Assembly (NCBI GenBank): GCA_025929895.1
Contig: JAICPI010000009.1
Location: 1 to 61,581 of the forward strand
DNA: 61,581 nt
Reading direction: 5' to 3'
Source: Thermoleophilia bacterium
GTDB taxonomy: Bacteria; Actinomycetota; Thermoleophilia; Gaiellales; Gaiellaceae
The translations under genes were made by a program, and so were the position numbers. Shown piece by piece: positions 1 to 61,581 of this stretch; position 1 is the stretch's first letter, and the number at the start of each line of letters is the position of its first letter. The notes under the pieces were generated by a model. It was not told where the DNA came from. It ran no database searches and was given only the letters and a program-made list of their open reading frames with translations.

Positions 1-1109
1 ATCCGCTTCGCCTTCGGCGAGTCGGAGTACATCGGGATGCGGATGCACGCGGAGCGGTTGCGCTGCGAGTAGACGAGGTTGACCGTCGCCTCGTAGCCGG
101 GCACGAGTCGGCGGTACGAGTTCGTCGTCGGCGCGCAGAAGGCGAGCAGTGCCGGCGCGTGCGCGAGCAGGCCGCCGATGTACGCGCGCGCGAGCTGCGA
201 GAGCCCCGCGTAGCCCGACTTGTCGGCCATCAGCGGCGTGCCCTCCTTCCAGAGGGACTGGTGCGTGTGCATGCCGGAGCCGTTGTCGCCGAAGATCGGC
301 TTCGGCATGAACGTGACGGTCTTCCCGGCCGCGCGCGCGACGTTCTTGACGACGTACTTGTAGGTCAGCACCTGGTCCGCCATGCGCGTCAGCTCGCCGT
401 AGCGGAGGTCGATCTCGCACTGGCCGGCCGACGCGACCTCGTGGTGGTGGAACTCGCACGGGATCCCCAGGCGCTCGAGCGTCAGCACCATCCGCGTGCG
501 GAGGTCGCTCAGGGTGTCGTGCGGCGCCGGCGGGAAGTAGCCCTCCTTCTCGCGGATCGTGTTCCCGAGGCCGGGCCTGCCCGAGTTCCAGTACCCCTCG
601 GCCGAGTCGACGGCGTAGTGCGACGTGTTCGGGCCGAGCTCGTACGAGACCTCGTCGAAGACGAAGAACTCGCACTCGGGTCCGAAGTACGCCGTGTCGG
701 CGACTCCGGTCTCGCGCAGGTACGCCTCTGCGCGCTTCGCGACGAGCCGCGGGTCCTTGTCGTAGGCCTCGCCGGTCAGGGGGTCCCGGATCTCGCAGAG
801 GAGCGAGAGGGTGGGCGCCTCGGCAAAGGGATCGAGGATCGCGCTCGTCGGGTCGGGCATGAGCAGCATGTCGGACTCGCTGATCCCCTGCCAGCCGCGG
901 ATCGACGAGCCGTCGAAGCCGAGTCCCTCGTCGAAGGCCGACTCGTCGAACGACGTGACCGGCAGCGTCATGTGCTGCCAGCGACCGAAGAGGTCGCAGA
1001 ACTTCAGGTCGACCATCCGGGCGCGGGTCTCGCTCGCCCACTCGAGCGCCTCGCGCGCGTCGGGCTGCGTCCCGTTCGCCAGGTAGTGCCTCGTCTCCAA
1101 CTCCGACAT
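1..1109 (-). CDS. glnA: Glutamine synthetase type I, beta-like (C-terminus cut by window edge)
   Basis: Cytosolic enzyme of ammonia assimilation: glutamate + NH3 + ATP to glutamine. About 369 residues are visible and the C-terminus lies beyond base 1. Family motifs in order: [58 protein letters not shown] (metal and ATP sites) and [12 protein letters not shown]. The insertion after the ECEFF segment ([11 protein letters not shown]...GYWNSGRP) is typical of GSI-beta, the class usually regulated by adenylylation; the adenylylated Tyr would be in the missing part. Start ATG at 1109 has a strong GAGGAGG Shine-Dalgarno. It lies downstream of the HtrA-like protease, separated by a leader with an intrinsic terminator (1136-1167), so expression is probably controlled by termination. 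A second, alpha-type synthetase is at 5251. Confidence 0.96.
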
Positions 1110-1135
1110 CTCCGCCTCCTCGGCTTCGGACCACG

Positions 1136-1167
1136 AAAAAAGCCCCAGGACCTGTTGGTCCCGAGGC
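1136..1167 (-). terminator. Intrinsic terminator inside the glnA-beta leader
   Basis: On the minus strand an 11-bp stem (GCCTCGGGACC with GGTCCTGGGGC, two G-U pairs) has an AACA loop and is followed at once by six T residues and CG. It ends only about 26 nt before the glutamine synthetase start, so it acts on that gene's own transcript. The proximal stem and the T-tract are identical to the terminator before the second synthetase (5199-5233), while the distal stem differs with compensating changes. Confidence 0.85.
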
Positions 1168-1180
1168 CTCATTGCCTCGG
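1161..1180 (-). promoter_or_regulatory. Candidate ANTAR-type antiterminator hairpin (P2) of glnA-beta
   Basis: On the minus strand CCGAGGC and GCCTCGG form a perfect 7-bp stem closing the hexaloop AATGAG. Known ANTAR RNA targets have hexanucleotide loops with A at position 1 and G at position 4; both match. The 3' strand (1161-1167) is also the 5' strand of the terminator stem, so the two structures are mutually exclusive, as in characterised ANTAR antitermination. Binding by an ANTAR protein is inferred, not shown. Confidence 0.6.
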
Positions 1181-1206
1181 CCGCGCACCTCCGGCGGCGC
1201 GCGACC
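1179..1206 (-). promoter_or_regulatory. First leader hairpin (P1) of glnA-beta
   Basis: An 11-bp stem (GGTCGCGCGCC with GGTGCGCGGCC, two wobble pairs) closes a hexaloop GCCGGA. Position 4 of the loop is G as in ANTAR targets, but position 1 is G rather than A. It sits directly before P2, as the first of the paired hairpins does in ANTAR substrates. The predicted transcript start (about 1207) lies immediately at its base. Confidence 0.45.
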
Positions 1207-1214
1207 TGGAGCGC

Positions 1215-1220
1215 ACGTTA
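1215..1220 (-). promoter_or_regulatory. Likely -10 box of glnA-beta
   Basis: TAACGT on the minus strand lies 7 nt before the base of hairpin P1, so RNA would begin at about 1207 and consist of P1, P2, terminator and ribosome binding site. No convincing -35 hexamer is seen; that region is the 3' end of the protease gene. Confidence 0.45.
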
Positions 1221-1240
1221 GCGCAGCGCGCGGACGGAAG

Positions 1241-2032
1241 CTAGCCGCAGCGCCGGAGCTTCAGGCAGACGCGCGCGATCGGGACGGCGAAGTTCACGTT
1301 CTGGGCGCCGCCGGCTACGAGGATCCCGACGATGCGGCCGCTCTTGTCGAGCGCCGGGCCGCCGGAGTTGCCGGGGTTGGCGGCCGCGTCGGTCTGGATC
1401 TCCCGCTTCGTCACGCGGCTGACGACGCCGCTCGTGACGGTGCCCTCGAGGCCGAACGGGCTGCCGATCAGGAGGAGTTGGTCGCCGACGCGCGGTGGCG
1501 CGGTCTGCGCCTCCTGCCAGAGCGGCTGGATTCCGCGGGGCCGGCCGTTCATGCGGATCAGCGCGAGGTCGTTGGCCGGGTCGACGGCGCTCAGCTCGCC
1601 CTGCCAGCCGCCGCCCTTCCGCTTCAGCGTGACGCCGCTGCCGAACATCCCCTCGACGACGTGGTGCGCCGTCAGGACGTAGGTCGAGGACTCGTCCATC
1701 CAGGCGACGAAGCCCGTGCCGAACGACCGCTCGGCCTCCACCGTGAACACGCTCTTCAGCACCCGCGCGGCGAGCGGGGCGATCCCGGCCTCACGGCGCT
1801 CGAGCGTCGTCTCGGCCGAGCCGAGCCGGTCGACGAGCTGCTCGTTCCGGGAGGCGAGCGTCTCGACGCGGGCCTCCATGCGGGCCACCTCGGTGCGCAG
1901 GAGGCGCCGGTCGGAGGCGAGGGTCAAGTAGGCCGCGGCGGAGATCAGGACCGCGACCACGCCGAGCGCCACCGCGACCAGCGGCAGCGTGCGTCCCTGC
2001 GGACGGCGGTCGTCCCAGCTCTCGTACGACAT
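1241..2032 (-). CDS. Membrane-anchored trypsin-like serine protease (HtrA/DegP-like)
   Basis: A 263-residue predicted extracytoplasmic protease. One N-terminal transmembrane segment (about residues 15-36, LPLVAVALGVVAVLISAAAY) is followed by a coiled-coil-like stretch (SDRRLLRTEVARMEARVE...) and a trypsin fold. The catalytic triad is visible: His in VLTAHHVVEG, Asp in DPANDLALIRM and Ser in NPGNSGGPAL. No PDZ domain follows, so it is shorter than classical DegP. Start ATG at 2032 is chosen because the hydrophobic anchor begins just after it; an open frame extends far upstream but looks non-coding. The stop at 1241 is 131 nt before the glutamine synthetase start. The substrate is unknown. Confidence 0.88.
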   Translation of the reverse strand: MSYESWDDRRPQGRTLPLVAVALGVVAVLISAAAYLTLASDRRLLRTEVARMEARVETLASRNEQLVDRLGSAETTLERREAGIAPLAARVLKSVFTVEAERSFGTGFVAWMDESSTYVLTAHHVVEGMFGSGVTLKRKGGGWQGELSAVDPANDLALIRMNGRPRGIQPLWQEAQTAPPRVGDQLLLIGSPFGLEGTVTSGVVSRVTKREIQTDAAANPGNSGGPALDKSGRIVGILVAGGAQNVNFAVPIARVCLKLRRCG

Positions 2033-2233
2033 GGCCCCATTCCGTCCTCGGCACGCGAGGACTCGCCCGAGTCCCCCGGCGGAGGCATTTGTGCTCCGAC
2101 CGGGATGGCTGCTAGCCTCCTGGCCTGATGTTGCTCTTCGGCTGAGTCCGCCACGCGCAGGCCCGCGCACCTCCACTCGGGGGTGCGGCTCACGCGTACT
2201 CGTTCTCGCCCGATTCGACCGAAGGAGCAACCC

Positions 2234-3091
2234 ATGTTGGACACAGCCGAGGAGATCACGATCGCACCCGTCCCGGGGAACGGCTCGGTGACGGCGGTCG
2301 AGGTCGTCGATCTCCGCAAGGAGTTCGTCCGGCGCAAGAAGCGCAAGACGGGCTTCGGCCGCGAGCGCAAGCGCGTCGCCGCGCTCGACGGCATCACGTT
2401 CACGATGCGCAAGGGCGAGACGCTCGCGATCCTGGGCCAGAACGGCTCGGGCAAGTCGACGCTCGTCCGGCTGCTCTCGACGCTGCTCCTCAGCGACGGC
2501 GGGAGCGTGCGCATCTTCGGGCACGACGCCTACCGCGAGCACCGCGCCGTCAGGCGCCTCGTCAACCGCGTCTCGGTCGAGGCGAGCTTCTTCAAGAAGA
2601 TGTCCGCGACCGAGAACCTGAGCTACGCCGCGCGCTTCTACGGGATGGCGCCGTCCCAGACCCGCGACCGCATCCCGGAGATCCTCGAGCGCGTCGGCTT
2701 CCCGCGGGACCGGCTCGGCGACTCGATGGAGAACCTCTCGCGCGGCACCCAGCAGAAGGTCGCGCTCGCCCGGGCGCTCTTGACCTCGCCGGTGCTGCTC
2801 CTGCTCGACGAGCCGACCACCGGGCTCGACCCGCGCTCGAAGCTCGAGGTGCAGCAGTTCATCCGCGAGATCCGAGAGTCGCACGACGCGACCGTGCTCC
2901 TCTGCACGCACGACCTCGCCGAGGCCGAGACGCTCGCCGAGCGGATCGGGATCCTCGACGCGGGCCGGCTGATCGCCCTCGCCCCCGCCGACGAGCTCAA
3001 GGCGCGCTACGGGACCGAGACGCTCGAGGAGGCGTTCTTCGCCGCCACCGGCAAGACGCTCGAGGACGAGGGAGAGGAGGACGACGAGTGA
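2234..3091 (+). CDS. ABC transporter ATP-binding protein
   Basis: A 285-residue nucleotide-binding subunit of an ABC-2 type exporter. Walker A is GQNGSGKST, the Q-loop region is VSVEASFF, the signature is a divergent LSRGTQQK and Walker B is LLLLDEPTTGLD, followed by the switch His in CTHDLAEAE. Between the first strand and the Walker A lies a basic insert (RRKKRKTGFGRERKR). Start ATG at 2234 has a GAAGGAG ribosome site 6-8 nt upstream; an in-frame ATG at 2183 lacks one. The C-terminus is acidic (EDEGEEDDE). The stop overlaps the GTG of the permease by 4 nt, so the two form one transporter. The substrate is not deducible; drug or lipid export is usual for this group. Confidence 0.92.
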   Translation: MLDTAEEITIAPVPGNGSVTAVEVVDLRKEFVRRKKRKTGFGRERKRVAALDGITFTMRKGETLAILGQNGSGKSTLVRLLSTLLLSDGGSVRIFGHDAYREHRAVRRLVNRVSVEASFFKKMSATENLSYAARFYGMAPSQTRDRIPEILERVGFPRDRLGDSMENLSRGTQQKVALARALLTSPVLLLLDEPTTGLDPRSKLEVQQFIREIRESHDATVLLCTHDLAEAETLAERIGILDAGRLIALAPADELKARYGTETLEEAFFAATGKTLEDEGEEDDE

Positions 3092-3921
3092 AGGGCGCGG
3101 CCTCAACCATGAGGGCCGAGCTGATCGGCCTCGCCGGCGTGGTCGAGCGCAACGTCTACCTGACGAAGCGGTACTTCCTCTGGGACGTCGCGTTCTTCCT
3201 CTGGACCGTCGCGAACACGCTGACGATCGTCTTCATCGCGAAGGGGTTCGAGGCGACCGGTGCGACGCTCGACGTCGACCGCGCGACGACCTCGCTCCTG
3301 ATCGGCGCGGTCATCTGGGCCTACCTCGGGATCATCTTCGAGTTCCTGACCGAGACGGTCGCGTGGGAGCGCTGGGAGGGCACGATCGAGTACACGTTCA
3401 TGGCGCCGCTCTCGCGTGCGATGCACCTCGCGGGCCAGGGCGTGTTCGCGATCATCTACGGGCTCGCCCGCGCCGCGCTGCTCTTCGCCGTCGTCGCGTT
3501 CTTCTTCGACCTCAGCCTCCCGAACGCGAACTTCCTGGCCGCGCTGCTCGTCGTCGCGGTGGCCTCGATCTCGTTCATCGGGATCGGGATGATGACGTCG
3601 GTGATGCCGCTGATCTCCCCGGAGAAGGGGATGCAGCTCGGCTTCATCGCCCAGGGAGTCCTGCTCGTCGTCTCGGGCGTCTACTACCCCGTGGAGGTGC
3701 TGCCGCAGTGGATGCAGTGGATCGCGACGATCTCGCCCGCGACCTATGCGCTCGAAGGTGCGCGAGCGGCGATCATGGAGGGCGCCGGTGTCACGTCCAT
3801 GTGGGAGCACGTCTGGCCGCTGATCATCATCGGGGTCGTTTCCGTGCCGCTCGGCCTGTGGGTGTTCTCGCGCGGTGAGCGGTACGCCAAGCACCACGGC
3901 AAGCTCAAGCGGTCCGGGTAG
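3088..3921 (+). CDS. ABC-2 type transporter permease
   Basis: A 277-residue integral membrane protein with six predicted membrane segments and the ABC-2 pattern, including the late SPATYALEGAR motif found in daunorubicin-type export permeases. GTG at 3088 overlaps the ATPase stop (GTGA), implying translational coupling; ATG at 3109 is an alternative start. It would form a homodimeric channel with the ATPase encoded just upstream. Its 3' end overlaps the predicted start of the following MFS gene by 47 nt. Confidence 0.9.
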   Translation: MKGAASTMRAELIGLAGVVERNVYLTKRYFLWDVAFFLWTVANTLTIVFIAKGFEATGATLDVDRATTSLLIGAVIWAYLGIIFEFLTETVAWERWEGTIEYTFMAPLSRAMHLAGQGVFAIIYGLARAALLFAVVAFFFDLSLPNANFLAALLVVAVASISFIGIGMMTSVMPLISPEKGMQLGFIAQGVLLVVSGVYYPVEVLPQWMQWIATISPATYALEGARAAIMEGAGVTSMWEHVWPLIIIGVVSVPLGLWVFSRGERYAKHHGKLKRSG

Positions 3922-5164
3922 CCGGAGACGGCCGAAGATCCTGGAGCCCTTCCGGTTCCGGGACTTCGCCCTCTACTGGATCGCCCGGACCGTCTCCTTC
4001 GTCGGCGACGGCGTCATGACGGTCGCGCTCCCGTGGCAGGTCTACGAGCTGACCGACTCGCCGGCGGCGATGGGGGTCGTGGGCGCGATCCAGACGGCGT
4101 CGATCCTCGCCTTCGTGCTCATCGGCGGCGTGGCCGCCGATCGCATCGAGCGGAAGAAGGTGATCATCGTCGCGGACCTCGCCCGCGCGCTCGCGGCCGG
4201 AGCGGTCGGGTTGCTCGCGATCGACGGATCCCTCGAGCTCTGGCACCTCGGGCCGCTCGTCGTCGTCTTCGGCGTCGCGCAGGCCTTCGCCGGCCCGGCG
4301 TTCGGCTCGATCGTCCCGCAGCTCGTGCCCGACCACATGCTCCTGCAGGCCAACTCCGCGCTCCTGACCGTCAACCCGATCGCCTTTCGTTTCGTCGGGC
4401 CGGCGCTCGGGGGCGTCGTCATCGCGGCCGCGGGGACCGGGGCCGCATTCCTGCTCGATGCGGGATCCTTCGTGCTCGGCGCGGTCGCGATCGCGCTGCT
4501 CGCCGCGCGCCCGGCGGCGCGCCTCCTCGAGGAGGGCGAGCGTCGGACCGTGGTGCAGGACATCCGCGAGGGGGTCGCGTACGTGCGCGGCCGCTCCTGG
4601 CTCTGGGGCACGCTCACCTGGAACCTGTTCGTGCTGCCTCTGACCTGGGCGCCCTACGTCGTGCTCCTCCCGCACCTCGTCAAGAACGACCTCGGCGGCG
4701 ACGCGCAGAGCCTCGGCTTCATCTTCGCCGCGGGTGGGGTGAGTGCTGTCCTCACCTCGCTCGTCCTCTCGCAGACGCGAATCCCGCGCCGGCACACCAC
4801 CTTCATGTATGCGATGTTCGGCTTCGGCGTGCTCGACCTCGCGTTCTACGCGCTGACGCAGGCGCCGTGGCAGGCGATGGCCGTCGCGTTCGTCGCCGAG
4901 TGCGGGTTCATCTCGGGCGTGACGGTCTGGAGCACGCTGCTGCAGAAGGCGGTCCCCGGGGCCATGCTCGGCCGCGTCCGCAGCCTCGACTGGATGACGG
5001 CCACCGCCCTGACGCCGCTCGCGTTCGCGGGCGTCGGCCAGCTCTCCGAGACCGTCGGCGTCCGCCCCGTCATGGCCGCCTGCGGGATCGCCGCGAGCCT
5101 CCTGACGATCGCGATCTTCCTGCTCCCGGGGATGCGGGCGCTCGAGGGGAAGATCTCCCTCTGA
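3875..5164 (+). CDS. MFS transporter (EntS/MFS_3-like exporter)
   Basis: A 429-residue major facilitator with about 12 membrane segments. FRDFALYWIARTVSFVGDGV at the first helix and GGVAADRIERKKVIIVADLAR between helices 2 and 3 (the MFS signature loop) resemble the enterobactin-exporter-like MFS_3 family. The only early start is GTG 3875, which lies inside the 3' end of the permease; no ATG or GTG is available in frame until well into the first helix, so this overlap is probably real. The stop at 5162-5164 lies 86 nt before the second glutamine synthetase. The substrate is unknown. Confidence 0.88.
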   Translation: MSGTPSTTASSSGPGSRRRPKILEPFRFRDFALYWIARTVSFVGDGVMTVALPWQVYELTDSPAAMGVVGAIQTASILAFVLIGGVAADRIERKKVIIVADLARALAAGAVGLLAIDGSLELWHLGPLVVVFGVAQAFAGPAFGSIVPQLVPDHMLLQANSALLTVNPIAFRFVGPALGGVVIAAAGTGAAFLLDAGSFVLGAVAIALLAARPAARLLEEGERRTVVQDIREGVAYVRGRSWLWGTLTWNLFVLPLTWAPYVVLLPHLVKNDLGGDAQSLGFIFAAGGVSAVLTSLVLSQTRIPRRHTTFMYAMFGFGVLDLAFYALTQAPWQAMAVAFVAECGFISGVTVWSTLLQKAVPGAMLGRVRSLDWMTATALTPLAFAGVGQLSETVGVRPVMAACGIAASLLTIAIFLLPGMRALEGKISL

Positions 5165-5169
5165 GCGTG

Positions 5170-5175
5170 TAGACT
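5170..5175 (+). promoter_or_regulatory. Likely -10 box of glnA-alpha
   Basis: TAGACT lies 6 nt before base 5182, the first base of the leader hairpin. The predicted RNA would therefore start with that hairpin and run straight into the terminator at 5199-5233. Confidence 0.45.
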
Positions 5176-5181
5176 GCTCCC

Positions 5182-5207
5182 GTCCGGTAGGCGACGTTGC
5201 CTCGGGC
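5182..5207 (+). promoter_or_regulatory. Alternative leader hairpin of glnA-alpha (candidate antiterminator)
   Basis: AGGC (5189-5192) pairs with GCCT (5199-5202) around hexaloop GACGTT, and after a 2-nt bulge GTCCG pairs with CGGGC. Loop position 4 is G as in ANTAR targets; position 1 is G, not A. Its 3' strand is the 5' strand of the terminator, so the two folds exclude each other. It is weaker than the equivalent in the beta-type leader. Confidence 0.45.
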
Positions 5208-5233
5208 GCGACGATCGCGCCTGGGGCTTTTTT
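5199..5233 (+). terminator. Intrinsic terminator inside the glnA-alpha leader
   Basis: A 13-bp stem (GCCTCGGGCGCGA with TCGCGCCTGGGGC, two G-U pairs) has a CGA loop and is followed directly by TTTTTT and CG. It ends 17 nt before the ATG. The lower stem and T-tract are the same as in the leader of the other synthetase gene, while the upper stem has different but still complementary bases. Confidence 0.85.
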
Positions 5234-5250
5234 CGTTTTCAGGAGGCGAT

Positions 5251-6615
5251 ATGGCGCAGGTGGAAACGCGGAACAGGGCGACGTCGAGCGAGCAGGCCCG
5301 CAAGGAGGTCCTCGATCGCGCTGCCAAGGAGAAGGCCGAGTTCGTGCTGCTCTGGTTCACCGACCTCGAGGGGCACCTGAAGAGCTTCGCGATCACGCCC
5401 GAGGAGCTCGAGGACGCGCTCGACGACGGGATGGGCTTCGACGGCTCGTCGATCACGGGCTTCAACGCGATCGAGGAGTCGGACATGGTCGCGATTCCCG
5501 ACCCGGCGACCTTTCAGGTGATGCCGTGGAAGGAGGGCGAGACCCGCGTCGCGCGGATGATCTGCGACGTCGTCACGCCCGACGGCAAGCCCTACGAGGG
5601 CGACCCGCGCTACGTGCTGCGCCGGGCGCTCGAGCGGATGGAGTCGATGGGCTTCGACACGTTCAACATCGGGCCCGAGCTCGAGTACTTCCTGTTCAAG
5701 GACGACGCCGGCACCGAGACGCTCGACGAGGGCGGCTACTTCGCGATGACGACGATGGACGCGGCGGGCGAGCTCCGCAACGAGACGATCCGCGCGCTCA
5801 CCTCCGTCGGCATCCCGGTCGAGTACCACCACCACGAGGTCGGGCCGTCGCAGCACGAGATCGACATGCGCTTCGCGCCCGCGCTCGACATGGCCGACCA
5901 CACGATCACGTACCGCCTGATCGTCAAGGAGGTCGCGAAGAAGGCGGGGTACCACGCGACGTTCATGCCGAAGCCGATCTTCGGCGAGAACGGGTCGGGG
6001 ATGCACACGCACCAGTCGCTCTTCACCGACGGCCGGAACGCGTTCTTCGACGCCGACGACGAGTGGCACCTGAGCGACGTCGGCAAGGCGTTCATCGCCG
6101 GCCAGCTCCGCCACGCGCGCGAGATGGCTGCCGTGTTCGCGCAGTGGGTCAACTCGTACAAGCGGCTCGTGCCGGGCTACGAGGCGCCGGTGTACGTCGC
6201 GTGGTCGCGGCGGAACCGCTCCGCGCTGATCCGGATCCCGCTCTACAAGCCGGGTGCGGAGCAGGCGACGCGCGCCGAGCTGCGCTGCCCCGACCCGGCC
6301 TGCAACCCGTACCTCACCTTCGCCGCGCTTCTGCACGCGGGCCTCGAGGGGATCGAGAAGGGCTACGAGCTGCCGGAGCCGATGGAGACGAACCTCTACC
6401 ACCTGACGCCCGAGCAGCGCCGCGAGCGGGGGATCGTCTCGCTCCCGGAGACCCTCGGCGAGGCGATCGACGAGCTCTCGCAGTCGGAGCTGATGCGGAA
6501 CGCCCTCGGGCCGCACATCTTTGACCGCTACGTCGAGCTGAAGCGCAAGGAGTGGGACGAGTACCGCGTCCAGCTCACCGAGTGGGAAATGGAGAAGTAT
6601 TTGGCCGTTCTGTAA
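5251..6615 (+). CDS. glnA: Glutamine synthetase type I, alpha-like
   Basis: A 454-residue glutamine synthetase, full length for the shorter GSI-alpha class. Motifs: [78 protein letters not shown] and the C-terminal IFDRYVELKRKEWDEYRVQ typical of Thermotoga/Bacillus-type enzymes. The NLYHLTPEQR segment keeps a Tyr at the adenylylation position of beta enzymes, but the surroundings are alpha-like, so adenylylation is doubtful. ATG at 5251 has AGGAGG 5 nt upstream. Together with the truncated beta enzyme at 1-1109 the locus carries two synthetase classes under matching terminator leaders. Confidence 0.97.
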   Translation: MAQVETRNRATSSEQARKEVLDRAAKEKAEFVLLWFTDLEGHLKSFAITPEELEDALDDGMGFDGSSITGFNAIEESDMVAIPDPATFQVMPWKEGETRVARMICDVVTPDGKPYEGDPRYVLRRALERMESMGFDTFNIGPELEYFLFKDDAGTETLDEGGYFAMTTMDAAGELRNETIRALTSVGIPVEYHHHEVGPSQHEIDMRFAPALDMADHTITYRLIVKEVAKKAGYHATFMPKPIFGENGSGMHTHQSLFTDGRNAFFDADDEWHLSDVGKAFIAGQLRHAREMAAVFAQWVNSYKRLVPGYEAPVYVAWSRRNRSALIRIPLYKPGAEQATRAELRCPDPACNPYLTFAALLHAGLEGIEKGYELPEPMETNLYHLTPEQRRERGIVSLPETLGEAIDELSQSELMRNALGPHIFDRYVELKRKEWDEYRVQLTEWEMEKYLAVL

Positions 6616-6628
6616 GGCCTTGAGCTTC

Positions 6629-6833
6629 CCGGGCCGGTGCGAAAGGATGGTCGCTCCGGCCCGGAGCGCTCTGCGGCGAACGGGTCGGCAACTGACGGCC
6701 GATCGCGGGGCGCTCTCTTGAGGACGCCCCGTGGTCGTTGTGACGTGGGGGGAACCCGTGGTTCCCCTACGAGCCCCTCCTTCTTCGCACCGATCCATCG
6801 CGCTCTCGGGATCCGGCCGGGCAAAGCCCGGCC
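6629..6833. other. Run of four strong hairpins between convergent genes
   Basis: The 247-nt gap between the glutamine synthetase and the convergent PRC-barrel gene contains four inverted repeats in a row: CCGGGCCGG/CCGGCCCGG (6629-6664), CGGGGCG/CGCCCCG (6706-6731), GGGGAACC/GGTTCCCC with loop CGT (6749-6767) and GGCCGGGC/GCCCGGCC with loop AAA (6815-6833). The last looks like a terminator for either strand. The rest could be a structured RNA; I do not recognise a known class. Confidence 0.6.
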
Positions 6834-6862
6834 TTCGCGGCGACTGGTCGTGTCCGCCGCTG

Positions 6863-7117
6863 TTAGAGGAAGGAGCGGATGCGCTCGCGCGGGATGCGGA
6901 GGCCGATGACGCCGCTCGTGGCGTCGATCTGCTCGATCTCCTCGACCGGCACGAGGTGCCGGCGGCGCGCGAAGAAGCCCTTGCGAACCGCGACGGCGTC
7001 GGGCTCGTCGGGGCGCGTCCCGTACATGGGCGACTCGACCTTGCCGATCACGCGGCCCCGGGAGTCGGCGACGATGTAGCCGGTGGTGCCGCGGAGGTCG
7101 TAGGCGAGTGCGCTCAC
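6863..7117 (-). CDS. Small PRC-barrel-like protein
   Basis: An 84-residue protein resembling a PRC-barrel domain: GYIVADSRGRVIGKVESPM, then an Arg-rich GFFARRRHLVPVEEIEQID and a final strand GVIGLRIPRERI. PRC-barrels occur in RNA-processing and photosynthetic-reaction-centre proteins and as free small proteins of unknown role in actinobacteria. Start GTG 7117 is supported by a TAGGTT box 7 nt upstream and no ribosome site, suggesting a leaderless message. The gene converges on the glutamine synthetase. Confidence 0.7.
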   Translation of the reverse strand: MSALAYDLRGTTGYIVADSRGRVIGKVESPMYGTRPDEPDAVAVRKGFFARRRHLVPVEEIEQIDATSGVIGLRIPRERIRSFL

Positions 7118-7124
7118 TGACCCG

Positions 7125-7130
7125 AACCTA
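7125..7130 (-). promoter_or_regulatory. Leaderless -10 box of the PRC-barrel gene
   Basis: TAGGTT on the minus strand is 7 nt from the GTG start at 7117 with no Shine-Dalgarno between. Confidence 0.4.
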
Positions 7131-7192
7131 TTCCCCGCCTGTGGGGAAAATCCCGCCTCTGCGGTAAGGGTTTTGTAAGCGGCCGGACGCGG

Positions 7193-7663
7193 CTAGTCGG
7201 GCTTCGCGCTCATCGCCCAGACCGCGACCAGGTAGGCCGCGAGGACGACGGTCGCGAGGACGGCCGCGATCCGGACGAGGGTGCTCGGCGCCGGCGCGTC
7301 GGCGCGGCGCATGCGGCGCACGCCCAGGCCGGACAGGATGATCGCGATCAGGAGGAGCAGGCCGCCGGCCTCCGCCGTGACGTAGCCGATGCCGAGCCAC
7401 GCCGGCTCCTCCGTGTCGCCGTCGAAGCCCTCCTTCGAGGCGATCCACTGCCCTGCGATCCGCATCAACCACCACGACGGGAAGGCGACGACGAGCAACG
7501 ACCAGAAGCCGAGCCGCGACAGGGTGGTCGAGTCCCGGCGCCAGCCGGCCAGGAACGAGATCACGGCCGTGGTCAGCCCACCCACGAGAACCGACGCGCC
7601 CGCAACGTGCAGGAGGAGCGGGAAGTTCCAGTCGTCCGGCCGGATGGCGGCGAGCGTGCTCAT
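7193..7663 (-). CDS. Predicted four-helix membrane protein (DUF2269-like)
   Basis: A 156-residue membrane protein with about four hydrophobic segments, beginning NFPLLLHVAGASVLVGGL. The early His within a helix and the overall layout resemble DUF2269-type integral membrane proteins; no enzymatic motif is seen. ATG at 7663 overlaps the stop of the upstream membrane gene by 4 nt (ATGA), so the pair is cotranscribed and may form a complex. The function is unknown. Confidence 0.75.
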   Translation of the reverse strand: MSTLAAIRPDDWNFPLLLHVAGASVLVGGLTTAVISFLAGWRRDSTTLSRLGFWSLLVVAFPSWWLMRIAGQWIASKEGFDGDTEEPAWLGIGYVTAEAGGLLLLIAIILSGLGVRRMRRADAPAPSTLVRIAAVLATVVLAAYLVAVWAMSAKPD

Positions 7664-8136
7664 GCGCCGGGCTTGTAGATCATGTCGACGAGGATCAGCA
7701 GGACGGCCAGGCTCGAGACGGCGTTCAGGATCATCCCGCTGCGATCCTGGAGCTTCGCGGCGAGCTCCGGGCTGGGCTCGTCGCCGCGACCGTCGGCGAC
7801 GCGTTGCTCCGCCAGCTTCTTCGCCTCGGCGTACGGCACTCCGCCGCGCCGGCCCGTCTCGACCGCGACCGCCCAGAGCGCGATCGCCCCGAGGATCCAC
7901 CCGTCCCAGACCTGGTACTCGTCGCGCTCGATCGCGAGCGCGATCCCGAGGATCAGCGTGCCGAGCGTGCCGACGATCACGAGCACGTTCGCGGGCTGCG
8001 CGACCCTGAAGTACCGCAGCGACTCGACGGGCCGGTCGACGTTCCTCGCGACCACGCCGATCACCCAGAAGACGACGAGCGCGGCGACGAGCGCGAACGC
8101 GGCCAGGACGTGGAGGAAGAGCAGCCACTCGTACAC
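7660..8136 (-). CDS. Predicted four-helix membrane protein (DUF2269-like)
   Basis: A 158-residue membrane protein beginning VYEWLLFLHVLAAFALVAAL, the typical opening of DUF2269-like proteins (a His in the first helix). A cytoplasmic loop (VADGRGDEPSPELAAKLQDR) precedes the last helix. GTG at 8136 is preferred over the longer frame to 8196 because the helix starts at once and a TACGTT box lies 8 nt upstream (leaderless). It is coupled to the following membrane gene and divergent from the sensor kinase at 8181. The function is unknown. Confidence 0.72.
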   Translation of the reverse strand: MYEWLLFLHVLAAFALVAALVVFWVIGVVARNVDRPVESLRYFRVAQPANVLVIVGTLGTLILGIALAIERDEYQVWDGWILGAIALWAVAVETGRRGGVPYAEAKKLAEQRVADGRGDEPSPELAAKLQDRSGMILNAVSSLAVLLILVDMIYKPGA

Positions 8137-8144
8137 TCCGGGAG

Positions 8145-8150
8145 AACGTA
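8145..8150 (-). promoter_or_regulatory. Leaderless -10 box of the membrane-protein pair
   Basis: TACGTT on the minus strand is 8 nt from the GTG at 8136. It shares a 44-nt divergent gap with the kinase gene. Confidence 0.4.
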
Positions 8151-8168
8151 CGCGATCCGGGCGACCGG

Positions 8169-8174
8169 CACAAT
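8169..8174 (+). promoter_or_regulatory. Leaderless -10 box of the sensor kinase
   Basis: CACAAT lies 6 nt before the GTG at 8181; no ribosome site is present. Confidence 0.35.
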
Positions 8175-8180
8175 CAGCGC

Positions 8181-9593
8181 GTGGATCAGAGCGCAAGGCA
8201 CCTCGGCCTCCTGACGGAGACGATCGCGGCGGTCAACTCGTCGCTCGACCTCGAGGAGGTGCTCGGGCTGATCGCCCGGCGGGTCGCGGCAGCGCTCGAG
8301 GCGGACGCCTGCTTCGTCTACCTCTACGACGAGCGCTCGGACGAGCTCGTCCTGCGGGCGACGCACGGGACGCACGTCGAGGAGCTCACCCGAACGCCGC
8401 GAATGAACCCAGGGGAGGGGATCACGGGCACCGCCGCCGCCGAGCGCGCGCCGATCATGATCGCGTCGCAGGCGCACCTCGACCCGCGCTTCCTCTCGTT
8501 CCCGAACCTGCCGGAGGACCAGTACGAGTCGATCCTGGCCGTGCCGATCCTCGCGCGCACGGGCAAGCTCGACGGCGCGCTGAACGTGCGCACGATCGCG
8601 CCGCGGACGTTCACGCAGGGTGAGATCGAGCTCCTCCTCGCGATCGCGACGCAGGTCGCGCACTCGATCGAGCATGCGCAGCTCTACGAGCAGGCACAGC
8701 GCCGCGTCCACGAGCTCGAGGCGCTCGCGAGGATCTCCGAGGCGGTGTCCGAGTCGCTCTACCTCGAGGAATCGCTCGAGGCGATCGTCAAGACGACGAT
8801 CGGCGCCGTCGGCGCCACCGGCGCCGCCCTCGTGCTCGAGGACGGGAAGATCGCCTGGCCCGAGGGCCGCGCGGGTGCCTACGCGGTGCGGCTGCCGCTC
8901 CGTTGGAAGCGCCGCCAGATCGGCGAGCTCGTCTGCGACCGCGACACGCCGTTCACCGACGGCGACCAGGCGCTGCTCTCGTCGATCGCGAGCCACGCGG
9001 CCGTCGCGCTCGAGCACGGGCGTGCGGTCCTGCGCGGCGTGCTCGCCCAGGAGATCCACCATCGCGTCAAGAACAACCTCCAGACGGTCGCGTCGCTGCT
9101 GCGCCTCCAGGCGCGCGCCGAGCACCTCGATCCGCGGAAGGCCCTCGACGACTCGGTCAACCGCGTGCTCGCGATCGCGGCGGTGCACGAGGTGTTGATG
9201 GAGCGTCGCGAGGAGGAGGTCGAGCTCGCCGACCTGCTCGACCGGCTGCGCGCGATGCTCGTCCAGGGCCTCGCGTCGGGGAAGGAGGTCGAGTCCGCGC
9301 TCGAGCCGGTGCAGCTCGCGGGGGACCGCGCGACGGCGCTCGCGCTCGTGTTCAGCGAGCTGTTCCAGAACGCGCTCGAGCACGGGGGGACGGCGGTGCG
9401 CGTCGAGCTGGCCCGCCGCGACGGCGACGTCGTGCTGGCGATCTCGGACGACGGCTCCGGGATCGACGCCGGCGCACCGGAGGCCGGCACGGGCCTCTCG
9501 ATCGTCCGCGCGCTCGTCCGCGACGAGCTCGGCGGCTCGCTCGCGCTCGACTCGGCCGACGGCCTGCGGGCGGAGGTCGTGTTCCCGGCTTAG
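8181..9593 (+). CDS. pdtaS: GAF-GAF-HisKA_2 sensor histidine kinase (PdtaS-like)
   Basis: A 470-residue cytosolic kinase without membrane segments. GAF-like domains cover about residues 20-165 and 180-280. The HisKA_2 phosphoacceptor motif EIHHRVKNNLQT is at about 291-302 (His 293/294), followed by an HATPase domain with FSELFQNALEHG (N box) and ISDDGSGID (G1) plus GTGLSIVRALV. This layout is that of the PdtaS/EutW group, whose partner is a receiver-ANTAR regulator; exactly such a regulator lies at 9971-10540. The ligand sensed by the GAF domains is unknown. Start GTG 8181 looks leaderless. The stop overlaps the convergent glyoxalase stop by a few bases. Confidence 0.88.
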   Translation: MDQSARHLGLLTETIAAVNSSLDLEEVLGLIARRVAAALEADACFVYLYDERSDELVLRATHGTHVEELTRTPRMNPGEGITGTAAAERAPIMIASQAHLDPRFLSFPNLPEDQYESILAVPILARTGKLDGALNVRTIAPRTFTQGEIELLLAIATQVAHSIEHAQLYEQAQRRVHELEALARISEAVSESLYLEESLEAIVKTTIGAVGATGAALVLEDGKIAWPEGRAGAYAVRLPLRWKRRQIGELVCDRDTPFTDGDQALLSSIASHAAVALEHGRAVLRGVLAQEIHHRVKNNLQTVASLLRLQARAEHLDPRKALDDSVNRVLAIAAVHEVLMERREEEVELADLLDRLRAMLVQGLASGKEVESALEPVQLAGDRATALALVFSELFQNALEHGGTAVRVELARRDGDVVLAISDDGSGIDAGAPEAGTGLSIVRALVRDELGGSLALDSADGLRAEVVFPA

Positions 9594-9946
9594 CGGGGTT
9601 CCCAGAGCTCGAAGCGGTTCCCCTCGGGGTCGGTCGCCCACGCGAACCGGCCGTTCGGGTCCTCGTCGACCTTCTCGTCGACGTCGACGCCCGCAGCGCG
9701 GAGCTGCGCGAGCATCGCGTCGAGGTCGCGGACGCGGTAGTTGAGCATCGCCGACTGCTTGCGCGGGAAGTACTCGCTCCCGGCGGAGAAGATCGACCAG
9801 ACCGTGACGTCGCCCTCGCCGGCGACGAAGGCCTGGCCGCCCCAGTCCGCGAGGTCGACGCCGAGGTGCTCCGCGTACCACGCGCGCAGGCGCTCGGGGT
9901 CACGGGCCCGGAAGAAGACGCCGCCGATCCCGGCCACGCGTTCCAC
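9590..9946 (-). CDS. Glyoxalase/VOC-fold protein
   Basis: A 118-residue single-domain protein of the vicinal oxygen chelate superfamily: opening VAGIGGVFFRARDPERLRAWY, then AYHLG-like EHLGVDLADWG, and the closing WATDPEGNRFELWEP that carries the usual metal-ligand Glu. It may be a dioxygenase, a glyoxalase-like enzyme or a binding protein; the reaction cannot be told. Start GTG 9946 is chosen because a TAGGGT box lies 7 nt upstream. It is inserted, on the opposite strand, between the kinase and its likely response regulator, and shares a 24-nt divergent promoter region with the regulator. Confidence 0.82.
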   Translation of the reverse strand: MERVAGIGGVFFRARDPERLRAWYAEHLGVDLADWGGQAFVAGEGDVTVWSIFSAGSEYFPRKQSAMLNYRVRDLDAMLAQLRAAGVDVDEKVDEDPNGRFAWATDPEGNRFELWEPR

Positions 9947-9953
9947 GGCGACG

Positions 9954-9963
9954 ACCCTACACT
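9954..9963. promoter_or_regulatory. Overlapping divergent -10 boxes, glyoxalase / ANTAR regulator
   Basis: The 24-nt gap 9947-9970 holds ACCCTA (reads TAGGGT on the minus strand, 7 nt from GTG 9946) and TACACT (plus strand, 7 nt from GTG 9971). They share two bases. Both spacings are those of leaderless transcripts and they decide the starts of both genes. Confidence 0.5.
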
Positions 9964-9970
9964 CGTGCCC

Positions 9971-10540
9971 GTGCGGATCCTGATCGCCGAGGACGAGACG
10001 ATCATCCGGCTCGACCTGCGCGACCTGCTCGAGCGCTCGGGCTTCGAGGTCTGCGCGGAGGCGAAGGACGGCGAGGAGGCCGTCGAGCTCGCGCGCAGCG
10101 AGCGGCCCGACCTCGCGATCCTCGACGTCAAGATGCCGCGGCTCGACGGGATCGAGGCGGCGCGGCGGATGCTCGAGGAGCGCCCGCTGCCGATCGTGAT
10201 GCTGACGGCGTACGGCCAGGGAGAGCTCGTCGCGCGCGCCGTCGAGGCCGGCGTCTTCGGCTACCTCGTCAAGCCCTTCCGCGAGCAGGACCTGCTGCCC
10301 GCGATCGAGACGGCGCGCGCGCGGCACGAGGAGCTGAGCGCGCTCCGCGACGAGGCGGAGTCGCTGGCCGAGGCGCTCGCAGCGCGCAAGGCGATCGAGC
10401 GCGCGAAGGGGCTGCTGATGGAGAAGGAGGGGCTGAGCGAGCCCGACGCGTTCGCGCGGCTGCGCAAGGCGAGCCAGCTCTCGGGCCGGCCGCTCAAGGT
10501 CGTCGCCGAGGCGCTGATCGCGACGTTCGCGAAGGAGTAG
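9971..10540 (+). CDS. pdtaR: Response regulator with ANTAR RNA-binding output domain (PdtaR-like)
   Basis: A 189-residue regulator. The receiver domain (MRILIAEDETIIR...) has the phospho-accepting Asp at about 52 in LAILDVKMP and the conserved Lys at about 101 in YLVKPF. A coiled-coil linker leads to an ANTAR domain at about 125-185 (AIERAKGLLMEKEGLSEPDAFARLRKAS), which in this family binds paired hexaloop RNA hairpins and prevents transcription termination. GTG 9971 is chosen over GTG 9965 because TACACT ends 7 nt upstream of it and translation opens directly with the receiver strand. The likely partner is the HisKA_2 kinase at 8181. The leaders before both glutamine synthetase genes in this window are plausible targets. 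Confidence 0.92.
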   Translation: MRILIAEDETIIRLDLRDLLERSGFEVCAEAKDGEEAVELARSERPDLAILDVKMPRLDGIEAARRMLEERPLPIVMLTAYGQGELVARAVEAGVFGYLVKPFREQDLLPAIETARARHEELSALRDEAESLAEALAARKAIERAKGLLMEKEGLSEPDAFARLRKASQLSGRPLKVVAEALIATFAKE

Positions 10541-10544
10541 AGGA

Positions 10545-10874
10545 CTACGCGGCGATCTCGATGACGAGCCCGAGCGCGAGCAGGGCGACGCCCGCGCACG
10601 CGAAGAGCAGCAGGTCGCTGACGATCGGCGTGCCGACGACCTCGTCGTCGTCCTCCTGCTTCAGGTAGCGCCGTGCGACGGCCTTGCGCGCAGACGTCGG
10701 CGCGCCGGAGAACAGCGCGAACGCGATCACGACCGCGCCCGCGATGTCGAGCATGTAGGCGAACCAGAGCAGGATGCTCTCGCCCTGCGCCAGCGCGAGC
10801 GCGCAGCCGGCCGCGAGTGCCGCCGCGATCCCGACCCCGAGCGCGAGCCCGACGCGGCGCGCGGCGTACGTCAC
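10545..10874 (-). CDS. Small predicted membrane protein
   Basis: A 109-residue protein with three to four hydrophobic segments (VGLALGVGIAAALAAGCALA, SILLWFAYMLDIAGAVVIAFALF, LLLFACAGVALLALGLVIEI) and a charged cytoplasmic loop (RRYLKQEDDDEVVG). GTG at 10874 overlaps the ABC-F stop (GTGA), so it is translated from the same message. I do not recognise the family and no enzymatic residues are evident. Confidence 0.68.
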   Translation of the reverse strand: MTYAARRVGLALGVGIAAALAAGCALALAQGESILLWFAYMLDIAGAVVIAFALFSGAPTSARKAVARRYLKQEDDDEVVGTPIVSDLLLFACAGVALLALGLVIEIAA

Positions 10875-12763
10875 GCCTGGGTCCTCTCGAACAGCGCCTC
10901 CCAGCGCACGAGCAGCGACTGGAGCTCCTCGCGCGCGCGACGGTGCCGCGCGAGCAGGTCGACGTTCGTCCAGTCCTCGGCGAGCTCGCGCTCGAGCTCG
11001 CCCACCGTCGTCTCGAGGGTCGAGATCTCGTCCTCGATCACGTCGAGCTCGGTCGGCCTGGTCGAGCGCTTGCGCTCCGGGAGGGCCCGACGGACGTGCG
11101 GCTTCGGCTTCTCGGCCTTCGGCGGCTCCGCGAGCGCCGCGCGCTCCTCTCGGATCTTCACGTAGTCCGCCCAGCCCCCGTCGTACGAGTTGATCCGTCC
11201 GCCCTCGATCGCGAGCGTCCGCTCCGCGACGGCGTCGAGCAGGGCGCGGTCGTGCGAGACGAGCAGGATCGTGCCGGGGAACGCCTCGAGCGCGGCCTCG
11301 AGCGCCTCGCGGCTCTCGAGGTCGAGGTGGTTCGTCGGCTCGTCGAGGACGAGGAAGTTCGCGCCCGACGCGACGACGATCGCGAGCGCGAGGCGCCGGC
11401 GCTCGCCGCCGGAGAGCACCTTGACCGCCTTCTCGTGCTCCCCCCAGCCGGAGAACAGGAACTTGCCGAGCAGCGACTGCGCCTGCGGCCGCTGGAGACC
11501 GGTCATCGTCTGGACGCACTGGAGCACCGAGCCTCGCTCGTCGAGCTCGACCTCCTGCTGCGAGAAGTACGCCGCCTCGACGCCGTGACCGAGCCGCGTG
11601 CGCCCGGCGTTCGGCTCGCGCCTGTCGAGGAGCGTCTCGAGCAGCGTCGTCTTGCCGGAGCCGTTGGGGCCGATCAGCGCGACGTGCTCCCCGCGCTCGA
11701 GGGCGAAGCTCGCGTCGACGAGCAGGTGCTTGTCGCCGGCCGTGAGGAAGAGGTCGTCGACCTCCGCGACGGTTCGGCCGCTGCGGGCGGGCTTCAGGAA
11801 CTCGAACCCGAGGCTCCGGGAACGGCGCGTGAGGAGGTCGACCTCGCCCGTCGCGTCCGCACGCTCGCCGCGCAAACGCCCGATCTGGGTCAGCTTGGCC
11901 TGCGCCTGCTTCGCCTTCGACTTCTTGTACCGGAAGCGCTCGACGAAGCGCTCGAGCCGCGCGATGTCGACCGCGATCCGGTCCGCCGTCTTCTGCGCGT
12001 GCTCCGCGCGCTGCGCCTGCTCGAGCCGCCACGCGTGCCACGGACCGGCGAAGAACGTCGCCTTCCCCGCGACGAGCTCCAGGGTCGCGTTCGTGACGGC
12101 CTCCAGGAACCAACGATCGTGCGCGACGAGGATGATGCCCGCGTCGAGCGAGGCGAGCTCGCGCTCGAGCCACTCGAGGCTCGCCACGTCGAGATGGTTG
12201 GTCGGCTCGTCGAGCAGCAGCAGGTCCGGGTCGCCGCCGAGCGCGCGGGCGAGCGACGCGCGGGTGAGCTCGCCGCCCGAGAACGTCGTCAACTGGCGAT
12301 CGAGGTCGGCGTCGGCGAAGCCGAGGCCGCGCACGACGGAGGTGGTGCGGTCGCGCCACGCGTAGCCGCCGGCGTGCTCGAGCCTCGCCTGCGCCTCGCC
12401 GTAGCGCCGCAGGGTGGCCGGGTCGTGCGCCCCCGCGCTCATCGCCGTCTCGAGCTCGCGCAGCTCCTCCTCGGTCGCGATCAGGTCGCGCGCGCCGGAG
12501 AGGACGTACTCGCGCAGGCTGAGCGCCCGGTCGAGCGGCGGGCGCTGGTCGTGCAGCGCGACGCGTGTCCCCTTCTGGAAGGCGAGCTCGCCGCCGTGGA
12601 GCTCGGTCTCGCCCGAGAGGATCCGGAGCAGGGTCGTCTTCCCGGCCCCGTTGGGCCCGGCGAGGGCCACGCGGTCGCGTCGCTCGACCTTGAACGAGAC
12701 GCCTTCGAAGAGCGGGTCCCCGGCGAGCTCCTTGCGGAGGTTGGAGGCGATGACGACGGCCAT
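10871..12763 (-). CDS. ABC-F family ATP-binding protein
   Basis: A 630-residue soluble protein with two ABC domains and no membrane segments: Walker A motifs GPNGAGKTTL (about 36-45) and GPNGSGKTTL (second half), signatures FSGGELTRASLARAL and LSGGERRRLALAI, and twin Walker B sequences LLLDEPTNHLD and LVLDEPTNHLD. The charged linker between them (RFRYKKSKAKQAQAKL) is the P-site tRNA interaction motif region of ABC-F factors. ABC-F proteins act on the ribosome in translation rescue or antibiotic protection rather than transport. The C-terminal coiled coil (ELDVIEDEISTLETTVGELERELA) resembles Uup/EttA-like members. ATG 12763 lies 6 nt behind a TACGCT box. Confidence 0.92.
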   Translation of the reverse strand: MAVVIASNLRKELAGDPLFEGVSFKVERRDRVALAGPNGAGKTTLLRILSGETELHGGELAFQKGTRVALHDQRPPLDRALSLREYVLSGARDLIATEEELRELETAMSAGAHDPATLRRYGEAQARLEHAGGYAWRDRTTSVVRGLGFADADLDRQLTTFSGGELTRASLARALGGDPDLLLLDEPTNHLDVASLEWLERELASLDAGIILVAHDRWFLEAVTNATLELVAGKATFFAGPWHAWRLEQAQRAEHAQKTADRIAVDIARLERFVERFRYKKSKAKQAQAKLTQIGRLRGERADATGEVDLLTRRSRSLGFEFLKPARSGRTVAEVDDLFLTAGDKHLLVDASFALERGEHVALIGPNGSGKTTLLETLLDRREPNAGRTRLGHGVEAAYFSQQEVELDERGSVLQCVQTMTGLQRPQAQSLLGKFLFSGWGEHEKAVKVLSGGERRRLALAIVVASGANFLVLDEPTNHLDLESREALEAALEAFPGTILLVSHDRALLDAVAERTLAIEGGRINSYDGGWADYVKIREERAALAEPPKAEKPKPHVRRALPERKRSTRPTELDVIEDEISTLETTVGELERELAEDWTNVDLLARHRRAREELQSLLVRWEALFERTQA

Positions 12764-12769
12764 CGCCTA

Positions 12770-12775
12770 AGCGTA
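12770..12775 (-). promoter_or_regulatory. Leaderless -10 box of the ABC-F gene
   Basis: TACGCT on the minus strand is 6 nt from the ATG at 12763, in the 21-nt gap behind transketolase. Confidence 0.35.
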
Positions 12776-12784
12776 GAGCGCGGG

Positions 12785-14608
12785 CTAGGCGGTCGTGCGC
12801 TCGCGGACGAGGCTCCGGGCGGCTTCGGCGATGTGCTCCGCGTCGATCCCCGCGGCCGCGAGCAGCTCGGCCGGCTTGCCCGAGTGCGGGAGGTCGCGCA
12901 CGGCGAGCTTCGTGACCGTGGGCGCGTCGTCCAGGCTGGCGAGCGCGGAGAGCACCGCCTCGCCGAGCCCGCCCTCGGGCCAGTGGTCCTCGACGGTGAC
13001 GATCGGCGTGCCGAGCGAGCGCAGCGTCTCCTCGTCGATCGGCTTGACCGAGTAGCAGTCGAGCACGCGCGCCGAGATCCCCTCGGCCTCAAGGGTCTCG
13101 GCCGCGTCGAGCGCCTCGTGCAGCGTGATCCCCGCCGCCACGATGGCGACGTCGTCGCCGTCCCGCACCGTCTTGCTGCCGCCGACGGGGAACTCCTCGT
13201 CGGGCTCGTAGATCACGGGCGTGTCCGCGCGAGTCGTACGCAGGAACGAGATCCCCTCGAGGTCGGCCATCGCGCGGACGAGCTTCGCCGTCTGGTTGCC
13301 GTCGCTCGGGTAGAGGACGGTGGAGCCGTTGATCGCGCGGAACTCGGCGAGGTCCTCGAGCGCCATCTGCGACGGTCCGTCCTCGCCGATCGAGACGCCG
13401 GCGTGCGAGCCGCAGAGCTTGAGCGTCGCGCGCGAGATCGCCGCCATGCGGACGAAGTCGTACCCACGACTCATGAACGCGGCGAACGTCGACGCGAACG
13501 GCCTCCAGCCGAGCACCTGCATCCCCACGGCGGCCGCCACCATCTGCTGTTCCGCGATGTACATCTCGAAGAAGCGGTCGGGGTGCGCGTCGCGGAAGAT
13601 CTCGGCGTACGTCGAGTTCGAGACCTCGCCGTCGAGCGCGACGACGCGGCCGTCCTCGGCGCCGAGCGCGGCGAGCGCCTCGCCGTACGCCTTGCGCGTC
13701 GCCACCTTCGAGCCGACCTCGTACCGCGGCCACTCCGCGCCGGCCGGCTCGAAGCGGTGTGCCTCGCCCGCGTCGGGCCTGCGCACGTCGACGGTGATGT
13801 TGCGCACGCCGCCGAGCTCCTCGATCGCCTCCTCGGCCACGGCCTTGCCGTGCCAGCCGCCCTGGTCCTCGACCTTCGAGTACCCCTTGCCCTTGATCGT
13901 CTTCGCGACGATCGCCGTCGGCCTGCCGGTCGTCGCGGCGGCCTCGCGGTACGCCTCGTCGATCTGCGCGACGTCGTGGCCGTCGATCTCGATCGCGTGC
14001 CAGCCGAACGCCCGGAAACGGTCCGAGAAGGCAGAGAGATCCCAGCCGTGCATCGTCGGCCCGCGCTGGCCGAGGCGGTTCACGTCGACGATCGCCGTGA
14101 GGTTGTCGAGCTCGTAGAACGCGGCGTGCTCGATCGCCTCCCACATCGAGCCCTCGGCCATCTCGCTGTCGCCGCAGATCACCCAGACGCGGAAGGGCAG
14201 GCGGTCGAGGCGCTTGCCCGCGAGCGCCATGCCGACGCCGATCGGCAGGCCCTGACCGAGCGAGCCCGTGGCGACGTCGACCCACGGCAGCGCCGGGGTC
14301 GGGTGGCCCTCGAGCCGCGAGCCGAACTGCCGGTACGTGACGAACTCCTCCTCGGCGAGAACCCCCGCCGCGCGGAAGAGGCCGTAGACGAGCGGCGAGG
14401 CGTGGCCCTTGGAGAAGATCAACCGGTCGTTGCGCGGGCTCTTCGGCTCGTCGAAGTCGTAGCGGAAGTGCTCTGCCAGGAGCACGGCTGCGAGATCGGC
14501 CGCCGACATCGACGAGGTCGGATGTCCGGAGCCGGCCTCGGCGCTCACGCGCACGGCGTCGGCCCGCAGCTGCTGGCCCAGCTCGCGCCAGAGATCGTGG
14601 TCCGCCAT
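12785..14608 (-). CDS. tkt: Transketolase
   Basis: A 607-residue thiamine-diphosphate enzyme of the pentose phosphate pathway that moves two-carbon units between sugar phosphates. Visible: AGSGHPTSSMSAADL, FSKGHASPLVYG, TGSLGQGLPIGVGMA, the ThDP/Mg motif GDSEMAEGSMWEA...NLTAIVDVNRLGQ, and in the second half DGEVSNSTYAE, FAAFMSRGYDFVRM and GEDGPSQMALEDLA. It is shorter than the ~660-residue classical enzyme and starts directly at the catalytic domain. It is divergent from, and only 23 nt away from, the rpiB-tal-pgi-gnd-zwf operon, with which it forms a pathway, and probably shares a bidirectional promoter. Confidence 0.95.
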   Translation of the reverse strand: MADHDLWRELGQQLRADAVRVSAEAGSGHPTSSMSAADLAAVLLAEHFRYDFDEPKSPRNDRLIFSKGHASPLVYGLFRAAGVLAEEEFVTYRQFGSRLEGHPTPALPWVDVATGSLGQGLPIGVGMALAGKRLDRLPFRVWVICGDSEMAEGSMWEAIEHAAFYELDNLTAIVDVNRLGQRGPTMHGWDLSAFSDRFRAFGWHAIEIDGHDVAQIDEAYREAAATTGRPTAIVAKTIKGKGYSKVEDQGGWHGKAVAEEAIEELGGVRNITVDVRRPDAGEAHRFEPAGAEWPRYEVGSKVATRKAYGEALAALGAEDGRVVALDGEVSNSTYAEIFRDAHPDRFFEMYIAEQQMVAAAVGMQVLGWRPFASTFAAFMSRGYDFVRMAAISRATLKLCGSHAGVSIGEDGPSQMALEDLAEFRAINGSTVLYPSDGNQTAKLVRAMADLEGISFLRTTRADTPVIYEPDEEFPVGGSKTVRDGDDVAIVAAGITLHEALDAAETLEAEGISARVLDCYSVKPIDEETLRSLGTPIVTVEDHWPEGGLGEAVLSALASLDDAPTVTKLAVRDLPHSGKPAELLAAAGIDAEHIAEAARSLVRERTTA

Positions 14609-14616
14609 CGCCCCTG

Positions 14617-14623
14617 TACCGTA
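14617..14623. promoter_or_regulatory. Symmetrical bidirectional promoter core between tkt and rpiB
   Basis: The seven bases TACCGTA read TACCGT on the plus strand and TACGGT on the minus strand. Each -10-like hexamer is exactly 9 nt from the ATG it faces (14632 and 14608). The 23-nt gap leaves no room for separate promoters or long leaders. Confidence 0.5.
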
Positions 14624-14631
14624 ACCAGTCG

Positions 14632-15087
14632 ATGCGAGTCGCAGTCGCGTTCGACCATCGCGGCGTCAAGCTGCGAGCCCGCGTCCTCGAGGTGGTGGAG
14701 GAGCTGGGCCACGAGGCCGTCGACCTCGGGACGGACGTCCCGGAGCCGAGGATCGACTACCCGGACAAGGCGCGCGAGGTCGGCAACGCGATCGCCACGG
14801 GGGCGGCCGAACGGGGGATCTTCGTCTGCGGGTCGGGCGTGGGCGCCTCGGTCGCGGCCTGCAAGCTGCCGGGGATCCGGGCGGCGGTCTGCCACGACGT
14901 CTACTCCGCGCACCAGGGGGTAGAGCACGACGACATGAACGTGATCTGCCTCGGGTCCGAGGTCGTCGGCGCCGAGCTCGCGGCCGATCTCGTTCGCGCG
15001 TATCTGCGCGCCCGCTTCGACGGGGGCGAGCGGTACGTACGAAGATTGGAGCAGGTGACACGGATGGAAAGGGAGTTGCACGAATGA
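14632..15087 (+). CDS. rpiB: Ribose-5-phosphate isomerase B
   Basis: A 151-residue RpiB/LacAB-family isomerase interconverting ribose 5-phosphate and ribulose 5-phosphate. It opens MRVAVAFDHRGVKL, has DYPDKAREVGNAI, the catalytic Cys at about 66 in FVCGSGVGASVAACK and the EHDDMNVICLGSEV motif with His about 99. Length is normal for the family. ATG 14632 has no ribosome site and sits behind a -10 box, so the message is probably leaderless. Its stop overlaps the transaldolase ATG (ATGA). It is the first gene of a chain of eight coupled genes. Confidence 0.93.
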   Translation: MRVAVAFDHRGVKLRARVLEVVEELGHEAVDLGTDVPEPRIDYPDKAREVGNAIATGAAERGIFVCGSGVGASVAACKLPGIRAAVCHDVYSAHQGVEHDDMNVICLGSEVVGAELAADLVRAYLRARFDGGERYVRRLEQVTRMERELHE

Positions 15088-16187
15088 GCAAGTCACGCCT
15101 TCATGAGCTGAACGAGCACGGCCAGAGCGTCTGGATCGATTCCCTCTCGCGCAAGTGGCTCCGCGACGGGACGCTCCGCAAGCTGATGGACGAGGACGCC
15201 GTCGGCGGAGTGACCTCCAACCCGACGATCTTCCAGAAGGCCCTCTCCGAGGGCGACTGGTACGACGACCAGCTGCGCGAGCTGCTCCAGCACCAGGACG
15301 ACCCGCGAGAGATCTTCTGGCAGCTCGCGGTCGCCGACGTCGTGGAGGCGTGCGACGTGCTTCGCCCCGTCTGGGATGCGAGCAAGGGCGGGGACGGCTA
15401 CGTCTCGCTCGAGGTCGACCCCGACCTCGCCTACGACCAGGAGCGCACGATCGAGCAGGCGCTCCGCCTGCACGAGTGGGTCGAACGACCCAACCTCTTC
15501 GTCAAGATCCCCGCGACCGAGCCGGGGTTGGGCGCAATCGAGGAGTGCACCGCGCGAGGGCGCTCGATCAACGTGACGCTGATCTTCTCGCTCGAGCGCT
15601 ACACCGCGGTCGCCGATGCGTACCTGCGGGGGCTGGAGCGGCTCGTCGAGACCGGCGGCGATCCGGCGACGGTCGCGTCGGTCGCGTCGTTCTTCGTCTC
15701 GCGCGTGGACACGGAGGCCGACCGTCGCCTCGAGGAGGTGGGTCGGCCCGAGCTGAAAGGAAAGCTCGCGATCGCGAACGCGAAGCTCGCGTACGAGCGC
15801 TACCGGGAGCTGTTCGGCGGGTCGAGCTGGGAGCGCCTCGCGGCCAAGGGCGCGACGCCGCAGCGCTGCCTCTGGGCCTCGACCTCGACGAAGAACCCGG
15901 AGTACCGCGACGTGCTCTACGTCGAGGAGCTGATCGGTCCGGAGACGGTGAACACGATGCCGCTCGAGACGATTCGAGCCTTCCAGGATCACGGCCGGGT
16001 CGCGGACACGCTCGCGCAGGGCGTCGAGCAGGCGCACGAGCTCCTCGCCGAGCTCGAGCGAGCCGGCGTCGACTACGACGACGTGACCGACACGCTCGAG
16101 CGCGAGGGCGTGCAGAAGTTCTCCGACTCGCTCGCAGAGCTGCTCGAAGGCATCAGCGCGAAGCGCGGCGAGCTCGTCTCCGCGTGA
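15084..16187 (+). CDS. tal: Transaldolase
   Basis: A 367-residue class I aldolase-fold enzyme transferring a dihydroxyacetone unit from sedoheptulose 7-phosphate to glyceraldehyde 3-phosphate. The family opening is SVWIDSLSRKWL and GGVTSNPTIFQKA; the Schiff-base Lys is at about 141 in NLFVKIPATEPG; NVTLIFSLERY and CLWASTSTKNPEY follow. It belongs to the longer actinobacterial/cyanobacterial transaldolase group that is sometimes fused to Pgi; here the Pgi gene follows with a 4-nt overlap. ATG 15084 overlaps the rpiB stop. Confidence 0.95.
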   Translation: MSKSRLHELNEHGQSVWIDSLSRKWLRDGTLRKLMDEDAVGGVTSNPTIFQKALSEGDWYDDQLRELLQHQDDPREIFWQLAVADVVEACDVLRPVWDASKGGDGYVSLEVDPDLAYDQERTIEQALRLHEWVERPNLFVKIPATEPGLGAIEECTARGRSINVTLIFSLERYTAVADAYLRGLERLVETGGDPATVASVASFFVSRVDTEADRRLEEVGRPELKGKLAIANAKLAYERYRELFGGSSWERLAAKGATPQRCLWASTSTKNPEYRDVLYVEELIGPETVNTMPLETIRAFQDHGRVADTLAQGVEQAHELLAELERAGVDYDDVTDTLEREGVQKFSDSLAELLEGISAKRGELVSA

Positions 16188-17440
16188 GCACGACGCAGGC
16201 CGAGCTCGTCGACCGGATCTGGAGCCGCGACCCGAGCGTCTGGACCGGCGGCGACGAGGCGCGCTGGCTCGGCTGGCTCGACGAGCCCGTCCGGATGCTC
16301 GAGCGCGTGCACGGGCTGCTCGAGGCGGCGTCGGAGCTCGAGTACGAGCGCGTGTGCCTGCTCGGCATGGGCGGCTCGAGCCTCGCGCCGCTCGTCCTCG
16401 CGCGGAGCTTCGGCGTCGACCGCTTCGAGGTGCTCGACACGACGCACCCGTCGGCGATCCGGCGCGTCGACGTCGAGGGGACGCTCTTCGTCGCGGCCTC
16501 GAAGTCGGGGACGACGCTCGAGACGCGCTCGCAGCTCGAGCACTTCCGCGAGCAGGGCGCGCGGTTCGTCGTGATCACCGACCCTGGCAGCGAGCTGGAG
16601 GGGCTCGGCCTGCGGACGTTCCACGGCGAGCCCACGATCGGCGGGCGCTACTCGGCGCTGTCGATGTTCGGGGTGCTGCCGGCCGCGCTGATGGGGCTCG
16701 ACGTCGAGCGCCTGCTCTCGCGCGCCGAGGAGATGCGCCAGGCCTGCCGGCTCGACGAGGGCAACCCGGGGCTCGAGCTCGGGCTCGCGCTCGCGGACGC
16801 GCCGTTCGTCCAGGTGGAGGGCGTCTTCGGGCTCTGGGTCGAGCAGCTGCTCGCGGAGTCGACCGGGAAGCAGGGACAAGGGATCGTCCCGGTGCGGGGC
16901 GGCGGCGAGCGGTTCGAGCCGCGGCTCGACGACCCGTACGAGCTCGGTCAGGAGTTCTTCCGCTGGGAGTTCGCGACGGCGGTCGCGGGCTCGCGGCTCG
17001 GGATCGACCCGTTCGACCAGCCGGACGTGCAGGCGGCGAAGGACCGGACGAACGAGCTGCTCGCGCGCGGCGGCGAGCCCTCCGTCGAGCTCGACGGAGA
17101 CCTCGACGAGCTGCTCGCGGAGGGCGGTGCCTACGTCGCCGTGCTGGCGTTCGTCGACCCCGCGCGCGAGCGCGAGCTGGAGCCGATCGTCGAGCGCGTG
17201 CGCGCGACGGGGCTGCCGTACTCCGTCGGCCTCGGGCCGCGGTACCTGCACTCGACCGGGCAGCTGCACAAGGGCGGTCCCGAGGGCGGCCTGTTCGTCC
17301 AGGTCGTCGACGACCTCGGCGAGGAGCTGCCGATCCCCGGCCGGCCGTTCGGCTTCCGGACGCTGATCGCCGCGCAGGCGGCCGGCGACTTCGAGGCGCT
17401 GCGGGAGCGCGGGCGCAAGATCGTGCGGGTCGCTCTGTGA
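16184..17440 (+). CDS. pgi: Glucose-6-phosphate isomerase
   Basis: A 418-residue phosphoglucose isomerase converting fructose 6-phosphate to glucose 6-phosphate, which feeds the oxidative branch encoded just downstream. SIS-fold motifs: LLGMGGSSLAPLVL, AASKSGTTLETRSQ, TIGGRYSALSMFG, the central AESTGKQGQGIVPV and the C-terminal HSTGQLHKGGPEGGLFVQ with the conserved His/Lys. It is much shorter than the ~550-residue E. coli type and matches the Pgi part of the natural Tal-Pgi fusions. GTG 16184 overlaps the transaldolase stop (GTGA). Confidence 0.93.
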   Translation: MSTTQAELVDRIWSRDPSVWTGGDEARWLGWLDEPVRMLERVHGLLEAASELEYERVCLLGMGGSSLAPLVLARSFGVDRFEVLDTTHPSAIRRVDVEGTLFVAASKSGTTLETRSQLEHFREQGARFVVITDPGSELEGLGLRTFHGEPTIGGRYSALSMFGVLPAALMGLDVERLLSRAEEMRQACRLDEGNPGLELGLALADAPFVQVEGVFGLWVEQLLAESTGKQGQGIVPVRGGGERFEPRLDDPYELGQEFFRWEFATAVAGSRLGIDPFDQPDVQAAKDRTNELLARGGEPSVELDGDLDELLAEGGAYVAVLAFVDPARERELEPIVERVRATGLPYSVGLGPRYLHSTGQLHKGGPEGGLFVQVVDDLGEELPIPGRPFGFRTLIAAQAAGDFEALRERGRKIVRVAL

Positions 17441-18339
17441 AGCTCGGCATGGTCGGGCTCGGCCGGATGGGCTCGGGGATGACCGAGCGGCTGCGGCGCG
17501 ACGGCCACGAGGTGATGACGTTCGACCCGAACGTCGAGTCCACCGCGACGTCGCTCGCCGAGCTCGCGACGCAGCTCGAGCCGCCGCGCGTCGTCTGGCT
17601 GATGGTGCCCTCGGGCGAGGTCACGGAGCAGACCGTGCAGGACGCGCTCGGCGTGCTCGAGTCCGACGACGTGGTCGTCGACGGCGGCAACTCGTTCTTT
17701 CGCGACTCGATCCGGCGCCACGAGCTGGCGCAGTCGCGGGGGATCCACTTCGTCGACGTCGGCGTCTCCGGCGGCGTGTGGGGCCTCGAGGTCGGCTTCT
17801 GCCTGATGGCCGGCGGCGAGGACGAGGCCACGGGACGCCTGCGGCCGATCTTCGAGTCGCTGGCGCCGGAGAACGGCTGGGCGGACGTCGGCGGCCCGGG
17901 CGCGGGCCACTTCGTGAAGATGGTGCACAACGGGATCGAGTACGGCCTGATGCAGGCGTACGCCGAGGGCTTCGAGCTGATGAACCACTCGCAGTTCGAC
18001 CTCGACCTCCAGCAGATCGCCGGGATCTGGCGGTACGGCTCGGTCGTCCGCTCGTGGCTGCTCGACCTGCTCTACGAGGCGTTCACGGAGAACGGCTCCC
18101 AGCTGGACGCGATCGCGCCGTACGTCGAGGACTCGGGCGAGGGCCGCTGGACGATCAACGAGGCGATCAAGGAGAACGTGCCCGTGCCCGTGATCTCCGC
18201 GGCGCTGTTCGCGCGCTTCGCCTCGCGACGAGAGATCGACTTCGCGGCGAAGGTCGCGGCGGCGCTGCGGAACCAGTTCGGTGGGCATGCGGTCCGGGCG
18301 GCCGAGAAGCGCGTGGAGGACCCTGACCGGAGTCGCTGA
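17437..18339 (+). CDS. gnd: 6-phosphogluconate dehydrogenase, decarboxylating (short type)
   Basis: A 300-residue Rossmann enzyme oxidising 6-phosphogluconate to ribulose 5-phosphate and CO2. It opens with the dinucleotide motif KLGMVGLGRMGSGM; VDGGNSFFRDSIRR, DVGVSGGVWGLEVGFCLMAGG and the catalytic Lys in GHFVKMVHNGIEYG follow, then EGRWTINEAI. The length and sequence fit the short YqeC/GntZ-like class, which often prefers NAD; cofactor choice is an inference. GTG 17437 overlaps the pgi stop. Its 3' end overlaps the predicted start of zwf by about 50 nt. Confidence 0.93.
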   Translation: MKLGMVGLGRMGSGMTERLRRDGHEVMTFDPNVESTATSLAELATQLEPPRVVWLMVPSGEVTEQTVQDALGVLESDDVVVDGGNSFFRDSIRRHELAQSRGIHFVDVGVSGGVWGLEVGFCLMAGGEDEATGRLRPIFESLAPENGWADVGGPGAGHFVKMVHNGIEYGLMQAYAEGFELMNHSQFDLDLQQIAGIWRYGSVVRSWLLDLLYEAFTENGSQLDAIAPYVEDSGEGRWTINEAIKENVPVPVISAALFARFASRREIDFAAKVAAALRNQFGGHAVRAAEKRVEDPDRSR

Positions 18340-19816
18340 GAACCCGCTGCTCGAGGGGCTCGACCTCCCCGGCGCGCCCGATCCGTGCGTGCTCGTGATC
18401 TTCGGCGCCTCGGGCGACCTGACGAAGCGCAAGCTGTTCCCCGCGCTCTACGCCCTCGCCGTGCGGCGGATGCTGCCGGACCGCTTCGCCGTTCTCGGGA
18501 GCTCGCGCACGGAGCTGACCGACGACGAGTTCCGCGCACAGATGAGGGAGGCCGTCCGCGAGCACGCGCGCGACGAGCTCGAGCAGGACGCCTGGGACGA
18601 GCTGGCCGCGTGCACGCACTACGTGCAGACCGAGTTCGGCGACGACGAGGAGCACAACGAGGTGGGGGCCCGCCTCTCGGAGCTCGACGAGGAGCACGGC
18701 ACACAGGGCAACCGCGTCTACTACCTCGCCGTCCCGCCGAAGGCGTTCCCGATGCTCGTGCAGGAGCTGGGCGAGCGGAGGACGACGCAGGGGTGGACGC
18801 GGCTGATCGTCGAGAAGCCGTTCGGCCGCGACCTCGCGTCCGCCCGTGAGCTGAACGCCCTCCTCACGCGCTACTTCCGCGAGCGGGAGATCTTCCGCAT
18901 CGACCACTACCTCGGCAAGGAGACGGTCCAGAACCTGCTCGCGATGCGGTTCGCGAACGCGATCTTCGAGCCGCTCTGGTCGCGGCAGTTCGTCGACCAC
19001 GTGCAGATCACCGTGACCGAGTCGATGGGGATCGAGGGCCGCGCTGCGTTCTACGAGGAGGCCGGCGCGTCGCGCGACATCCTCCAGAACCACGCGCTCC
19101 AGCTCGTCGCGTTGACCGCGATGGAGCCGCCGATCGACTTCGACGCCGACGCGGTGCGGAACGAGAAGGCGAAGGTGCTCCGCGCGACGGAGGTCGAGGC
19201 GGTCGTGCGCGGGCAGTACGGCGCCGGGCACGTCGAGGGCGAGGCCGTCCCGGCGTACCGGGACGAGGAGGGCGTCGACCCCGATTCGACGACGGAGACG
19301 TTCGTCGCGGCGAAGCTGCGCATCGGCAACTGGCGCTGGGCCGACACGCCGTTCTACGTGCGCGCGGGCAAGCGGCTCGCGAGGCGGGAGACGACGATCG
19401 CGATCCACTTCGAGCGCGCGCCGCACCCGCTCTTCCTGCACGCGGACGGCCTGCGCCCGAACGTGCTCGCGATCCACGTCCAGCCGGACGAGGGCGTCTC
19501 GCTCGGGTTCGGCGCGAAGGTGCCGGGCCAGGGGATGACGGTGCGCACCGTCAACATGGAGTTCCTCTACGGCGGCGCGTTCCGCACCGGGCTGCCCGAG
19601 GCGTACGAGCGCCTGATCGTCGACGCGATGCGCGGCGAGGCGACGCTCTTCACCCGCGCGGACGAGATCGAGGAGCAGTGGCGCCTCGTCGACTCGATCC
19701 ACGCGCGCTGGGCGGGCCAGACGCCGGATTTCCCGAACTACGAGGCCGGCACGTGGGGGCCCGAGGCAGCGGACGAGCTCCTGCACCGGGACGACCGCTC
19801 CTGGCGACGCCGATGA
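18281..19816 (+). CDS. zwf: Glucose-6-phosphate 1-dehydrogenase
   Basis: A protein of about 511 residues oxidising glucose 6-phosphate to 6-phosphogluconolactone, the entry step of the oxidative pentose phosphate pathway. VLVIFGASGDLTKRKLFPAL is the nucleotide-binding strand-loop, RLIVEKPFGRDL the Lys-containing motif and FRIDHYLGKETVQNLL the catalytic signature with the conserved His. Start is uncertain: GTG 18281 and ATG 18287 both lie inside gnd; the conserved part begins near 18356. Stop overlaps the opcA ATG. No lactonase gene follows, unlike the common zwf-opcA-pgl order. Confidence 0.95.
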   Translation: MGMRSGRPRSAWRTLTGVAENPLLEGLDLPGAPDPCVLVIFGASGDLTKRKLFPALYALAVRRMLPDRFAVLGSSRTELTDDEFRAQMREAVREHARDELEQDAWDELAACTHYVQTEFGDDEEHNEVGARLSELDEEHGTQGNRVYYLAVPPKAFPMLVQELGERRTTQGWTRLIVEKPFGRDLASARELNALLTRYFREREIFRIDHYLGKETVQNLLAMRFANAIFEPLWSRQFVDHVQITVTESMGIEGRAAFYEEAGASRDILQNHALQLVALTAMEPPIDFDADAVRNEKAKVLRATEVEAVVRGQYGAGHVEGEAVPAYRDEEGVDPDSTTETFVAAKLRIGNWRWADTPFYVRAGKRLARRETTIAIHFERAPHPLFLHADGLRPNVLAIHVQPDEGVSLGFGAKVPGQGMTVRTVNMEFLYGGAFRTGLPEAYERLIVDAMRGEATLFTRADEIEEQWRLVDSIHARWAGQTPDFPNYEAGTWGPEAADELLHRDDRSWRRR

Positions 19817-20634
19817 ACACCGTCGCCGAGATCGAGCGCGAGCTGTCGCGGCTGCGCAGCGAGTCGATGGCGTTCCGCACGAGCGCGATGACGCACGTCG
19901 CGTGGGCGCCGCCCGAGTGGCAGGACGCGTCGCGCGAGACGCTGGAGCGGCTCGCCGAGCGCCATCCCTCGCGCACGCTGCTCCTGTTCCCGCGCGAGGA
20001 CGGACGCAACGAGCTCGATGCGGACGTCTCGCTGCACTGCTTCACGCTGCCGGAGCTCGAGGGGATGGTCAGCACCGAGGTGGTCGAGGTGCGCCTGCAC
20101 GGCGATCGCGCGCACGCCCCGGCGAGCGTCGTGCTGCCGCTCGCGCTGCCGGACCTCCCGATGTTCCTGCGCTGGCGCGGGCGCCCGCCGTTCGGAGCCG
20201 ACGAGCTCGAGCAGCTCGTCGACGTCGTCGACCGGCTCGTGGTCGACTCACGCGAGTGGCCCGATGCACCCGCGTCGTACCGAGAGCTCGCGACGTACTT
20301 CGAGCGCACCGCCGTGTCCGACATCGTCTGGACGCGGACGCAGCGGTGGCGCCGAGCGATCGCGCAGCTCTGGCCGCTCGCGCCGTCGGAGCTGCACGTG
20401 GTCGGCCCCGCGGCCGAGGCCGCCCTGCTCGCCGGGTGGCTGCGCTCGCGCCTCGATCGTCGCGTCGAGCTGCGACTCGAGGAGGCGGAGCGGATCGAGC
20501 TGCTCGAGCTCGACGGGGAGGAGGTCGTCACGCGGGAGGAGCGCTTCACGCCCAGCGACCTCCTCTCGATCCAGCTCGACCGCTTCTCCCGCGACCCGGT
20601 GTACGAAGCCGCCGTGACGAGCGCCGTGCGATGA
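19813..20634 (+). CDS. opcA: OpcA, glucose-6-phosphate dehydrogenase assembly/redox effector
   Basis: A 273-residue OpcA-like protein. In cyanobacteria and actinobacteria OpcA activates or assembles G6PDH and links it to redox state. Recognised from its position directly after zwf (ATGA overlap) and from the family pattern NLVVWAPPEWQ-like segment (HVAWAPPEWQDASRETL), the central LPDLPMFLRWRGRPPF and the late SDIVWTRTQRWRRAIAQLW. The central LPLALPDLPMFLRWRG matches the family's LLVPDLPVFLWW region. Its stop overlaps the ATG of the histidine kinase, coupling a two-component system to the metabolic operon. Confidence 0.9.
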   Translation: MNTVAEIERELSRLRSESMAFRTSAMTHVAWAPPEWQDASRETLERLAERHPSRTLLLFPREDGRNELDADVSLHCFTLPELEGMVSTEVVEVRLHGDRAHAPASVVLPLALPDLPMFLRWRGRPPFGADELEQLVDVVDRLVVDSREWPDAPASYRELATYFERTAVSDIVWTRTQRWRRAIAQLWPLAPSELHVVGPAAEAALLAGWLRSRLDRRVELRLEEAERIELLELDGEEVVTREERFTPSDLLSIQLDRFSRDPVYEAAVTSAVR

Positions 20635-21794
20635 GCGCGGGCACCGAGCGGGAGCGGGAGCGGGAGCTCGATGCGCTCGCCGGGCGCCTCGAGGCGCTCC
20701 GCGCGCTGAACGTCGAGCTCGAGGAGCGGATCGCCGCGCGGACGCGCGAGCTCGGAGCCGTGAACGCCCGGCTCGAGACCGTCGTGCAGGAGCTGCCCGT
20801 CGGCGTGATCGTCCTAGGCCCGGGTGGCGCGATCGAGCTGGCGAACCCGCCTGCGCTCGAGATCCTCGGCGTCGGGCGCGAGGACCTCGCCGAGCTCTCC
20901 GAGCGGCAGCCGTGGCAGATGTTCACGCGGGACGGCCGTGCGCTCCCGCTGCACGAGCGGCCGATGGTCCGCGCGCTGGGCGAGCGGACCGCCACCACGC
21001 GCGAGCGCTTCGAGATCGAGCGGCCGGACGGCCGCAGGATCGTCGTCGAGCTCTCGGCGGTCCCGTTCCGCGAGCCGGGGGGCATGGACTCCGTCGTCGT
21101 GACGATCGAGGACGTGACCGAGCGCGAGACGCTCGAGCGGGCGGAGCGGGACTTCGTCACGAACGCGGCGCACGAGCTCCAGACCCCGCTCGCCGCGATC
21201 ATCAGCGCCGTCGAGGTGCTCCAGGCCGGCGCGAAGGAGCGGCCCGAGGACCGGGACCGCTTCCTCCAGCACATCGCGGACGCGTCGGCGCGGCTCGAGC
21301 AGCTGACGCGCGCGCTGCTGCTGCTCGCCCGCGCCGAGATCGGGGATCGTGTCCGTACCGAGGTCGTCGCGCTCGCCCCGCTCCTCGAGTCGATCGCCGC
21401 GTCGTCTGCGCGCGAGCGCGAGGTTCGCGTCGAGTGCGACGCGGACCTCGGCGTGATCGGGAACGGCACGCTCCTCGGGCAAGCGCTCGCCAACCTCGTC
21501 GACAACGCCACGAAGCACACGCGCGCCGCGGTCGTGATCGCCGCCAAGCCCGAGGCCGACCGCGTCAGGATCGCGGTTCGCGACCAGGGCGACGGGATCC
21601 CGGAAGCCGATCGCGAGCGCGTCTTGGAGCGCTTCTACCGCGGCGAGGGCGTGACGCAGGAAGGCTCCGGCCTCGGTCTCGCGATCGTCGCCGCCGTCTC
21701 GCGCGCGCTCGGCGGCGAGCTCGAGCTCGAGTCCTCGCAGGCGGGAACCACCGTCTCGATCGTCCTCCCCGCCGCGAGGCTCGTCTCGCGGTGA
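20631..21794 (+). CDS. Cytosolic PAS-domain sensor histidine kinase
   Basis: A 387-residue kinase with no membrane segment. An N-terminal coiled coil (RERELDALAGRLEALRALNVELEERIA) leads to a PAS domain at about residues 45-165, a HisKA domain with FVTNAAHELQTPLAAI (His about 181) and an HATPase domain with LANLVDNATKHT (N box), DQGDGIPEADRERVLERF and GSGLGLAIVAAV. Being cytosolic it should sense an internal signal through the PAS domain. ATG 20631 overlaps the opcA stop and its own stop overlaps the response regulator, so it is translationally tied to the pentose phosphate operon. Confidence 0.92.
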   Translation: MSAGTERERERELDALAGRLEALRALNVELEERIAARTRELGAVNARLETVVQELPVGVIVLGPGGAIELANPPALEILGVGREDLAELSERQPWQMFTRDGRALPLHERPMVRALGERTATTRERFEIERPDGRRIVVELSAVPFREPGGMDSVVVTIEDVTERETLERAERDFVTNAAHELQTPLAAIISAVEVLQAGAKERPEDRDRFLQHIADASARLEQLTRALLLLARAEIGDRVRTEVVALAPLLESIAASSAREREVRVECDADLGVIGNGTLLGQALANLVDNATKHTRAAVVIAAKPEADRVRIAVRDQGDGIPEADRERVLERFYRGEGVTQEGSGLGLAIVAAVSRALGGELELESSQAGTTVSIVLPAARLVSR

Positions 21795-22474
21795 CCAGGC
21801 TCCTGATCGCGGAGGACGAGCCGGCGATCCTCGACGCGCTCGCGTACACGCTGCGCGGCGAGGGCTACGAGGTCGAGACCGTAGAGGACGGCGAGGCGGC
21901 GCTCGAGCAGGCGCTGACCGACGAGTTCGACCTGATGATCCTCGACCTCATGCTGCCGCGGCTCTCGGGGACCGAGATCCTGCGCCGTGTCCGGCAGCAG
22001 AGCGCGCTCCCGGTGATCGTGCTGACCGCGAAAAGCACCGAAACCGACCGCGTCCTCGGGCTCGAGATCGGCGCCGACGACTACGTCACGAAGCCGTTCT
22101 CGATGGCGGAGGTGGTCAGCCGCGTGCGGGCGCTCCTCCGGCGGCGCGAGCTCGACCTCTCCGGGCCCTCGCAGCGCGTCCGCGTCGGCTCGCTCGAGCT
22201 CGACGCCTACGCGCACCGCGTCCTCGTCGACGGCGAGCCCAGGGACCTGACGCGCTCGGAGTTCAGGCTCGTCACGCTCCTCGCATCTCAGCCCGACCGG
22301 GCCTTTTCGCGTCGCGAGCTGATGGAGCACCTCTGGGACAGCACGTACGTCGGCGACCAGCGTGCCTGCGACATCCACATCTCGAACCTGCGTCGCAAGC
22401 TCGAGCGCGACCCCGCCAGGCCGGAGCGGATCGTGACCGTTCGCGGCGTCGGCTACAAGCTCACCACCGTGTGA
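21791..22474 (+). CDS. OmpR/PhoB-family response regulator
   Basis: A 227-residue DNA-binding regulator, partner of the kinase just upstream (GTGA overlap). The receiver domain has RLLIAEDEPAILDAL, Asp about 52 in LMILDLMLPRLSG and Lys about 101 in DDYVTKPFSMAE. The winged-helix output domain (about 130-227) contains LTRSEFRLVTLLASQPDRAFSRRELMEHLW and the recognition-helix region RACDIHISNLRRKLE, ending VRGVGYKLTTV. It is the last gene of the eight-gene coupled chain that starts at rpiB. Its targets are not visible; control of its own operon is an obvious hypothesis. Confidence 0.94.
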   Translation: MTRLLIAEDEPAILDALAYTLRGEGYEVETVEDGEAALEQALTDEFDLMILDLMLPRLSGTEILRRVRQQSALPVIVLTAKSTETDRVLGLEIGADDYVTKPFSMAEVVSRVRALLRRRELDLSGPSQRVRVGSLELDAYAHRVLVDGEPRDLTRSEFRLVTLLASQPDRAFSRRELMEHLWDSTYVGDQRACDIHISNLRRKLERDPARPERIVTVRGVGYKLTTV

Positions 22475-22519
22475 GCAAACGCAAACGCAACGCTCGGTGA
22501 ACGCTGATCTCGACCGGGG

Positions 22520-22525
22520 TACGGT
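22520..22525 (+). promoter_or_regulatory. Leaderless -10 box of the STAS gene
   Basis: TACGGT is 6 nt before the GTG at 22532; no ribosome site is present. Confidence 0.4.
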
Positions 22526-22531
22526 GGCCTC

Positions 22532-22909
22532 GTGGACTTCGTGAACCCCCTCGAGTTTCGGCTCAGCACCGCCCAGATCGCCGACGAGACCTACGTGGTG
22601 ACGCTCGCCGGCGAGCTCGACCTCGCGGACACCGGCAAGGTCGACGCCGAGCTGGAGCTGCTCGGGGACGAAGGCGCCCGCAGCGTGATCGTCGACCTGC
22701 TCGCCGTCCCCTTCCTCGAGTCCTCCGCTGTGGGGCTCCTGCTCCGCCATTCGCGCAAGCTCCGGTTGAAGGGCGGCTCCCTGACCCTCGTCTCCGACGA
22801 CGTTCGAATCGCCCGCGTGCTGGAGATCTCGGGCCTGACCTCCCACTTCCGGATCAGGCCGACGTTGAGCGAGGCGATCGGCGACGCGGTGGCGGAGGCC
22901 TACTCGTGA
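22532..22909 (+). CDS. STAS-domain anti-sigma-factor antagonist
   Basis: A 125-residue single STAS domain of the SpoIIAA/RsbV type, which in this family binds and sequesters an anti-sigma kinase in a phosphorylation-dependent way. The core is TYVVTLAGELDLADTGKVDAEL and SVIVDLLAVPFLESSAVGLLL, where Ser 64 or 65 occupies the phosphorylation position; the usual Asp before it is Glu here (FLESSA). No RsbW-like kinase or sigma factor lies nearby. Its stop overlaps the GTG of a mini-ANTAR gene, a notable pairing. GTG 22532 looks leaderless. Confidence 0.88.
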   Translation: MDFVNPLEFRLSTAQIADETYVVTLAGELDLADTGKVDAELELLGDEGARSVIVDLLAVPFLESSAVGLLLRHSRKLRLKGGSLTLVSDDVRIARVLEISGLTSHFRIRPTLSEAIGDAVAEAYS

Positions 22910-23202
22910 ACGGCGACGGCGAGCGGCTCGTCGAGCTGGTCGACGAGCTGCGCAAGCGAAACGCCCAGCTCGAGCTCGCGCTGTCCTCGCGGATCGTGAT
23001 CGAGCAGGCGAAGGGGATCCTGGCCGAGCGCTACCGGCTCGACCTCGACTCCGCGTTCGCCGTGCTCCGCGGCGCTGCGCGCCGGCACCGGCTGCGCATC
23101 CACGTGCTCGCCGAGGCGGTCGTCACATCGCCGCGGACGCCGAGCGCGATCGAGCTCGAGCTCGTCCAGGGACGCGCGCCGAGCCTCTCCGAGCGCGCCT
23201 AG
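22906..23202 (+). CDS. Small ANTAR-domain protein
   Basis: A 98-residue protein consisting of an N-terminal coiled coil (RLVELVDELRKRNAQLELALSS) and an ANTAR domain (RIVIEQAKGILAERYRLDLDSAFAVLRGAARRH) with no receiver or GAF domain. ANTAR domains bind paired hexaloop RNA hairpins and cause antitermination; the coiled coil would dimerise it. Without a sensor domain it must be regulated by a partner, possibly the STAS protein with which it overlaps (GTGA), which is inference. The stop overlaps the convergent secreted-protein gene by 4 nt. Confidence 0.85.
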   Translation: MNGDGERLVELVDELRKRNAQLELALSSRIVIEQAKGILAERYRLDLDSAFAVLRGAARRHRLRIHVLAEAVVTSPRTPSAIELELVQGRAPSLSERA

Positions 23203-25172
23203 CGCTTCTTCTTCGGCTTCGGCTTCGGTTTCGCGACGGCGAAGGTCGGCTTGCTGACGACGAGCCGCGCGGGCTCCGACCAGGCCATGAACTGCGCGTT
23301 CGTCGGCAGGTTGAAGCTGACGCCGCGCACGCGGTACCACCACGTCCCGGGCTGGAGCGGCAGCACGGCGGAGTTCGCGAACGTCAGGAACCCGGCTGCG
23401 GCGCCCCGGTCCTGCCAGATGACGTCGACGGGGACGAAGGGCGAGCGCTTCTTGCTCCACTGCACGTGGTACGCGTCTGCTCCGAGCGACGGCGTCCAGG
23501 CGACGAGCGGCGCGCCGTAGAACTTGGACGTGCCCCCGGTGGCGGTGGTCAGGCGGCCCCTGGGCGAGAGCCCGGACACGAACGGCGTCCCGGCGGCGAC
23601 GAGCGTGGGCTCGCTGCTCTTGCCGAACCGCAGCACGCGGCCGGCCGCGCACGCCTCCTGCGGAAGCTCGCGGTCGACGTAGCTGACGTTGCCGCCGACG
23701 CGCGTCACGGCGTGGAGGATCATGTGGTTGTTCCGGACGGGGTCGGTCAGGGTGATCACGTTGCCGCTGACGGTCGCGATCCTGGCCGTCTCGATCGCCG
23801 CGCTGGCTCCGATCTGAATCACGTCGCCGGCTGCGAACCCGCCGGGCTGCTCGACCTCGATCGAGGTGGCCCCGGTGGAGACCGCGTCCGAGAGCACCGT
23901 CGAGAGCGACCCGGCCGAGACCGCGTCGACGGGCACGGTGGTCCAGTAGTAGCCGCCCTCCGGCCAGTCCGTGTCCCAGAGGTCGACGGGCGCGCCGAGG
24001 TTGCCGGAGACCGTCAGGAAGGAGACCGCGCCCCCCGTTCCTGGAGCGGCTCCGGGCGCGGGGGTCGCCGCCGCCGCGCCGGGGAGCGAGGTGGTCGGCG
24101 TCGCCTGCGAGCTCGACTCGGTCGGCTCGAGCGGCTCGCCGTCCTGCGCGAACGTCACGCCCTGCGGGCCCTCCGGGGAGTACGCGCCGCGGAGCGCCTC
24201 GATCGAGCTGCCCGAACGCGGCAGCGAGAGCGGCCCGTAGGGGCGCGGGGAGAAGCTCGGGCTGCCGACGATCGAGCCGGTGAAGACCCGGTTGAGGCAG
24301 TCGCGGTCGGTGAAGACGTAGACGCGGAAGAGCTCGGCGTCGACGCCGTCCAATCCCTTCGTCCCGCTGAACACGAACGCCGGCATCAGCCGGTGCGCCG
24401 AGTCGGTGGCCGTGCCGCGCGCGACGACGTCGGAGACCGTCCCGACGAGCCGGAGCGACCCCGTGTCGAGCGACGGGTTCTTCGACTCGTAGACGGGGCT
24501 CCAGGGGCCGTGCGACGTGATCGGGATCCCGTTCACGCGCTTCACGTCGGAGCTGACGTCCCAGCGCAGCGTGCGGATGCGCCAGCGCACGTTGCGGATC
24601 CAGGGATCGCTCTGGTGGAAGGTGTAGACCTCGCGCTGGTCGAGGACGTTCGAGTTCACGGTCAGGTGCCGGTCGAGGTCGATCAGCCATACCTCGTAGG
24701 CGCCGGCGCCCTCGACCGGCGTCCACCGGAGCAGGCCGGGGAACGACGGGAGCGGCCGCGGAACGTCGGGCTGGCGGAGGTTGAAGCCGAACGGCTTGCT
24801 CCAGGCGGTTGCGCCGCTGCGCAGCACCGCGCGCACCCGCGCGTAGAGCGAGTACGGCGAGCCGGTGATCCAGGGCAGCGTCAGCTGGAGCGACGCGACG
24901 GGCGTCTTCAGCGTGCGGTCGGCGACGATCAGGCCGTTCTCGCGGAACGCGTTGCTCGTCGAGAGCTCGAACTCGTACCTGAGCGCCCCCGCGACGGGCG
25001 ACCAGGCGAAGGCCGGCGTCCGCGGGAACTCGTGCCGCTGGGGCTCGTCGGCCCGGAAGAGGAAGGCGCGGAGGCCCGTGGGAGCGGCCGCCGAGGACGC
25101 CGAGGACGCGTTCGCGGTCGTGACGAGGACCAGCGTCGCGAGCAGGCTGACGAGAAGGCGGCCGAGAACCAT
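23199..25172 (-). CDS. Secreted protein with fibronectin-like repeats
   Basis: A 657-residue exported protein. A signal peptide (MVLGRLLVSLLATLVLVTTANASS) is followed by repeated beta-sandwich-like units of the pattern FAWSPVAGALRYEFELS...YARVRA, LRWTPVEGAGAYEVWLID and VAWTPSLGADAYHVQWSK...WWYRVRGV, which resemble fibronectin type III domains. A low-complexity Ser/Ala/Pro linker lies near residues 345-380 and a Gly/Val-rich segment (VSTGATSIEVEQPGGFAAGDVIQIG) follows. The C-terminus is a basic Lys-Pro tail (KPKPKPKKKR). No enzymatic motif is seen; binding or wall attachment is a guess. ATG 25172 has GGGAGGG upstream. Confidence 0.82.
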   Translation of the reverse strand: MVLGRLLVSLLATLVLVTTANASSASSAAAPTGLRAFLFRADEPQRHEFPRTPAFAWSPVAGALRYEFELSTSNAFRENGLIVADRTLKTPVASLQLTLPWITGSPYSLYARVRAVLRSGATAWSKPFGFNLRQPDVPRPLPSFPGLLRWTPVEGAGAYEVWLIDLDRHLTVNSNVLDQREVYTFHQSDPWIRNVRWRIRTLRWDVSSDVKRVNGIPITSHGPWSPVYESKNPSLDTGSLRLVGTVSDVVARGTATDSAHRLMPAFVFSGTKGLDGVDAELFRVYVFTDRDCLNRVFTGSIVGSPSFSPRPYGPLSLPRSGSSIEALRGAYSPEGPQGVTFAQDGEPLEPTESSSQATPTTSLPGAAAATPAPGAAPGTGGAVSFLTVSGNLGAPVDLWDTDWPEGGYYWTTVPVDAVSAGSLSTVLSDAVSTGATSIEVEQPGGFAAGDVIQIGASAAIETARIATVSGNVITLTDPVRNNHMILHAVTRVGGNVSYVDRELPQEACAAGRVLRFGKSSEPTLVAAGTPFVSGLSPRGRLTTATGGTSKFYGAPLVAWTPSLGADAYHVQWSKKRSPFVPVDVIWQDRGAAAGFLTFANSAVLPLQPGTWWYRVRGVSFNLPTNAQFMAWSEPARLVVSKPTFAVAKPKPKPKKKR

Positions 25173-25193
25173 CCCTCCCGTTTTCGGCAGTTC

Positions 25194-26315
25194 CTATGCG
25201 GTGGGAGTCCCTCGAACGAGGGATGCCCCGACCCCCAGGACGAGCGCGTCGGCGCCCGGCTCGCCCACGAGCTGGAGCGAGGCCGGCAGGCCGTCCTCGG
25301 CCTCGCCGCACGGCAGCGCGAGCGCCGGCCGGCCGAGGCAGTTGAAGGGGTACGTGAGGCTGATCGCGCGCTCCCGGAACCCGAGCTCGTCCGCCTCCGC
25401 GGGCGGCGCGACCATCGGGACCGTCGGGGTCAGGACCACGTCGACGTCGGCGGTCGCCTCGGCGTAGCGCTCGCGGAGCTCCTCGCGGAGGCGCGCCGCC
25501 GCCTCGGCCTCGGCTTCCGTCACCGCGAGGCAGCGCTCGATCTTCGGCCGCACGTTCTCGCCGTACGAGTCGGCGTGCTCGGCGAAGAGCTCACGGTGGA
25601 CGTCGGCGACCTCCCGCATGAAGAGCCGGTACGTGGGGGCCGTGTCGGGGAGCTCGAGCGGCCGCCCGTGCGGGAACCGCGCGATCGCCTCCTCGACGCG
25701 GGCGCGCACGAGCGGGTCGGCGTGCTCGACCCAGGCGACGCCTGCCCGCACGTCCTCGAGCTCGACGGCCTGCGGCTCGAACCCGGGCGCGAGCGCGCGC
25801 ATCGCCTCCTCGCACTCGTGCACCGTGCGCGCCATCGGGCCGGCGTGGTCGAACGACGACGCGAGCGGGAAGCAGCCTTCGAGCGGGACCAGCCCCCACG
25901 TCGGCTTCAGCCCGACGATCCCGCACCACGCCGCGGGGATCCGGATCGAGCCGCCGGAGTCGCTCCCGAGCGCGAGGTCGACGAGACCGGCGGCGAGGGC
26001 GGCACCGTTCCCCCCGCTCGAGCCGCCCGCGAGCCGGCCGGGGGCGATCGGGTTCGGGACGGTGCCGAAGTGCTGGTTCTGGCTCGAGACGCCGTACGCG
26101 AACTCGTGCAGGTTCGTCTTGCCGACGTTCGCGTAGCCGGCGTCCTCGAGCAGCCGGACGGCCTCGGCCGTGCGCGCCGGGACGTGCTCGGCGAACAGGA
26201 CCGACCCGTAGGTGGTCACGAGGCCCTCCGTGTCGAAGAGGTCCTTGACCGCGAGCCGTGGGCCGGACGTGGGCGCGTCGGGACGCGCGAGGAAGATGCC
26301 GTCGAGCTGGTCCGT
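25194..26315 (-). CDS. Amidase signature family enzyme with no canonical full-length start
   Basis: An amidase hydrolysing a C-N amide bond through a Ser-cisSer-Lys triad. Visible: AVKDLFDTEG (catalytic Lys), LAGGSSGGNGAALAAGLVDLALGSDSGGSIRIPAAWCG (cis-Ser and nucleophile Ser) and GLKPTWG. The first standard start codon in frame is GTG 26219, but it would cut off the segment with the catalytic Lys. Homology-like sequence runs upstream to about TDQLDGIFLARPDAPTSGPRL; the only candidate there is ACG at 26315. An in-frame TGA lies further up, within the upstream gene. So either an ACG start is used or the start codon has been lost. About 373 residues from 26315, short for the family (~450). Confidence 0.8.
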   Translation of the reverse strand, partial: TDQLDGIFLARPDAPTSGPRLAVKDLFDTEGLVTTYGSVLFAEHVPARTAEAVRLLEDAGYANVGKTNLHEFAYGVSSQNQHFGTVPNPIAPGRLAGGSSGGNGAALAAGLVDLALGSDSGGSIRIPAAWCGIVGLKPTWGLVPLEGCFPLASSFDHAGPMARTVHECEEAMRALAPGFEPQAVELEDVRAGVAWVEHADPLVRARVEEAIARFPHGRPLELPDTAPTYRLFMREVADVHRELFAEHADSYGENVRPKIERCLAVTEAEAEAAARLREELRERYAEATADVDVVLTPTVPMVAPPAEADELGFRERAISLTYPFNCLGRPALALPCGEAEDGLPASLQLVGEPGADALVLGVGASLVRGTPTA

Positions 26316-26325
26316 TTGGCGGACG

Positions 26326-27909
26326 CTACTTCGTGACGAGCAGCCGGCGCGTGACGCTCGCGCCTCGGGCGCCGGAGTCGGCGACGCTCGTCACTCGCAG
26401 GAGCCGGGTCGCCGCGAGCGTGCGTGCGAGGCTCCTCGGGAGGGTGAAGCGGAGATCGTTGCTGCCCGCGCGCAGCGTGCGAACGCCCAGCGCGCTGCCG
26501 CCGGCGACGGCCTCGAGCTTGCCGCCGCCGCTCGAGAAGACCACGAGCCTGAGCAGCCGCTTCTTCTTCGAGACGCGGAGCGTCTCCGGGCCGTAGAGCG
26601 CGATCGTCGGCGCGTCGTCGGCGTCGGGCGCCGGGACGGTCGGGCCTGCGTAGCCCGGGGGTGGCGGCGTTGCGGTCGCGAGGCGGCTCTTGTCGACCGT
26701 GAGCGTCCCGCGCACGGTGAAGAGCGCGGCGTCGACGCTCGTGGATGGGTTCTGGAGCACGAGCACGCCCTGGTCGGCCCAGGTGCAGGTGTCCCAGGGC
26801 AGGCTCAGGGAGGCGGTCGAGCCGTTGACCGCGAGCGGGATCGCCGGGCTGTCGGGCGCGCTCCAACGGAAGAACGGGCGCGAGCCGAGACCGCTCGGCA
26901 GCGACACCTCGAGGTTCAACGTCGCCGCGTAGCAGGGGCCGGTGCTCCCATCCGTGCCGCGCGTGAACGCCAGGTAGCGCGCGGCGAGGTGGTTGACGAC
27001 GACCGTCTGCGTCGGCAGCGCGCCGCTCACGCTCCCGGTCGAGACCGTCGACGTCACCGCCGCCTCGACCCCCTTCAGCGCGGTCGCCTGGTAGTCGCCG
27101 GAGAGGTTCGCCACCGTCCAGTCGACGAACGCGTCGGAGAGCGTCGCGCCGTTGCTCATCAGCGACTGGCTGAGCAGGTCGGTCGCGGGGATCGACGGGT
27201 CGTTCAGCTCCTTGCCCTTGTCGAAGATCGCCTTCACCGCGCCCGCGCCGCGGCGCTCGGTCAGGTGCTGGTAGAAGTGCCAGCGCGAGTAGCCGCCGCG
27301 CTCGTACTCGTCGAGCCCGCAGGCGGCGCCGGTGCAGCTGAGCGACATGTCGGGCGAGCCGAGGGTCTTCGCGAGCTCGGTCGGCTCGGCGTCGCCGAGG
27401 TCGACGGCGGCGGGGAAGTTCAGGAACCGGAAGCTGGCCCACTCGGCGGTGCCCTCCAGCAGCCAGGGCTCCATCGGCGCCCAGATGCCGAACTGGAAGA
27501 CGTGGAAGAGCTCGTGCGCGGCGGCCGCCGGCATCCGCACGGCTTCGTCGTGCAGCTGGACGTACCCGGACGACTGGTTCGCCGCCGTGTCCGTGAACGC
27601 AAGCCCGAGCGCGCCGGTCAGGCTCAGGTCGGTGACGTACACGTCGATGTACGGGTCGCCGTCGCTCGGGGGCGCGGGGTAGCCCCAGCCCGTGAAGGTC
27701 GCGTAGGCCTGCTCGAGGTTGCTCGCGAGCTCGGCGGCGTCCTGGTGGAGCACCGGCTTGCCCGTCAGCGGGAAACCGGAGTAGTGGACCTGGAAGTGCG
27801 CGGTCGTCATCGTCTCGGGCAGCCCGAGGATCCGCGTCGCCCCGGCGGGGGACGCCGAGACGGCCGCGAAGGCAGCCGCGAGCAGCAACAGACGGACGAG
27901 CCGCACCAT
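26326..27909 (-). CDS. Putative secreted zinc metalloprotease (HExxH)
   Basis: A 527-residue exported protein. Signal peptide MVRLVRLLLLAAAFAAVSAS, then a predicted protease domain with HELFH at about 132-136 (two zinc ligands and the general base) and EPWLLEGTAEWASF about 15-20 residues later, giving a Glu as third ligand, as in gluzincins. It resembles putative metalloproteases annotated as the MXAN_6640 type, but I am inferring this from the motif pattern. The C-terminal half is beta-rich with an Ig-like layout. It lies upstream of the amidase on the same strand with 10 nt between. Confidence 0.75.
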   Translation of the reverse strand: MVRLVRLLLLAAAFAAVSASPAGATRILGLPETMTTAHFQVHYSGFPLTGKPVLHQDAAELASNLEQAYATFTGWGYPAPPSDGDPYIDVYVTDLSLTGALGLAFTDTAANQSSGYVQLHDEAVRMPAAAAHELFHVFQFGIWAPMEPWLLEGTAEWASFRFLNFPAAVDLGDAEPTELAKTLGSPDMSLSCTGAACGLDEYERGGYSRWHFYQHLTERRGAGAVKAIFDKGKELNDPSIPATDLLSQSLMSNGATLSDAFVDWTVANLSGDYQATALKGVEAAVTSTVSTGSVSGALPTQTVVVNHLAARYLAFTRGTDGSTGPCYAATLNLEVSLPSGLGSRPFFRWSAPDSPAIPLAVNGSTASLSLPWDTCTWADQGVLVLQNPSTSVDAALFTVRGTLTVDKSRLATATPPPPGYAGPTVPAPDADDAPTIALYGPETLRVSKKKRLLRLVVFSSGGGKLEAVAGGSALGVRTLRAGSNDLRFTLPRSLARTLAATRLLRVTSVADSGARGASVTRRLLVTK

Positions 27910-27954
27910 CTGCCAGAAGGATCGGCCGGAGGGGGCGCCGACTTGAGCCGGGCG

Positions 27955-28017
27955 CGGTGCCGGAGAGTGTTAGCTCACGGTGCCAGGCACTGTGAAGAAC
28001 CGGTGCCGGAGAGTGCT
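27955..28017. repeat. Three 23-nt tandem units
   Basis: CGGTGCC(G/A)G begins at 27955, 27978 and 28001, exactly 23 nt apart. Units 1 and 3 share CGGTGCCGGAGAGTG; unit 2 contains GTGCCAGGCAC, an 11-nt palindrome. It lies between the metalloprotease start and the end of the oxidase cluster. Confidence 0.7.
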
Positions 28018-28024
28018 CGGTCGC

Positions 28025-28147
28025 TCAGTCGAGGGCCAGATAGAGGAGCGCGACGCCGATCGAGCCGGCGAACAGGAGCAGGAAGAGGGCGAAGAGCCCC
28101 CACCCGATCAGCAGGTTCTTCCGCTCGATCTCGCGTTGCTCGCTCAC
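28025..28147 (-). CDS. 40-residue membrane peptide at the end of the oxidase operon
   Basis: A micro-protein of 40 residues: a charged start (SEQREIERKNLL) and one transmembrane helix (IGWGLFALFLLLFAGSIGVALLYLAL). Its GTG at 28147 overlaps the ctaB stop (GTGA), so it is translationally coupled to the cytochrome oxidase genes. Small one-helix subunits or assembly factors are known in oxidases; this role is inferred only from position. Confidence 0.7.
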   Translation of the reverse strand: MSEQREIERKNLLIGWGLFALFLLLFAGSIGVALLYLALD

Positions 28148-29352
28148 GCCAGCACCGGGTCGAGCGCCATCGCGACGAAGAGGAGCGCGAGGTAGGCGAG
28201 CGAGTAGTGGAAGAGGACGGCCGCGCGGGCCGGGACGAGCTCGCGGCGCAGGCGCCAGGCCAGCCAGAGGAGCACGCCGCCCAGCCCGAGCGCCGCGACC
28301 GCGTAGAGCAGCCCGAAGACCCCGAAGGCGACGGGGACGAGGGTGACCGCGATCAGGACGACGGTGTAGAGCACGATCTGGCGAACGGTCTCGCGCTCGC
28401 CGCGGACGACCGGGAGCATCGGCACGCCTGCGGCTGCGTAGTCGCGCTTGATCAGCAGCGCGAGCGCCCAGAAGTGCGGCGGCGTCCAGAAGAAGACGAT
28501 CGCGAAGAGCGCGAGCGCGGGCAGCGCGAGGTCGCCCGTCGCCGCGGCCCAGCCCACGAGCGGCGGCACGGCACCGGCGGCTCCGCCGATGACGATGTTC
28601 TGCGGCGTCGAGCGCTTGAGCCAGCGCGTGTAGACGAGCACGTAGAAGAGGTTCCCGACGAGCGCGAGCACCGCGGTCAGCAGGTTGGTCAGGCTTCCGA
28701 GCAGCACGAACGACAGCGCCGAGAGCGCGAGCCCGAACTCGAGCGCGTACGCCGGCTCGATGCGGCCGGCCGCGACCGGGCGCGCGCGCGTGCGCTTGCC
28801 CATCAGCCGGTCGATGTCGCGGTCGAGGTAGTGGTTGAGGGCGCTCGCGCCCCCGCAGGCGAGCGAAAGCCCGACGAGCATCGCGGCGAGATCGGCGAGC
28901 GGAGGGACGCCGTCCGCGCCGACGAACATCCCGCCGACCGCGGTGACGAGCAGCAGCGACATGATCCTCGGCTTCGTCAGCGTTACGTAGTCGCGCAGGA
29001 CGCCGACGGGCGCCGTCGACCCGCGGAAGAGGAGCGCCGTGGTCACGGCGACGACCGCGAGCGCGACGGCGGCCGCGCCGACGTGCAACGAGCCGGCCCA
29101 CCAGGTCGCGATCGCGAGCAGGAACGAGCCGAGCGCGGCCGCAGACCACGGGAGCAGGCGCCGATGCTCCGTCCAGGCCGCGACGACGAGCGCGACGAGC
29201 GGTGGGAGCGCAACGATCGCGAGCGCCCGGTGCGCGATCCCGAGCGACCCGCTCGCGACGGTCGCGGCCGCCGCGCCCGTGGCAGCGAGCCCACAGAGCC
29301 GGAGCGCCGGGCCGGGTGCCAAGTAACAGTCTGTTACTTGCAACCGGCTCAC
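28144..29352 (-). CDS. ctaB: Protoheme IX farnesyltransferase (heme O synthase) with N-terminal membrane extension
   Basis: A 402-residue membrane prenyltransferase making heme O from heme B and farnesyl diphosphate. The CtaB domain spans about residues 115-402: DYVTLTKPRIMSLLL, ALNHYLDRDIDRLMGKRTRARPV (first Asp-rich site), GNLFYVLVYTRWLKRSTPQNIVIGG and WTPPHFWALAL. Standard CtaB is ~300 residues; the extra ~105 N-terminal residues contain about three helices, one with GIAHRALAIVALPPL that looks like a heme-A-synthase (CtaA) helix. The GTG start at 29352 overlaps the ctaD stop. A 21-nt palindrome lies in its first codons. Confidence 0.92.
   Translation of the reverse strand: MSRLQVTDCYLAPGPALRLCGLAATGAAAATVASGSLGIAHRALAIVALPPLVALVVAAWTEHRRLLPWSAAALGSFLLAIATWWAGSLHVGAAAVALAVVAVTTALLFRGSTAPVGVLRDYVTLTKPRIMSLLLVTAVGGMFVGADGVPPLADLAAMLVGLSLACGGASALNHYLDRDIDRLMGKRTRARPVAAGRIEPAYALEFGLALSALSFVLLGSLTNLLTAVLALVGNLFYVLVYTRWLKRSTPQNIVIGGAAGAVPPLVGWAAATGDLALPALALFAIVFFWTPPHFWALALLIKRDYAAAGVPMLPVVRGERETVRQIVLYTVVLIAVTLVPVAFGVFGLLYAVAALGLGGVLLWLAWRLRRELVPARAAVLFHYSLAYLALLFVAMALDPVLA
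29320..29340. repeat. Perfect 21-nt palindrome inside the ctaB start
   Basis: Arms CAAGTAACAG and CTGTTACTTG flank a central T. It is markedly AT-rich for this genome and lies within codons 5-11 of ctaB. It could be an operator for a TetR-like or similar dimeric regulator, or a dispersed repeat; no regulator is adjacent. Confidence 0.65.
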
Positions 29353-30977
29353 GCTCGCTGCTCGGCCAGGCGCCTGCGCAGGTCGCGCAACGGCCGGGGG
29401 CTCGAGATGTAGGGGAGCCTGTCGAAGTTGTGCTCGGGCGGCGGCGACGTCGTGTACCACTCGAGCGTGTCGCCGAGCCACGGGTCGTTGCCGACGCGGC
29501 GCGACTTCCGCGAGCGCAGCACGTTGAGGAAGAACACGAGCACGCCGAGCCCGATCATCAGCGACCCGATGCTCGAGACGACGTTCCAGGTGACGAGCCA
29601 GTCCTCGTCGCGGTAGCCGGCGACCCGGCGCGGCATCCCGAGCAGCCCGAGCATGTGCTGCGGCCCGAACGTCAGGTTCATGCCGACGAAGAAGAGCCAG
29701 AAGTTGAGCTTGCCGAGCCCTTCGCCGAGCATCCGACCGAACATCTTCGGCCACCAGTAGTAGAGCGCGGCGAAGATGCCGAAGATCGACCCGCCGAAGA
29801 GCACGTAGTGCATGTGCGCGACGATGAAGTACGAGTCGTGTACCTGCCAGTCGAACGGGAACGCCGCCACGAAGACGCCTGAGATACCGCCGATCGTGAA
29901 CACCGAGATGACGCCGAGGGCGAACAGCATCGGCGTCGCGAAGTTGAGGTTGCCGCGCCAGAGCGTCGCCAGCCAGTTGATGATCTTCACGCCGGTCGGG
30001 ACCGCGACGAGAACGGAGGCGATCATGAAGAAGCCGTTCAGGAAGTTCGGCATCCCGACCGTGAACATGTGGTGCGCCCACACGAGCATCGAGACGAACG
30101 CGATCCCGATCGTCGAGAAGGCGATCGCGGCGTAGCCGAAGATCGGCTTGCGCGCGAACACGGGCAGCACCTCCGAGACGATCCCGAACGCGGGCAGGAT
30201 CATCACGTAGACCTCGGGGTGCCCGAAGAACCAGAACATGTGCTGGTAGAGGACCGCGTTGCCGCCCTCGTCCGGCAGGAAGAAGTGCGTCCCCGCCTGG
30301 CGGTCGAGGAGCAGCATCGTCAGCGCCGCGCCGACGACCGGCAGGGTGGCGATCAGCAGCAGCGAGTAGGTGTAGATCGCCCAGACGAACAGCGGCATCC
30401 GCATCCAGGTCATCCCCGCGGTGCGCAGCGTGTGCACCGTCGCGACGAAGTTGACCGCGCCGGCGAACGAGCCGATCGCGAGCAGGTGCAGCGAGAGGAT
30501 GGTCAGGTCGACGGACGTCGTCGTCTGCGCGGAGTACGGCGGGTAGAGGTACCAGCCCGTGTCGGCGGGCCCGCCGGCGGAGAACCAGCTCCCGTAGAGG
30601 ATCACACCGCCGAACAGGAACGCCCAGTACGAGAACGCGTTCAGGCGCGGGAACGCCATGTCCGCGGCGCCGATCATCAGCGGGATCAGGAAGTTGCCGA
30701 AGCCGGCGAAGATCGGCACGACGACCAGGAAGATCATGGTCAGGCCGTGCATGGTGAAGAGCTGGTTGAACGTGACCCGGCCGACGACGTCGGCCGTCTC
30801 CGGCGTGAACAGCTCGATCCGGATCAACAGCGCGAGCGCGCCGCCGAGCACGAAGAACAGGAGGCTCGTCGCGACGTAGAGGATCCCGATCCGCTTGTGG
30901 TCGGTCGTGACGAGCCAGCTGGCGAAGCGGCCGCGGTACCAGGGGATCGGGTAGATCGGCTCGGTGCGGACCGCCAA
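29349..30977 (-). CDS. ctaD: Cytochrome c oxidase subunit I
   Basis: A 542-residue catalytic subunit of a heme-copper oxidase with about 12 helices. Visible: the low-spin heme helix FTMHGLTMIFLVVVP, the CuB/proton-channel segment FWFFGHPEVYVMILPAFG with the His-Tyr cross-link region, WAHHMFTVG (CuB His pair) and SYFIVAHMHYVLFGGSIFG (heme a3 and heme a His). It reduces O2 to water and pumps protons. It lies between coxB (1 nt away) and ctaB (4-nt overlap). No subunit III gene is present in the window. Confidence 0.96.
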   Translation of the reverse strand: MAVRTEPIYPIPWYRGRFASWLVTTDHKRIGILYVATSLLFFVLGGALALLIRIELFTPETADVVGRVTFNQLFTMHGLTMIFLVVVPIFAGFGNFLIPLMIGAADMAFPRLNAFSYWAFLFGGVILYGSWFSAGGPADTGWYLYPPYSAQTTTSVDLTILSLHLLAIGSFAGAVNFVATVHTLRTAGMTWMRMPLFVWAIYTYSLLLIATLPVVGAALTMLLLDRQAGTHFFLPDEGGNAVLYQHMFWFFGHPEVYVMILPAFGIVSEVLPVFARKPIFGYAAIAFSTIGIAFVSMLVWAHHMFTVGMPNFLNGFFMIASVLVAVPTGVKIINWLATLWRGNLNFATPMLFALGVISVFTIGGISGVFVAAFPFDWQVHDSYFIVAHMHYVLFGGSIFGIFAALYYWWPKMFGRMLGEGLGKLNFWLFFVGMNLTFGPQHMLGLLGMPRRVAGYRDEDWLVTWNVVSSIGSLMIGLGVLVFFLNVLRSRKSRRVGNDPWLGDTLEWYTTSPPPEHNFDRLPYISSPRPLRDLRRRLAEQRA

Positions 30978-30978
30978 A

Positions 30979-31953
30979 CTAGCCGCCGCCTTCCGCGAAG
31001 CGCTGCGTGTACTCGACGAGCGAGCGAACCTGGTCGTCGCTCCAGCCGCGGCCGACCGCGGGCATCGCGCCGCGCCCGTTGCGCACGAGCTCGCCGAGCG
31101 CGCGCGGGTCGGCGAGCGTCGGGTTGCCCCGGAGCGTGGGGCCGATCAGCTGCGGCCCCTCGAGGTTGTGGCACTTCGCGCACGCTGCGGTGAACTGCTC
31201 CTCGCCGTTGCCCGCGAAGCGCTCCAGCTCGGCCTCGTACTCGTCGGCCGCGACCGCGCGGACGCTCATCCGCATCGCGGAGTGCTGCACGCCGCAGAAC
31301 TCGCCGCAGCTCCCGTCGTACACGCCCTCCTCGTCGGCGCGGAACCACGTGCGGTTCGGGTCACCCGGTACGGCGTCGATCTTGCCGCCGAGCGCAGGCA
31401 CCCACCAGGAGTGGATCACGTCGTGGTCCGGCGCAGTCACGCGCACGTCGACGTTGCGGCCGACCGGCACGACGAGCGTGTCGTACGTGACCGAGCCGTC
31501 GGGGTAGCGGAACTCCCAGTAGAACTGACGGCCCGCGACCTCGATCTCGAGCGCGGCGTCCTCCGGCGAGGCGATCGCCTCCTCCGAGAAGTCGCTCACC
31601 TCGGGCAGCTTGTAGAAGACGAAGCCGACGACGAACGCGACGATCAGCACCGGCACGACCGTCCAGAGCACCTCGAGGCTCGTGTTGCCGTGGATCTGCG
31701 GGCCCTCGTCGTCGACCGGGCGGCGGCGGCGCCGGTAGCGGAACATGAACGCGATCAGCGCGCCCTCGACGAGCAGCAGGATCACGCCGCCGACGCCGAC
31801 GAGCATCCAGTACGTGTCGTTGATCGCCTCAGCGTTCGGCGACTTCGGATCGACGGGCGTCAGCCCGGCGTCCTCGGCAAACGCCGGGGACGCGAGCGCG
31901 AGCGCGCCTGCGGCGACGACGATCCAGACCAGGCGGCGCACGGGCGGTGGCAT
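30979..31953 (-). CDS. coxB: Cytochrome c oxidase subunit II fused to cytochrome c (caa3 type)
   Basis: A 324-residue protein. Signal/anchor LVWIVVAAGALALASPAFA, two transmembrane helices, then the CuA cupredoxin domain (HSWWVPALGGKID...GSCGEFCGVQHSAM, with the Cys pair, His and Met ligands), and a C-terminal cytochrome c domain with CAKCH (CxxCH heme attachment) and a later Met in GRGAMPAVG as probable axial ligand. This fusion defines a caa3-type oxidase that accepts electrons through its own heme c. ATG 31953 fits the signal peptide; the frame continues upstream to 32028 but that part overlaps the divergent gene. Confidence 0.95.
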   Translation of the reverse strand: MPPPVRRLVWIVVAAGALALASPAFAEDAGLTPVDPKSPNAEAINDTYWMLVGVGGVILLLVEGALIAFMFRYRRRRRPVDDEGPQIHGNTSLEVLWTVVPVLIVAFVVGFVFYKLPEVSDFSEEAIASPEDAALEIEVAGRQFYWEFRYPDGSVTYDTLVVPVGRNVDVRVTAPDHDVIHSWWVPALGGKIDAVPGDPNRTWFRADEEGVYDGSCGEFCGVQHSAMRMSVRAVAADEYEAELERFAGNGEEQFTAACAKCHNLEGPQLIGPTLRGNPTLADPRALGELVRNGRGAMPAVGRGWSDDQVRSLVEYTQRFAEGGG

Positions 31954-31963
31954 TCTACGAGCG

Positions 31964-32248
31964 GTGGACTCGCGGACGACGGTGGACCTGCCGCCCGATC
32001 TCACCGGGGCGTTCGAGGTCTTCGTCAATGGTGTGCTTCAGCACGAGGGCGTCGACTACCGCCGGGAGAACGACACGCTCGTCTTCTCCCGGCCGCTCGC
32101 CCGCGAGGGACGGCTCGGGTTCTGGCGCTGGTTGAGCATCGTGCTCGGGATCGCGGGCACCTACCGCCAGAACGACAGCGTCGACGTCGTCTACGCGCGC
32201 GGCGGGCGACGGGTCGTCGCGACGGGCCTCCGGCTCCGTTCCGATTAG
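31964..32248 (+). CDS. Conserved-looking small protein of unknown function
   Basis: A 94-residue protein with a beta-rich start (TTVDLPPDLTGAFEVFVNGVLQHEGVDYRRENDTLVFSRPL) and one hydrophobic stretch (LGFWRWLSIVLGIAGTY). The FEVFVNGVLQHEGVDY pattern resembles short beta-hairpin proteins found in many actinobacteria, but I cannot assign a function. GTG 31964 is only 10 nt from the divergent coxB start, with a weak CATTCT box 7 nt upstream. Confidence 0.6.
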   Translation: MDSRTTVDLPPDLTGAFEVFVNGVLQHEGVDYRRENDTLVFSRPLAREGRLGFWRWLSIVLGIAGTYRQNDSVDVVYARGGRRVVATGLRLRSD

Positions 32249-32265
32249 CGGCTTCCCGGCGTGGT

Positions 32266-32271
32266 CATACT
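32266..32271 (+). promoter_or_regulatory. Leaderless -10 box of the acidic membrane protein
   Basis: CATACT lies 8 nt before the ATG at 32280; no ribosome site. Confidence 0.35.
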
Positions 32272-32279
32272 TGGCACGG

Positions 32280-33659
32280 ATGAGCGACGCCGAATGGCCA
32301 GCGCCCGAGCCGGCGGCGCCTGGTGAGCCCGAGCGGCGCCCCGCGCCGCTGCCGCGGGTCGAGGACCTGCCGCTCGCGGAGCAGGGCTACGACCGCGAGA
32401 AGGTCCGGGAGGCGTTCGACGCCTTCTACCGGCACGCGGCGCAGCTCGACGCGACGCTGAGCACGCTCGAGGCGGTCGAGGTCTTCCAGCGCACCTCCGC
32501 GGAGCTGCGCGCCGAGCTGCGGACGATCCGCGGCTCCGGCTGGACGGTGCAGTCCTGGCAGGCCGGCGGCGGGAGCTACGGGACGCGCGGGCGCGTGTCC
32601 GAGTGGTCGCTCCCACCGGCGTTCCCGCGCGTGGCGGGCGAGGCGCTCTTCCTGATCGTGATGGGGGTGATCGTCGGCGTCGCCGGCTGGAGCCGCCTGA
32701 CGATCGTGCTGGTGATGGCGCTCGCCCTCGGGGTCGTCTGGCTGATCGAGTGGGTGGCGGCGCGCGAGCGCGCGATCCCGCAGGCGGTGTCCCCGGTGAC
32801 CGTTCCCGACCTCGACGAGGAGGTGCCCGAGCTGCCCGCCGGCGAGGCGAAGGAGTGGGGCGCCGCGCAGGAGGAGGGCCCCGAGGCGATGACGATGCTC
32901 GGCACGCCCGCCGTGCGGGAGAGCGACGAGCCCGTGGAGGAGGGGGAGAAGGAGGACGAGCCGGCCGACGAGCCCGTGGAAGCCGACTCCGAGGACACCG
33001 AGGAGGAGGAGGCGTTCGTGCAGGCCGAGGCCGAGCCGGTCGAGGAGCCGGTGGAGGAGCCGCCGCCCGTCGAGGAGCCCGAGCCGGAGCCGGAGCCCGA
33101 GCCGGTCGCCGAGGCGGACGAGCCGGAGCCGGAGCCCGAGCTCCTCGTGCTCCCCGAGCCCCCGCCGGGCCTCGAGCCCGAGCCGCGGAGGCGCTTCGGC
33201 TTCTTCCGGCGTCGGCGCGACGACGCCGAGGCTCCCGCCGTCGAGCTCGAGCCGCTCGATCAGGAACCGGAGGAGCCGGAGCTCGTCGCGGGCCCCGAGC
33301 CGGTGGACGACGAGGTGCTCGACGGCGCCGTGGAGCTGGTCGCGGAGCCCGAGACGGCGGAGCCCGAGCTCGATCCGTGGGAGGCGCCCGCGGCCGTCCC
33401 CGAGGAGCCCGTCGCGTCGGCCGAGCCGGACGAGCCGGAGGAGCCGGAGGCGGTCGACGAGGTCGAGCCGCTCGAGCCGGAGCCCGAGCCGGCGGCCGAG
33501 GCCGAGCAGCTCATGGAACCCGAGCCGGAGCCCGAGGCCGAGCCCGAACCCGAGCCGGAGGGCCCGCTCCCGGTCGAGGCCCTCGCGGAGCAAGCCGCCG
33601 CGGCGCTCGAGCGCTCCCGCGCGCGCCGAAGGAACCTCCGGCGCGCGCGGAGACGCTAG
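32280..33659 (+). CDS. Membrane protein with long Glu/Pro-rich acidic tail
   Basis: A 459-residue protein. The N-terminal third is soluble and helical (VREAFDAFYRHAAQLDATLSTLEAVEV), two adjacent membrane helices lie at about 120-165 (AGEALFLIVMGVIVGVAGWS and LTIVLVMALALGVVWLIEWV), and the rest is a low-complexity tail of EPEPEP-type repeats with a short basic island (RRRFGFFRRRRDD) and a basic C-terminus (RARRRNLRRARRR). The tail alternates strong acid and base and is probably disordered. No enzymatic domain is recognised. It ends 7 nt before the convergent FtsX-like permease. Confidence 0.75.
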   Translation: MSDAEWPAPEPAAPGEPERRPAPLPRVEDLPLAEQGYDREKVREAFDAFYRHAAQLDATLSTLEAVEVFQRTSAELRAELRTIRGSGWTVQSWQAGGGSYGTRGRVSEWSLPPAFPRVAGEALFLIVMGVIVGVAGWSRLTIVLVMALALGVVWLIEWVAARERAIPQAVSPVTVPDLDEEVPELPAGEAKEWGAAQEEGPEAMTMLGTPAVRESDEPVEEGEKEDEPADEPVEADSEDTEEEEAFVQAEAEPVEEPVEEPPPVEEPEPEPEPEPVAEADEPEPEPELLVLPEPPPGLEPEPRRRFGFFRRRRDDAEAPAVELEPLDQEPEEPELVAGPEPVDDEVLDGAVELVAEPETAEPELDPWEAPAAVPEEPVASAEPDEPEEPEAVDEVEPLEPEPEPAAEAEQLMEPEPEPEAEPEPEPEGPLPVEALAEQAAAALERSRARRRNLRRARRR

Positions 33660-33666
33660 AGCCCGC

Positions 33667-36225
33667 CTATTCGTACTGGAGTGCCTCCAGCACGTCGAGG
33701 CGGGACGCACGCCGCGCGGGGAGAAGCGCGGCGGCCAACCCGGCGAGGACGGCGACGAGCGCGAACACGGCCAGCGCCCCCACCGGGATCGAGAGCGACA
33801 GGTCGTACTCCGCGAGCGCGCGGGTGACGGCGGTCGCGAGGAGCAGCCCGAGCGGGACGCCGAGCGCGGCGCCGATCAGCGCGGTCACGATGCTCTCGTG
33901 CCGCACCATCCGCCGCGTCTGCCGGCGGGTCAGCCCGACGGCGCGGAGCATCCCGATCTCGCGCGTCCGCTCGAAGACCGCGAGCACGAGCGTGTTCACC
34001 ATCCCGAACAGGCTCACGATCACGGACAGCGCGAGCAGCGCGTAGAGCAGGTTGAGGATCCCGTCGATCTCGGCCGCGCGGTCGTCGACGAACGTCTCGT
34101 CGTCCACGACCCGGGCGTCGGGGTATGCGGCCAACGCGTCCTCGAAGGTCGAGAGCGGCTGGCCGGACCAGATCAGCGTCAGCGAGTCTCCCGGGCGTGA
34201 GAACGACCGGTCGAACGTCGCCCGTGAGACGAGCACGCTCCCGAGCAGCGAGTCGAAGCGCGGCGGGTCGTAGACGCCGGTGATCCGTAGGTTCAGCATC
34301 AGGCCGGTCGGCGTCCGCACGAGGAACTCGCCGCCGGTCGCGAAGCCGTACTCGTCCGCGAAGGACTTGCGCACGATCGCGTCGCTCGGACCGAGTGAGC
34401 GAAGCGCGGCCGGCGAGCCCTCGGACCACTCGACGTGGAACACCTCGCCGAGCGTGGCGGGATCGATCCCCGACACGTCGACGCCGTCGCCGAGCACGCG
34501 GCCGCGCTCGCGGCGGATGCTCGACGCTACCTCGACGCCGTCGACCTCGGCCGCCGTCTCGCCCACCACGGCGGGGAGCGTCGACCAGCCGTTCTGCGAC
34601 ACGACGACGTAGTCGGCGTCGATCTGCCGGACGATCGCGTCGCGCTCGGACTGGCGCAGGCCGTTGCCGACCGCGGTCACGAACGTGACGAGCGCGAGCC
34701 CGATCATCAGCGCCGCCGCGGTCGCGGCGGTGCGCCCGGGCATCCGCACGGCGTTGCCGCGCGCGAGCTGCCCTGCGGCGCCGCCGAGCTTCGCGCCGGG
34801 CCAGCCCAACACGTGCGCGAGCGGCGTCACGAGCCGCGTCGCGACCATCGCGACCCCGACGAAGAGCGTCAGCAGACCGACCACGAGCGCGAGGATCCGC
34901 GTGGCGACCCCGACGTCCGAGGCGAAGAGCCCGTACCCGAGCGTCGCCGCGGACACGACCACGAGCGCGACCGAGATCGGGAACGCGGACCGCGCGAGCC
35001 GTCCACGAGGCGCAACCGCGCCTTCGCGGACCGCGGCGATCGCGTTCACGCGCGTCGCGCGCAGCGCGGGCGCAACGGAGGCCGCGAGCGTGACGAGCGT
35101 CCCGAGCGCGAGGCCGGCGACCCACGTCCGCGTCTGGAAGACGGTGCTCGCGCGCGGCAGGTCGAGACCGGCGGCCGCCATCAGCTCGGTCAGCCCGACG
35201 GCGAGCCCGACGCCCGCGGCGATGCCCGCGAGCGAGGCGACCAGGCCGACCGCGAAGGCCTCGAGCACGACGCTCCGCAGCACCTGCGCCGGGGTCGCCC
35301 CGAGCGTGCGCAGCGTCGCGAGCTCGCGCGTGCGCTGCGCGACCGTGATCGAGAGCGTGTTGAAGATGACGAACGCGCCGACGAAGAGCGCGATCCCGCC
35401 GAATCCGAGCAGCGCGTAGCGGATGAAGGAGATGAACTCCGAGACGCCCTTCTTGTCGGCGTCCGCCTGCTCCGCCGCGGTGCGCACCTGCGCGTTCGCG
35501 GGCAGGAGCGGGGCGATCGAGCGCAGGAGCTCGTCGTCGGAGACGCCCTCGCGCCCGGCGACCGAGATCACGTCGTAGCCGGGCTTCTCGAGCAGCCGCT
35601 GCGCCTCGTCGACGTGGAAGATCGCCATCGTCGCGCTACCGATCGTGTCGACGTCGCCGTACTTGGCGATCCCGACGAGCTCGAACGTCTTGATCGGGCC
35701 GCCGACCGCGATCTTCACCCCGTCCCCGATGGAGAAGCCGAGCGTCCGCGCGCTGCTCGCGTCGACCACGACCTCGCCCGGCGCCTGCGCGAAGCGGCCC
35801 GCGCTCAGCTCGAGCGGATTGAACCTGGGCTCCGAGGGATCGACGCCGAGCCCGAACGTCGGGTTGCCGTTGCCCATGACGATCTCGCCGTCGCGGTCGA
35901 TCAGGTGCGCCTGGTTCGCGCTCGAGTTCAGGTCGAGGATCGAGCCGGCGGCGGCCTCGACGTCGGGCAACGCGCGGACCTGCCGGAGCAGGCTGTCGGG
36001 GACGAGCGCGTTCCCCTCGTCCGACCAGTCGACGAGGGAGCGGCCGCTGACGACGACGTCGGTCTCCTGATACGACGACTCGAAGATCGAGTCGAACGCC
36101 TTCGACATCGTGTCCGTCAAGACGAGGCTGCCGGTCACCATCGCCACGCCGAGCACGACGGCGAACGCCGTCAGCGCCGTGCGGAGCTTGCGCCCGAAGA
36201 TGCCCTTGAGCGCGACGCGCTTCAT
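33667..36225 (-). CDS. FtsX/MacB-like ABC transporter permease
   Basis: An 852-residue membrane protein with the duplicated FtsX layout: an N-terminal helix (LRTALTAFAVVLGVAMVTGSLVL), a large extracytoplasmic domain, a three-helix FtsX block (about 260-400, FVIFNTLSITVAQRTRELATLRTLGATPAQVLR), a second anchor and periplasmic-type domain, and a final FtsX block (VNTLVLAVFERTREIGMLRAVGLTRRQTRRM) ending DVLEALQYE. With its ATPase (ATGA overlap) it forms a mechanotransmission or lipoprotein/drug export system of the type common in actinobacteria. The substrate is unknown. Confidence 0.92.
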   Translation of the reverse strand: MKRVALKGIFGRKLRTALTAFAVVLGVAMVTGSLVLTDTMSKAFDSIFESSYQETDVVVSGRSLVDWSDEGNALVPDSLLRQVRALPDVEAAAGSILDLNSSANQAHLIDRDGEIVMGNGNPTFGLGVDPSEPRFNPLELSAGRFAQAPGEVVVDASSARTLGFSIGDGVKIAVGGPIKTFELVGIAKYGDVDTIGSATMAIFHVDEAQRLLEKPGYDVISVAGREGVSDDELLRSIAPLLPANAQVRTAAEQADADKKGVSEFISFIRYALLGFGGIALFVGAFVIFNTLSITVAQRTRELATLRTLGATPAQVLRSVVLEAFAVGLVASLAGIAAGVGLAVGLTELMAAAGLDLPRASTVFQTRTWVAGLALGTLVTLAASVAPALRATRVNAIAAVREGAVAPRGRLARSAFPISVALVVVSAATLGYGLFASDVGVATRILALVVGLLTLFVGVAMVATRLVTPLAHVLGWPGAKLGGAAGQLARGNAVRMPGRTAATAAALMIGLALVTFVTAVGNGLRQSERDAIVRQIDADYVVVSQNGWSTLPAVVGETAAEVDGVEVASSIRRERGRVLGDGVDVSGIDPATLGEVFHVEWSEGSPAALRSLGPSDAIVRKSFADEYGFATGGEFLVRTPTGLMLNLRITGVYDPPRFDSLLGSVLVSRATFDRSFSRPGDSLTLIWSGQPLSTFEDALAAYPDARVVDDETFVDDRAAEIDGILNLLYALLALSVIVSLFGMVNTLVLAVFERTREIGMLRAVGLTRRQTRRMVRHESIVTALIGAALGVPLGLLLATAVTRALAEYDLSLSIPVGALAVFALVAVLAGLAAALLPARRASRLDVLEALQYE

Positions 36226-36995
36226 CGTCCGGTCACTTCCTGCATCGCGGCGATGACCTCGCGGGCGGTCGACTCGCGCAGGTCCTTGACGATGCGGCCG
36301 TCGGCGATGAAGAGGATCCGGTCGGCCATCGAGGCGGCACCGGCGTCGTGCGTGACCATCACGGTCGTCTGCCCGAGGTCGTCGACCGCGTTCCGCAGGA
36401 CGTGCAGGACGTCCTTCGACGTCGCCGAGTCGAGGTTGCCGGTCGGCTCGTCCGCGAACAGGACGGCGGGGTTCGACACGAGCGCGCGCGCGATCGCGAC
36501 GCGCTGCTGCTGGCCGCCGGAGAGCTCGGAGGGGCGGTGCTTGCGCCGGTCGGCGATCCCCACCGTGAGGAGCAGCTCCTCGAGCCACTGCTCGTCCGGC
36601 TTGCGGCCGGCGATCGAGAGCGGCAGGAGCACGTTCTCCTCGGCCGTCAGCATCGGCAGCAGGTTGAAGAACTGGAAGACGAAGCCGATCTTCTCGCGGC
36701 GGAGGAGCGTCATCTTCTTCTCGCTCAACCCCGTCACGTCGACGCCGTCGAGGACGACGCGGCCGGCGGTCGGCCGGTCGAGGCCCGCCAGGATGTGCAT
36801 CAAGGTCGACTTGCCGGAGCCCGAGGGCCCCATCACGGCGGTCAGCTTGCCGCGCTCGATCTCGAGCGAGACGCCGCGCAGGGCGTCGACCGCGGTGTCG
36901 CCGTCGCCGTAGCGGCGGGAGACCTGCTCGATGCTGACGATCGCCTCGGCGAGCGGGGCTTCGTGCTCGGGGGCGCGGAGTTCGGCGACGGACAT
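36222..36995 (-). CDS. MacB/LolD-like ABC transporter ATP-binding protein
   Basis: A 257-residue ATPase. Walker A GPSGSGKST, Q-loop FVFQFFNLLPMLTAEENV, signature LSGGQQQRVAIARAL, Walker B VLFADEPTGNLD and switch His in VTHDAGAAS, all typical of the LolD/MacB/FtsE group that works with FtsX-type permeases. ATG 36995 has a clean AGGAGG 8 nt upstream, which decides the start although the frame is open further. The stop overlaps the permease ATG. Confidence 0.94.
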   Translation of the reverse strand: MSVAELRAPEHEAPLAEAIVSIEQVSRRYGDGDTAVDALRGVSLEIERGKLTAVMGPSGSGKSTLMHILAGLDRPTAGRVVLDGVDVTGLSEKKMTLLRREKIGFVFQFFNLLPMLTAEENVLLPLSIAGRKPDEQWLEELLLTVGIADRRKHRPSELSGGQQQRVAIARALVSNPAVLFADEPTGNLDSATSKDVLHVLRNAVDDLGQTTVMVTHDAGAASMADRILFIADGRIVKDLRESTAREVIAAMQEVTGR

Positions 36996-37062
36996 GGCGT
37001 TCAACCTCCTGTGGACGTGTTCGCCTGCCCAGGGTGCGGCAGACGGCCGCTCCACCGCGTCG

Positions 37063-37109
37063 GGCGACCCCCCCAAAGGCCTCCCTAGTCTTTTCTCCCG
37101 GGAAGAAAA
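37063..37109. promoter_or_regulatory. Divergent control region: GGCGACCCCC motif and imperfect palindrome
   Basis: Between the exporter ATPase and the cyclase-LuxR gene lie GGCGACCCCCCCAAAG (37063-37078) and the near-palindrome TTTTCTCCCGGGAAGAAAA (37091-37109, one extra A in the right arm), unusually AT-rich for this DNA. The first motif recurs, inverted, before the cupin gene (40760-40773). A TAGTCT box overlaps at 37086-37091. Confidence 0.45.
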
Positions 37110-37138
37110 TCCCCGTACCCTTGGTCGAGGGTGACAGC

Positions 37139-40100
37139 ATGAGCGCGCTTCCGACCGGCACCGTCACCTTCCTGTTCAGCGACATCCAGGGCTCGACGCA
37201 GCTCCTGAAGGATCTGGGCCGGGAGGAGTACGGCCGTGTGCTCTCGATCCACAACGACCTGCTCCGGACGGCGTTCGAGGGGGTCGGCGGAGTCGAGATC
37301 GACCGCCAGGGCGACTCGTTCTTCGCCGTCTTCCGCAGCGCGGGCACGGCCGTCCAGGCCGCGATCGAGGCCCAGAAGGCGCTCGCGCGCGAGGAGTGGC
37401 CGGGGCGGACGGTGCTGCGCGTCCGCATGGGCATCCACACGGGCGAGGCGACCGTCGGGGAGGACGGCTACGTCGGGTTCGCCGTCCACCAGGCCTCGAG
37501 GATCGGCGACGCCGGGCACGGCGGCCAGATCCTGCTCTCGACGACGACGGCGCGGCTCGTGGAGCACGACCTTCCCCGTGGGGTGTCTCTCCGTGACCTC
37601 GGCGAGAACAGGCTCGAAGGGCTCGATCGGCCCGAGCAGCTCTTCCAGCTCGTCGCGGAGGGGCTCGCGGACGACTTCCCGCCCCTGACGACGCGCTCGA
37701 CCGGCGCCGTCGGCCCCGGCGAGGCGGCGCTGCTCGAGCGCGAGGCCGAGCTCGCCGCGCTGCGCGCGATGGTGGAGGTGGCGCGCGGCGGGAACGGCCG
37801 CTTCGTCGCGATCGAGGGAAACGCGGGCATGGGCAAGTCGCGGCTCGTCGCCGAGACGCGCTCGCTCGCGACGGCGGCCGGGATGCGGGTGCTCTCCGCC
37901 CGCGGCGGCGAGCGGGAGCACGAGTTCTCGTTCGGCGTCGTCCGGCAGCTCTTCGAGCCCACGCTCGCGCTCGCCTCCTCCGACGAGCGCGCCGACCTGC
38001 TCGCCGGCGCGGCCGCGCTCGCGGCGGCGCTGTTCGACGAGCGTGCGTTCAGCGATCCCGAGACGGTGGCGGACGGGTCGTTCTCGACGCTGCACGGGCT
38101 CTTCTGGCTCGCGGGCAACGTCGCCACGCGACAGCCGCTCCTGCTCGCCGTCGACGACCTGCACTGGTGCGACGCGGCCTCGCTGAGGTGGCTGAACTAC
38201 ACGGCGCGGCGCCTCGAGGGACTGCCGATCCTCGTCGTGGTCGGCACCCGTCCGCCCGCTCAGAGCAACGAGGAGGCGCTCGTCGCCGAGATCGTCGCCG
38301 ACCCCGGCGCAGTCGTGATCCGGCCCCAGGCGCTGACGCTGCACGCGACCGCGTCGCTGATCCGCGACACGCTCGCGCGCGACGTCGACGTCGAGTTCGC
38401 GGACGCCTGCCACGAGGCGACCGGCGGAAATCCCCTCCTGCTGCGCGCGCTCCTGGACGCGCTCGCCGGCGAGGGGATCGCCCCGAAGAGCCGGAACGCC
38501 GAGCGCGTCTACGAGATCGGCCCGGAAGCCGTCTCGCGCGCGGTGCACCTGCGGCTCTCGCGGCTCCCGAACGAGGCGACGGCCCTCGCGCAGGCGGTCG
38601 CGATCCTCGGCGACGACGTTCGCCTCTCCGACGCGGCGACGCTCGCCGGCGTCGACCGTGAGCTCGCGGCGCACACGGCCGCGACGCTCGCCCGGAACGG
38701 CCTGCTCCGCGTCGACCGCCGCCTCGCGTTCGTCCATCCCGTGCTACGCGCCGCCGTCTACGGCGATCTCGACGGCGCCGCGCGCGAGCGCCAGCACGCC
38801 GCGGCCGTCGACCTCCTCCTCGACACCGACGCGCCGAGCGAGCAGGTCGCCGCGCACCTGCTCCTGACCCGCCCGGGCGCGATCGACGCCGCGGTCGCCG
38901 TGCTCCGGACGGCCGCGGAGCGCTCGGTCGGGAAGGGCGACCCCGACGCGGCCGCGTCGTTCCTGCGCCGCGCGATCGAGGAGCCGGTCGAGGACGCCGT
39001 GCGCGCCGAGCTGACCTACCGGCTCGGGCACGTCGAGCGGCTCGTCGACAACCCGCAGGCGATCGGCCACCTGCGCGAGGCCCACGCGCTCACGACCGAC
39101 CCGATGGAGCGGGCTCGGATCTCGCTCGACCTCGGGCGCGCGCTCCTCTACAACCTCCAGGCCGAGGAGGCCGTGGGCGTGCTCGAGGAAGGGATCGCCC
39201 TCGTCGGCGACCGCGACCTCGACCTCCGCCGCAGGCTCGAGGCGGGGCTGCTCACCGTCACCCTCCTGTTCCCCCCGCTCCACGAGCTCGCCCGCAGGCA
39301 GCTGGAGCGGGTGCAGGAGCTCCCGCTCGAGGACGACCTCGGCTCGCGCATGCTCCTCGGGCTGCTCTCCTTCTCGGGCGCGCGGGCGCTCGACGACCGC
39401 GAGCAGTGCATCGACTACGCCGAGCGCGCCGTGGCCGGCGGGGCGCTCTTCGCGGACGAGAGCCCCTCGTTCGCCTTCTCGACGGTGACGCTCACCGTCG
39501 CCGACCAGTGGGACACGGCGGGGGCGATCTTCGACGACGCCTTCGCCGACGCGCGCGTGCGGGGGTCGGTCTTCTCCTTCGCGATCGCCTCGATCTTCCG
39601 GGGATACCTGCACATCTTCATGGGCGATCTCGCCGAGGCCGAGGCCGACCTCCGGAATGCCGTCGAGGCGAGCGAGCAGCACGGTCTCGCGAGCGGGATG
39701 CCGTACGCGCTCGCGTTCCTCGCGGACGCGCAGATGCAGCGGGGCGACCTCGACGCCGCGATCGCGACGCTCGCGCGGCTCGACACGCTGCCCGAGAACG
39801 CGCGCGGCCAGGCCTTCGTCCACGACGCGAAAGGGCGGCTGCGCTATCTCCAGGGGCGCTATCGCGACGCGGTCGCCGAGTTCGAGCGGGCGCGCGTCTT
39901 CTTCGAGGGGGTCGGCGGGCTCAACCCGGCGATCGTGGCGTGGCGCTCGCAGACGGCCCTGGCGAAGCACCAGCTGGGGGAGACGGACGAGGCGAAGCGC
40001 CTGGCCGCGGAGGAGGTCGAGCTCGCCCGGCGCTGGGGCGCGCCCCGCGCGCTCGCGAAGTCCCTCCGCGTCGCCGGCATGGTCGAGGGCGGCACGCACG

Positions 40101-40558
40101 GGCTGGCGCTGCTCCAGGAGGCCGTGGAGCTGCTGGACGGGTCGGGGGCGCTCCTGGAGCGCGCGAGGGGGCTCGTCGAGCTCGGCTCGGCCCTGCGCCG
40201 GGCGAACCGGCGCTCGGACGCGCGCGAGCACCTGCGGCAGGCGCTCGAGCTCGCCCATCAGGGCGAGTCGGTCGCGCTCGCCGCTCGGGCGCAGGAGGAG
40301 CTGATGGCGACGGGCGCCCGGCCGCGGCGCGTCGCGCTCTCGGGCGTGGAGTCCCTGACCCCGAGCGAGCGGCGGGTGGCCGCCATGGCCGCGAAGGAGC
40401 TGACGAACCGGGACATCGCGCAGGCGCTCTTCGTCACCCCGAAGACGATCGAGGTGCATCTCTCGAGCGTCTACCGCAAGCTCGGGATCACCTCGCGCGC
40501 GCAGCTCGCGGGCGCGCTCGCGGCCGAGGACTCGCTCGAGGCCCCCGTGTTCGGTTAG
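37139..40558 (+). CDS. Adenylate-cyclase-like / AAA ATPase / TPR / LuxR-type regulator
   Basis: A 1139-residue STAND-type regulator. Residues about 1-190 form a class III nucleotide-cyclase homology domain (TFLFSDIQGSTQLLKDLG and EIDRQGDSFFAVF with both metal Asp residues; VHQASRIGD has His where active cyclases have Asn, so activity is doubtful). A P-loop ATPase follows (IEGNAGMGKSRLVAE, LLLAVDDLHWCD), then TPR-like helical repeats and a C-terminal LuxR helix-turn-helix (LTPSERRVAAMAAKELTNRDIAQALFVTPKTIEVHLSSVYRKLG). It is predicted to bind DNA after ligand- and ATP-driven oligomerisation. ATG 37139 has GAGGGTGA upstream. Divergent from the FtsX exporter. Confidence 0.92.
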   Translation: MSALPTGTVTFLFSDIQGSTQLLKDLGREEYGRVLSIHNDLLRTAFEGVGGVEIDRQGDSFFAVFRSAGTAVQAAIEAQKALAREEWPGRTVLRVRMGIHTGEATVGEDGYVGFAVHQASRIGDAGHGGQILLSTTTARLVEHDLPRGVSLRDLGENRLEGLDRPEQLFQLVAEGLADDFPPLTTRSTGAVGPGEAALLEREAELAALRAMVEVARGGNGRFVAIEGNAGMGKSRLVAETRSLATAAGMRVLSARGGEREHEFSFGVVRQLFEPTLALASSDERADLLAGAAALAAALFDERAFSDPETVADGSFSTLHGLFWLAGNVATRQPLLLAVDDLHWCDAASLRWLNYTARRLEGLPILVVVGTRPPAQSNEEALVAEIVADPGAVVIRPQALTLHATASLIRDTLARDVDVEFADACHEATGGNPLLLRALLDALAGEGIAPKSRNAERVYEIGPEAVSRAVHLRLSRLPNEATALAQAVAILGDDVRLSDAATLAGVDRELAAHTAATLARNGLLRVDRRLAFVHPVLRAAVYGDLDGAARERQHAAAVDLLLDTDAPSEQVAAHLLLTRPGAIDAAVAVLRTAAERSVGKGDPDAAASFLRRAIEEPVEDAVRAELTYRLGHVERLVDNPQAIGHLREAHALTTDPMERARISLDLGRALLYNLQAEEAVGVLEEGIALVGDRDLDLRRRLEAGLLTVTLLFPPLHELARRQLERVQELPLEDDLGSRMLLGLLSFSGARALDDREQCIDYAERAVAGGALFADESPSFAFSTVTLTVADQWDTAGAIFDDAFADARVRGSVFSFAIASIFRGYLHIFMGDLAEAEADLRNAVEASEQHGLASGMPYALAFLADAQMQRGDLDAAIATLARLDTLPENARGQAFVHDAKGRLRYLQGRYRDAVAEFERARVFFEGVGGLNPAIVAWRSQTALAKHQLGETDEAKRLAAEEVELARRWGAPRALAKSLRVAGMVEGGTHGLALLQEAVELLDGSGALLERARGLVELGSALRRANRRSDAREHLRQALELAHQGESVALAARAQEELMATGARPRRVALSGVESLTPSERRVAAMAAKELTNRDIAQALFVTPKTIEVHLSSVYRKLGITSRAQLAGALAAEDSLEAPVFG

Positions 40559-40716
40559 GAGGGCTTGGCGAAAGAGGCGCTGTGCCGTCGGGCCGCGCTG
40601 GACGCCGCGATGCTGCGTCCTCAGTCGCCCCGTACCTCCTGGTACGAGGGCTCCCTGCGTCCTTGCCTCGCGACCCCCAGCGCACCCCGACGACGAGGCC
40701 TTCCGCCAAACCCTCC
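40558..40716. repeat. Nested inverted-repeat element (about 160 bp)
   Basis: GGAGGGCTTGGCG (40558-40570) is matched inversely by CGCCAAACCCTCC (40704-40716) with one mismatch. Further in, GGCGCTG/CAGCGC and CGTCGGG/CCCGACG pair at matching distances, and the centre is a hairpin CGTACC-TCCT-GGTACG (40631-40646). There is no open frame with coding character. The layout is that of a MITE- or REP-like dispersed element. It starts at the stop codon of the LuxR gene and may also end its transcript. Confidence 0.6.
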
Positions 40717-40736
40717 AACGCACCCCTAGACCGGCC

Positions 40737-40773
40737 ACCCCCCAAACCTCGGTGGCGATCTTTGGGGGTCGCC
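40737..40773. promoter_or_regulatory. Dyad ACCCCCCAAA ... TTTGGGGGTCG before the cupin gene
   Basis: Arms at 40737-40746 and 40761-40771 are separated by 14 nt. The right arm on the minus strand reads GGCGACCCCCAAAG, the same motif as upstream of the cyclase-LuxR gene. It is a candidate binding site for that regulator. Confidence 0.4.
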
Positions 40774-40851
40774 CCGATGCGAGCCGTAGGCGTCTCGGCG
40801 CAGGATCAGCGCACTGAACCGACCCCACGGGCATTCGAGGAGGAACCACCG

Positions 40852-41424
40852 TTGATCCAGGCAGGCGACACACTGGCGAACCCCGTCACGAAGGAGCGGA
40901 TGACGTTCCTGAAGACGGCCGCCGAGACGAACGGCGAGTACGTGCTGATCGAGCTGAGCGCCGCCCCCGGGGCGGTCGTCGCGGCCGCCCACGTCCACCC
41001 GTCCCAGACGGAGACGTTCGAGGTGGTCAGCGGCACGCTCGCGGCGAAGCTCGGGCGCAAGCAGGTCGAGGCCCGCGCCGGCGACGTCGTCGTCGTCCCG
41101 CCCCGCGTCGCCCACAAGTGGTGGAACGCCGGCGAGGACACGCTCGTGTTCCGCTGCGAGGTCCGCCCGGCGCTCGGGTTCGAGCAGCTGATCGAGACGA
41201 TGTTCGGCCTCGCGGCCGACGGCAAGACGAGCAAGAAGGGGATGCCGAACCCGCTCCGGCTCGCCGTGATCGCGAACCACCACCTCGACGACGTCCAGCT
41301 CCCGGTCGCGCCGCGGTGGCTCCAGCAGGCCGCGCTCGCGCTCGGCGCCCCGCTGGGCCGGCTGCTCGGCTACACCCCGCAGTACGTCCCGACGGGCGTT
41401 CCCGTCTCGGCCCCCACGTCATGA
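40852..41424 (+). CDS. Cupin-domain protein
   Basis: A 190-residue protein with a single small cupin barrel: VAAAHVHPSQTETFEVVSGTLAAKLG (motif 1 with the two metal His and Glu) and GDVVVVPPRVAHKWWNAGEDT (motif 2 with the last His). The C-terminal half is helical (LGFEQLIETMFGLAADGKTSKKGMPN...). Such proteins are small-molecule-binding or dioxygenase-like; the reaction is unknown. TTG 40852 is preferred as start because GAGGAGGA lies 7 nt upstream; ATG 40778 is the alternative. The stop overlaps the next small gene. Confidence 0.82.
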   Translation: MIQAGDTLANPVTKERMTFLKTAAETNGEYVLIELSAAPGAVVAAAHVHPSQTETFEVVSGTLAAKLGRKQVEARAGDVVVVPPRVAHKWWNAGEDTLVFRCEVRPALGFEQLIETMFGLAADGKTSKKGMPNPLRLAVIANHHLDDVQLPVAPRWLQQAALALGAPLGRLLGYTPQYVPTGVPVSAPTS

Positions 41425-41549
41425 AGAAGTGGACGTACCTGAGCATCCTGGCGCTGGCGCTGCTCACGCTCGCCGTGGGCGGCTGGATCGCCAAGGGAAT
41501 CGCCTCCGTCACCCGGCCGTCGGGGCGCCTCGCCCCGCGGCCGGCGTGA
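41421..41549 (+). CDS. 42-residue single-helix membrane peptide
   Basis: A micro-protein with one predicted membrane helix (WTYLSILALALLTLAVGGWIAKGI) and a basic Pro-rich end. ATG 41421 overlaps the cupin stop (ATGA), so it is translationally coupled to the cupin. Its role is unknown. It ends 4 nt from the convergent aminotransferase stop. Confidence 0.6.
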   Translation: MKKWTYLSILALALLTLAVGGWIAKGIASVTRPSGRLAPRPA

Positions 41550-41553
41550 CGGG

Positions 41554-42906
41554 CTAAGCCGCGAGCTCGTCGGCGAGCGCGAGCACCTCGTCGAGCACGC
41601 CCAGGCCCTCGTCGAGCTCCTCGCGGGTGATCGTCAGCGGCGGCGCGACGATCACGACGTTCCAGTGCACGAACAGGTAGAGGCCGCGCTCCATCGCGGC
41701 CTTGACCACGCGCCCCACGGGCGCGGCGGACTCGCCGCCGGCGTTGAAGGGGACGAGCGGCTCGCGCGTCGCGCGTTCGCGCACGAGCTCGAGGCCCCAG
41801 AAGAGTCCCTTGCCGCGCACATCCCCGATCGACGGGTGGCGCTCGGCGAGCCGCGGCAGCTCGCCTGCGAGGTACTCGCCGTGCGCGGCCGCGTTCTCGA
41901 CGATGCCCTCCTCCTTGAACGCCTCGATCGACGCGACGGCGGAGGCGCACGCGAGCACGTGCCCCGAGTACGTCAGCCCGCCGGCGAAGGCGTGGTCCTG
42001 GAGCCAGTCGCCGAGCTTGCCGTTCACGACCATCGCGCCGAGCGGGACGTAACCGGAGTTGATCCCCTTCGCGACCGTGAGGATGTCGGGGACGACGTCC
42101 CAGTGCTCGCAGGCGAACCACTTGCCCGAGCGCCCGAAGCCGGCCATCACCTCGTCGCAGATGAGCAGGATCCCGTGCCGGTCGCAGACCTCGCGGATCG
42201 ACTGGAGGTAGCCGTCGGGCGGGACGATCAGCCCGTTCGTGCCGACGATCGTCTCGAGGATGACGGCGGCGACCGTGTGCGCGCCTTCGTACTGGAGGAG
42301 CTCCTCGAGGTGCGGTCCGCCCGAGCAGACCGGGCACGGGTCGGGGTGCCCGGCGGGGCAGCGGTACGTGTACGGGTCGAGCATCCGCACGACGCCGGGG
42401 ATGCCCGGCTCGGCCGGCCAGCGGCGCGGATCGCCCGTGAGCGTGATCGCGCCGCCGGTCGCGCCGTGGTACGAGCGGTAGCGCGCGATCACCTTGTGGC
42501 GACCCGTGTACCAGCGCGCCAGCTTGATCGCGTTCTCGTTCGCCTCCGCACCGCCGTTCGTGAAGAACGACATCGTCAGGTCCCCCGGCGTCACCTCCGC
42601 GAGCAGCCGAGCGAGCTCCGAGCGCGCCTCGTGCGCCATCGGCGGGCCGATCGTGCAGAGCTTGTCCGCCTGCTCCTTGATCGCGGCGACGACCTTGGGG
42701 TGCTGGTGGCCGATCGAGACGTTGACGAGCTGCGACGCGAAGTCGAGGTAGCGCTTCCCCTCGTGGTCCCAGAAGTACGAGCCTTCGGCGCCCGCGACGG
42801 GCAGCGGATCGATCTGGCCCTGGACCGACCAGGAGTGGATCACGTGCCGCTTGTCGAGCTCGCGGATGCGCTCGGCGAGCTGAGGATCCGTGTCCACGAC
42901 TGCCAT
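41554..42906 (-). CDS. Class III aminotransferase (beta-alanine/omega-amino acid type)
   Basis: A 450-residue PLP enzyme. Fold-type I class III signatures: FFTNGGAEANENAIKLAR, RYRSYHGATGGAITLTGD, LLICDEVMAGFGRSGKWFA and the PLP Lys in TVAKGINSGYVPLGAM. A Cys-rich insert (YRCPAGHPDPCPVCSGG) is unusual. The neighbours (semialdehyde dehydrogenase, dihydropyrimidinase, N-carbamoyl hydrolase) suggest it transaminates beta-alanine or 3-aminoisobutyrate to malonate or methylmalonate semialdehyde. ATG 42906 lies 8 nt behind a TAGGCT box; a longer frame to 43035 overlaps the divergent gene and is not supported. Confidence 0.9.
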   Translation of the reverse strand: MAVVDTDPQLAERIRELDKRHVIHSWSVQGQIDPLPVAGAEGSYFWDHEGKRYLDFASQLVNVSIGHQHPKVVAAIKEQADKLCTIGPPMAHEARSELARLLAEVTPGDLTMSFFTNGGAEANENAIKLARWYTGRHKVIARYRSYHGATGGAITLTGDPRRWPAEPGIPGVVRMLDPYTYRCPAGHPDPCPVCSGGPHLEELLQYEGAHTVAAVILETIVGTNGLIVPPDGYLQSIREVCDRHGILLICDEVMAGFGRSGKWFACEHWDVVPDILTVAKGINSGYVPLGAMVVNGKLGDWLQDHAFAGGLTYSGHVLACASAVASIEAFKEEGIVENAAAHGEYLAGELPRLAERHPSIGDVRGKGLFWGLELVRERATREPLVPFNAGGESAAPVGRVVKAAMERGLYLFVHWNVVIVAPPLTITREELDEGLGVLDEVLALADELAA

Positions 42907-42914
42907 CGGACGAG

Positions 42915-42920
42915 AGCCTA
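42915..42920 (-). promoter_or_regulatory. Leaderless -10 box of the aminotransferase
   Basis: TAGGCT on the minus strand is 8 nt from the ATG at 42906. The same hexamer stands before the N-carbamoyl hydrolase gene at 51235, in the same pathway. Confidence 0.45.
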
Positions 42921-42958
42921 GTCGCGGTACTGTGGAGCTGTCACGTGAGGAGGGTGGG

Positions 42959-44491
42959 ATGACGGAAGTCGCAGAGGTACCGGTCGCCGAAAGGCGCGGC
43001 GAGGGCAAGCGCATCTCGCACTGGATCGCAGGCAAGAGCGTCGCAGGAACGTCGGGCCGGAGCGGGCCCGTCTACAACCCCGCCAGAGGCGAGCAGACGG
43101 CGGAGGTCGATTTCGCGTCGGTCGAGGAGGTCGACCGCGCGGTCCAGGCGGCGAAGGAGGCGTTCCCCGCGTGGCGGGCGCTCTCGCTCTCGCGCCGGAC
43201 CGAGCTCTTCTTCCGCATCCGAAAGCTCGTCGACGAGCACCGCACGGACATCGCGAAGCTGCTCACGGCCGAGCACGGCAAGGTCCTCTCCGACGCGAAG
43301 GGCGAGGTCGCGCGCGGGCTCGAGGTGATCGAGTACTGCTGCGGGATGCCCGAGCTGCTCAAGGGCAGCTTCTCCGAGCAGGCCTCGACGGGGCTCGACG
43401 TCTACTCGATCCGGCAGCCGCTCGGCGTCGTCGCGGGGATCACGCCGTTCAACTTCCCGGCGATGGTCCCGATGTGGATGTGGGCGCCCGCGCTCGCGTG
43501 CGGGAACACGTTCGTGCTCAAGCCCTCCGAGAAGGATCCGTCCGCGTCGATCTTCGCGGCCGAGCTGCTGAAGGAGGCCGGCGTGCCCGACGGCGTCTTC
43601 AACGTCGTGCACGGCGACAAGGTCGCGGTCGACGCGATCCTCGAGCATCCGGAGATCCGCGCGGTCTCGTTCGTCGGCTCCACGCCGATCGCGAAGTACG
43701 TGTACGAGACGGCGACGAGGCACGGCAAGCGCTGTCAGGCGCTCGGGGGCGCGAAGAACCACATGATCGTGCTGCCCGACGCCGACATCGAGATGGCTGC
43801 GGACGCCGCGGTCTCGGCGGCGTACGGCTCTGCGGGCGAGCGCTGCATGGCGATCTCGCAGGTCGTCGCGGTCGGCGACGTCGCCGACAAGCTGATCGAC
43901 GCGATCAAGCAGCGCATCCCGAAGGTGAAGGTCGGCGACGGCATGTCGGACGACTCCGAGATGGGCCCGCTCGTCACGCGCGAGCACCGCGACAAGGTCG
44001 CCGGCTACGTGGCGCGAACGGCCGAGGAGGGCGGCACCGTCGTGGTCGACGGACGCGAGAGCGCGCCCGAGGGCGACGGCTTCTGGCTCGGCGTCTCGCT
44101 GCTCGACGACCTCGAGCCCGGCATGAAGGCCTACGACGACGAGATCTTCGGCCCGGTCCTCGGCGTCACGCGCGTCGCGACGTACGACGAGGCCGTCACG
44201 CTCGTGAACGAGAACCCCTACGGCAACGGCACGGCGATCTTCACGCGCGACGGCGGCGTCGCCCGGCAGTTCCAGTTCGACGTGCAGGCCGGGATGGTCG
44301 GGATCAACGTGCCCATCCCCGTGCCCGTCGCGTACTACTCGTTCGGCGGCTGGAAGGCGTCGCTGTTCGGCGACACGCACATCTACGGGCCGGAGGGGAT
44401 CAGCTTCTACACCCGCGGCAAGGTGGTCACGTCGCGCTGGCCCGACCCGGCCACGTCGAAGGTCGACCTGGGGTTCCCGCAGACGCGCTGA
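42959..44491 (+). CDS. mmsA: CoA-acylating methylmalonate/malonate-semialdehyde dehydrogenase
   Basis: A 510-residue aldehyde dehydrogenase converting (methyl)malonate semialdehyde to propionyl- or acetyl-CoA. Visible: GVVAGITPFNFPAMVPMWMWAPAL, VSFVGSTPIAKYVYE, the catalytic Cys about 296 in YGSAGERCMAIS and INVPIPVPVAYYSFGGWKASLFGD. The Cys context GERCMA and the absence of the usual Glu base are features of the MmsA/IolA group. ATG 42959 has GAGGAGGGTGGG upstream and a TACTGT box at 42928. Divergent from the aminotransferase that would supply its substrate. Confidence 0.94.
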   Translation: MTEVAEVPVAERRGEGKRISHWIAGKSVAGTSGRSGPVYNPARGEQTAEVDFASVEEVDRAVQAAKEAFPAWRALSLSRRTELFFRIRKLVDEHRTDIAKLLTAEHGKVLSDAKGEVARGLEVIEYCCGMPELLKGSFSEQASTGLDVYSIRQPLGVVAGITPFNFPAMVPMWMWAPALACGNTFVLKPSEKDPSASIFAAELLKEAGVPDGVFNVVHGDKVAVDAILEHPEIRAVSFVGSTPIAKYVYETATRHGKRCQALGGAKNHMIVLPDADIEMAADAAVSAAYGSAGERCMAISQVVAVGDVADKLIDAIKQRIPKVKVGDGMSDDSEMGPLVTREHRDKVAGYVARTAEEGGTVVVDGRESAPEGDGFWLGVSLLDDLEPGMKAYDDEIFGPVLGVTRVATYDEAVTLVNENPYGNGTAIFTRDGGVARQFQFDVQAGMVGINVPIPVPVAYYSFGGWKASLFGDTHIYGPEGISFYTRGKVVTSRWPDPATSKVDLGFPQTR

Positions 44492-44501
44492 GGCTTGAAC
44501 G

Positions 44502-44518
44502 GCGCCGCCGGGCGGCGC
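44502..44518. terminator. GC-rich palindrome after mmsA
   Basis: GCGCCGCC and GGCGGCGC flank one central G, 11 nt after the mmsA stop and 12 nt before the next start. It can fold as a 6-bp stem with a CCGGG loop. It lacks a T-tract, so termination is possible but unproven. Confidence 0.4.
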
Positions 44519-44529
44519 AGGATCAGGGC

Positions 44530-47073
44530 GTGAGCGAGCTCCTCGAGCGGGAGGACCTGCTCGCGCGGCTCGAGTCGGCGCGCGAACAGGGCGGTCGGCT
44601 CGTGTTCGTGGGCGGCGAGGCGGGCGTCGGCAAGACGTCGCTCGTGCGCGCGTTCGCCGAACGGGTGGACGGACGCGTCCTCGCCGGGTCGTGCGAGAAC
44701 CTCGGGGCGCCGACCCCGTTCGGCCCGCTGCTCGACGTCTCCGAGGCGCTCGTGGCGCCGGCAGAGCCACGGCTCGTCGCGAACGCCCTGCTCCAGGAGC
44801 TGGCGGATCGCGCGCTGCTCGTGCTCGAGGACGTGCACTGGGCGGACGGGGCGACGCTCGACGTCCTCCGGGTGCTGGCTCGGCGAATCGATCGCACTCC
44901 GTCCTTGGTCGTCGCGACGTATCGCGACGACGAGGTCGCGGGCGACCATCCGCTTCGCGTCGTGCTCGGCGAGGTCACCTCGGCCCCCGGCGTGCGGCGC
45001 CTCGCGGTCCCACCGCTCTCGGTCGGCGCCGTCCGAACTCTCGCGGGCGATCGGGCGGCCGACGCCGACGCGATCCACACACTCACGCGGGGGAACGCGT
45101 TCTTCGTCACCGAAGTCCTCGCGTCCCCCGAAGCCGCTCTCCCGGCGACTGTCCGCGACGCCGTCCTCGCGCGCGCCGCCGCCCTGGACGACGATGCGCG
45201 ACGGCTCCTGGACGTCGTCGCCGTGATCCCTCGCAGCGCCGATCTCTGGCTGCTGGAGGTCGTCGCGCCGACCGAGCTCGAGTGCCTCGAGTCCTGTATC
45301 GCGTCGGGGATGCTCCGGCCGGCCGCGACGGGCGTCGCTTTCCGCCACGAGCTGGCACGCCTCGCGGTCGCCGACGCGGTTCCGCCGCAGCGCCGCCGCG
45401 CGCTGCATCGGTCGATCCTCTCGGCGCTCCGCTCGCCGCCGTCGGGCGAGCTCGATCACGCTCGGCTCGCGCACCACGCCGACGAGGCGGACGACGCCGA
45501 CGCCGTGCTCGAGTTCGCCGCGGAAGCCGCACGCCGCGCCGCGGCCGCGTCGTCGCATCGCGAAGCTGCCGCGCAATACGAGCGTGCGCTGCGCCGCGCG
45601 GACCGGCTCGCCGACGTCGAGCGCGCCGACCTCCTGGCTGCCTACGGGCTCGAGGCTCAGCTGACGGGTCGTGGGACGGCGGCGATCGACGCTCGGACGC
45701 GTGCGGCGGAGCTCTATCGGTCGCTCGGCAACACGGTCGGCGAGGCGCAGCAACTCGCGGAGCTCGCCTTCCCGTTCGTCATGGTCGGACGAAACGCGGA
45801 GGCGGAGGAGGCGAACCTCCGCGCGATCCGCCTCCTCGAGGGGTTGCCTCCCGGCGCTGAGCTCGCGAATGCGTACGCGATCCAGGCATACCTGCGGATG
45901 CTCAACCGCGACAACGACGAGGGCGTCGCCTGGGGGACGCGGGCGGCGGAGCTTGCGCAGGAGGTGGGCGACCGCGAGCGGCTCGCGATCGCGCTGAACA
46001 TGATCGGCACGTCGCACTTGATGGCCGGTGCCACGTACGAGGGCATCGACTTCCTGGAGCAGAGCATCGAGGTCGGGCGGCGGGACGGCCGCATTCGCTC
46101 GATCGCGTCCGGGCTCTCGATGCTCGGGAGTGGGCTCGGCGAGATGTACGAGCTCGAGCGGTCGGAGCAGTACCTGCGCGAACACATCGCGTTCTCGGAG
46201 GAGCACGACCTGTTCGCGCTCTACTCGCAGGCGTGGCTCGCGCTCGTCGCCGTGTACCGCGGCCGCTGGCAGGAAGGCGCGTCGGCGGCTGCGGCGATCG
46301 CGCATCGCTCCGAGAGCGCGATCAGCCAGATCACGGCCCTGATCGCGCTCGGACGCGTGCGCGCACGCCGCGGCGACCCCGGCGCCGCCGAAGCCCTCGA
46401 CGAGGCGCTCGAGCTCTCGCGAGCGGGCGGCCATCTCCAGCGGCTGGGGCACGTTCACGCCGCGCGCGCCGAGGCTGCGTGGCTGACCGGCGACCGCGAG
46501 CGGACGATCGAGGAGGCGCGAGCGGCGTACGAGCTGGCGCTCGAGAAGCGGCACCTGTGGTTCGCGGGCGAGCTCGCGTATTGGCAGTGGAAGGCCGGCG
46601 CCCTCGACGGCGCCCCGGGCTGGATCGCGGAGCCGTACGCGCTCCAGCTAGCGGGGGACGCCCGCGCCGCCTCGGCCGCCTGGCTCGCGCACGGTTGCCC
46701 CTACGAGGCGGCGCGCGCGCTCGCCGAGGGTGCCGCCGACGCGCGGCTCGAGGCGCTCGCCGCGTTCGAGGCGCTCGGGGCGCAGCCCGCAGCGAAGCTC
46801 CTCCGGCGCGCGCTTCGCACGCAGGGCGTCTCCACGCCGCGCGGGCCCCGGCCGGCCACCCGGGCGAATCCGGGCGAGCTCACGTCGCGGGAGCTCGAGG
46901 TGCTGCGCCTGGTCGCGGTCGGCAAGCGGAACGCCGAGGTTGCCGAGGCGCTCGTGCTCTCACGTCGCACGGTCGACCATCATGTTTCCGCGATTCTCCG
47001 CAAGCTCGGCGTGGCGAACCGGGGCGAGGCGGCCGCGGCCGCTTCCAGGCTCGGCCTGCTCGAAGATCGGTAG
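44530..47073 (+). CDS. AAA ATPase / TPR / LuxR-family transcriptional regulator (LAL type)
   Basis: An 847-residue MalT-like regulator without a cyclase domain. An N-terminal P-loop ATPase (VGGEAGVGKTSLVRAFAE, LLVLEDVHWADG) is followed by long helical TPR-like repeats (about 330-740) and a C-terminal LuxR domain (LTSRELEVLRLVAVGKRNAEVAEALVLSRRTVDHHVSAILRKLGV). It probably senses a small molecule through the repeats and activates transcription. It follows mmsA on the same strand and may regulate the amino-acid/pyrimidine genes around it, which is inference. GTG 44530 is the first start in frame; no strong ribosome site. Confidence 0.92.
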   Translation: MSELLEREDLLARLESAREQGGRLVFVGGEAGVGKTSLVRAFAERVDGRVLAGSCENLGAPTPFGPLLDVSEALVAPAEPRLVANALLQELADRALLVLEDVHWADGATLDVLRVLARRIDRTPSLVVATYRDDEVAGDHPLRVVLGEVTSAPGVRRLAVPPLSVGAVRTLAGDRAADADAIHTLTRGNAFFVTEVLASPEAALPATVRDAVLARAAALDDDARRLLDVVAVIPRSADLWLLEVVAPTELECLESCIASGMLRPAATGVAFRHELARLAVADAVPPQRRRALHRSILSALRSPPSGELDHARLAHHADEADDADAVLEFAAEAARRAAAASSHREAAAQYERALRRADRLADVERADLLAAYGLEAQLTGRGTAAIDARTRAAELYRSLGNTVGEAQQLAELAFPFVMVGRNAEAEEANLRAIRLLEGLPPGAELANAYAIQAYLRMLNRDNDEGVAWGTRAAELAQEVGDRERLAIALNMIGTSHLMAGATYEGIDFLEQSIEVGRRDGRIRSIASGLSMLGSGLGEMYELERSEQYLREHIAFSEEHDLFALYSQAWLALVAVYRGRWQEGASAAAAIAHRSESAISQITALIALGRVRARRGDPGAAEALDEALELSRAGGHLQRLGHVHAARAEAAWLTGDRERTIEEARAAYELALEKRHLWFAGELAYWQWKAGALDGAPGWIAEPYALQLAGDARAASAAWLAHGCPYEAARALAEGAADARLEALAAFEALGAQPAAKLLRRALRTQGVSTPRGPRPATRANPGELTSRELEVLRLVAVGKRNAEVAEALVLSRRTVDHHVSAILRKLGVANRGEAAAAASRLGLLEDR

Positions 47074-47161
47074 CCCGCGCCTCCAACATGGGCAATGCCG
47101 CCGATGCCCCCCGGCTGCCCGGCTCCTAGCCTCGAACACGACGTTCGACGAAAGGAGACCA

Positions 47162-47455
47162 ATGGAGACCTACGTGATCCTCCGGCGCAACGGCTGGCGC
47201 ACGGCGGAGGACCTCCAGGAGGCCGCGGCCCGCTCGACCGCCGAGGGCGAGCGGACGCCCGACGAGGTGCGGTGGATCCGCAGCTACGTGCTCGCGGAGC
47301 AGGACGGCTCCGTCGGAACGGTCTGCATCTACCAGGCCTCGAGCCCCGAGGCGATCCGCGACCACGCGCAGCGGGCGGCGCTGCCGGTCGACGAGATCGT
47401 CGCCGTGGCCGACACCGTGATCGTCAGGCCCGACCCGCAGGCGGTGGCGGCATGA
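47162..47455 (+). CDS. DUF4242-type small protein (SCO4226-like)
   Basis: A 97-residue ferredoxin-like-fold protein: METYVILRRNGWRTAEDLQEAAA, RWIRSYVLAEQDGSVGTVCIYQASSPEAIRDHA and VADTVIVRPDP. The pattern matches the DUF4242 family, whose Streptomyces member SCO4226 binds nickel; whether this copy does is unknown. ATG 47162 has AAGGAGA upstream. The stop overlaps the following secreted-protein gene by 4 nt. Confidence 0.85.
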   Translation: METYVILRRNGWRTAEDLQEAAARSTAEGERTPDEVRWIRSYVLAEQDGSVGTVCIYQASSPEAIRDHAQRAALPVDEIVAVADTVIVRPDPQAVAA

Positions 47456-47961
47456 GACGCGCGCTCGTGCTCACCGCGCTCGTCTCGCTGCTCGCGATCG
47501 CGGGCACCGCGGTCGCGGCCTCGGCCTTCGACGGGGCGAAGTCGGCGACCGCCAGGTTCCACGACCTCGACCAGGCGCAGGACGCCGGCTACACCGTCCG
47601 GGTCGCGGACGCGGCGGGAATCGAGTGCATCGCGCAGCCGGGCGAGGGCGCGATGGGGATCCACATGCTGAACCCCGGGCTCCTGAGCCCGACCATCGAG
47701 GCGGATCAACCGGAGCTCCTCGTCTACGAGCCGAGGAACGACGGCACGTTGAAGCTCGTCGCGCTCGAGTACCTCGTCTTCGTGGCGGATTGGGAAGGCG
47801 CGTCGCCGCCGGCGCTGTTCGGCCGGGAGTTCGACCTCGTGCCTGCGGGCAACCGCTATGGGCTCCCGCCGTTCTACGCGCTGCACGCGTGGATCTGGAA
47901 GCCGAACCCGAGCGGGATCCTCCACGCCTGGAACCCGAGGGTGGACTGCGGCGGCTCGTGA
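47452..47961 (+). CDS. Secreted protein of unknown function
   Basis: A 169-residue exported protein. Signal peptide MRRALVLTALVSLLAIAGTAVAASA, then a compact domain with ARFHDLDQAQDAGYTVRV, CIAQPGEGAMGIHMLNP, PELLVYEPRNDGTLKLVALEYLV and a C-terminal HAWIWKPNPSGILHAWNPRVDC. One Cys lies in the middle and one at the end, so a disulfide is possible. Proteins with this GAMGIHM...LVYEP pattern are widespread in soil bacteria but uncharacterised. ATG 47452 is coupled (ATGA) to the DUF4242 gene. Confidence 0.78.
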   Translation: MRRALVLTALVSLLAIAGTAVAASAFDGAKSATARFHDLDQAQDAGYTVRVADAAGIECIAQPGEGAMGIHMLNPGLLSPTIEADQPELLVYEPRNDGTLKLVALEYLVFVADWEGASPPALFGREFDLVPAGNRYGLPPFYALHAWIWKPNPSGILHAWNPRVDCGGS

Positions 47962-47969
47962 CCGTCGTG

Positions 47970-48000
47970 ACGGGGGCCGGCGTCGGTCACCGGCCCCCGT
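47970..48000. terminator. Perfect 11-bp hairpin between convergent genes
   Basis: ACGGGGGCCGG and CCGGCCCCCGT flank a 9-nt loop. It lies just after the secreted-protein stop and covers the last codons and stop of the convergent small acidic gene, so it can serve both strands. There is no T-tract. Confidence 0.6.
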
Positions 48001-48121
48001 CTCGATCGGGCTGCTCGGTCTCGGCCTCGGCCTCTGCGGGCTCGTCCGTCGCCTGCTCGTCCTCGCGCTCCCACGGGCCCTGATCCTTGATGTCGCCGAG
48101 CTCGTCGCGCTCCGCGGTCAT
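47987..48121 (-). CDS. 44-residue acidic protein coupled to dihydropyrimidinase
   Basis: A short, highly acidic peptide (MTAERDELGDIKDQGPWERE, then Glu/Asp/Ala-rich repeats). ATG 48121 overlaps the dihydropyrimidinase stop (ATGA), so it is translated from the same message. No hydrophobic segment or fold is recognised. The GDIKDQGPWERED part looks conserved-like rather than random. Its role is unknown. Confidence 0.55.
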   Translation of the reverse strand: MTAERDELGDIKDQGPWEREDEQATDEPAEAEAETEQPDRDGGR

Positions 48122-49530
48122 GCCGTCACCGCCCGTCCGCCCTTCAGCTCCTCGCCGAACTTCGCGCGCGCGACGAACTGCCCGACCCCGGGCGAGGCCA
48201 CGAGCCGGTCGTTCTCGACGAGCACGTTGCCGCGCAGGAGCACGACGGCGGGGCTCCCACGCACCGTCGTCCCCTCGTAGAGGTTGTAGTCCGTCTTCGA
48301 GTGGTGCGTCGACGCCGAGATCGTGTGCTCGCGGCTCGGGTCGAACACGACGATGTCGGCGTCGGAGCCGACGGCGATCGTTCCCTTGCGCGGGTAGAGC
48401 CCGAACAGCTTCGCCGGGTTCGTCGCCAGCAGCTCGACCATCCGGTTCAGCGTGATCCGGCCGGCCCGGACGCCGAACTCGTGGATCATGTGCAGCCGGT
48501 TCTCGAGCCCCGGCCCGCCGTTCGGGATCTTCGAGAAGTCGTCCTCGCCCATCGTCTTCTGACCGTCCCAGAGGAACGCGCAGTGGTCGGTGGACACGAC
48601 CGAGAGCGCGTCCGTCCGGACCGCGTTCCAGAGGACGTCCCAGTTCGACTTGTCGCGCACCGGCGGCGAGAAGACGTACTTCGCACCCTCGAAGCTGGGC
48701 TTCTCGATGTCCTCCATGCTGGTGAAGAAGTACTGCGTGCACGTCTCGCCCCAGACGTTCCAGCCCTTCTCGCGCGCGAGCGCGATCGGGTCGACCGCCT
48801 CCTTGCACGTGACGTGGACGACGTAGAGCGGGGCACCCGCGACGCGCGCGAGCTGGATCGCCCGATTCGTCGCCTCGCCCTCGGCCTCCGGCGGGCGCGT
48901 GAGCGCGTGGTAGCGCGGCTCCGTGTTCCCCGCCTCGAGCGCCTGGCGCACGAGGACGTCGATCAGGTCGCCGTTCTCCGCGTGCACCATCACGAGCGCG
49001 CCGGTCTCCGCCGCGACCTCCATCGTGCGGAAGAGCGTCTCGTCGTCGACCATGAGCGCGCCCTTGTAGGCCATGAAGAGCTTGTACGACGTGACGCCCT
49101 GCTCGGGCAGCGACGCGAGCTCCTCGAGCGTGCCGCCCTCCTTGAGGTCGGTCACCGCCATGTGGTAGCCCATGTCGATCACCTGCTTGCCGTCCGCCTT
49201 CGAGCGCCAGTCGTCGAGCGCCGCCGCGAAGGTCGCGCCCTGCGGCTGGATCACGAAGTCGACGTGGCAGGTCGTGCCCCCGAACGCGGCCGCGGTCTGG
49301 CCGCTCTCGACGTCGTCGATCGTGACCGTGCCGCCGAACGGCATGTCGAGGTGCGTGTGGGGGTCGACCCCCCCCGGCAGCACGTACTTGCCGCTCGCGT
49401 CGATCACGCGGTCGGCCTCGACGTCGAGGGACTCGCCGATCAGGGAGATCCGCTCGTCCTCGACGAAGACGTCGCCGACGTAGTCGTCCGCCGCGGTGAT
49501 CACGCGGCCGCCCTTGATCAGAATCGACAT
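48118..49530 (-). CDS. hydA: Dihydropyrimidinase / D-hydantoinase
   Basis: A 470-residue cyclic amidohydrolase opening the ring of dihydrouracil, dihydrothymine or hydantoins. Binuclear metal site: PGGVDPHTHLDMPF (His about 58 and 60), carboxylated Lys about 150 in TSYKLFMAYKG, VMVHAENGD, VVHVTCKEA and STDHCAFLW (Asp). The QYFFTSM and SPPVRDK segments are typical of dihydropyrimidinases. The transporter gene lies upstream on the same strand, separated by a 13-bp hairpin. The product N-carbamoyl-beta-amino acid would go to the amidohydrolase at 51247. Confidence 0.94.
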   Translation of the reverse strand: MSILIKGGRVITAADDYVGDVFVEDERISLIGESLDVEADRVIDASGKYVLPGGVDPHTHLDMPFGGTVTIDDVESGQTAAAFGGTTCHVDFVIQPQGATFAAALDDWRSKADGKQVIDMGYHMAVTDLKEGGTLEELASLPEQGVTSYKLFMAYKGALMVDDETLFRTMEVAAETGALVMVHAENGDLIDVLVRQALEAGNTEPRYHALTRPPEAEGEATNRAIQLARVAGAPLYVVHVTCKEAVDPIALAREKGWNVWGETCTQYFFTSMEDIEKPSFEGAKYVFSPPVRDKSNWDVLWNAVRTDALSVVSTDHCAFLWDGQKTMGEDDFSKIPNGGPGLENRLHMIHEFGVRAGRITLNRMVELLATNPAKLFGLYPRKGTIAVGSDADIVVFDPSREHTISASTHHSKTDYNLYEGTTVRGSPAVVLLRGNVLVENDRLVASPGVGQFVARAKFGEELKGGRAVTA

Positions 49531-49552
49531 CGTGCCTCCCTCGAGAGAAACG

Positions 49553-49588
49553 CCGTGGCCGCCGGAAGTATCGCTCCGGCGGCCACGG
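49553..49588 (-). terminator. 13-bp perfect hairpin between transporter and dihydropyrimidinase
   Basis: CCGTGGCCGCCGG pairs with CCGGCGGCCACGG around a 10-nt loop, in the 72-nt gap between two genes on the same strand. On the minus strand it is followed by a short CGTTTCTC. It could partly terminate transcription or stabilise the end of the transporter message. Confidence 0.55.
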
Positions 49589-49602
49589 AAGGGAAACCGG
49601 CG

Positions 49603-51165
49603 CTACGTCGGCTGGGCGGAGACGATCCGCTCCTCGCGGGGCGCCGCCGCACGCATCAGCCCCCAGTACAGGAGGGCGGCCACGAGGAAGGTGAACCCGA
49701 ACCCGTACGTGTAGAACCGCTGCCAGATCGTCGGGTCGACGAAGCCGTTGAAGTTCGCGGTCGTCGCCGCGTCGATGAAGCCCGGGACGACCGGGAGCAC
49801 CGCGACGACCACCGCCGCGAGCGCCCGCCAGTTGAACCCGGCCGTGTACCAGTACTGCCCGTTCGGGTCGGCGCTGTAGAGATCGACGAGGTCGAGCCGC
49901 TGTCGGCGGATCAACCAGTAGTCGACGATCATCACCCCGCCGATCGCCCCGAGCAGGCTTCCGTACCCGACGAGCCACGTGAAGATGTAGGCGCCGCGGT
50001 TCTCGAAGATCTCCCAAGGGAACATGGCGATCCCGAGCACGGCGGTGATCACGCCGCCGGTCCTGAACGAGATCAGACGCGGGAAGAGGTTCGAGAAGTC
50101 GTTCGACGGTGCAACGACGTTCGCAGCCATGTTTGTCGTGACCTGGGCGAGCACGATCACCACCATCGCGAGGATCAGCACACCGGCGTTGCCGAGCTCC
50201 ACGATCAGCGCGATCGGATCCCAGATCGCCTCGCCGAAGATGATCACGGTCGCAGCCGTCGTCGCGATCCCGATGAACGAGAAGAGCGCCATCGACAGCG
50301 GCAGGCCGATCGACTGGCCGATCATCTGCGAGCGCTGGCTCTGCGCGAACCGTGTGAAGTCCGGGATGTTCAGGCTCAGCGTCGCCCAGTAGCCGACGTT
50401 CGCCGCGAGTGACGGCCAGAACAGCGTCCAGAAGCCGGGACCGGTGCCCTCAAGCTGGTTCGACGCAGTGAACGGCTCGGTGATGCTGCCGACCTCGATG
50501 AACGCCCAGAGCAGGATTGCGATCCCGCCGCCCAGCAGGACCGGCGAGGCCCACGACTCGAGGTACTTGATCGCCTCCATGCCACGCACGATGATCGCCA
50601 CCTGGATCGCCCAGAAGATCGCGAACGCGATCCCGCGGTGCCAGCCGATGTCGGCCCAACCGCTCCAGAGCTGCGTGAGCAGCGCATCGAGCGCGAGGCC
50701 GCCGAGCCAGGTCTGGATCCCGAACCAGCCGCACGCGACGAGTGCGCGCGCGATCGCAGCGACGTTGGCGCCACGAATCCCGAACGACGCACGCACGAAC
50801 ACCGGGAACGGGACGCCGTACTTCGTCCCCGCGTGCGCGTTCAAGATCATCGGGATCAACACGATCAGGTTGCCGAGCGTGATCGTGAGCAGCGCCTGCC
50901 ACCAGTTCATCCCACCGGCCATCAGGCCCGCAGCCAGGACGTACGTCGTGATCACGACGGACATCCCGATCCACATCGCCGTGATATTCCACGTCGACCA
51001 GGTGCGGCGTGACGGCCCGGCCGGCGCGAGGTCGCGGTTGAAGTAGGGAGAGTCGTCCACGCGACGCACGAGCTGTTCCAGATCGGCGTCCGACTTCACC
51101 GCGAGATCCGCGAGGTTGACCTTGCTCAGGTCGTCGAGCCGCGCCTCGTCAGTGACGCTCGGCAT
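49603..51165 (-). CDS. NCS1-family nucleobase/hydantoin/allantoin transporter
   Basis: A 520-residue symporter with about 12 helices. NCS1 motifs: NRDLAPAGPSRRTWSTWNITAMWIGMSV, the helix 1 region with GLMAGGMNWWQAL, ANVGYWATLSLNIPDFTRFAQSQ and VVAPSNDFSNLFPRL, as in Mhp1/PucI. It would import uracil, thymine, allantoin or hydantoin for the enzymes encoded on both sides. ATG 51165 has AGGAGG 7 nt upstream; longer frames are not supported. Divergent from the N-carbamoyl hydrolase gene (81 nt apart). Confidence 0.93.
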   Translation of the reverse strand: MPSVTDEARLDDLSKVNLADLAVKSDADLEQLVRRVDDSPYFNRDLAPAGPSRRTWSTWNITAMWIGMSVVITTYVLAAGLMAGGMNWWQALLTITLGNLIVLIPMILNAHAGTKYGVPFPVFVRASFGIRGANVAAIARALVACGWFGIQTWLGGLALDALLTQLWSGWADIGWHRGIAFAIFWAIQVAIIVRGMEAIKYLESWASPVLLGGGIAILLWAFIEVGSITEPFTASNQLEGTGPGFWTLFWPSLAANVGYWATLSLNIPDFTRFAQSQRSQMIGQSIGLPLSMALFSFIGIATTAATVIIFGEAIWDPIALIVELGNAGVLILAMVVIVLAQVTTNMAANVVAPSNDFSNLFPRLISFRTGGVITAVLGIAMFPWEIFENRGAYIFTWLVGYGSLLGAIGGVMIVDYWLIRRQRLDLVDLYSADPNGQYWYTAGFNWRALAAVVVAVLPVVPGFIDAATTANFNGFVDPTIWQRFYTYGFGFTFLVAALLYWGLMRAAAPREERIVSAQPT

Positions 51166-51234
51166 CGACACACCTCCTCTCATGTCGCTGACGGCCGTTC
51201 TTACCACACTCGTCGGTCCCTTTCGAAATGCCTC

Positions 51235-51240
51235 TAGGCT
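51235..51240 (+). promoter_or_regulatory. Leaderless -10 box of the N-carbamoyl hydrolase gene
   Basis: TAGGCT is 6 nt before GTG 51247. The identical hexamer precedes the aminotransferase of the same pathway. Confidence 0.45.
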
Positions 51241-51246
51241 CTCGTC

Positions 51247-52482
51247 GTGGCACTGGAGCCGGGCCGCACCGTCGAGGAGCTGCGCGAGCTCCGCGAGCTG
51301 ACGGGCGACGAGAATGGCGCGCAGCGCGTCGCGTGGACGGACACCTGGGCCCGCGCGCGCGAGTGGCTCCAGGCCAAGGTCGCGCCGACGGGCGCGCGCC
51401 ACGAGGTCGACGAGGCCGGCAACCAGTGGTTCACGCTCGAGGGCGACTCCGAGCGCGCGCTCCTGATCGGCGGGCACATGGATTCGGTCCCGAACGGCGG
51501 CTGGCTGGACGGCTGCCTGAACGTGCTCGCCGGCGTCGAGGTCCTGCGCCGGATCGCCGAGGACGGCCGCCCGCCGCTGACCGTGCGCCTCGTCGACTGG
51601 GCCGACGAGGAGGGCGCGCGCTTCGGCCGCTCCCTGTTCGGCTCGAGCGCGGCCGCGGGCTCAATGACCGACCAGGACGAGCTGCGCGAGCGGCGCGACG
51701 CCGACGGCGTCTCGCTGCCGGACGCGATCGCCGCCCACGGCGTCGACCTCGACGGCGCCCTCGCAGCGCGCAGCCGGCTGGAGAACGCCGCCGCCTACCT
51801 GGAGCTGCACATCGAGCAGGGCCCCGTGCTCGAGTCGCTCGATCGCCCGCTCGGCGTGGTGCTCGGCACCTTCGGCGTCGAGCGCCACCTGATCACCTGG
51901 CGGGGGCAGGCTGCGCACGCCGGCTCGACGCCGATGGACAAGCGTCGCGACGCGCTCGCCGGCGCGGCCAAGCTCGCGCTCGAGATCCGACCGATCGCGG
52001 CGCAGGTCGGCGACGGGGCCGTCTGCACGTCCGGCGGCGTCGTGACGAAGCCCGGGATCGTCACGTCGGTCGTCGAGACCGCGGAGCAGCTGCTCGACCA
52101 GCGTCACCTGGACGCCGCGAAGCTCGCGGAGCTGCTCCGGCTCGCGCAGGAGGCCTCCGAGCGGTTCGCGCGCGAGGAGGACGTCGAGGTCGAGTGGGAA
52201 CGCATCTGGAGCATCGAGCCGATCCCGTTCGACGCCGGGCTGATCGAGCTGGCCGATGCGGCGATCACGGAGGTGTCCGGCACCTCGGACCGGCTCCCGA
52301 GCGGGCCCCTGCACGACGCGGCCGAGGTCGCGCGCGCCGGCGTCCCGACGGTGATGCTGTTCGTGCAGAGCCTGCGCGGGCTCTCGCACACGAAGCTCGA
52401 GGACACGAAGCCCGAGCACATCGAGCTGAGCGTGCAGGCGCTCGATCGGTTGGCGGCCAAGGCGATCGAGCGCCTCGCGTGA
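51247..52482 (+). CDS. M20-family N-carbamoyl amidohydrolase (beta-ureidopropionase/allantoate type)
   Basis: A 411-residue zinc-dependent enzyme removing the carbamoyl group from N-carbamoyl amino acids. M20 motifs: LLIGGHMDSVPNGGWLDG (metal His and Asp), RLVDWADEEGARFGRSLFGSSAAAG (catalytic Glu pair), LELHIEQGPVLE (metal His), the dimerisation-domain ITWRGQAAHAGSTPMDKRRDAL and the C-terminal SHTKLEDTKPEH (metal His). This signature is shared by allantoate amidohydrolase, L-carbamoylase and beta-ureidopropionase; the dihydropyrimidinase next door favours the last. Its stop overlaps the glycosyltransferase GTG by 4 nt. Confidence 0.9.
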   Translation: MALEPGRTVEELRELRELTGDENGAQRVAWTDTWARAREWLQAKVAPTGARHEVDEAGNQWFTLEGDSERALLIGGHMDSVPNGGWLDGCLNVLAGVEVLRRIAEDGRPPLTVRLVDWADEEGARFGRSLFGSSAAAGSMTDQDELRERRDADGVSLPDAIAAHGVDLDGALAARSRLENAAAYLELHIEQGPVLESLDRPLGVVLGTFGVERHLITWRGQAAHAGSTPMDKRRDALAGAAKLALEIRPIAAQVGDGAVCTSGGVVTKPGIVTSVVETAEQLLDQRHLDAAKLAELLRLAQEASERFAREEDVEVEWERIWSIEPIPFDAGLIELADAAITEVSGTSDRLPSGPLHDAAEVARAGVPTVMLFVQSLRGLSHTKLEDTKPEHIELSVQALDRLAAKAIERLA

Positions 52483-53414
52483 CGCAGTCGCTCGACGTCA
52501 GCGTCGTCGTCGAGAGCTACAACCTGGCTGAGGGCACGTCGGCCGTAGAGCGATTTCGGCTCGCGCTTGCCGCGGCGTCGCGGATGCTCGCCGTATTCGG
52601 CGCCGGCGAGCTCCTCGTGACGGATGCCGCCGGCGACCCCGCGGTCGCCGAGCTCCTCGACCGTGAGTTCCCGCGGGCGCGGCTCGTCGACGCGCGCGGC
52701 CTCGGCTACGACGAGGCCAAGTACAAGGCGGCCGTCGAGGCAGCCTCGAAGTACGTGGTCTTCCTGGACGGCGACTGCGTGCCGAACGACCAATGGCTGA
52801 GGGCACATCTCGAGGCGCTGCGAGCTGGCGCGCACGCAACCACGGGTGTAACCCGGTACGACGGCGGTTGGCGGAGCGCGGTCGAGAGCATCCTCGACTT
52901 CGGGTTCATGTTCCCGCCGCGGGCGCGATGGGTCGACTGCTACGGCTCGAACAACTCGGGCTTCAGGCGCGACACGCTGATCGCGACGCCGCCCCCGCAA
53001 GGCCCGATGCGCTGCACCTGCTACGCGCACGCGCGTGAGCTCAAGCGTCGCGGGACGCCCGTGAGGCTGGTTCCGGACGCGAAGACCCGCCACGAGCCGC
53101 AGCCGCTCGTCGCAGAGCGTTATCGCCAGGGGTTCGACACCATCGCCTCCTGCTGGATCGATACGTCGCTGCCCGAGGCGCGGCTCCTCCGGCTCGGTGT
53201 CGCTGCGGCGCCGCTCTTCTACGCTCGCGCGGTGGTCAACGACTGGCGGCGGTTGCTGCAGAGCCGCCGCGAGCTCGGGCTGGCGTCGTGGCAGGCCGTC
53301 GTGTCGCTGCCACTGTTCCCGCTCCTCCGGTTGATCGACCTCGCCGGCATGGTCCGAGCGCTCGCGCCAGGAGGTCGCGCCAGCGGCGTGGGGCTCAAAG
53401 CCGCAGCCAAGTGA
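52479..53414 (+). CDS. GT2-like glycosyltransferase
   Basis: A 311-residue GT-A fold enzyme. LDVSVVVESYNLAEG is the first nucleotide-binding strand, YVVFLDGDCVPNDQWLRAHLEAL holds the DxD-like metal site, and WVDCYGSNNSGFRRDTLI the acceptor region; a weakly hydrophobic C-terminus may touch the membrane. Donor and acceptor are unknown. GTG 52479 overlaps the amidohydrolase stop and the stop overlaps the sulfotransferase start, so it is the first gene of a GT-sulfotransferase-GT set transcribed with a catabolic gene. Confidence 0.88.
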   Translation: MTQSLDVSVVVESYNLAEGTSAVERFRLALAAASRMLAVFGAGELLVTDAAGDPAVAELLDREFPRARLVDARGLGYDEAKYKAAVEAASKYVVFLDGDCVPNDQWLRAHLEALRAGAHATTGVTRYDGGWRSAVESILDFGFMFPPRARWVDCYGSNNSGFRRDTLIATPPPQGPMRCTCYAHARELKRRGTPVRLVPDAKTRHEPQPLVAERYRQGFDTIASCWIDTSLPEARLLRLGVAAAPLFYARAVVNDWRRLLQSRRELGLASWQAVVSLPLFPLLRLIDLAGMVRALAPGGRASGVGLKAAAK

Positions 53415-54274
53415 CGCCCGGGCCGAACCTCTTCGTCGTCGGCGCGGCAAAGGCCGGAACGACTGCGCTCTGGAGGCACCTCGACGCGCATCCCGACGTC
53501 TTCATGTCGAAGGTCAAGGAACCGCATCACTTCTCGCGCGCCGGGTTGCGGCCTGGGCAGGGGGCGGTCAAGGACCCGGCCGCGTACGTGCGGCTGTTCG
53601 CTGAGGGTGCGGCGCGGCGCTACCGGGGCGAGGCCAGCCCGTCCTATCTGTGGGACCCGGACACACCATCGAAGATCGCGCGCGCTGCCCCGGACGCGCG
53701 AATCGTCGTCTCGCTGCGCGACCCCGTCGAGCGCGCCTGGTCCGGCTACGTGATGCTCGTGACCATCGGCTGCGAGCCGCGCACGTTTCCGGAGGCGGTC
53801 GAGGAGGAACTCGCGGGCCGCGTCGCGGTCGACGCCCGGCCGCCGCCCTACCTGGCGCGTGGCCGCTACGCCGAGCAACTCGAGCGCTACCTCGACGTGT
53901 TCGGCGCCGCACTGGCGCTGATCTGGTTCGAGGAGTTCACGCGCGACGTCCGGAAGACGATGGTGCACCTGTACGACTGGCTTGGGCTCGACCCGGGCGT
54001 CGCCCTGCAGCTTCCGAGCGCTCCGATCGTCCCGCACCTCGAGCCGCGGAACGGTCTCGCGCGCGCGATTCTCGCCGTGCCGGGCGCTCGTCGAGCGGGG
54101 GCGGCGGCTCTCAGTGGTCGCGCGCTTCGTGGCGCACAACGCGTTTTCTTCCACCACGTGAAGCCGGAGCTCGACTCGGCAATGCGCGAGCGCCTCCGCG
54201 AGGTCTTCGCCGACGACGACGCGCGGTTGCGTTCGCTGGTCGGCCGCGAGCTCCCCTGGGATGCGGCCAAGTGA
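53411..54274 (+). CDS. Sulfotransferase
   Basis: A 287-residue PAPS-dependent sulfotransferase. The 5'-phosphosulfate loop is FVVGAAKAGTTALWRHL at about residues 8-24; the 3'-phosphate motif is RIVVSLRDPVERAWSGY; EPHHFSRAG and ASPSYLWDPDT fit the heparan-sulfate-type family. It would sulfate a glycan or lipid, probably one made by the two glycosyltransferases flanking it (both joined by 4-nt overlaps). GTG 53411 lies in the GTGA overlap with the upstream gene. Confidence 0.9.
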   Translation: MTPGPNLFVVGAAKAGTTALWRHLDAHPDVFMSKVKEPHHFSRAGLRPGQGAVKDPAAYVRLFAEGAARRYRGEASPSYLWDPDTPSKIARAAPDARIVVSLRDPVERAWSGYVMLVTIGCEPRTFPEAVEEELAGRVAVDARPPPYLARGRYAEQLERYLDVFGAALALIWFEEFTRDVRKTMVHLYDWLGLDPGVALQLPSAPIVPHLEPRNGLARAILAVPGARRAGAAALSGRALRGAQRVFFHHVKPELDSAMRERLREVFADDDARLRSLVGRELPWDAAK

Positions 54275-55194
54275 TCGCGGTCCGCACCAGCGTGATCCTG
54301 CCCGCCTACCGCGCGTGGGAGACGCTGCCGGCCGCGCTCGACGCGCTTCGACCGCAGGTCGACCGACCGGACCGCGAGCTCGTGCTCGTCGAGAGCTCGG
54401 GAACCGTCCCGCTCGGAGAGCTGGAGCGCCGTTGGCCGTGGGCGAGGGTCCTCGCGCCCGCCGAGCGAACGCTGCCCGGGCGTGCGCGGAACCTCGGCCT
54501 CGAGGCCGCGAGCGGGGAGCTGCTCGCGTTCACCGACGCAGACGCGGTCACGGAGCCCCGTTGGCTCGACGAGCTGGAGCGCGCGCTCGAGCCGGGCGCG
54601 GACGGCGTGGCGGGCGTGATCCTGAACGGCGCTCCGCGGAGCGTGCTCGGCACGGCCGACTACCTGCTCGAGTTCTCGGACTGGCTGCCGCGCCCGCTGC
54701 TCCCGCTCCGCCACGGCGCGACCTGCAACCTCCTGCTCCGGCGGAGCGTGCTCGCCGGCCGCGGCTTCCCCGAGGAGCTCTTCCCCGGGGAGGACACGGT
54801 CGTGACCTTCCCGCTCGGCGCGGCGGGGCGCCTGGCGTTCGCTCCCGACGCGCGAGCGCGCCATGTCGGGCGCACCGGGCTCTTCGCGTTCCTGCGCCAC
54901 CAGGTCGAGCTCGGCGCGGCCTTCGCCGCGGTGTGCACCGAGGTCGACTTCCCGTACGGCCGGCTCGCTCGTGCCCGCTACGCGCCGCTCCTGCCGGCCC
55001 TGCGCCTGTTCGCGGTCGCGCGACGCGTGCGCGGGAATCCGGCGGCGGTCCGCCAGGCGCTCGCAGTCTCGCCTGCGCTCGTCGTCGGCGCGTTCGCGTG
55101 GTCGGCGGGCCTCGTCCGCGCCGACCTCAGGCGTAGCGCACGAGCGCGACGCCGGCGGCGACGAAGCCGATCCCGAGCAGGCGACCCGGCGTGA
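54271..55194 (+). CDS. GT2-family glycosyltransferase
   Basis: A 307-residue GT-A glycosyltransferase: TSVILPAYRAWETLPAALDAL, GRARNLGLEAASGELLAFTDADAVTEPRWLDEL (DxD motif) and FPEELFPGEDTVVTFPLG (ED acceptor motif), followed by hydrophobic segments. GTG 54271 overlaps the sulfotransferase stop. The last 68 nt, coding a basic tail of Arg/Ser repeats (RRSARARRRRRRSRSR), overlap the 3' end of the convergent DMT-like gene; such a tail looks like a read-through of the opposite gene's complement. Confidence 0.88.
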   Translation: MIAVRTSVILPAYRAWETLPAALDALRPQVDRPDRELVLVESSGTVPLGELERRWPWARVLAPAERTLPGRARNLGLEAASGELLAFTDADAVTEPRWLDELERALEPGADGVAGVILNGAPRSVLGTADYLLEFSDWLPRPLLPLRHGATCNLLLRRSVLAGRGFPEELFPGEDTVVTFPLGAAGRLAFAPDARARHVGRTGLFAFLRHQVELGAAFAAVCTEVDFPYGRLARARYAPLLPALRLFAVARRVRGNPAAVRQALAVSPALVVGAFAWSAGLVRADLRRSARARRRRRRSRSRAGDPA

Positions 55195-55573
55195 CCGGGT
55201 TCTCCTCGAACCCGACCCACCCGAAGTGGTCGACGAGCAGGGACGCGGCCGCCTGCCCGGCGAGGATCAGGGCGACGAGCGTGACCGCGCCGAGCTTCGG
55301 GGCGGCGACGACGCTCCCGAGCACGTAGAAGGCGCCGAGGAGCCCGCCGGCCCAGACCCACCAGGGCGCGCTCCCCATGCGTTCCGCCGACGGCCAGTCG
55401 CGGTGGGCCGCGAGCATGACGACGGCGAGAGCCGCCGTCCCCACCGCGAAGGAGACGAGCGTCGCGCGGAGCGGGCTGTCCACCCACGTGGCCAGCTGGG
55501 CGTTGATCCCGAACTGGATCGGCAGCATCGCTCCGGCCAGGAAGCCGAACAGCAGGTAGGGCCAGATTGCCAC
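55127..55573 (-). CDS. DMT-superfamily membrane protein (YdcZ/DUF606-like)
   Basis: A 148-residue protein with five hydrophobic helices: YLLFGFLAGAMLPIQFGINAQLA, TLVSFAVGTAALAVVMLA, WWVWAGGLLGAFYVLGSVVAAPKLGAVTLVALILAGQAAASLLVDHFGW and LLGIGFVAAGVALVRYA. GINAQL near the start and the QAAASLLVDHFGW segment are typical of DUF606 transporters, which often work as pairs; only one copy is seen here. GTG 55573 is divergent from the F420-type oxidoreductase. Confidence 0.88.
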   Translation of the reverse strand: MAIWPYLLFGFLAGAMLPIQFGINAQLATWVDSPLRATLVSFAVGTAALAVVMLAAHRDWPSAERMGSAPWWVWAGGLLGAFYVLGSVVAAPKLGAVTLVALILAGQAAASLLVDHFGWVGFEENPVTPGRLLGIGFVAAGVALVRYA

Positions 55574-55632
55574 CGCGAGGATTTCGCGCGAAGATCATGC
55601 TTTCCCTGCCAGCGCCCGACAGCGGAGGTCCC

Positions 55633-56724
55633 ATGCTCACGTTCGGCGTCACCGTCCTGCCCGACCCGCCCTACACGCGCCTGATCGAGCTCACGCAGCT
55701 CGCCGAGCAGCACGGGTTCGAGTACGGCTGGACCTACGACTCGCACATCCTCTGGCAGGAGTCGTACGCAACGCTTCCGCTCGTCGCCGACCGCACGGAG
55801 CGGATCAAGCTGGGCCACTTCGTCACGAACCCCGGCATCCGCGACCCGACGATCACCGCGAGCTGGTACGCGACGATGCACGACCTCTCGAACGGGCGCA
55901 TGGTGATGGGCATCGGCCGCGGCGACTCGTCGCGCCGCGTCGTCGGGTTGAAGCCGGTGAAGGTCGCGGAGTTCGAGGCGCGCTGCGCGATGATCAAGGA
56001 CCTGATGAACGGCCGTGCCGTCGAGTGGAACGGCAAGGAGCTGAAGCTGGAGTGGGTGCGCGACGACCTGCCGGACATCGAGCTCTGGGTGGCGGGCTAC
56101 GGGCCGAAGGCGCTCGCGGTCGCGGGGCGCGTCGGCGACGGCGTGATCATCCAGCTCGCCGATCCGCAGATCATCCAGTGGATCATGGACACGGCGCGGA
56201 AGTCGGCGGAGGAGGCCGGCCGCGACCCCGCGGCGCTGAAGTGCATCGTCGGCGCGCCGAGCATGATCAGCGACGACATCGCCGACCAGCGGGAGCAGGT
56301 GCGCTGGTTCCCCGCGATGGTCTCCAACCACGTCATGGACCTGATCGAGCGCTACGGGTTCGACTCGGAGATCCCCGACGCGCTGACCGAGTTCGTGAAG
56401 GCGAGGAAGTTCTACGACTACAAGGACCACAGCCGCGTTGGCGCGGCGCACGGGGAGTTCGTCACCGATGACATCTGCGACCGCTTCTGCGTGCTCGGGA
56501 ACACCGAGCAGGTGATCGAGAAGCTGCGCGAGCTCGAGTCGGTCGGCGTCGACCAGTTCAACATCTACCTGATGACGGGGCAGCAGGAGGCGACGCTCGA
56601 GGCGTACGGCGCCGAGGTGATCCCGAAGTTCGCGGGGGTGGCGGCCTGCGTGGCGGAGGCGAGGGGCCGCGGGGGGTCACCGCAGCACCCCCCTCGGTGT
56701 CGAGGGGCCCGAGCTACTTCCTGA
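55633..56724 (+). CDS. Luciferase-like (F420-type) oxidoreductase
   Basis: A 363-residue TIM-barrel flavin/F420-dependent enzyme: LTFGVTVLPDPPYTRLIELTQLAEQHGFEYGWTYDSHILWQE, LGHFVTNPGIRDPTITASWYATMHDLSNGRMVMGIGRGDSS and IELWVAGYGPKALAVAGRVGDGVIIQLAD. It resembles the TIGR03842-type LLM group, which I recall as a frequent neighbour of dihydropyrimidinase genes in actinobacteria. Cofactor and substrate are not proven. ATG 55633 has GCGGAGG 4-5 nt upstream, so the longer frame is not used. The last ~25 residues (RGRGGSPQHPPRC...) look non-conserved and overlap the convergent gene's end. Confidence 0.88.
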   Translation: MLTFGVTVLPDPPYTRLIELTQLAEQHGFEYGWTYDSHILWQESYATLPLVADRTERIKLGHFVTNPGIRDPTITASWYATMHDLSNGRMVMGIGRGDSSRRVVGLKPVKVAEFEARCAMIKDLMNGRAVEWNGKELKLEWVRDDLPDIELWVAGYGPKALAVAGRVGDGVIIQLADPQIIQWIMDTARKSAEEAGRDPAALKCIVGAPSMISDDIADQREQVRWFPAMVSNHVMDLIERYGFDSEIPDALTEFVKARKFYDYKDHSRVGAAHGEFVTDDICDRFCVLGNTEQVIEKLRELESVGVDQFNIYLMTGQQEATLEAYGAEVIPKFAGVAACVAEARGRGGSPQHPPRCRGARATS

Positions 56725-58765
56725 AGCTCATGTACGCGAGGCCCGCTCGCGGCGTGCCTTCGCCGAGGTCGAGACCGAGCGACTTGCACGAGCCTGCGTA
56801 GCTCGTCGGCGTCTTCCAGTTGAGCTGGTAGTAGCCGTCCCCGAGGTTCTGGAGGCCCGAGCTCCCGGCCGCGGCCTCCTCGACGAGGTCGGTCGTCGCT
56901 CCGAGCGCGCACGAGCTGCCGGTGACGAAGGCCCTGACGGAGCCCAGGTCGAGAACGGGCTGTCCGAGTGCGTCGGTGAGCCGCCACTTGAGCGGGATCG
57001 CCTGTCCGGCGCGTGAGACGTTGAGCGTGCTCGGCCGGTCGATCGGGGCGAAGAGGCCGGAGAAGACGTAGTTCACGTCGTAGTGGCACGTCTTCGACGC
57101 CGTGTGCCCGACACCGTCCACGGCCGTGAACGTCACTGCCTTCGAGCCGACCGAGCCGGTGTCGACCGATCCGGCGAGCGTGCTCGCCGCGGCGTCGACG
57201 CCCGAGCCCGTGTCGGACGCGCCGATCGGCCCGACGGCGTGCGCGCCGCTGTTCAGGACGAAGGGGCCGCCCGCCGGGCAAGGGCCGAACGTCGGCGCCG
57301 AAGCGTCGACGTTGACGCCGCCCACGAGTCCCGTGCCGGTGTTTCCGGCGGAGTCCGTCGACTCCGACGACGCCGAGTGCGTGCCGGTCGTCGAGAACGC
57401 AGCCGTCGCGGGCGTGGGCCCGGTCTTGACGCCGGACCCGGCCGATCCGTCGGCGAGGATCGGATCGGTCGCCGACCACGTGAACGTGACGTCGTCCTTG
57501 TACCAGGGTGTTCCGCCGACGACGACCGCCACGGATCCGGTGCTCGCGGTCACGTGCGGCGCCGTGCGGTCGATGCTCACCGCGGGGAGGCTGGTGCCGG
57601 TCGTGACGTTGCCGGCGTTGTCGCGGATCGGCCCGAGCGTCGCGGCCAGGTCGCGGCCTTCGCCGACGATCGCCGTCGTTGCCGGGCAGACGTCGGCCAG
57701 CCCTGAGGGACCGACGTCGGCGCACGACCAGTCGATCGTCACGTCGCCGCCGTACCAACCGTCGGCGTTCGGAGCCGCCGCCGGAATGCCGGTCACCGTC
57801 GGCGGCGACGCGTCGCGCTTGATGACGACGTCGACGGGACCTGCCGAGCCGCCGGCGCTCCGCGCCGAGCAGGAGAAGGCGGTGGCGGGCTGGTCGGCGA
57901 CGATCGTCGCGTCGACGCAGCCGGTCTTGGCCAGGGAGCCCGGCGACTCCGGCTCGCTCACGTTCCAGGTGATCGTGACGTCGCCGACGAACCACCCGTC
58001 GAGTCCCGCCGGCCCCGAGAGGAGGTAGCCGATGGCCGGGGGCGTCGGATCGACGATCCCGTAGTTCTCGGAGGCGGAGGCCATGAGGCCGCCCGTGTCC
58101 GTGTAAGCGCACGAGGCCTCCTGCGTCCCGATCCCGTCCGCGGCGTCGGGCCCGCTGATCGCGCTCAGCGTGGCCGGGAAGGTCGAGTCGCCGTCCTCGG
58201 CGTCGGTCACCAGGCACGTCGCGGCTGGGACAGCGCCCTCCGCGTAGCTCGCGCCGCCCGTCACGCCGGCGACGGCGACCTGCGGAGGCGAGTTCGGGGG
58301 CGGCGAGACGACGACGGTGAACGTCGCGGGCGCGACCGAGAACGTCGCGCCGGTCGTGTTGGCGGTCTCCACCAGCGTGACCGTCGCGGAACCTTGTCCG
58401 TGCGGGGTCACCGTGAGGAGCGGGCCGGTGGCGGCGTCAGCGCAGCTGCTGAACGTGATCGACGTCGGGCTGACGGTCGCGACCGCAGCGTTGCTGGAGG
58501 CGACGGACACGGTCAGCGTCGTGCTCCCGGTCAGGTTGCATCCGTTCTTGCCGTCGCCGTTTCGCGGCTGGACGTACAACCGGGTCGTCCCGCTCGACGC
58601 GCCTTCCACGAGCGGCATGGTCTCGGCGACGGCGTCGAGCGTCAGGTCGAGCGTGTTGGAGATGTCGTCCGCGTTCGCGCCGCCCGTGAAGGCGACGGAG
58701 GCGAGCAGCGCCGCGACGACGAGACTCCGTCTGCCTCGCCGCCTCAATCGTGTCGAAACGTCCAT
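56714..58765 (-). CDS. Secreted Ig-like protein with C-terminal PxKF-type domain
   Basis: A 683-residue exported protein. After a basic start, the signal helix is SLVVAALLASVAFTGGANA; several Ig-like beta domains follow, each with a pattern like GWYGGDVTIDWSCADVGPSG or WYKDDVTFTWSATD and paired Cys residues. The C-terminal ~100 residues (PIDRPSTLNVSRAGQAIPLKWRLTDALGQPVLDL ... GDGYYQLNWKTP) match the PxKF-type domain seen at the end of large surface proteins. ATG 58765 is chosen because GGGGGAG lies 9 nt upstream; ATG 58774 would be too close to it. Likely a cell-surface or released structural protein. Confidence 0.82.
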   Translation of the reverse strand: MDVSTRLRRRGRRSLVVAALLASVAFTGGANADDISNTLDLTLDAVAETMPLVEGASSGTTRLYVQPRNGDGKNGCNLTGSTTLTVSVASSNAAVATVSPTSITFSSCADAATGPLLTVTPHGQGSATVTLVETANTTGATFSVAPATFTVVVSPPPNSPPQVAVAGVTGGASYAEGAVPAATCLVTDAEDGDSTFPATLSAISGPDAADGIGTQEASCAYTDTGGLMASASENYGIVDPTPPAIGYLLSGPAGLDGWFVGDVTITWNVSEPESPGSLAKTGCVDATIVADQPATAFSCSARSAGGSAGPVDVVIKRDASPPTVTGIPAAAPNADGWYGGDVTIDWSCADVGPSGLADVCPATTAIVGEGRDLAATLGPIRDNAGNVTTGTSLPAVSIDRTAPHVTASTGSVAVVVGGTPWYKDDVTFTWSATDPILADGSAGSGVKTGPTPATAAFSTTGTHSASSESTDSAGNTGTGLVGGVNVDASAPTFGPCPAGGPFVLNSGAHAVGPIGASDTGSGVDAAASTLAGSVDTGSVGSKAVTFTAVDGVGHTASKTCHYDVNYVFSGLFAPIDRPSTLNVSRAGQAIPLKWRLTDALGQPVLDLGSVRAFVTGSSCALGATTDLVEEAAAGSSGLQNLGDGYYQLNWKTPTSYAGSCKSLGLDLGEGTPRAGLAYMSFRK

Positions 58766-58933
58766 GCGACCCATCTCCCCCGTCGTGTCGAGACGCACGT
58801 AAGCGAAGCGACGCAGGGCCCTGTCCTCCCCGTGCGTCCTGCCCGACCAGACGAACGGACAGGCAGCGGCTCACCACTCGAAGCGCGAGAGGTCCGCGGG
58901 CCCACACGCTGGAGCGCGGGCGAGCGGCGGTGC

Positions 58934-58939
58934 TAGCGT
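58934..58939 (+). promoter_or_regulatory. Leaderless -10 box of the ABC exporter operon
   Basis: TAGCGT is 7 nt before GTG 58947; no ribosome site. The 181-nt divergent gap (58766-58946) otherwise shows no clear structure. Confidence 0.45.
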
Positions 58940-58946
58940 CAGCCGC

Positions 58947-59879
58947 GTGAGCTCCGCCGCAGACTCGCCCCTGATCGAGGCGCACGACCTCACGAAGCGC
59001 TTCGGCGACTTCACCGCAGTCGACTCCGTCGACTTCTCGGTGCGCGCCGGAGAGACGTTCGGGTTCCTCGGCCCGAACGGCGCCGGGAAGACCTCGACCA
59101 TGCGGATGATCAGCGCCGTCTCGCCCGTCAGCGGCGGAACGCTGCGCGTCCTCGGCCGCGACCCCGCGACGCACGGCCCCGAGATCAAGGCGCGCATGGG
59201 CGTCGTGCCGCAGCAGGACACGCTCGACTTCGAGCTCACCGTCTACGAGAACATCCTCGTGTACGGCAACTACTTCGGGCTCGCGAAGGACGTGATCGCC
59301 GCGCGGGCCAACGAGCTGCTCGAGTTCGTCCAGCTGAGCGAGCGGCGCGACTCCAAGGTGGAGCCGCTCTCCGGCGGGATGAAGCGCCGGCTCACGATCG
59401 CGCGGGCGCTCGTCAACGAGCCCGAGCTGCTCCTGCTCGACGAGCCGACGACCGGGCTCGACCCGCAGGCGCGGCACGTGCTCTGGGACCGGCTCTACCG
59501 GCTCAAGCAGCAGGGCGTCACGCAGGTGCTGACGACGCACTACATGGACGAGGCCGAGCAGCTCTGCGATCGGCTCGTCGTCATGGACCAGGCGAAGATC
59601 GTCGCCGAGGGCTCGCCGCGGCAGCTGATCGACCGCTACGTGCAGCGCGAGGTCGTGGAGCTCCGCTTCGCGGGGACGCCGTCGGTCGACGGACAGCTCG
59701 AGGGGCTGGGCGAGCGCGTCGAGGTGCTCGCCGACCGGATCCTGATCGGCACGGACGACGGCGACGGCACGGCGCACGCGGTCCACGAGCGGGGCGTCCC
59801 GGTCGAGAGCGTGCTCGTCCGCCGCAGCACGCTCGAGGACGTGTTCCTGACGCTGACCGGCAGGACGCTCGTCGACTGA
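58947..59879 (+). CDS. Daunorubicin-type ABC transporter ATP-binding protein
   Basis: A 310-residue ATPase: Walker A GPNGAGKTSTM, Q-loop VVPQQDTLDFELTVYENI, signature LSGGMKRRLTIARAL, Walker B LLLLDEPTTGLDPQ and switch His in TTHYMDEAE. The C-terminal ~80 residues after the ATPase core are the extension usual in DrrA/NodI-type exporters. It works with the two permeases that follow; its stop and the next ATG overlap (TGATG). The substrate is unknown: lipid, drug or polysaccharide. Confidence 0.94.
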   Translation: MSSAADSPLIEAHDLTKRFGDFTAVDSVDFSVRAGETFGFLGPNGAGKTSTMRMISAVSPVSGGTLRVLGRDPATHGPEIKARMGVVPQQDTLDFELTVYENILVYGNYFGLAKDVIAARANELLEFVQLSERRDSKVEPLSGGMKRRLTIARALVNEPELLLLDEPTTGLDPQARHVLWDRLYRLKQQGVTQVLTTHYMDEAEQLCDRLVVMDQAKIVAEGSPRQLIDRYVQREVVELRFAGTPSVDGQLEGLGERVEVLADRILIGTDDGDGTAHAVHERGVPVESVLVRRSTLEDVFLTLTGRTLVD

Positions 59880-60685
59880 TGGCCGCCGTCGCGCACGTCC
59901 CCTCGACGACGCCGCTCGAGCGCACGTTCGCCGTGACCTCGTGGCACGCGCGCAGCTACCGCCGCACGTGGCGCGCGACGATCACGACCGCCTTCCTGAA
60001 CCCGATCTTCTTCCTGCTCTCGGTCGGCGTGCTGCTCGGGCAGCTGATCGACGACGATCGCGCGCAGCTCGGCGGGCTCTCGTACGTCGAGTTCGTCGCT
60101 CCCGGGCTGCTCGCCGCGACCGCGATGCAGATGGGCGCGAACGACGCGATGTGGCCGGTGATGGCGGGGATCAAGTGGCTGCGGACGTACCACGCCGTGC
60201 TCGCCACGCCGGTCCGGGTCGGGGAGCTCGTGATCGGGACGATGGGCTGGTCCGGGGTCCGCGTCCTCTCCGCGGCCGCGATCTTCACGGCGGTCGCCGC
60301 GATCGGGGGCGCCATCCCCTCGGCGCTCGCCGTGCTGGCGCCCTTTGCCGCCTTGCTCACAGGGTTGGCCCTGAACGCGCCGATCACGGCGTTCTCCGCG
60401 AGCCTCGAGGGCGGCGACGACGGTTGGTACCCGGCGCTGAACCGCTTCGCCCTGATCCCGATGTTCCTCTTCGCCGGGACGTTCTTCCCGGTCTCGCAGC
60501 TGCCGGACTGGCTGGAGCCGGCCGCCTGGGCGACGCCGCTCTGGCACGGCGTCGAGCTCTGCCGGATGCTGACGACCGGCGACCTCGACGTCCTGGCGCT
60601 CGTGCACGTCGGCTACCTGCTCGCGTTCGTCGTGGTCGGCACGATCCTCGCGGTGCGCCTGCACCGGAGGGCGCTCCTCAAGTGA
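59879..60685 (+). CDS. ABC-2 type transporter permease
   Basis: A 268-residue membrane protein with six helices: TAFLNPIFFLLSVGVLLGQLI, FVAPGLLAATAMQMG, the long central helices and the ABC-2 C-terminal motif ALIPMFLFAGTFFPVSQLPDWLEPAAWATPLWHGVEL. It forms half of a heterodimeric exporter with the similar gene that follows (GTGA overlap), both driven by the upstream ATPase. Confidence 0.92.
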   Translation: MAAVAHVPSTTPLERTFAVTSWHARSYRRTWRATITTAFLNPIFFLLSVGVLLGQLIDDDRAQLGGLSYVEFVAPGLLAATAMQMGANDAMWPVMAGIKWLRTYHAVLATPVRVGELVIGTMGWSGVRVLSAAAIFTAVAAIGGAIPSALAVLAPFAALLTGLALNAPITAFSASLEGGDDGWYPALNRFALIPMFLFAGTFFPVSQLPDWLEPAAWATPLWHGVELCRMLTTGDLDVLALVHVGYLLAFVVVGTILAVRLHRRALLK

Positions 60686-61491
60686 CCGACTACACGATTC
60701 CGACCCGGATCGCGCCGTGGTTCGCGTTCGGCGCCGACCGGTCGTTCCGGCTCGTCTACCGCAACCTCCGCGCGGCGCGGCGCTACTGGCTCGTGATGGT
60801 CTCCGGCTTCTTCGAGCCGCTCTTCTACCTCGTCGGGCTCGGCGTGGGCGTCGGAGCGCTCGTCGGCGATGTCGCGTTCGGGGGGCAGACGATCTCGTAC
60901 GAGCTGTTCGTCGCGCCGGCGCTGCTCGCGGCCTCGGCGATGAACGGCGCGATCTACGAGACCACCGGCAACGTCTTCTTCAAGCTGAACTACGCGAAGA
61001 CGTACGACGGCGTGCTCGCGACGCCGCTCGGCGTCCGCGACATCGCGGTCGGGGAGACGATCTTCGCGCTGATGCGCGGCACCGTCTACTCGATCATGTT
61101 CGTCGCGATCATGCTCGCGCTCGGCCTGATCGAGTCGGCATGGGCGATCCTCGCCGTGCCCGCCGCGCTCATGATCGGCGCGACCTTCGCTGCCCTCGGG
61201 CTCTCCGCCGTCACGCTGATGCGCTCCTGGGCCGACTTCGCGTTCATCGAGCTGCTGACGCTGCCGATGTTCCTCTTCTCCGCGACCTTCGTCCCGCTCT
61301 CGCAGTATCCGGAGCCGGTCCAGTGGGTGCTGCCGCTGACGCCGCTGTACCACGGCGTCGACCTGATGCGCTCGCTCACGCTCGGCCAGGTCGGCTGGGA
61401 CGCGCTGCTGAACGTTGCGTACCTGCTCGGCGTGATGGCGCTCGGCGTCTGGTTCACGGCTCGCCGCCTCCAGCGAAAGCTGCTCAAGTGA
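60682..61491 (+). CDS. ABC-2 type transporter permease
   Basis: A 269-residue paralogue of the preceding permease, aligned over its length: FEPLFYLVGLGVGVGALVG, FVAPALLAASAMNG, VLATPLGVRDIAVGETIFALMRG and LPMFLFSATFVPLSQYPEPVQWVLPLTPLYHGVDLMR. GTG 60682 overlaps the first permease and its stop overlaps the oligoendopeptidase start, so four genes are coupled. Confidence 0.92.
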   Translation: MTDYTIPTRIAPWFAFGADRSFRLVYRNLRAARRYWLVMVSGFFEPLFYLVGLGVGVGALVGDVAFGGQTISYELFVAPALLAASAMNGAIYETTGNVFFKLNYAKTYDGVLATPLGVRDIAVGETIFALMRGTVYSIMFVAIMLALGLIESAWAILAVPAALMIGATFAALGLSAVTLMRSWADFAFIELLTLPMFLFSATFVPLSQYPEPVQWVLPLTPLYHGVDLMRSLTLGQVGWDALLNVAYLLGVMALGVWFTARRLQRKLLK

Positions 61492-61581
61492 GCGAGGCGA
61501 CCGCCGCGGGCGTGGAGTGGGATCTCGGCGACCTCTACGCGAGCTCCGACGACCCGGCGCTCGCGCGTGACGCGGCGGCGG
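61488..61581 (+). CDS. pepF: Oligoendopeptidase F family protein, N-terminal fragment
   Basis: The first 31 codons only, cut by the right edge: SEATAAGVEWDLGDLYASSD, then DPALARDAAA. The WDLxDLYxxxDDP opening is characteristic of M3-family oligoendopeptidase F (a cytosolic zinc peptidase); the HExxH site would lie outside the window. GTG 61488 overlaps the permease stop (GTGA). Confidence 0.7.
   Translation, partial: MSEATAAGVEWDLGDLYASSDDPALARDAAA

Follow-up and report, generated by a model that had tools for sequence, protein, structure and literature searches.

Two glutamine synthetase genes in the window (the whole stretch of 61,581 nucleotides analysed here) are preceded by conserved leaders, probably of the ANTAR type, and it is probable that both belong to a nitrogen-assimilation regulon in which binding of a phosphorylated receiver-ANTAR protein to the hairpin P2 would keep a default terminator from forming; the gene for this protein is likely the one at 9965-10540. 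In the proposed mechanism, the intrinsic terminator would form by default and transcription would stop ahead of the gene; the hairpin P1 would recruit the ANTAR protein first, and the phosphorylated protein would then bind the hexaloop hairpin P2 and keep the terminator from forming, activating rather than repressing the gene, with a kinase that would respond to nitrogen status. In this family of uncultured soil actinobacteria (Gaiellaceae), one leader type stands before glnA-1, glnII and PII/amt as well as some receiver genes, which constitute the predicted regulon, while glnA-2 would carry a P2-only version. If true, central nitrogen-assimilation genes of Gaiellales, a poorly studied soil lineage, are under kinase-to-RNA control.

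Control of glnA by an ANTAR protein is known from Clostridium, where the protein is NitR. The principle is known, since ANTAR leaders ahead of genes for glutamine synthetase, PII and amt have been in print since 2012: the available portion of PMC3369931 defines a motif of two hairpins carrying A1 and G4 and describes matches ahead of genes for P-II, ammonium transporter and glutamine synthase, and that of PMC3369936 mentions glutamine synthetase and Actinobacteria. What is new is the lineage, the P1 loops opening with G instead of A, and the single-hexaloop leader on glnA-2. The main ANTAR survey of the phylum (PMC8164766), in its accessible part, saw few terminator-overlapping RNAs, with targets mainly in transport, metabolism and transcription, whereas the leaders described here overlap terminators and precede nitrogen genes; both glutamine synthetase and the string Thermoleophil- were absent from the accessible main text of that survey. 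A literature search by title, with most subscription papers outside its reach, returned none that pointed to leaders with one hexaloop or to nitrogen leaders in Gaiella.

Anatomy and conservation of the glnA-1 leader

The first-pass annotation had described a TAACGT box, two hexaloop hairpins and a T6 terminator before glnA on the minus strand, all of which were borne out by the sequence and by folding. The downstream gene (glnA-1, 1-1109, minus strand, truncated by the window edge) is a glutamine synthetase as annotated, with its assignment corrected from beta-type to type I GlnA (TIGR00653 above cut-off). Ahead of it on the same strand, a -10-like TAACGT read from the sequence at 1215-1220 is followed by P1 (1179-1206), which is identified by reading, folding and covariation in relatives. 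From 1206 to 1179, P1 reads GGTCGCGCGCC[GCCGGA]GGTGCGCGGCC, with the hexaloop at 1195-1190 (G1, G4) and a stem that can extend to 11 bp. P2 (1161-1180, minus strand), identified by reading and by folding of the cut RNA, has the core GAGGC[AATGAG]GCCTC at 1178-1163 and can be extended to CCGAGGC/GCCTCGG at 1180-1161, the CC at 1180-1179 being contested between P1 and the extended P2. Its hexaloop AATGAG (1173-1168) carries the A1 and G4 previously claimed for it, just as the P1 loop carries the claimed G4.

The intrinsic terminator (1136-1167, minus strand; reading and folding) consists of the stem GCCTCGGGACC-AACA-GGTCCTGGGGC at 1167-1142 and T6 at 1141-1136. The 11-bp stem had been called perfect; its length and the T6 stand, and two G-U pairs make it not wholly Watson-Crick. 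Downstream of the T6 lie AGGAGG at 1120-1115 and the ATG at 1109. As had been annotated, P2 and the terminator share a strand, 3' in the former and 5' in the latter, so that only one of the two can form. The full leader folds with a minimum free energy of -57.7 kcal/mol (z -5.1; 0/200 shuffles as good) and with the terminator formed; the leader cut before the terminator 3' arm forms P1 and P2 (z -2.7; 4/200 shuffles as good).

When the glnA-1 protein was searched against the family, 24 of 61 genomes yielded 25 matches, and 22 of these matches were kept as close orthologues with readable upstream DNA; two matches with 53% identity and, by eye, without a leader (L026 and L028) and one with masked upstream DNA (L027) were excluded. 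The layout of P1, P2 and terminator was present in all 22 orthologous leaders, and all 22 also passed a pattern that restricted the loop to A or G, A, T or C, and G, a choice made after the leaders had been inspected. Because the layout recurs in every one of them, the glnA-1 leader is confirmed as a real and conserved feature beyond chance. A TANNNT element was located 34-47 nt before P2 in 19/22 leaders (0.9 expected). No TANNNT was found at the usual distance in L023, L024 and L025, where a further terminator-like hairpin, with its own T run, was seen by eye between the leader terminator and the gene.

The stem sequences of P1 vary among the 22 leaders, yet pairing is kept: 93.9% of cells pair in the ungapped P1+P2 pieces, for which the P1 register was chosen by eye and which are therefore biased towards structure, versus only 33-47% in slid versions of the same pieces. 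In P1, 35 cells were altered on both sides, compared with 12.5 in shuffles, and the covariation score of 0.348 (0.105 in shuffles) was reached by 0/500 shuffles; a total of five doubly changed pairs was unremarkable (123/500 shuffles). Covariation is uninformative on P2 because its stems scarcely vary. The MAFFT alignment (labelled A1, not to be confused with the loop base) placed P1 wrongly in several rows, and the covariance model R1 was nonetheless built from it.

In all 22 leaders the terminator was the best fold and took 4-5 of the 5 P2 3' bases, extending the annotated strand overlap to every orthologue. Forcing P2 cost 3.6-13.7 kcal/mol (with an outer C-C pair included in three rows). 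The terminator is thus the computed default, with the leader off, and something must therefore pay for P2.

With the chosen P1 register, two hexaloop hairpins were present in 22/22 leaders (L012 and L022 with just 3 bp adjoining the P1 loop), with G4 in both loops throughout and with G at position 1 of the P1 loop in 22/22 and A in 0/22. Position 1 of the P2 loop was A in 16/22 (15 by the automatic picker) and G in 6/22. The first-pass annotation largely passed the test that it had set itself on orthologous glnA leaders, which named the P2 hairpin and loop bases A1 and G4: P2 and G4 held in every leader, while A1, which in both loops defines described ANTAR targets, was confined to those 16 P2 loops. 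According to the available text of PMC3369931 and PMC3369936, the dual-hexaloop leaders of EutV, NasR and AmiR resemble those described here in their two hexaloop hairpins, conserved G4 and a P2 overlapping the intrinsic terminator, and differ in that described targets have A1 whereas the P1 loops here start with G, a point against the proposed reading. The linker between the hairpins is also often shorter, at 0-11 nt (mostly 1-7), compared with the 5-12 nt given for E. faecalis eut. The EutV structure, as presented in the accessible part of PMC8934654, has no specific contact to A1.

The predicted nitrogen-assimilation regulon and its taxonomic spread

A covariance-model search had been suggested as a check. 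In the genome to which the window belongs, the model (E<0.01) found two leaders, both in the window, at 1134-1208 (E 1.7e-15) and 5154-5235 (E 4.5e-6); the first-pass annotation had covered the glnA-1 leader alone and had missed the second leader (5170-5233) and the wider regulon. Weaker own-genome hits (E 0.17 and worse) were dropped, with no match to reference nitrogen proteins in the stretches tested. Across the family, 103 hits were obtained at E 0.01 in 53 of 61 genomes, the remaining 8 giving none. Nitrogen or receiver genes lay downstream of 91/103 hits: glnA-1 (22), glnA-2 (37), glnII-type (8), PII or ammonium transporter (19) and receiver (5), with names other than those of the glutamine synthetases and receiver-ANTAR assigned by mutual similarity and sequence reading. 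For the other 12 hits, either the contig ended too soon or no nitrogen or receiver gene could be assigned. A PII or amt gene followed glnA-1 within the fetched flank in 9/21 loci, and in a contiguous locus of the same genus (L005) glnA-1, PII and amt are in direct succession.

With the loop left free, P2 was found in 96/103 hits and G4 in 92 of those 96, and a stricter rule gave P2 G4 in 75/78 versus 34% in shuffled hexaloops; unconstrained picks gave P1 G4 in 51/78 hits overall and in 14/16 for glnA-1. These all-hit counts lean towards the trained pattern, since the model was built from such leaders.

The position of the promoter-like element bears on whether the hairpins are simply 3' terminators of the upstream genes, with glnA not regulated by them. 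The glnA-1 terminator does lie about 75 bases past the stop codon of an upstream protease gene (1241), and that of glnA-2 lies 35 bases past the stop codon of an upstream MFS gene (5164). Against this, a TANNNT element stands ahead of the hairpins at fixed distances: 17-24 nt before P2 in 36/37 glnA-2 leaders (1.5 expected; 0/37 at 34-47 nt) and 34-47 nt in 41/48 glnA-1, glnII and PII/amt leaders (2.1 expected; 0/48 at 17-24 nt). The hexaloops and the P2/terminator overlap are also conserved, and leaders occupy the same position before different nitrogen genes, which makes a plain-terminator origin very unlikely. A riboswitch binding a metabolite such as glutamine and running the terminator without a protein is still harder to credit and would be extremely improbable; glnA, PII and amt are, on general knowledge, plausible targets of nitrogen-metabolite sensing, whereas the hairpins are short, variable in sequence and without a conserved junction, the glnA-2 leader has one hairpin, and an Rfam search of the window yielded nothing usable, as no family reached its cut-off and relaxed thresholds brought up nothing but matches far short of it. 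An ANTAR-type antitermination leader is the preferred reading.

In a class sample of 249 genomes (E 0.001), 55 had a hit, comprising 53 of this family and 2 of another family in the same order, and in a phylum sample of 296 genomes (E 0.0001) there were 4 with a hit, of which 3 were of this family and one was judged chance; both searches used stricter filters and a family-trained model, so that more distant leaders could be missed. Inspected by eye, the chance hit (G453; E 2.9e-5), the sole one outside the order, resembles a symmetric terminator hairpin that lacks a P2 hexaloop, and it faces a ferredoxin-like frame on the opposite strand. Among Gaiellales-like records (L151-L197, leaving out L168 for too little upstream DNA), the model gave a hit (E<0.01) directly upstream of glnA-2 in 35 of 46 readable cases and not in the other 11, and L198-L230, labelled mostly Solirubrobacterales, gave no hit at E<0.01. 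The leader is therefore not universal, and even close relatives can be without it.

Several further arrangements were observed. A tandem pair of complete leader units precedes an ammonium transporter gene in two genomes (L067/L065 at G058:C78 and L095 at G037:C24), and a similar tandem pair occurs at G233:C141. A strong hit (L072, G008:C80:5580-5654; E 6.5e-10) lies before a gene that by eye resembles a HAD-type phosphatase, with no obvious nitrogen gene. Additionally, contig C82 of the window's own genome starts within a glnA-1 and continues into PII and amt; its identity to the window glnA-1 is 92% over 287 bases of DNA, and because of the 8% difference it is not claimed as the continuation of that gene.

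The single-hexaloop leader of glnA-2

The second glutamine synthetase, glnA-2 (5251-6615, plus strand), was assigned to type I by sequence and profile match. Its leader on the same strand comprises a -10-like TAGACT (5170-5175; from reading and from the position of TANNNT in relatives), a single hexaloop hairpin AGGC[GACGTT]GCCT (5189-5202; reading and covariance model) and a terminator (5199-5233; reading and folding) with its stem at 5199-5227 and T6 at 5228-5233. The full leader folds to the terminator (z -3.5; 2/200 shuffles as good). In the cut RNA, with P2 in isolation, an extra G-U pair was predicted inside the P2 loop, which counts against a free hexaloop there.

The 37 glnA-2 leaders had no P1 and thus lacked the two-hairpin arrangement. 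A hexaloop hairpin of at least 5 bp ahead of P2 was found in 4/37 of them (5.6 expected), compared with 35/48 of the other leaders (7.5 expected), and in 36/37 the promoter-like element is too near P2 to leave room for P1. If TANNNT is the -10 box, the glnA-2 RNA would start a few bases before P2, without P1. In this the class differs from the leaders of EutV, NasR and AmiR as far as PMC3369931 and PMC3369936 were available. The accessible part of PMC8934654 identifies one hexaloop as the minimal binding unit of EutV and proposes that the dimer must contact each of two hexaloops to prevent termination, whereas glnA-2 leaders have one. The split between dual- and single-hexaloop leaders is thus a natural experiment on whether both hexaloops are needed for antitermination. 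A glnA-2 leader in a neighbouring family of the order (G219) has a P1-like hairpin by eye, and in L184 glnA-2 stands beside a divergent glnA-1 leader, the model finding no leader of its own.

The receiver-ANTAR protein as the likely reader

A receiver-ANTAR response regulator (9965-10540, plus strand; PF00072 and PF03861 above cut-off) is the predicted reader of the leaders, and a GAF-HisKA_2 histidine kinase recognised by domain search (8181-9593), upstream on the same strand, is its predicted partner. The closest PDB entry to the regulator was Rv1626 (1s8n, E 7.8e-55), followed by EutV. Rv1626 is PdtaR of the PdtaS-PdtaR system, and its kinase is of the HisKA_2 type. In 23/23 same-contig cases, one of them a partial match (G009), the receiver-ANTAR gene was on the same strand and 3.2-8.1 kb downstream of the glnA-2 leader, with the gene on a different contig or not listed for the other 14/37 leaders. 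The gene faces away from the leader of glnA-1 in 11/11 and from that of glnII in 4/4 same-contig cases. In G219 the leader is followed by glnA-2, then the kinase gene and then the receiver-ANTAR gene as direct neighbours, an inverted repeat lying between the first two of these genes; in G181 the genes for kinase and receiver-ANTAR protein come approximately 4-5 kb further on. Co-occurrence of leader and receiver-ANTAR gene is uninformative because the gene is present in 60/61 family genomes (loose cut-off).

The genome has three ANTAR domains, and the leaders might instead be read by one of the other two proteins. One is encoded at 22963-23124 of the window (plus strand) and is immediately preceded, in a different reading frame, by a stretch that by eye looks STAS-like (22.5-22.9 kb); the third lies on contig C30. 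Conserved synteny with the leaders was found for the receiver-ANTAR gene, the sole ANTAR gene examined for synteny, and this gene has receiver paralogues within leader-led units; another reader is thus unlikely, and the protein at 9965-10540 is preferred. The first-pass annotation had proposed that a phosphorylated ANTAR protein switches glutamine synthetase on. Its ANTAR component is supported at the sequence level by the conserved G4 hexaloops, the exclusion between P2 and terminator, the nitrogen regulon and the syntenic receiver-ANTAR and HisKA_2 kinase genes, so that the proposal is supported in part; binding, its dependence on phosphorylation and an activating effect are predicted.

Motif recovery from 30 fetched receiver-ANTAR loci gave 20 proteins for residue comparison. 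The EutV residues R142, K149, E160 and Y164, which touch loop G4 according to the available part of PMC8934654, and R168 correspond to R, K, E, F and R in 20/20, so that the G4-contacting residues are kept except for Tyr to Phe at 164. The same source reports the Met172 plug of EutV as essential for RNA binding; this position is Gln in 20/20 of the proteins here, which speaks against the proposed reading.

Receivers by eye without an ANTAR domain stand directly behind the leader in L078 (G010:C64) and L101 (G055:C160), with 65% and 69% identity to the receiver domain of the window protein, and receivers 66-70% identical follow amt in G037 and G058. Tentatively, and with somewhat less than even confidence, we suggest that one ANTAR protein would read two switch grades in one cell, dual-hexaloop (glnA-1, glnII, PII/amt) and single-hexaloop (glnA-2). 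One hexaloop would then suffice for antitermination, and the absence of P1 would give the second enzyme its own threshold. The ANTAR domain of the family may have co-adapted, as Gln in place of the Met172 plug and the G1 loops would suggest, and the ANTAR-less receiver copies in the regulon might damp it by serving as a phosphate sink.

In all, receiver proteins 65-70% identical to the regulator's receiver and lying directly behind a leader or a leader-amt unit are found in L078, L101, L262 and L263. In G052, a full receiver-ANTAR paralogue (59%) follows amt.
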